From: Pseudomonadota bacterium
GTDB lineage: Bacteria > CALINM01
Length of the DNA: 12,563 bases
Direction of reading: 5' to 3'
Assembly (NCBI GenBank): GCA_026415985.1
Contig: JAOAGA010000053.1
Coordinates: forward strand, 1-12,563
Shown: one piece after another, positions 1-12,563 of the stretch
Numbering within the stretch: position 1 is the stretch's first letter
Layout of the letters: each line of letters begins with the position of its first letter
Notes under the pieces: model-generated
What the model saw: only the letters and a program-made list of their open reading frames with translations
The model's database searches: none
What the model was told of the DNA's origin: nothing
Position numbers and translations under genes: made by a program

Positions 1-77
1 CTGAAACGTTATCATACTCATAAAACCCTCCTCTAAAATAAGTTTCCGTACCCATCCCTGATATCAGGGGCTGAAAC
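1..77 (+). CRISPR. Trailer end of a left CRISPR array
   Basis: Bases 1-7 (CTGAAAC) are the 3' end of a repeat, 8-41 is a 34-nt spacer, and 42-77 is a complete 36-bp repeat starting GTTTCCGTA and ending GGGGCTGAAAC. No further repeat follows. This repeat is identical to those of the right-hand array at 12146-12563 and in the same orientation. If the leader of that array lies between cas2 and its first repeat, position 77 here is the leader-distal end of a second array whose leader is left of the window. The terminal repeat shows no degeneration, which is unusual for the oldest end of an array. Confidence 0.93.
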
Positions 78-93
78 CTGTTTTAATGTTAAA

Positions 94-156
94 ATGTGAT
101 ATGTGATACGTAATACGTGATAAGTGATATGTAATATGTGATAAGTGATATATGAA
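94..156. repeat. Heptanucleotide tandem repeat, 8-9 copies
   Basis: From base 94 the sequence runs as 7-bp units of consensus ANGTGAT: ATGTGAT, ATGTGAT, ACGTAAT, ACGTGAT, AAGTGAT, ATGTAAT, ATGTGAT, AAGTGAT, then a decayed ninth unit ATATGAA. Variation is confined mainly to the second and fifth positions. No reading frame of note covers it. It is an imperfect minisatellite just outside the trailer end of the left array; the function is unknown and may be none. Confidence 0.85.
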
Positions 157-173
157 AGAATAGTTATTAATCT

Positions 174-197
174 AAACCTCAACCTTAGCCTTAACCT
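174..197. repeat. Hexanucleotide tandem repeat, 4 copies
   Basis: Four 6-bp units, AAACCT, CAACCT, TAGCCT and TAACCT, stand head to tail. The last three bases (CCT) are constant. This is a second, unrelated short tandem array within 20 bp of the heptamer array, in the non-coding stretch between the left CRISPR array and the tRNA. No gene is seen in this stretch. Confidence 0.7.
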
Positions 198-226
198 ATC
201 TTTTATATGCCTTAATCTTTTTGTTA

Positions 227-255
227 TTGATTTTTTTTGTGAAAATAATTAAGAT
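227..255 (+). promoter_or_regulatory. Candidate promoter for the tRNA
   Basis: TTGATT (227-232) and TAAGAT (250-255) are separated by 17 bp. Each matches the sigma-70 -35/-10 consensus at 4 of 6 positions. The expected start would be about 5 bp before the first base of the tRNA. The region is so AT-rich that a chance match is quite possible. The CARF gene begins 28 bp after the tRNA and could share this transcript. Confidence 0.35.
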
Positions 256-266
256 ATTTCCTTACT

Positions 267-340
267 GGCGGCATAGCTCAGGTGGTCAGAGCATGCGGCT
301 CATATCCGCAGTGTCCGGGGTTCAAATCCCTGTGCCGCCA
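267..340 (+). tRNA. tRNA-Met (CAU), elongator type; Ile2 possible
   Basis: The cloverleaf folds fully. The acceptor stem is GGCGGCA (267-273) with TGCCGCC (333-339), followed by discriminator A340. The D stem is GCTC/GAGC. The anticodon stem TGCGG/CCGCA encloses the loop CTCATAT with anticodon CAT. The variable loop is short, and the T arm is CGGGG-TTCAAAT-CCCTG. CCA is not encoded (TTT follows). The first pair is G:C rather than the C/A mismatch of bacterial initiators, so this is not tRNA-fMet. A CAU anticodon can also belong to tRNA-Ile2, whose C34 is modified to lysidine; sequence alone does not exclude this. tRNA genes are common insertion sites for islands, but I see no repeated 3' end of this tRNA elsewhere in the window. 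Confidence 0.93.
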
Positions 341-368
341 TTTACAAAGATATAATTCAATATTATCA

Positions 369-1121
369 ATGCATATTGAAAATAAATTACCGATAAAAAG
401 GTTGCTATTAGTAGCCTTACCTATTCTATTCTTTTCCTATTTTTTAGGATCTTTTTTTGAACATATCTTTCCCGGAAAACATGCCCTTGAGTATATACAT
501 TTTTTTGATATTATCTCCGAGGCAGTAAAAACTTCTTTAGAAATAAGTGGTATTATTTTGGGAGTTGTTTACAGAAAGGACATAAAAAACTGGCTTTATA
601 AGGCTTTTAGTCATAGATATGAAAGCACAGGAGATGATTTCCCCTTTTTTGATAACAGGGTCGAGGCAATAATAATTCCTGTAAGCAGGATCCAACAGCC
701 GGAATGGATAATAAATTTTATTAAACCAAAGTATGTATCCTTTGTTTATACTACAAGCAATGAGAGCAAGAATGCGGTGAAAGAGTTAATAAGAAAGTTC
801 AGGGATAAGGTTAAGTTTGAGTTTGCAGAACAAGATGTTGATGATGAGAAATTTATTATTAAGGATCCCGATGACCCAAAAAAAACAAAGTTACTGGTAA
901 AACATTACATAGCAGAATATATTAAAAGAGGTATTGATAAAAAGAATATTTTTGTTGATACCACAGGGGGAAAGGTGCCCATGTCAATCGGTGCCTTTCA
1001 GGCTGCTGAAGAAATGGGGGTATCAAGTATATATTTAGTGGGTAAAGGTGAAAGAGGGCTTATAAACGACCCCTCTCAAAGGAAAGAAGCAAACCCCATA
1101 TTTTTAAGTGAGAAAAAGTAA
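369..1121 (+). CDS. Membrane-anchored CARF-domain protein (predicted cOA-activated effector, Cam1-like)
   Basis: This 250-residue protein probably senses the cyclic oligoadenylate made by Cas10 and acts at the membrane. A strongly hydrophobic segment lies at about residues 10-30 (RLLLVALPILFFSYFLG) and a second, more polar one at about 46-68 (ending SGIILGVVY). A Rossmann-like CARF domain follows from about 97 to 235. Its first strand is EAIIIPVS, and the CARF signature VDTTGGK is at residues 196-202, followed by PMSIG. No HEPN, nuclease or other enzymatic domain is visible. TM plus CARF is the plan of Cam1, a known type III effector that depolarises the membrane; orthology is inferred. The ATG at 369 is preferred because any upstream start lies inside the tRNA; no strong RBS is visible. 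It is separated from the cas operon by a convergent gene and may be expressed independently. It could instead be a CARF regulator, though no DNA-binding domain is seen. Confidence 0.75.
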   Translation: MHIENKLPIKRLLLVALPILFFSYFLGSFFEHIFPGKHALEYIHFFDIISEAVKTSLEISGIILGVVYRKDIKNWLYKAFSHRYESTGDDFPFFDNRVEAIIIPVSRIQQPEWIINFIKPKYVSFVYTTSNESKNAVKELIRKFRDKVKFEFAEQDVDDEKFIIKDPDDPKKTKLLVKHYIAEYIKRGIDKKNIFVDTTGGKVPMSIGAFQAAEEMGVSSIYLVGKGERGLINDPSQRKEANPIFLSEKK

Positions 1122-1138
1122 GGGAGCCTGACGCTCCC
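1122..1138 (-). terminator. Terminator hairpin between convergent genes
   Basis: GGGAGC (1122-1127) and GCTCCC (1133-1138) form a 6-bp GC-rich stem with a 5-nt loop. Read on the minus strand, the stem is followed by TTACTTTTTCT, a T-rich tract, so it fits an intrinsic terminator for the lipoprotein gene, whose stop lies 8 bp away. It also follows the stop of the CARF gene directly, but on the plus strand no T-run comes after the stem. Termination of the CARF transcript here would be weaker. Confidence 0.6.
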
Positions 1139-1146
1139 CGGATATA

Positions 1147-1683
1147 TCATTGTCCTACAATAATATTAAGTACTTCCTTATCGCAAACCTCATTTAACTG
1201 ACTGTCATAACCACAGGTTTTCAAAATAGCATAGACAGGTCCGCTTACATTCAAATTAAAAGTTTGAGGTGAGAAAGAAGAGTTTTCTGGCTTACAGCTT
1301 GTATATCTTGTATTTGTTATATTGTTTGAAAGAACCTGACAGACCACAGTGCCAGAGTTACCAAAAGTGTATGCAGACAAACCCGCATTATAGACAAACT
1401 GTCTTCTCAGAACGCTCTCTGTAGGTGTATCATTGATGTAAAAAGATACCGTATAACCCGCTACAAGGTTTTGTGATACCTGCCAGTTCACCTTAAAGGT
1501 TGAGTAGGTTCCAAAAGAAGCAGGGTTTACCGAGTAGCTGTTGATATTAATGCTTTGTGTTCCCCCGGATCCGCTTCCACTACCACCACCTCCAATTCCG
1601 CCAGTTATTCCGCTACCCCCACCACCTCCACAGGCATAGATAAGAGTGACTGCAGTAATTGTTAAGATAATTTTTTTAAGCAT
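1147..1683 (-). CDS. Predicted lipoprotein with Gly/Ser linker, unknown function
   Basis: This 178-residue protein starts MLKKIILTITAVTLIYAC, a short lysine-bearing signal peptide with a lipobox ending at Cys18 (I-Y-A-C; Tyr at -2 is uncommon). Residues 19-41 are almost only Gly and Ser, a flexible tether. The rest is Thr/Asn/Ser-rich and beta-strand-like with five further Cys, suggesting a small beta-sandwich displayed on the cell surface or in the periplasm; I do not recognise the family. The start at 1683 is chosen because the RBS GGGAGGAG sits 5 nt upstream on the minus strand and the signal peptide begins there. An upstream in-frame ATG at 1794 would put a long untypical stretch in front of the signal peptide. 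It is convergent with the CARF gene and divergent from cas10. It could be an ordinary chromosomal gene unrelated to CRISPR. Confidence 0.75.
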   Translation of the reverse strand: MLKKIILTITAVTLIYACGGGGGSGITGGIGGGGSGSGSGGTQSININSYSVNPASFGTYSTFKVNWQVSQNLVAGYTVSFYINDTPTESVLRRQFVYNAGLSAYTFGNSGTVVCQVLSNNITNTRYTSCKPENSSFSPQTFNLNVSGPVYAILKTCGYDSQLNEVCDKEVLNIIVGQ

Positions 1684-1752
1684 ATCTCCTCCCAAAAATT
1701 TTATTAATTTTAATTTTTGCATAGAAAATTTATTCAGGTAAAAAAAACAATG

Positions 1753-1772
1753 TTTTGACAACGTTGTCAAAA
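1753..1772. promoter_or_regulatory. Perfect 20-bp palindrome, candidate operator
   Basis: TTTTGACAACGTTGTCAAAA reads the same on both strands, with a central ACGT. It sits 70 bp upstream of the lipoprotein start and 77 bp upstream of the cas10 start, inside the divergent intergenic region (1684-1848). The centred CG with symmetric arms resembles operators of LacI-family regulators, but other dimeric repressors also bind such sites. It contains TTGACA on both strands; no good -10 lies at the right distance on either side. No regulator gene is visible in the window. Confidence 0.55.
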
Positions 1773-1793
1773 TGTTTCTGAGAAAAAATCCCA

Positions 1794-1820
1794 TTGCAGA
1801 TTTAAAATTTTTCTGATAAT
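1794..1820 (+). promoter_or_regulatory. Weak candidate promoter for the cas operon
   Basis: TTGCAG (1794-1799) and GATAAT (1815-1820) are separated by 15 bp, shorter than the usual 16-18, and would start transcription about 22 bp before the cas10 ATG. TATAAA at 1825-1830 is an alternative -10 with no matching -35. The strip is nearly all A and T, so this is a tentative call. The RBS AGGAG (1838-1842) before cas10 is clear. Confidence 0.3.
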
Positions 1821-1848
1821 TTTTTATAAAATTTTTCAGGAGCTGTAA

Positions 1849-3405
1849 ATGAAATATACTGTTTTAATTTTTGATGTGACGGGTATACAGAGATATATCT
1901 TTGGCTCTAACAGGCTCATTGAGAATTTAGGTGCTTCTTATACGGTATCGGAGTGTTTTAATAGTTTCCTTAAAGAGACCCTTAAGGGAATGAATCTTTC
2001 AATAGAGCATTTTGATAGTTGGAGGGATAACAGATCTTCATTATTAAAAAATAACCCACACCTGAAATATGAGGTTGTGTATTTAGGTGGAGGAAATATT
2101 ATCCTTATTACTACTGATAAAGCCATAGCAGATGATATTACAAGAAGGTTTACTAAAGATTTACTTATAAAGGCTCCGGGATTATCTGTTGCCTCTGCCT
2201 TTATAGAGGTAGATTATGAAAGCTTTTTTAATGAATACGATAGCTATAATGGGTTAATTTTTGAAAAACTAAATATCGCTAAAAACTCTCAGGTAGTAAT
2301 AAATAAACCTTATAACTTTGGTATAACCGCAGAGTGTCCGAGAAGTGGAGATACTGCTGAAATATATTATAGCAAGGATAAATGTTATATATCATCTGTG
2401 TCCTATGTAAAAATTAAAAATTCACAAGAGGCAAAAAAAAGGATTGAAGAAGAATATAAAGGCCTTTTTCAGGATAAGTTTTGTTTTACCGATGATCTTG
2501 AAAATTTATGGCAGAGCAAAGACAGCGATAATCATATAGCTGTTGTTCATATAGATGGTAATAATATGGGCAGGCGTTTTAGAAAGATAAAAACAGTAGC
2601 AGAACTCAGAAAATTATCAATAATGGTTGAGAATATCACAAAAAACTCATTCCGGGCACTTCTTGAGAGTATTATAGAAAAAATTGATATTCTAAGCTCT
2701 GCACTTGGCAGAACTGATATACCTCTTTATGATAACAAGAAAATTCTGCCAATTCGTCCAATAATTATTGGTGGTGACGATATTACCTTCGTTACCGACG
2801 GAAGGTTAGGTATTTACTTTGCCAAAATTTTTATGTCCACCTTTGAAGATCTTGGAAAATCACTCTTAGACGAAGACGGAGAAGGGCTTACCTGTTGTGG
2901 CGGTGTTGCCATAGCAAGGACGAAATACCCCTTTTATAGGGTTTACAACTTGTCTGAAGAGCTTTGTGCCTCTGCAAAAAGCTATAAGAAAAAAAACAAT
3001 GCAAAGGGGTCCTTTATTGACTTTCATATAAATCATCAGGGTATATCTAATAGCATAGATGTTATTAGAGAAAACAATTACAAAACAGAGGATGGTTCAC
3101 TTATTTTCAGACCCTATAAGATTGGTTCCTACGAAGACAGAGGGCTTGAAAGATTAATTGAGAACGCAAAAAAGCTGAAGGGGTTTAGTAAAAACAAGAT
3201 AAAGGATCTAAGACAGGCTCTCTATGGTGGCAGAACAGAAGTTTCGGAGTTCTTGATAAGAAATAAAGACAGGCATTTTAAGTTGCCTGATTTTGACGAA
3301 AAAGGCTACGCTAAGGAAGTATTTTATGAGGGTGTCACACCTTATTTTGATATTCTTGAGTTTATGGAGCTTTATCCATTAAATATTGATGAGGTTAGCC
3401 AATGA
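1849..3405 (+). CDS. cas10: Cas10, type III-D, HD-less with intact GGDD
   Basis: This is the large subunit of the effector complex (518 residues). It makes cyclic oligoadenylate when the complex binds target RNA. The protein starts directly with the first palm domain (FDVTGIQRYIFG, residues 8-19; GGGN near 80-83), so the N-terminal HD DNase domain of many Cas10 proteins is absent, as is usual in subtype III-D. The second palm domain has HIDGNNMG (234-241) and the catalytic IIIGGDD (305-311), then GGVAIARTKYPF (351-362). Between the palms a zinc-ribbon-like element is reduced to CxxS (163-166) and CxxS (179-182), so zinc binding is doubtful. The C-terminal part from about 430 is helical. The start has an AGGAG RBS at 6 nt. 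Its stop overlaps the next gene as ATGA. With no HD domain, the complex should act through RNA cleavage by Cas7 and through signalling. Confidence 0.95.
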   Translation: MKYTVLIFDVTGIQRYIFGSNRLIENLGASYTVSECFNSFLKETLKGMNLSIEHFDSWRDNRSSLLKNNPHLKYEVVYLGGGNIILITTDKAIADDITRRFTKDLLIKAPGLSVASAFIEVDYESFFNEYDSYNGLIFEKLNIAKNSQVVINKPYNFGITAECPRSGDTAEIYYSKDKCYISSVSYVKIKNSQEAKKRIEEEYKGLFQDKFCFTDDLENLWQSKDSDNHIAVVHIDGNNMGRRFRKIKTVAELRKLSIMVENITKNSFRALLESIIEKIDILSSALGRTDIPLYDNKKILPIRPIIIGGDDITFVTDGRLGIYFAKIFMSTFEDLGKSLLDEDGEGLTCCGGVAIARTKYPFYRVYNLSEELCASAKSYKKKNNAKGSFIDFHINHQGISNSIDVIRENNYKTEDGSLIFRPYKIGSYEDRGLERLIENAKKLKGFSKNKIKDLRQALYGGRTEVSEFLIRNKDRHFKLPDFDEKGYAKEVFYEGVTPYFDILEFMELYPLNIDEVSQ

Positions 3406-4055
3406 ATATCATAACATTAAAAGTTACATTGTTATCAGATACTATCGTAGGTTCTGGAGAAGGATACGGTGCAATTATAGATACTGATATAGTCTATGAT
3501 GAGTACGGGATACCATATGTTCCCTCACGAAGGATAAAAGGTTGTTTGAGAGATTCTGCCAACAGGATATGTTTTTATTTAGGAAAGGACAAGAAGGGAA
3601 AATTAGAATATCCTCAGGTTGAATATGTTTTTGGTAATGGCTTTAGGGAATCACTTTTTACTATTTCCAATTTATATATTGAAAACTATAAAAACATCAA
3701 AGAGTGGTTTAGATACTTATACCATAATATGAAAAATGCCTTTTCAAAGGAAGCAGTTATCGATTACTTTACCTATTTAAGACAACAGACATCACTGATT
3801 GAGGGTATTGCAAAAGAACATTCCTTGAGAACGATAAGATGTTTGAAGAAAGGCATCACATTCACGGGTACAATTGAGATTCTCTCTGATGATGAGGTTG
3901 TATATGAACTCCTTTATCTTTCTGCAAAAAACCTGAAACATATGGGAACAAAAAGAAATAGAGGCTTTGGTGAGGTTATTTGTGAGTTATCTCCCCATAG
4001 AGATGACCTTTACGAAAAATTGGAGGGAAGATGTTTAAAGTTGGATACCTTATAG
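3402..4055 (+). CDS. Cas7 (Csm3-like) backbone RAMP
   Basis: This 217-residue single-domain RAMP belongs to the Csm3 group. It should coat the crRNA spacer as a backbone subunit and cut target RNA. The N-terminal block GSGEGYGAIIDTDIVYDEYG is followed by PYVPSRRIKG (38-47), the counterpart of the PYIPGSSLKG block of Csm3. Asp27, six residues before Asp33, takes the place of the catalytic Asp in the Csm3 block IDNPVIRD, so cleavage activity is predicted. A Gly-rich RAMP loop, MGTKRNRGFGEV (181-192), lies near the C terminus. The PGSS of typical Csm3 is PSRR here. The start codon overlaps the cas10 stop by 4 nt, implying translational coupling. Confidence 0.88.
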   Translation: MNIITLKVTLLSDTIVGSGEGYGAIIDTDIVYDEYGIPYVPSRRIKGCLRDSANRICFYLGKDKKGKLEYPQVEYVFGNGFRESLFTISNLYIENYKNIKEWFRYLYHNMKNAFSKEAVIDYFTYLRQQTSLIEGIAKEHSLRTIRCLKKGITFTGTIEILSDDEVVYELLYLSAKNLKHMGTKRNRGFGEVICELSPHRDDLYEKLEGRCLKLDTL

Positions 4056-5536
4056 AGGCTTTATCACCGCTTATTATTAGCGATAATATAATAGACCAAA
4101 ACCTTGTACCTTCTAAGGATTATATTACAGGGTCTGCTTTAAGGGGTGTTTTCGCGGGTGTTTATCTAAGGAAACGTGGTTTAAGAACCCCAGCCCATTC
4201 AGATAGAAATTTTAAAAGACTGTTTCTTGATGAAAGACTACATTTTTTTAACGCATACCCCACAATAGTTGAGAACCAAAATGTTCTAATGACTCAGCCT
4301 CTGCCTTTTTTTATACAAAACGTGAAGGATACAGACAAATATATAAATATTTTTTCAGAACCTGTTGATGAACAGACAAAACTTAAGAAATTTTTTTACT
4401 GCATTGCAGATGGTAGCTTAAAAAAGGTTGATATAAGAAAACGTATTTTTTTCCATAATGCCATAGATTATCAAGCTGGCACGACAAAGGAAGGTTTTAT
4501 CTTTAACTACGAAGCTATAGAGGAGGGACAGTTTTTTTATGGCGAGATTTCAGGAGAGAAAGAGGATATAGAAGAATTAATGGGAACAATAGGATATGAT
4601 GATATAAACTGTAGAGTTGGTAAATCAAGAAACGCTCAATACGGCAATATTATTATTAAGTTTACCGATAAGACGTTAAAACCTTATTTACAAGAGGATA
4701 TTTCTGTTCAGGATGGAAAAATAACCATGCTTTGTCTCTCAGATTTAATTATAAGTAATGAGATGGGTCTGTCATCCTGCTCTGTAAAAGATATGGAAAG
4801 GTATCTGAAAATCTTGACAGGTAACCAAGATCTGAAGATAGAGAATGCAATATTTAGAGTTTATGAGGTTGAAGGTTTTGTTTCTGTTTGGAGAATGAGA
4901 AGATATAAACAATGGGCCTTTGAGAAGGGCTCTTCATTTCTCCTTTCCGGTATTAAAGAAGACGATTGTAGAATACTTAAAGATATTTTATTGAGGGGTG
5001 CAGGTTTATTTAGAGGAGAGGGATATGGAAAAGTTATCTTTATTAATAATAAAGAGTTTAAACTTCCCAAAGAGAGCTTAAAAGAACGTGAGTTAAAAAA
5101 ACCAGTTCTGATGGAAAAAAATACAAAAGAAATAATATTTGACGTTCATCTCAATTATCTTTCCAGACATATAAAGACATTGGCTATAAAAGATGCAGAG
5201 GCTTTTAGTTTTATACCTACGCCATCTCTTCTTTCCCGAATAAGTAATGTTCTGGAAAGAGAAGAAAGTTTTGAGAGTTTTTCAACTTTTTTAAGTAATC
5301 TGAGAAACAAGGCTAAAGAGGCATTAAAACTCTGCCATAATAATAAAGTAAACTTATTAGATGTTTTAGAAAATGGAGTTGATATGTTAAGAGCAGAAAT
5401 ATCTGAAAGGATAGATGAGCTTAAAAATGTTATCGGAACAGAGATTGACAGAAAGGTAGATTGTTATAGGTTCTATAAATTGTATATCATTACCCTCTTA
5501 TATACTTTAAGGAAGATTAAAAAGGAGAAAAACTAA
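4031..5536 (+). CDS. csx10: Csx10, Cas5-type RAMP of subtype III-D
   Basis: Csx10 is the III-D member of the Cas5 group, expected to hold the 5' handle of the crRNA and contact Cas10. The N terminus GYLIEALSPLIIS (5-17) with SKDYITGSALRGVFAGVYL (28-46) is typical of Csx10. Two RAMP folds can be traced. The first ends in a Gly loop, VGKSRNAQYGNI (196-207), and the second in GAGLFRGEGYGKVIF (323-337). Residues about 370-501 form a Lys/Glu/Leu-rich, mostly helical tail. No separate Cas11 small subunit gene is present, and this tail is a candidate for that role (inference). The ATG overlaps the preceding gene by 25 nt and is preceded by GGAGGG at 4022-4027. Confidence 0.85.
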   Translation: MFKVGYLIEALSPLIISDNIIDQNLVPSKDYITGSALRGVFAGVYLRKRGLRTPAHSDRNFKRLFLDERLHFFNAYPTIVENQNVLMTQPLPFFIQNVKDTDKYINIFSEPVDEQTKLKKFFYCIADGSLKKVDIRKRIFFHNAIDYQAGTTKEGFIFNYEAIEEGQFFYGEISGEKEDIEELMGTIGYDDINCRVGKSRNAQYGNIIIKFTDKTLKPYLQEDISVQDGKITMLCLSDLIISNEMGLSSCSVKDMERYLKILTGNQDLKIENAIFRVYEVEGFVSVWRMRRYKQWAFEKGSSFLLSGIKEDDCRILKDILLRGAGLFRGEGYGKVIFINNKEFKLPKESLKERELKKPVLMEKNTKEIIFDVHLNYLSRHIKTLAIKDAEAFSFIPTPSLLSRISNVLEREESFESFSTFLSNLRNKAKEALKLCHNNKVNLLDVLENGVDMLRAEISERIDELKNVIGTEIDRKVDCYRFYKLYIITLLYTLRKIKKEKN

Positions 5537-5538
5537 AT

Positions 5539-6810
5539 ATGTATGGTAATGTTATCGAATTTAGAGGAACGATATCTCTCCTTTCACCTCTCATTATCGG
5601 GAAGGGGGATAGCGAAAACAGCGATTTAGACGTTATTAAAGATAAAGATGGTAAGCCCTTTATTCCTGCAACTTCATTGGCAGGTGTTTTAAGAGAAGAG
5701 ATCAGAAAGATTAATGAAAACTGGGACAGATTCTTTGGCAATAAAGAAAAAGAACAAAGCAGACTGATATTCAATGATTTGACAATAAAAAAACTTACAG
5801 GTATAAAGGTAAGGGATGGCATTAGAATTGACAACAAGATCGGGATTGTTGAGGATAAAAGCAAGTTTGATTATGAGATTGTAGAGAGGGGATCTGCATT
5901 TGGCTTTAAGATACAATCGCTTTTCCGGACCGAAGAGAGAGAAAAAATTCACCAGTTGTTCAGAACTATTAAGACACTTTTTTCTAAATCTAAACTAAGA
6001 ATAGGCGCAAAAACAAACAATGGCTTCGGTATCTTAGCTTTAAGTGATTATGAGTGTAGCGATTATGATCTAACAGATAGAAAGGCTTTATCTTGTTATC
6101 TTAAAAATATACCTCTAAATAATCTAAAACTTGAAGATATAGAGATCGAAAGCAACAAAGCTATATTACGACTGAGAGGAAGCCTGATTAACTCTTTCAT
6201 AATAAGAGATTATTCTGATTTTGCTGATTATGAAACCTTAAAATCCCTCGATAAACCTGTAATTACCTCATCTTCTTTAAAGGGTGCCATAAGGGCAAGG
6301 GCTGAGAAAATACTACATACCTTAGATAAGGACACAAACATTGTTAATAACCTCTTTGGCTATGTTACTGATAATAGTAAATCTGAAGGCAGGCATAAAA
6401 GTTTGGCAAAAAAAGGCAGAGTAACCGTAAAAGAGACATTAATAGAAGATTACGAGGAAAAGATTCAGGATAGGGTTAAGATAAACAGATTCACTGGAGG
6501 ACCTATAAATACCGCCCTTTTTAACTCGATGCCGGTTTTTTTTAAGAATGATAGTAAGTCTTTAGAGTTGTGTATTGAAATAGATTGTCCATTACCTGAG
6601 GAAGTAGCTCTAATACTTCTTGTAATGAAAGACCTGATGACGGGTGATATTGCCCTAGGCGGAGAAAAATCTATTGGGAGAGGAAGGTTTGATGGAGAAA
6701 CCTTAGAGATTGTCGTTGGTAAAGAAAGGATACTATATAAAAAGGGAGAGGAGTTAACATCAGAAGAGAAAAATTTATTAAATGCTTATATAAATAAACT
6801 CTTGGAGTAA
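5539..6810 (+). CDS. Double Cas7 (two Csm3-like domains fused)
   Basis: This 423-residue protein holds two Cas7 units in one chain and should supply two consecutive backbone positions of the III-D complex. Unit 1 (about 5-170) has SLLSPLIIGKGDSENSDLDV with Asp29 in the catalytic Asp position, then PFIPATSLAG (40-49) and a Gly loop GAKTNNGFGILAL (156-168). Unit 2 (about 205-395) has RLRGSLINSFIIRDYSDFAD (211-230), PVITSSSLKGAIRARAEKIL (240-259) and a terminal loop ALGGEKSIGRGRFDG (372-386). Asp224, Asp227 and Asp230 are the acidic candidates in unit 2; which one is catalytic cannot be told. An RBS-like AAGGAG lies at the end of csx10, 2 bp separate the genes, and no linker longer than about 35 residues divides the units. 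Cas7-2x fusions are known in some III-D complexes. Confidence 0.85.
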   Translation: MYGNVIEFRGTISLLSPLIIGKGDSENSDLDVIKDKDGKPFIPATSLAGVLREEIRKINENWDRFFGNKEKEQSRLIFNDLTIKKLTGIKVRDGIRIDNKIGIVEDKSKFDYEIVERGSAFGFKIQSLFRTEEREKIHQLFRTIKTLFSKSKLRIGAKTNNGFGILALSDYECSDYDLTDRKALSCYLKNIPLNNLKLEDIEIESNKAILRLRGSLINSFIIRDYSDFADYETLKSLDKPVITSSSLKGAIRARAEKILHTLDKDTNIVNNLFGYVTDNSKSEGRHKSLAKKGRVTVKETLIEDYEEKIQDRVKINRFTGGPINTALFNSMPVFFKNDSKSLELCIEIDCPLPEEVALILLVMKDLMTGDIALGGEKSIGRGRFDGETLEIVVGKERILYKKGEELTSEEKNLLNAYINKLLE

Positions 6811-6814
6811 AACT

Positions 6815-7351
6815 ATGCTTGAACTAAAAACAATAGAAAAAAGCTCTGTTCAGGTTAATGAAAGCAGTTTTTTAGAAGAACTTTTATCTCGAATTGTAAT
6901 GGCTAACGGCAATTTTATCGCCTATATGGATAATGAGATTCTCATAGGTAAGGTATTAAATAATAAATTAATACCTGTAGAAAACTCTCTTGATCTTTCT
7001 TTTTTAAAAATCTTAAGGGTATTTAATCTTCAAAAAGAATATTTTTTATGGACCGACCATAACAAGTACTTTATGAGACTAAGAGATGATACTATTGGTG
7101 ATGAAATTGATGTTATAGAAGCAAAACAGCTTATATACGGCACAAGAGTAATTGAGAAAGATAATTATTCCGTATTGACAGAAGATAGAGGTATAGAACT
7201 GAAAATCCCCTATAAAGGACTAACAATAGATGAGTATAAAAATAGACTTTTTTTGTTAACAAGAAGTTATATTGGCTATACAAAAACGAACGTGGCAACT
7301 TATATAGATTTCAGATGCCTTGCCTTCACAAATAATGAGAAGATTCTCTAA
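6815..7351 (+). CDS. csx19: Csx19 family protein (III-D accessory subunit)
   Basis: This 178-residue protein matches the layout of Csx19, the family that includes Nostoc all1473 and is largely confined to III-D loci. Visible conserved-looking blocks are LKILRVFN (64-71), EYFLWT (75-80), FMRLRDD (86-92), LIYGT (106-110), EDRGIELKIP (123-132) and RSYIGYTKTNVATYIDFR (150-167). There is no signal peptide, membrane segment or known catalytic motif. In a structurally studied III-D variant Csx19 is part of the effector complex, so a structural role is the best guess. It starts 4 bp after the double cas7 gene, and the next gene starts 15 bp after its stop. Its biochemical function here is unknown. 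Confidence 0.75.
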   Translation: MLELKTIEKSSVQVNESSFLEELLSRIVMANGNFIAYMDNEILIGKVLNNKLIPVENSLDLSFLKILRVFNLQKEYFLWTDHNKYFMRLRDDTIGDEIDVIEAKQLIYGTRVIEKDNYSVLTEDRGIELKIPYKGLTIDEYKNRLFLLTRSYIGYTKTNVATYIDFRCLAFTNNEKIL

Positions 7352-7366
7352 AAAGGGGAGAAATAT

Positions 7367-9199
7367 ATGAACAATAAAAATTTTAATAGTCCTATCCCTG
7401 AGTTTGCTTATGCACCCTATAACTTCGTCTCCCTGAATGACAAAATAATCCCTGCAGATACCAATCCGAAGGAGCTTGACTTCAGCAGGTATCACCTTGA
7501 CAGGAATACTGGTTATATAGATTTAACAATTGAAACTTTAACACCACTTTATATAAGAAACGTAAGAGATAAAAATTCGGATAAAGCTAAGGAAAATTCA
7601 GATTTTTTTTCTCCTGCGAGTGTCTATTCCATACCGGGGAGCTCCATCAAGGGGATGGTAAGAACACTTGTAGAAATTCTTTCTCATAGCAGGATGTCCT
7701 TTATAGACAAAGAAGTAAAATATCATTTTCGCACCTTTGCCGATCGCTCATTAGAATTAAGGGATGAATATAAAAAAATACTTGTAAATGATGATAGAAT
7801 AAAAGGTTATTCCACAAAGGCACAGGGTGGTTATCTAAAAAAAATAGGCAATAATAAGTATGTAATTCATCCTGCAAAGTCAACTCCATCTCATTTTAGA
7901 GTCGAAGAGCAACTTGCAATTAAAGCAGGAGTTATAAAATACAAGATGAGTGATAAAGAATATAAAAGCACCGCTGTGGAGGTTTATTTTAAACCAGAAC
8001 ATGAAAAATCCCATAAGCATAGTCAGGTCCTTTTTTACGCAAAGGTAACTGACATAAAAAAGGCTGAAGGTGAATTGCCTAAAGACTTTAAAAGGGGCTA
8101 TCTTGTCTGTTCGGGTTTTATCGGACACAAATCAGACCATCCCAAACATATGCATTGGGTTATTGGTGAGGTTGATTTTTCAAGGACCTTTGAGATACCT
8201 GCAGATGTAATAGATAACTACAAAAAAGATGAGCTGAGAGACTCTAAGACAAACTTACTTGATAAAGTAGAAAATAATAAAGTCTATCCCTGTTTTTATA
8301 CCCTAAATAATAATAAGGTAAGCTCCTTTGGTAATACAGGTTTTTACAGAGTCCCCTACTCAAAAGCTGTAGGGGACTTATTACCATCCTGTCATAAAGA
8401 AGACAATAGCTCAACCGTAGATATGGCGGTTGCAATTTTTGGTAATGAGAAAGATTTTGCAGGAAGAGTAACTTTCTGTAACGCTAAGATTGTTGAAAGG
8501 GAAAACTTTTTACTTTCTACTGTTACTCCAAAGATACTATCAGCTCCGAAACCCACCTGTTTTCAGCATTATCTTGAACAGGATAGGCCTGATTATACAG
8601 ACCCGAAAAAAATAAAGGGGCTTAAAAATTATAATAGTCCCGGTGCGAAGATCAGGGGACACAAGCTTTATTGGCATAAGTCTAATCCTGACTATATTGA
8701 AAAAGATATTGAAAATATTAAAAGTCATCCAACTCAATATACCCGTATTACACCTGTGAAACAAGGGGTTAAGTTTAAAGGGAGAATTTATTTTGAAAAC
8801 CTCTCAGATGTTGAGTTAGGTGCCCTGCTAACCGCTCTTGACTTGCCTGATGGTCTTGCTCATAAAATAGGCATGGCAAAACCATTAGGGCTTGGTTCTG
8901 TAAAGATAAGACCTCTTTTATATTTCTCAGACAGAAGAAAAAGATATAGAGACTTTTTCTCAGAGATTGATTCATTGCAAGTCTCTAATGATATTGAAAA
9001 ATACAAAAAAACTTTTGAAAGCTATATCTTAAAATCTCTCAACTCAAACGCCAAAACTATATGGGATATAGAAAGGATAAGAAAGCTAAAGATACTTCTT
9101 GATTATAAAAACCAGAAAAAAAACACTAACTATATGAATATGTTAAAAAAATCTTTCAGAGAACGAAAAGTTTTACCACCCCCTGAAAAGGTATGGTAA
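7367..9199 (+). CDS. Large Cas7-like RAMP (TIGR03986-type)
   Basis: This 610-residue RAMP resembles the TIGR03986 family, a long Cas7-type protein found in III-D operons. After a Pro/Asn-rich N terminus, the RAMP fold opens with GYIDLTIETLTPLYIRN (49-65) and has the family hallmark YSIPGSSIKGMVRTLVEILS (87-106). The centre is a long insertion (roughly 150-480) that includes a His-rich strip, GHKSDHPKHMHW. The fold closes with the Gly loop IGMAKPLGLGSVKIRP (501-516) and a helical Lys/Arg-rich tail. I see no Asp equivalent to the Csm3 catalytic residue, so it is probably a non-cutting backbone or capping unit. The start has a strong RBS (AAGGGGAG, 7352-7359). The stop overlaps the next start (ATGGTAA). 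Confidence 0.82.
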   Translation: MNNKNFNSPIPEFAYAPYNFVSLNDKIIPADTNPKELDFSRYHLDRNTGYIDLTIETLTPLYIRNVRDKNSDKAKENSDFFSPASVYSIPGSSIKGMVRTLVEILSHSRMSFIDKEVKYHFRTFADRSLELRDEYKKILVNDDRIKGYSTKAQGGYLKKIGNNKYVIHPAKSTPSHFRVEEQLAIKAGVIKYKMSDKEYKSTAVEVYFKPEHEKSHKHSQVLFYAKVTDIKKAEGELPKDFKRGYLVCSGFIGHKSDHPKHMHWVIGEVDFSRTFEIPADVIDNYKKDELRDSKTNLLDKVENNKVYPCFYTLNNNKVSSFGNTGFYRVPYSKAVGDLLPSCHKEDNSSTVDMAVAIFGNEKDFAGRVTFCNAKIVERENFLLSTVTPKILSAPKPTCFQHYLEQDRPDYTDPKKIKGLKNYNSPGAKIRGHKLYWHKSNPDYIEKDIENIKSHPTQYTRITPVKQGVKFKGRIYFENLSDVELGALLTALDLPDGLAHKIGMAKPLGLGSVKIRPLLYFSDRRKRYRDFFSEIDSLQVSNDIEKYKKTFESYILKSLNSNAKTIWDIERIRKLKILLDYKNQKKNTNYMNMLKKSFRERKVLPPPEKVW

Positions 9200-11730
9200 C
9201 CACAAAGATAATATATTTAATTAAATGGTATAAACTAACCTTAGAGCTCGAAAAGATAAGACAATCAAGCTTTGAAAGAGAGATACCACAAGTTGTAATT
9301 CATTCGATAGTAAAAGAGATATCCTCAAATAAGCTTGATAATATTTTTTTTCATATTAAAAATCACACTTTTGGTGAAAGAATAAGAAAAGGAGAGAGTA
9401 TAACTGTTGAGATTATAATTCCTACAGATAATAGAGATTTAGCTGAAGAGATAAACAAAAGGACAATAAACTATTTAAACACCCCATCAGGCGGGAGAAA
9501 CTACAAACTAATAGACACCTTCCTTGAAAAGAGAGGCTATGATGATATATTTTTAGGAAGCTCTTTTGATTTTGAAGCAGAAGAAACAACCCTTGAGTTT
9601 TTAACTCCCCTGCACTTTAGACCCTTAGAAGAACACCACAGAACGTATCTTGATAAAAGTACTTTTATAAAATTCATAACAAAAAGATTAAAAAGGCTCT
9701 TTGATCTCCAAGTGGAATTTTCAGAAGATATGGATATTACCATTATCCCTTACTACTGGCAATATAAAGAAAAGGTTCATTACTCAAAAAGTCAGATAGG
9801 AACTCATCAGCTGATAAACGGATGCGTGGGTAAACTCTACCTCAGAGGAGACTTAAAAGAGATACTCCCTTTTTTAATACTTTGCAGTGAGTTACATTTA
9901 GGAACAAAAATCTCATTCTCCTATGGTTATTACAAACTTCATACCCCTTCCATACCCTTTCTCGATGAGACCTTTCAGAATTCGGTTAAGTTAAAACAAA
10001 CGTTTCTTGCAGTAACCAATATTCCTGAAGGAACAAAAATAATTATCGATCCTGAAAAATATTATCCTCAACCTAACATGGCAGAAAGAGTTGTTTATGA
10101 TGGCAGAGAATATATAAAAGAATATATGAATCCCATAGACAAGGTTTATGCCACTTTTACCTCAAAAGTACTTAGTGATTATAATGACAGAATACTCTCA
10201 AACACCACCTATTCATACAGAAAGAACGTCTCTCAGCTTGATGCAATAAAAAAGATAAACGAGCACTTGGAAGACAATGGTTATTATGTTCTGATAACTG
10301 AAATAGAAAGATTATATTCCTCCATCGACATAGAAATGTTATGGTATATCCTTGATGGATTAATACCAATGGCAGACAGGAAATTTAGAAAGATTCTGAG
10401 TGCTCTGATTTTTAATGGTTATACACTTGACGGAGCTTATCATAAAAGAGAGTATGGCTTGGTTACTATAAGTCCTTTAAGCCCTGTTCTTTCCAATATC
10501 TATCTAAATGTTGTAGATTTGGAGCTTAAAAACATTAAAGATATAAGTTTCCTAAGATATGCAGGAAACTATATATTTTTTTCAGACACCTCGGAGAAAT
10601 TAGAAAATCTTCTTGAAATATTGAAAGAAAAACTCCGATCACTAAATCTCTTTTTAAATGTCGATAATACTATACTTAAGAAAGCCACAGAAGGGTTTAC
10701 CTTTCTCGGTCATTACTTTCAAAAAAAAGATTCATCTCAAGAAGAAACAAAGATTTATAAAAAAACGCTCTATATAAACGATCCATCAAGCTTCTTGTCA
10801 ATATCAGATGAATCTATAGAAATATACGATGAAAAAAAGCAAGTAAAAACTATACCTTTAAGGCGGATAAAAGAAATAATAATTGAAGATAATGCCACAT
10901 TCTCAACAGCCCTTTTAAAAAAGACCAGTCAGTTTAACATTCCTATCTCAATATCTTTAAAAAAGGCAAACAGTTCAATAATAATATCACCAAATAAAAG
11001 AGAGTTTTACAACTCCATTCACAACCATATCTTGTCATACTCAAATCTTGAAGACTTTGAGAAGATAAACATTGCAAGAGAAATTGTGAAAGCAAAGATA
11101 AAAAGTTATATAACTTTATATTCCTCAACCCCTAAAATTGAAAGTAAAGAAACCATGGAACAATTAAAAGAACATCTGAAAAAAGTCGATAAATTAATAA
11201 CCCTTGAGGAGATAAGAGGCTATGAGGGGAGGGTAAGCAGGATTATTTTTAGTCTTTTTTCCGATCATACAAAAGCTGATGAGTTCAAAATAACAAAAAG
11301 AGATAGATTAAGAAAAGACTATATAAACACACTTCTTAACTTTGGTTATCATCTACTTTTTGTGCGGATAAATATGCTTGTTCGTTCAAAGAACCTAAAC
11401 CCTTATCTTGGCTTTTTACATTATTCTACCGATGATTATGAACAATTTGTTTGTGATATACAGGAAATTTTTAGAGCAAGAATTGATAAAATCATTCTTA
11501 AACTAATAAACAAAGGAATGATTAAGCCAAATCATTTTAAAGATGAGAACGATCGATATCTCTTAGATAGCGCTGCAAAAAAGAAGTTTATACTGGAGTA
11601 TGAAAGTGAGATGCACAGTAAACACCATGATAATTTAACACTTCTTGAGTCAATGGAAAAACAGGTAGAATATTTTAAAAGTTTTTTTGATTCAAGGGAT
11701 CCTTTAAAATATCTTTATTGGAAAATATGA
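9193..11730 (+). CDS. cas1: Cas6-RT-Cas1 fusion with degenerate reverse transcriptase
   Basis: This 845-residue fusion combines crRNA processing with spacer acquisition. Residues about 10-250 are Cas6: a RAMP fold with LINGCVGKLYLRGDL (207-221) and a final Gly loop LGTKISFSYGYYKL (236-249). His54 and His58 are the candidate catalytic bases. Residues about 300-510 are an RT of the group II intron-like class. Motif 2 is YSYRKN (340-345), motif A YVLITEIERLYSSID (365-379), motif B GLVTISPLSPVLSNIYL (422-438), motif C RYAGNYIFF (455-463), and the thumb-side block ends GFTFLGHYF (501-509). Both YADD aspartates are lost (Y456-A-G-N459), the motif A Asp is Glu370, and PQG of motif B is VTI (424-426). 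Residues about 522-845 are Cas1, with all expected metal ligands: Glu678 in YEGR, His743 in GFLH and Asp755 in CDIQEIFR. The RT is therefore predicted inactive and Cas1 active. The start overlaps the previous gene by 7 nt. Confidence 0.92.
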   Translation: MVTTKIIYLIKWYKLTLELEKIRQSSFEREIPQVVIHSIVKEISSNKLDNIFFHIKNHTFGERIRKGESITVEIIIPTDNRDLAEEINKRTINYLNTPSGGRNYKLIDTFLEKRGYDDIFLGSSFDFEAEETTLEFLTPLHFRPLEEHHRTYLDKSTFIKFITKRLKRLFDLQVEFSEDMDITIIPYYWQYKEKVHYSKSQIGTHQLINGCVGKLYLRGDLKEILPFLILCSELHLGTKISFSYGYYKLHTPSIPFLDETFQNSVKLKQTFLAVTNIPEGTKIIIDPEKYYPQPNMAERVVYDGREYIKEYMNPIDKVYATFTSKVLSDYNDRILSNTTYSYRKNVSQLDAIKKINEHLEDNGYYVLITEIERLYSSIDIEMLWYILDGLIPMADRKFRKILSALIFNGYTLDGAYHKREYGLVTISPLSPVLSNIYLNVVDLELKNIKDISFLRYAGNYIFFSDTSEKLENLLEILKEKLRSLNLFLNVDNTILKKATEGFTFLGHYFQKKDSSQEETKIYKKTLYINDPSSFLSISDESIEIYDEKKQVKTIPLRRIKEIIIEDNATFSTALLKKTSQFNIPISISLKKANSSIIISPNKREFYNSIHNHILSYSNLEDFEKINIAREIVKAKIKSYITLYSSTPKIESKETMEQLKEHLKKVDKLITLEEIRGYEGRVSRIIFSLFSDHTKADEFKITKRDRLRKDYINTLLNFGYHLLFVRINMLVRSKNLNPYLGFLHYSTDDYEQFVCDIQEIFRARIDKIILKLINKGMIKPNHFKDENDRYLLDSAAKKKFILEYESEMHSKHHDNLTLLESMEKQVEYFKSFFDSRDPLKYLYWKI

Positions 11731-12014
11731 AAAGAGAGTTTGATGATTATGCGGTAGTTTATGATATATCTGATAACAGAGAACGTTTTAAGGTTCAGAA
11801 AGTATTGAAGAATTTTGGTTTCAGAGTTCAGAAAAGTGTTTTTGAGTGCAGGCTTGACGATAAAAGTAAGAAAGAGCTCATAGAGAAACTTAAAAAATTA
11901 AAAATTGAGACAGGTTTTATTAAAATCTACAAACTTGAGTTTTATTATACGCCTTCTGTGATTGGTGATAACCCACCTGTGAACGAAGATACGGAAAGTG
12001 CGTATATAATATAG
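11727..12014 (+). CDS. cas2: Cas2, adaptation protein
   Basis: Cas2 forms the dimer core of the Cas1-Cas2 integrase. This 95-residue protein has the ferredoxin-like opening AVVYDISDNRERFKVQKVLK, with Asp in YDISD, followed by FGFRVQKSVFECRL, a hallmark Cas2 strand-turn. The ATG at 11727 forms an ATGA overlap with the stop of the fusion gene and fits the pattern of the operon. An upstream in-frame TTG at 11718 would add three residues but is less likely. The C-terminal tail (SVIGDNPPVNEDTESAYII) is acidic and probably flexible. It is the last gene before the array leader. Confidence 0.95.
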   Translation: MKREFDDYAVVYDISDNRERFKVQKVLKNFGFRVQKSVFECRLDDKSKKELIEKLKKLKIETGFIKIYKLEFYYTPSVIGDNPPVNEDTESAYII

Positions 12015-12145
12015 CTCTGTGAAAATAAAATTGTGTTGTTTTAAGAAATGTATGTGGAAAACCTGTTGATAAAATGTTGATAGTCGGATCATCCCGGAAA
12101 ACGCCAATTTTTGTTGAATTAAATCAATAAATTATATATCATAGA
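12015..12145 (+). promoter_or_regulatory. CRISPR leader
   Basis: These 131 AT-rich non-coding bases between the cas2 stop and the first repeat are in leader position. TGTTGAT occurs at 12064-12070 and 12075-12081 (11 bp apart, about one helical turn), and TGTTGA again at 12112-12117. A possible array promoter is TTGAAT (12114-12119), 17 bp, TATCAT (12137-12142), or an overlapping TTGTTG/TATATA pair. Either would start transcription at or just inside the first repeat. The promoter assignment is weak; the leader assignment rests on position and on repeat orientation. Confidence 0.65.
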
Positions 12146-12563
12146 GTTTCCGTACCCATCCCTGATATCAGGGGCTGAAACAAGGGATAGAACTTCTTGG
12201 ACGTAAGTGTCTAGTTTCCGTACCCATCCCTGATATCAGGGGCTGAAACTCGTACAATTTTGAAATGTCCAAAGTTACCAGTTTCCGTACCCATCCCTGA
12301 TATCAGGGGCTGAAACAATTTGGGACAGCTTCGCTGTCCCATCTGATTCTGTTTCCGTACCCATCCCTGATATCAGGGGCTGAAACCTGGATTTCCTCCG
12401 GATAACTTATATACTAGGTTTCCGTACCCATCCCTGATATCAGGGGCTGAAACAAACGGAGAAGTATTTTTAGCTCTCCTGGTAGAGTTTCCGTACCCAT
12501 CCCTGATATCAGGGGCTGAAACAAACTACAAAAGTTGTTGTGATCCTGACTTATCGTTTCCGT
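12146..12563 (+). CRISPR. Right CRISPR array, continues past window end
   Basis: Six full 36-bp repeats start at 12146, 12214, 12281, 12351, 12418 and 12487, and a seventh begins at 12556 and is cut by the window. Spacers lie at 12182-12213 (32 nt), 12250-12280 (31), 12317-12350 (34), 12387-12417 (31), 12454-12486 (33) and 12523-12555 (33). All repeats are identical. Each holds the 14-bp palindrome CCCTGATATCAGGG, which ends exactly 8 nt before the repeat end, leaving GCTGAAAC as the expected 5' crRNA handle after Cas6 cleavage at the hairpin base. Transcription is inferred left to right, away from cas2. The third spacer contains its own strong hairpin. Confidence 0.98.

Follow-up and report, generated by a model that had tools for sequence, protein, structure and literature searches.

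A Cas6-RT-Cas1 fusion that has lost its reverse transcriptase active site in a type III-D CRISPR locus

Fusions of reverse transcriptase (RT) to Cas1 have attracted interest because they are able to write RNA into CRISPR arrays. The closest described systems are the Cas6-RT-Cas1 proteins of Thiomicrospira and Marinomonas (PDB 7kft/7kfu), which carry FADD/YADD at motif C and a Lys at motif D, and for which RT activity has been measured. Wang et al. showed that the substitutions D540A and K574A (Thiomicrospira numbering) each abolish RT activity and RNA-spacer ligation while sparing most DNA ligation (PMC8102632). Additionally, the engineered Marinomonas protein Cas6-RT-delta-Cas1 still takes spacers from DNA, and in Marinomonas an RT domain uncoupled from cDNA synthesis impedes RNA integration (PMC11014452). 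Natural inactivation of a polymerase that is nevertheless kept in a CRISPR complex has been reported for the Cas10 palm of types III-G and III-H (PMC12669027). The reviews and surveys available to us cover live CRISPR RTs, fissions and fusions; in the open literature, with subscription journals and preprints mostly outside its coverage, we found neither a natural RT-Cas1 protein described as having lost its active site nor any description of RT-less Cas6-Cas1 fusions.

Here we describe a Cas6-RT-Cas1 fusion encoded in what we call the window, the whole 12,563-nucleotide stretch of DNA that was analysed. This 12.6-kb contig holds a complete type III-D locus, including adaptation genes and a CRISPR array (Table 1), and it is assigned to III-D by the presence of Cas10 together with Csx10, Csx19 and several Cas7 RAMPs. 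The fusion shares with the Thiomicrospira and Marinomonas proteins its domain order, its Cas1 site, an adjacent cas2 and a type III context, but it differs from them in having Gly and Asn at motif C and Asn at motif D. It also differs from the III-G and III-H cases, where the inactivated part is the effector Cas10; here that part is the adaptation RT, and the window's own Cas10 retains GGDD.

Several other features of the locus and its genome deserve mention. Upstream of cas10, at 369-1121 on the forward strand, lies a gene for a membrane-anchored CARF protein (PADLOC CARF8/CARF_TM), likely a cyclic-oligoadenylate effector. A GTG-started version of this ORF would begin at 282, but a tRNA-like sequence with a CAT anticodon (about 269-340, forward strand) overlaps it, so the GTG start is probably spurious and the true start near 369. 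One common leader serves the window array (12146-12563) and a second array elsewhere in the genome (L155, G000:C91, 35-347). The sequence CAGCTTCGCTGTCCCATCT is common to two spacers, one per array, and in the window spacer it is part of a perfect hairpin; a genome search allowing at most 1 mismatch did not find the full hairpin outside the array. On a further contig (L002, 573-2313, reverse strand, G000:C100), two Cas1-like genes are neighbours: one encodes a normal 319-aa Cas1, the other a 274-aa partner that matches the N-terminal half of the Cas1 model only and has an altered His region (LNPEIGIIND). This partner may be a further inactive adaptation protein of the window genome.

Table 1. 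Features of the window, in window coordinates.
Feature	Coordinates	Strand	Remarks
Repeat of another array end, at contig start	42..77	+	
Cas10, III-D type	1849..3405	+	GGDD retained; no HD domain detected
Cas7-like RAMP	3402..4055	+	
Csx10 (Cas5 of III-D)	4031..5536	+	
Double Cas7 (Csx7-like)	5539..6810	+	
Csx19	6815..7351	+	TIGR03984, above its cut-off
TIGR03986 RAMP	7367..9199	+	452 bits, above cut-off; overlaps fusion gene start
Cas6-RT-Cas1 fusion, 845 aa	9193..11730	+	Pfam CRISPR_Cas6 134-247, RVT_1 312-508, Cas_Cas1 526-804
Cas6 part, residues ~7-250	9211..9942	+	22/26 live-invariant positions kept
Fingers K301 to V, R307 to Y	10093..10113	+	K/R in 11/11 live relatives and both outgroups
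RT core, catalytically dead, residues 305-512	10105..10728	+	
Motif A Asp to Glu370	10300..10302	+	Asp in 13/13 live
Motif B PQG to VTI (424-426)	10462..10470	+	Q425, G426 in 13/13 live
Motif C YADD to YAGN (456-459)	10558..10569	+	Both Asp in 13/13 live
Motif D Lys to Asn492 (Thiomicrospira K574)	10666..10668	+	K in 13/13 live
Cas1 part (523-845)	10759..11727	+	Active site E678/H743/D755 intact
cas2	11718..12014	+	PF09827
Leader region	12015..12145	+	Same sequence flanks second array, contig C91
CRISPR array	12146..12563	+	6 full 36-nt repeats, 5 complete 31-34-nt spacers, plus 1 before contig end

We compared the fusion with 13 proteins that have live RT motifs (L012, L013, L014, L015, L019, L124, L129, L130, L139, L140 and L153, with L016 and L037 as outgroups). 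Two of these, L012 and L013, align with it over nearly the whole length at 32-33% identity. The motif A, C and D residues are intact in every one of the 13 aligned live relatives, and motif B reads xQG in them. A first-pass annotation of this DNA had reported altered motifs A, B and C, a conserved SPLSP block and intact Cas1 ligands (Glu678, His743 and Asp755), and the alignment bears out each of these. That account was correct and understated: motif C is left with no acidic residue at all, and two further losses, of the motif D Lys and of the fingers Lys and Arg (now V301 and Y307), add to its conclusion that catalysis is gone. Compared with most live proteins, the stretch preceding the fingers lacks some 24-30 aa, and the RT core itself is free of indels. 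Two of the live proteins, L015 and L019 from Brocadia, have their RT palm extended right before YADD by inserted segments of roughly 26 and 43 aa.

How confident can we be that this RT is inactive? Judged by its residues, it is with strong support unable to bind the catalytic metal or a dNTP in the canonical way. Aligned through 7kft (offset 3, checked on H873 and R835), G458 corresponds to D540 and N492 to K574, and the window protein would thus be expected to behave like the D540A and K574A mutants. One might argue that the enzyme recruits other residues, E370 (still acidic) plus further acids, and so keeps some polymerase or terminal transferase activity. We regard this as very improbable: motif C has no acid, D465, six residues past N459, appears from the spacing to be too far along the chain, and in the live homologue the single substitutions D540A and K574A each suffice to abolish activity (PMC8102632). 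Nor does an assembly or sequencing error seem a realistic explanation, at a probability we would call negligible. The window does come from a single draft assembly of 161 contigs, but an error would have to produce six coordinated losses across about 190 codons with the frame unbroken, and dead RTs occur in independent genomes. The first-pass annotation had also judged an error unlikely, pointing in part to the open frame. That conclusion stands; the frame is indeed open throughout the fusion, with zero stops and no frameshift or truncation, but it is a weak argument, uninformative because Cas1 sits downstream in the same frame. The related statement that Asp to Gly needs two base changes holds for the present codon, GGA, which is two changes from GAT or GAC, although in principle one change suffices.

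The loss is concentrated in one domain. Counting positions invariant among live proteins, the window keeps 41/51 in Cas1 and 22/26 in Cas6 but just 22/48 in the RT, and since the live but more distant L016 keeps 36/48 of the same RT positions, the loss goes beyond chance. Such a contrast is what one might expect if the RT were merely decaying, its frame held open just because Cas1 lies downstream and its eventual fate a deletion. Searching genomes in the phylum of L012 (Nitrospirota-related) revealed other proteins with dead RTs. L126, L127 and L128 are full-length fusions of 847-870 aa in which the motif A Asp is replaced by T, S and S, respectively, motif C reads HADT and motif D has S492. 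They resemble the window in their dead motifs A, C and D, in the III-D operon and in the pattern of kept positions, and differ from it in the replacing residues (E, YAGN and N in the window). Their operons have the window's gene order, though the L128 contig begins inside the operon. The dead RT of this trio is not a fragment artefact, as the genome G088 is a single 1.94-Mb contig. The Cas1 residues E678, H743 and D755 are present throughout: in the trio and the window, in every live relative, and in the RT-less fusions discussed below.

The trio allows us to ask how a dead RT evolves. Pairwise identities among its members are 51-59% in the RT, 53-59% in Cas1 and 43-46% in Cas6. Four-fold sites of the RT agree at 37-38%, against about 28% by chance; with sites this close to saturation, RT codons evolving neutrally would have been randomised. 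Within the trio, with a common topology, the ratio of RT to Cas1 branch lengths is 1.17 (bootstrap median 1.13, 0.86-1.43), compared with about 1.00 (0.78-1.25) for live proteins, while on the trio stem it is about 2.06. Because the trio RT diverges no faster relative to Cas1 than live RTs do, these rates show that its fold has been kept under purifying selection after catalysis was lost. These ratios form the pattern of rapid change when catalysis was lost and a return to constraint afterwards, a reading that assumes a loss before the trio split, as supported by the HADT and S492 common to all three.

For the window itself, the equivalent argument is indirect. The first-pass annotation had proposed that the domain is kept as a scaffold and is not decaying, to be gauged by whether close relatives share YAGN and by the relative rates of RT and Cas1. 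There is no close relative of the window, and the dead trio has HADT, not YAGN; in terms of branch-length ratios, the trio's near-live value supports the proposal, whereas the window branch gives 1.33 with an interval of 0.84-2.0 from one sequence. Constraint on the window RT is therefore argued by analogy. Out of 47 live-fixed RT positions, the window keeps 16 of the 19 kept by the whole trio but only 5 of the 21 lost by the whole trio (Fisher p = 1.7e-4), which indirectly suggests that selection has acted on its own RT as well. Taken together, we consider decay quite unlikely. In its favour are the uneven loss of invariant positions, the existence of RT-less relatives and the slightly raised window ratio; but the window's losses coincide with those of the trio and are not random, its hydrophobic core is retained (58/66 columns) and its RT core has no indel. 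Moreover, real decay looks different: in the broken copies L133 (G281) and L137/L138 (G446), the fusion carries a frameshift, a stop or an internal deletion, yet YADD and QG, where present, are intact.

Structure prediction is consistent with a retained fold. An AF2 model built on a 28-sequence alignment gives the RT block a pLDDT of 86-97 across residues 310-510, a confidence that the live relatives in the alignment may drive; a single-sequence RT control reaches 35. VIA matches of the predicted RT include 6ar1 (Z 26.6, rmsd 2.7 over 257) and 8bgj (Z 22.2, rmsd 1.9 over 190), and 7kfu is the best structural match across the whole predicted fusion, in which a pTM of 0.60 makes relative domain placement uncertain. 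The window protein is thus predicted to retain a group-II-like RT fold.

What might such a fold do? One idea is that the dead RT has been retained because it handles nucleic acids, binding DNA or RNA prespacers or gating RNA away from Cas1. R343, S347, R455 and the SPLSP block are kept, the RT core has the same net charge despite the lost basic residues, and the Marinomonas result with an uncoupled RT domain (PMC11014452) also speaks for this idea. But the fingers K301/R307, R348, and the motif D Lys with its basic neighbours are gone in both the window and the trio. As the fingers and motif D have lost these basic residues, canonical nucleic-acid binding is less likely, and of the two roles offered in the first-pass annotation, we prefer that of a protein scaffold to that of a nucleic-acid-binding bridge. 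We therefore see nucleic-acid handling as an unlikely though serious candidate. Another possibility is that a live RT elsewhere in the cell acts in trans or in mixed complexes. G132 does carry a second RT gene, on another contig, but the only RT found in the window genome (G000, 84% complete), G088 and G243 is the dead one, and we give this explanation very little weight.

RT function may have been lost once or twice. The window joins the trio in trees of Cas1 and of Cas6+Cas1, and all four proteins share the derived RT residues L335, Y375, Y460 and L470. AU tests accept the window and trio together (0.87) as well as apart (0.24 and 0.51), and hence both one loss and two. The effector genes weakly place the window outside a group of the trio and the live G311 (support 87/75). 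For G311, the fusion and effector histories conflict (AU 9e-7). In that genome (L152, 8147-9885), the TIGR03986 gene is separated from the live fusion by two proteins recognised by eye, one of them HD (RelA/SpoT-like) and the other a membrane CARF-like protein. The gap in the gene order and the tree conflict suggest that the adaptation module of G311 was swapped, and the conflict fits the modular exchange described by Silas et al. (PMC5513706). Other genomes of the window's phylum, which comprises 3, hold no RT-Cas1. A wider draw of 241 genomes added one live protein (L153) and one RT-less protein that was already known; among viral contigs, a single-protein scan found no relative and an alignment scan one Cas1 only. 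In the sister genus, G001 encodes a protein (L004, 1264-3654, forward strand) in which TPR repeats and an AEP-TOTE primase domain are fused to a group-II-like RT whose motifs are live; it is reminiscent of CRISPR-associated RT-primase proteins.

In other relatives the RT is missing outright. In three genomes of the UBP6 phylum, fusions of 593-597 aa (L017, L018 and L125) run straight from Cas6 into Cas1 with cas2 next, and L018 and L125 also have the remaining III-D operon, Csx19 excepted. Operon order is identical across dead, live and RT-less loci. These proteins are natural counterparts of the engineered Marinomonas Cas6-RT-delta-Cas1, which resembles the window in pairing Cas6 and Cas1 without RT function; the window differs in retaining a predicted RT fold. 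Full fusions with live motifs (L014, L124) occur in UBP6 too, and because trees place the RT-less proteins beside them, they more likely arose by deletion of the RT than from an ancestor without one, although the AU test does not reject placing them with the dead proteins (0.14). The arrays adjoining RT-less fusions comprise some 12 to 20 repeats, and their spacers are distinct; diverse arrays adjoin dead-RT fusions as well. Because the RT-less relatives show that the domain is dispensable, not every lineage needs it as a scaffold.

Our favoured reading, which we hold to be likely, is that the window fusion is a type III-D adaptation protein descended from a working integrase, now a DNA-only integrase in which the RT is a structural pseudoenzyme. 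A working Cas6-RT-Cas1 ancestor would have lost reverse transcription, leaving Cas6 to process crRNA and Cas1 and Cas2 to integrate DNA prespacers, whether double- or single-stranded. As a rigid block, the dead RT would position Cas6 next to Cas1-Cas2, and it may exclude RNA from the Cas1 site, a role we consider because of the Marinomonas finding on RNA integration (PMC11014452). DNA would then be the sole source of new spacers, in agreement with the published D540A, K574A and RT-deletion mutants, and in the UBP6 phylum the same end may have been reached through RT deletion, giving the natural Cas6-Cas1 fusions. That the dead domain has long been kept by relatives, and cleanly cut out in a few, suggests that its remaining role is probably structural, within a machine that writes spacers from DNA only. 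We speculate more tentatively, with somewhat greater doubt than belief, that a single ancient III-D lineage, spanning the window's phylum and the Nitrospirota-related one, turned its fusion into a pseudo-RT whose RT part now serves a DNA-only integrase as a structural block or as a gate against RNA, while a sister line deleted the RT.

If these readings are true, evolution itself has run the RT-point-mutant and RT-deletion experiments. Dead-RT proteins beside RT-less relatives separate the enzymatic role of the RT from its role as a part of the complex, and the question of why an RT was fused to Cas1 becomes directly testable. They also carry a warning that annotation of an RT-Cas1 is not equivalent to capture of RNA spacers.
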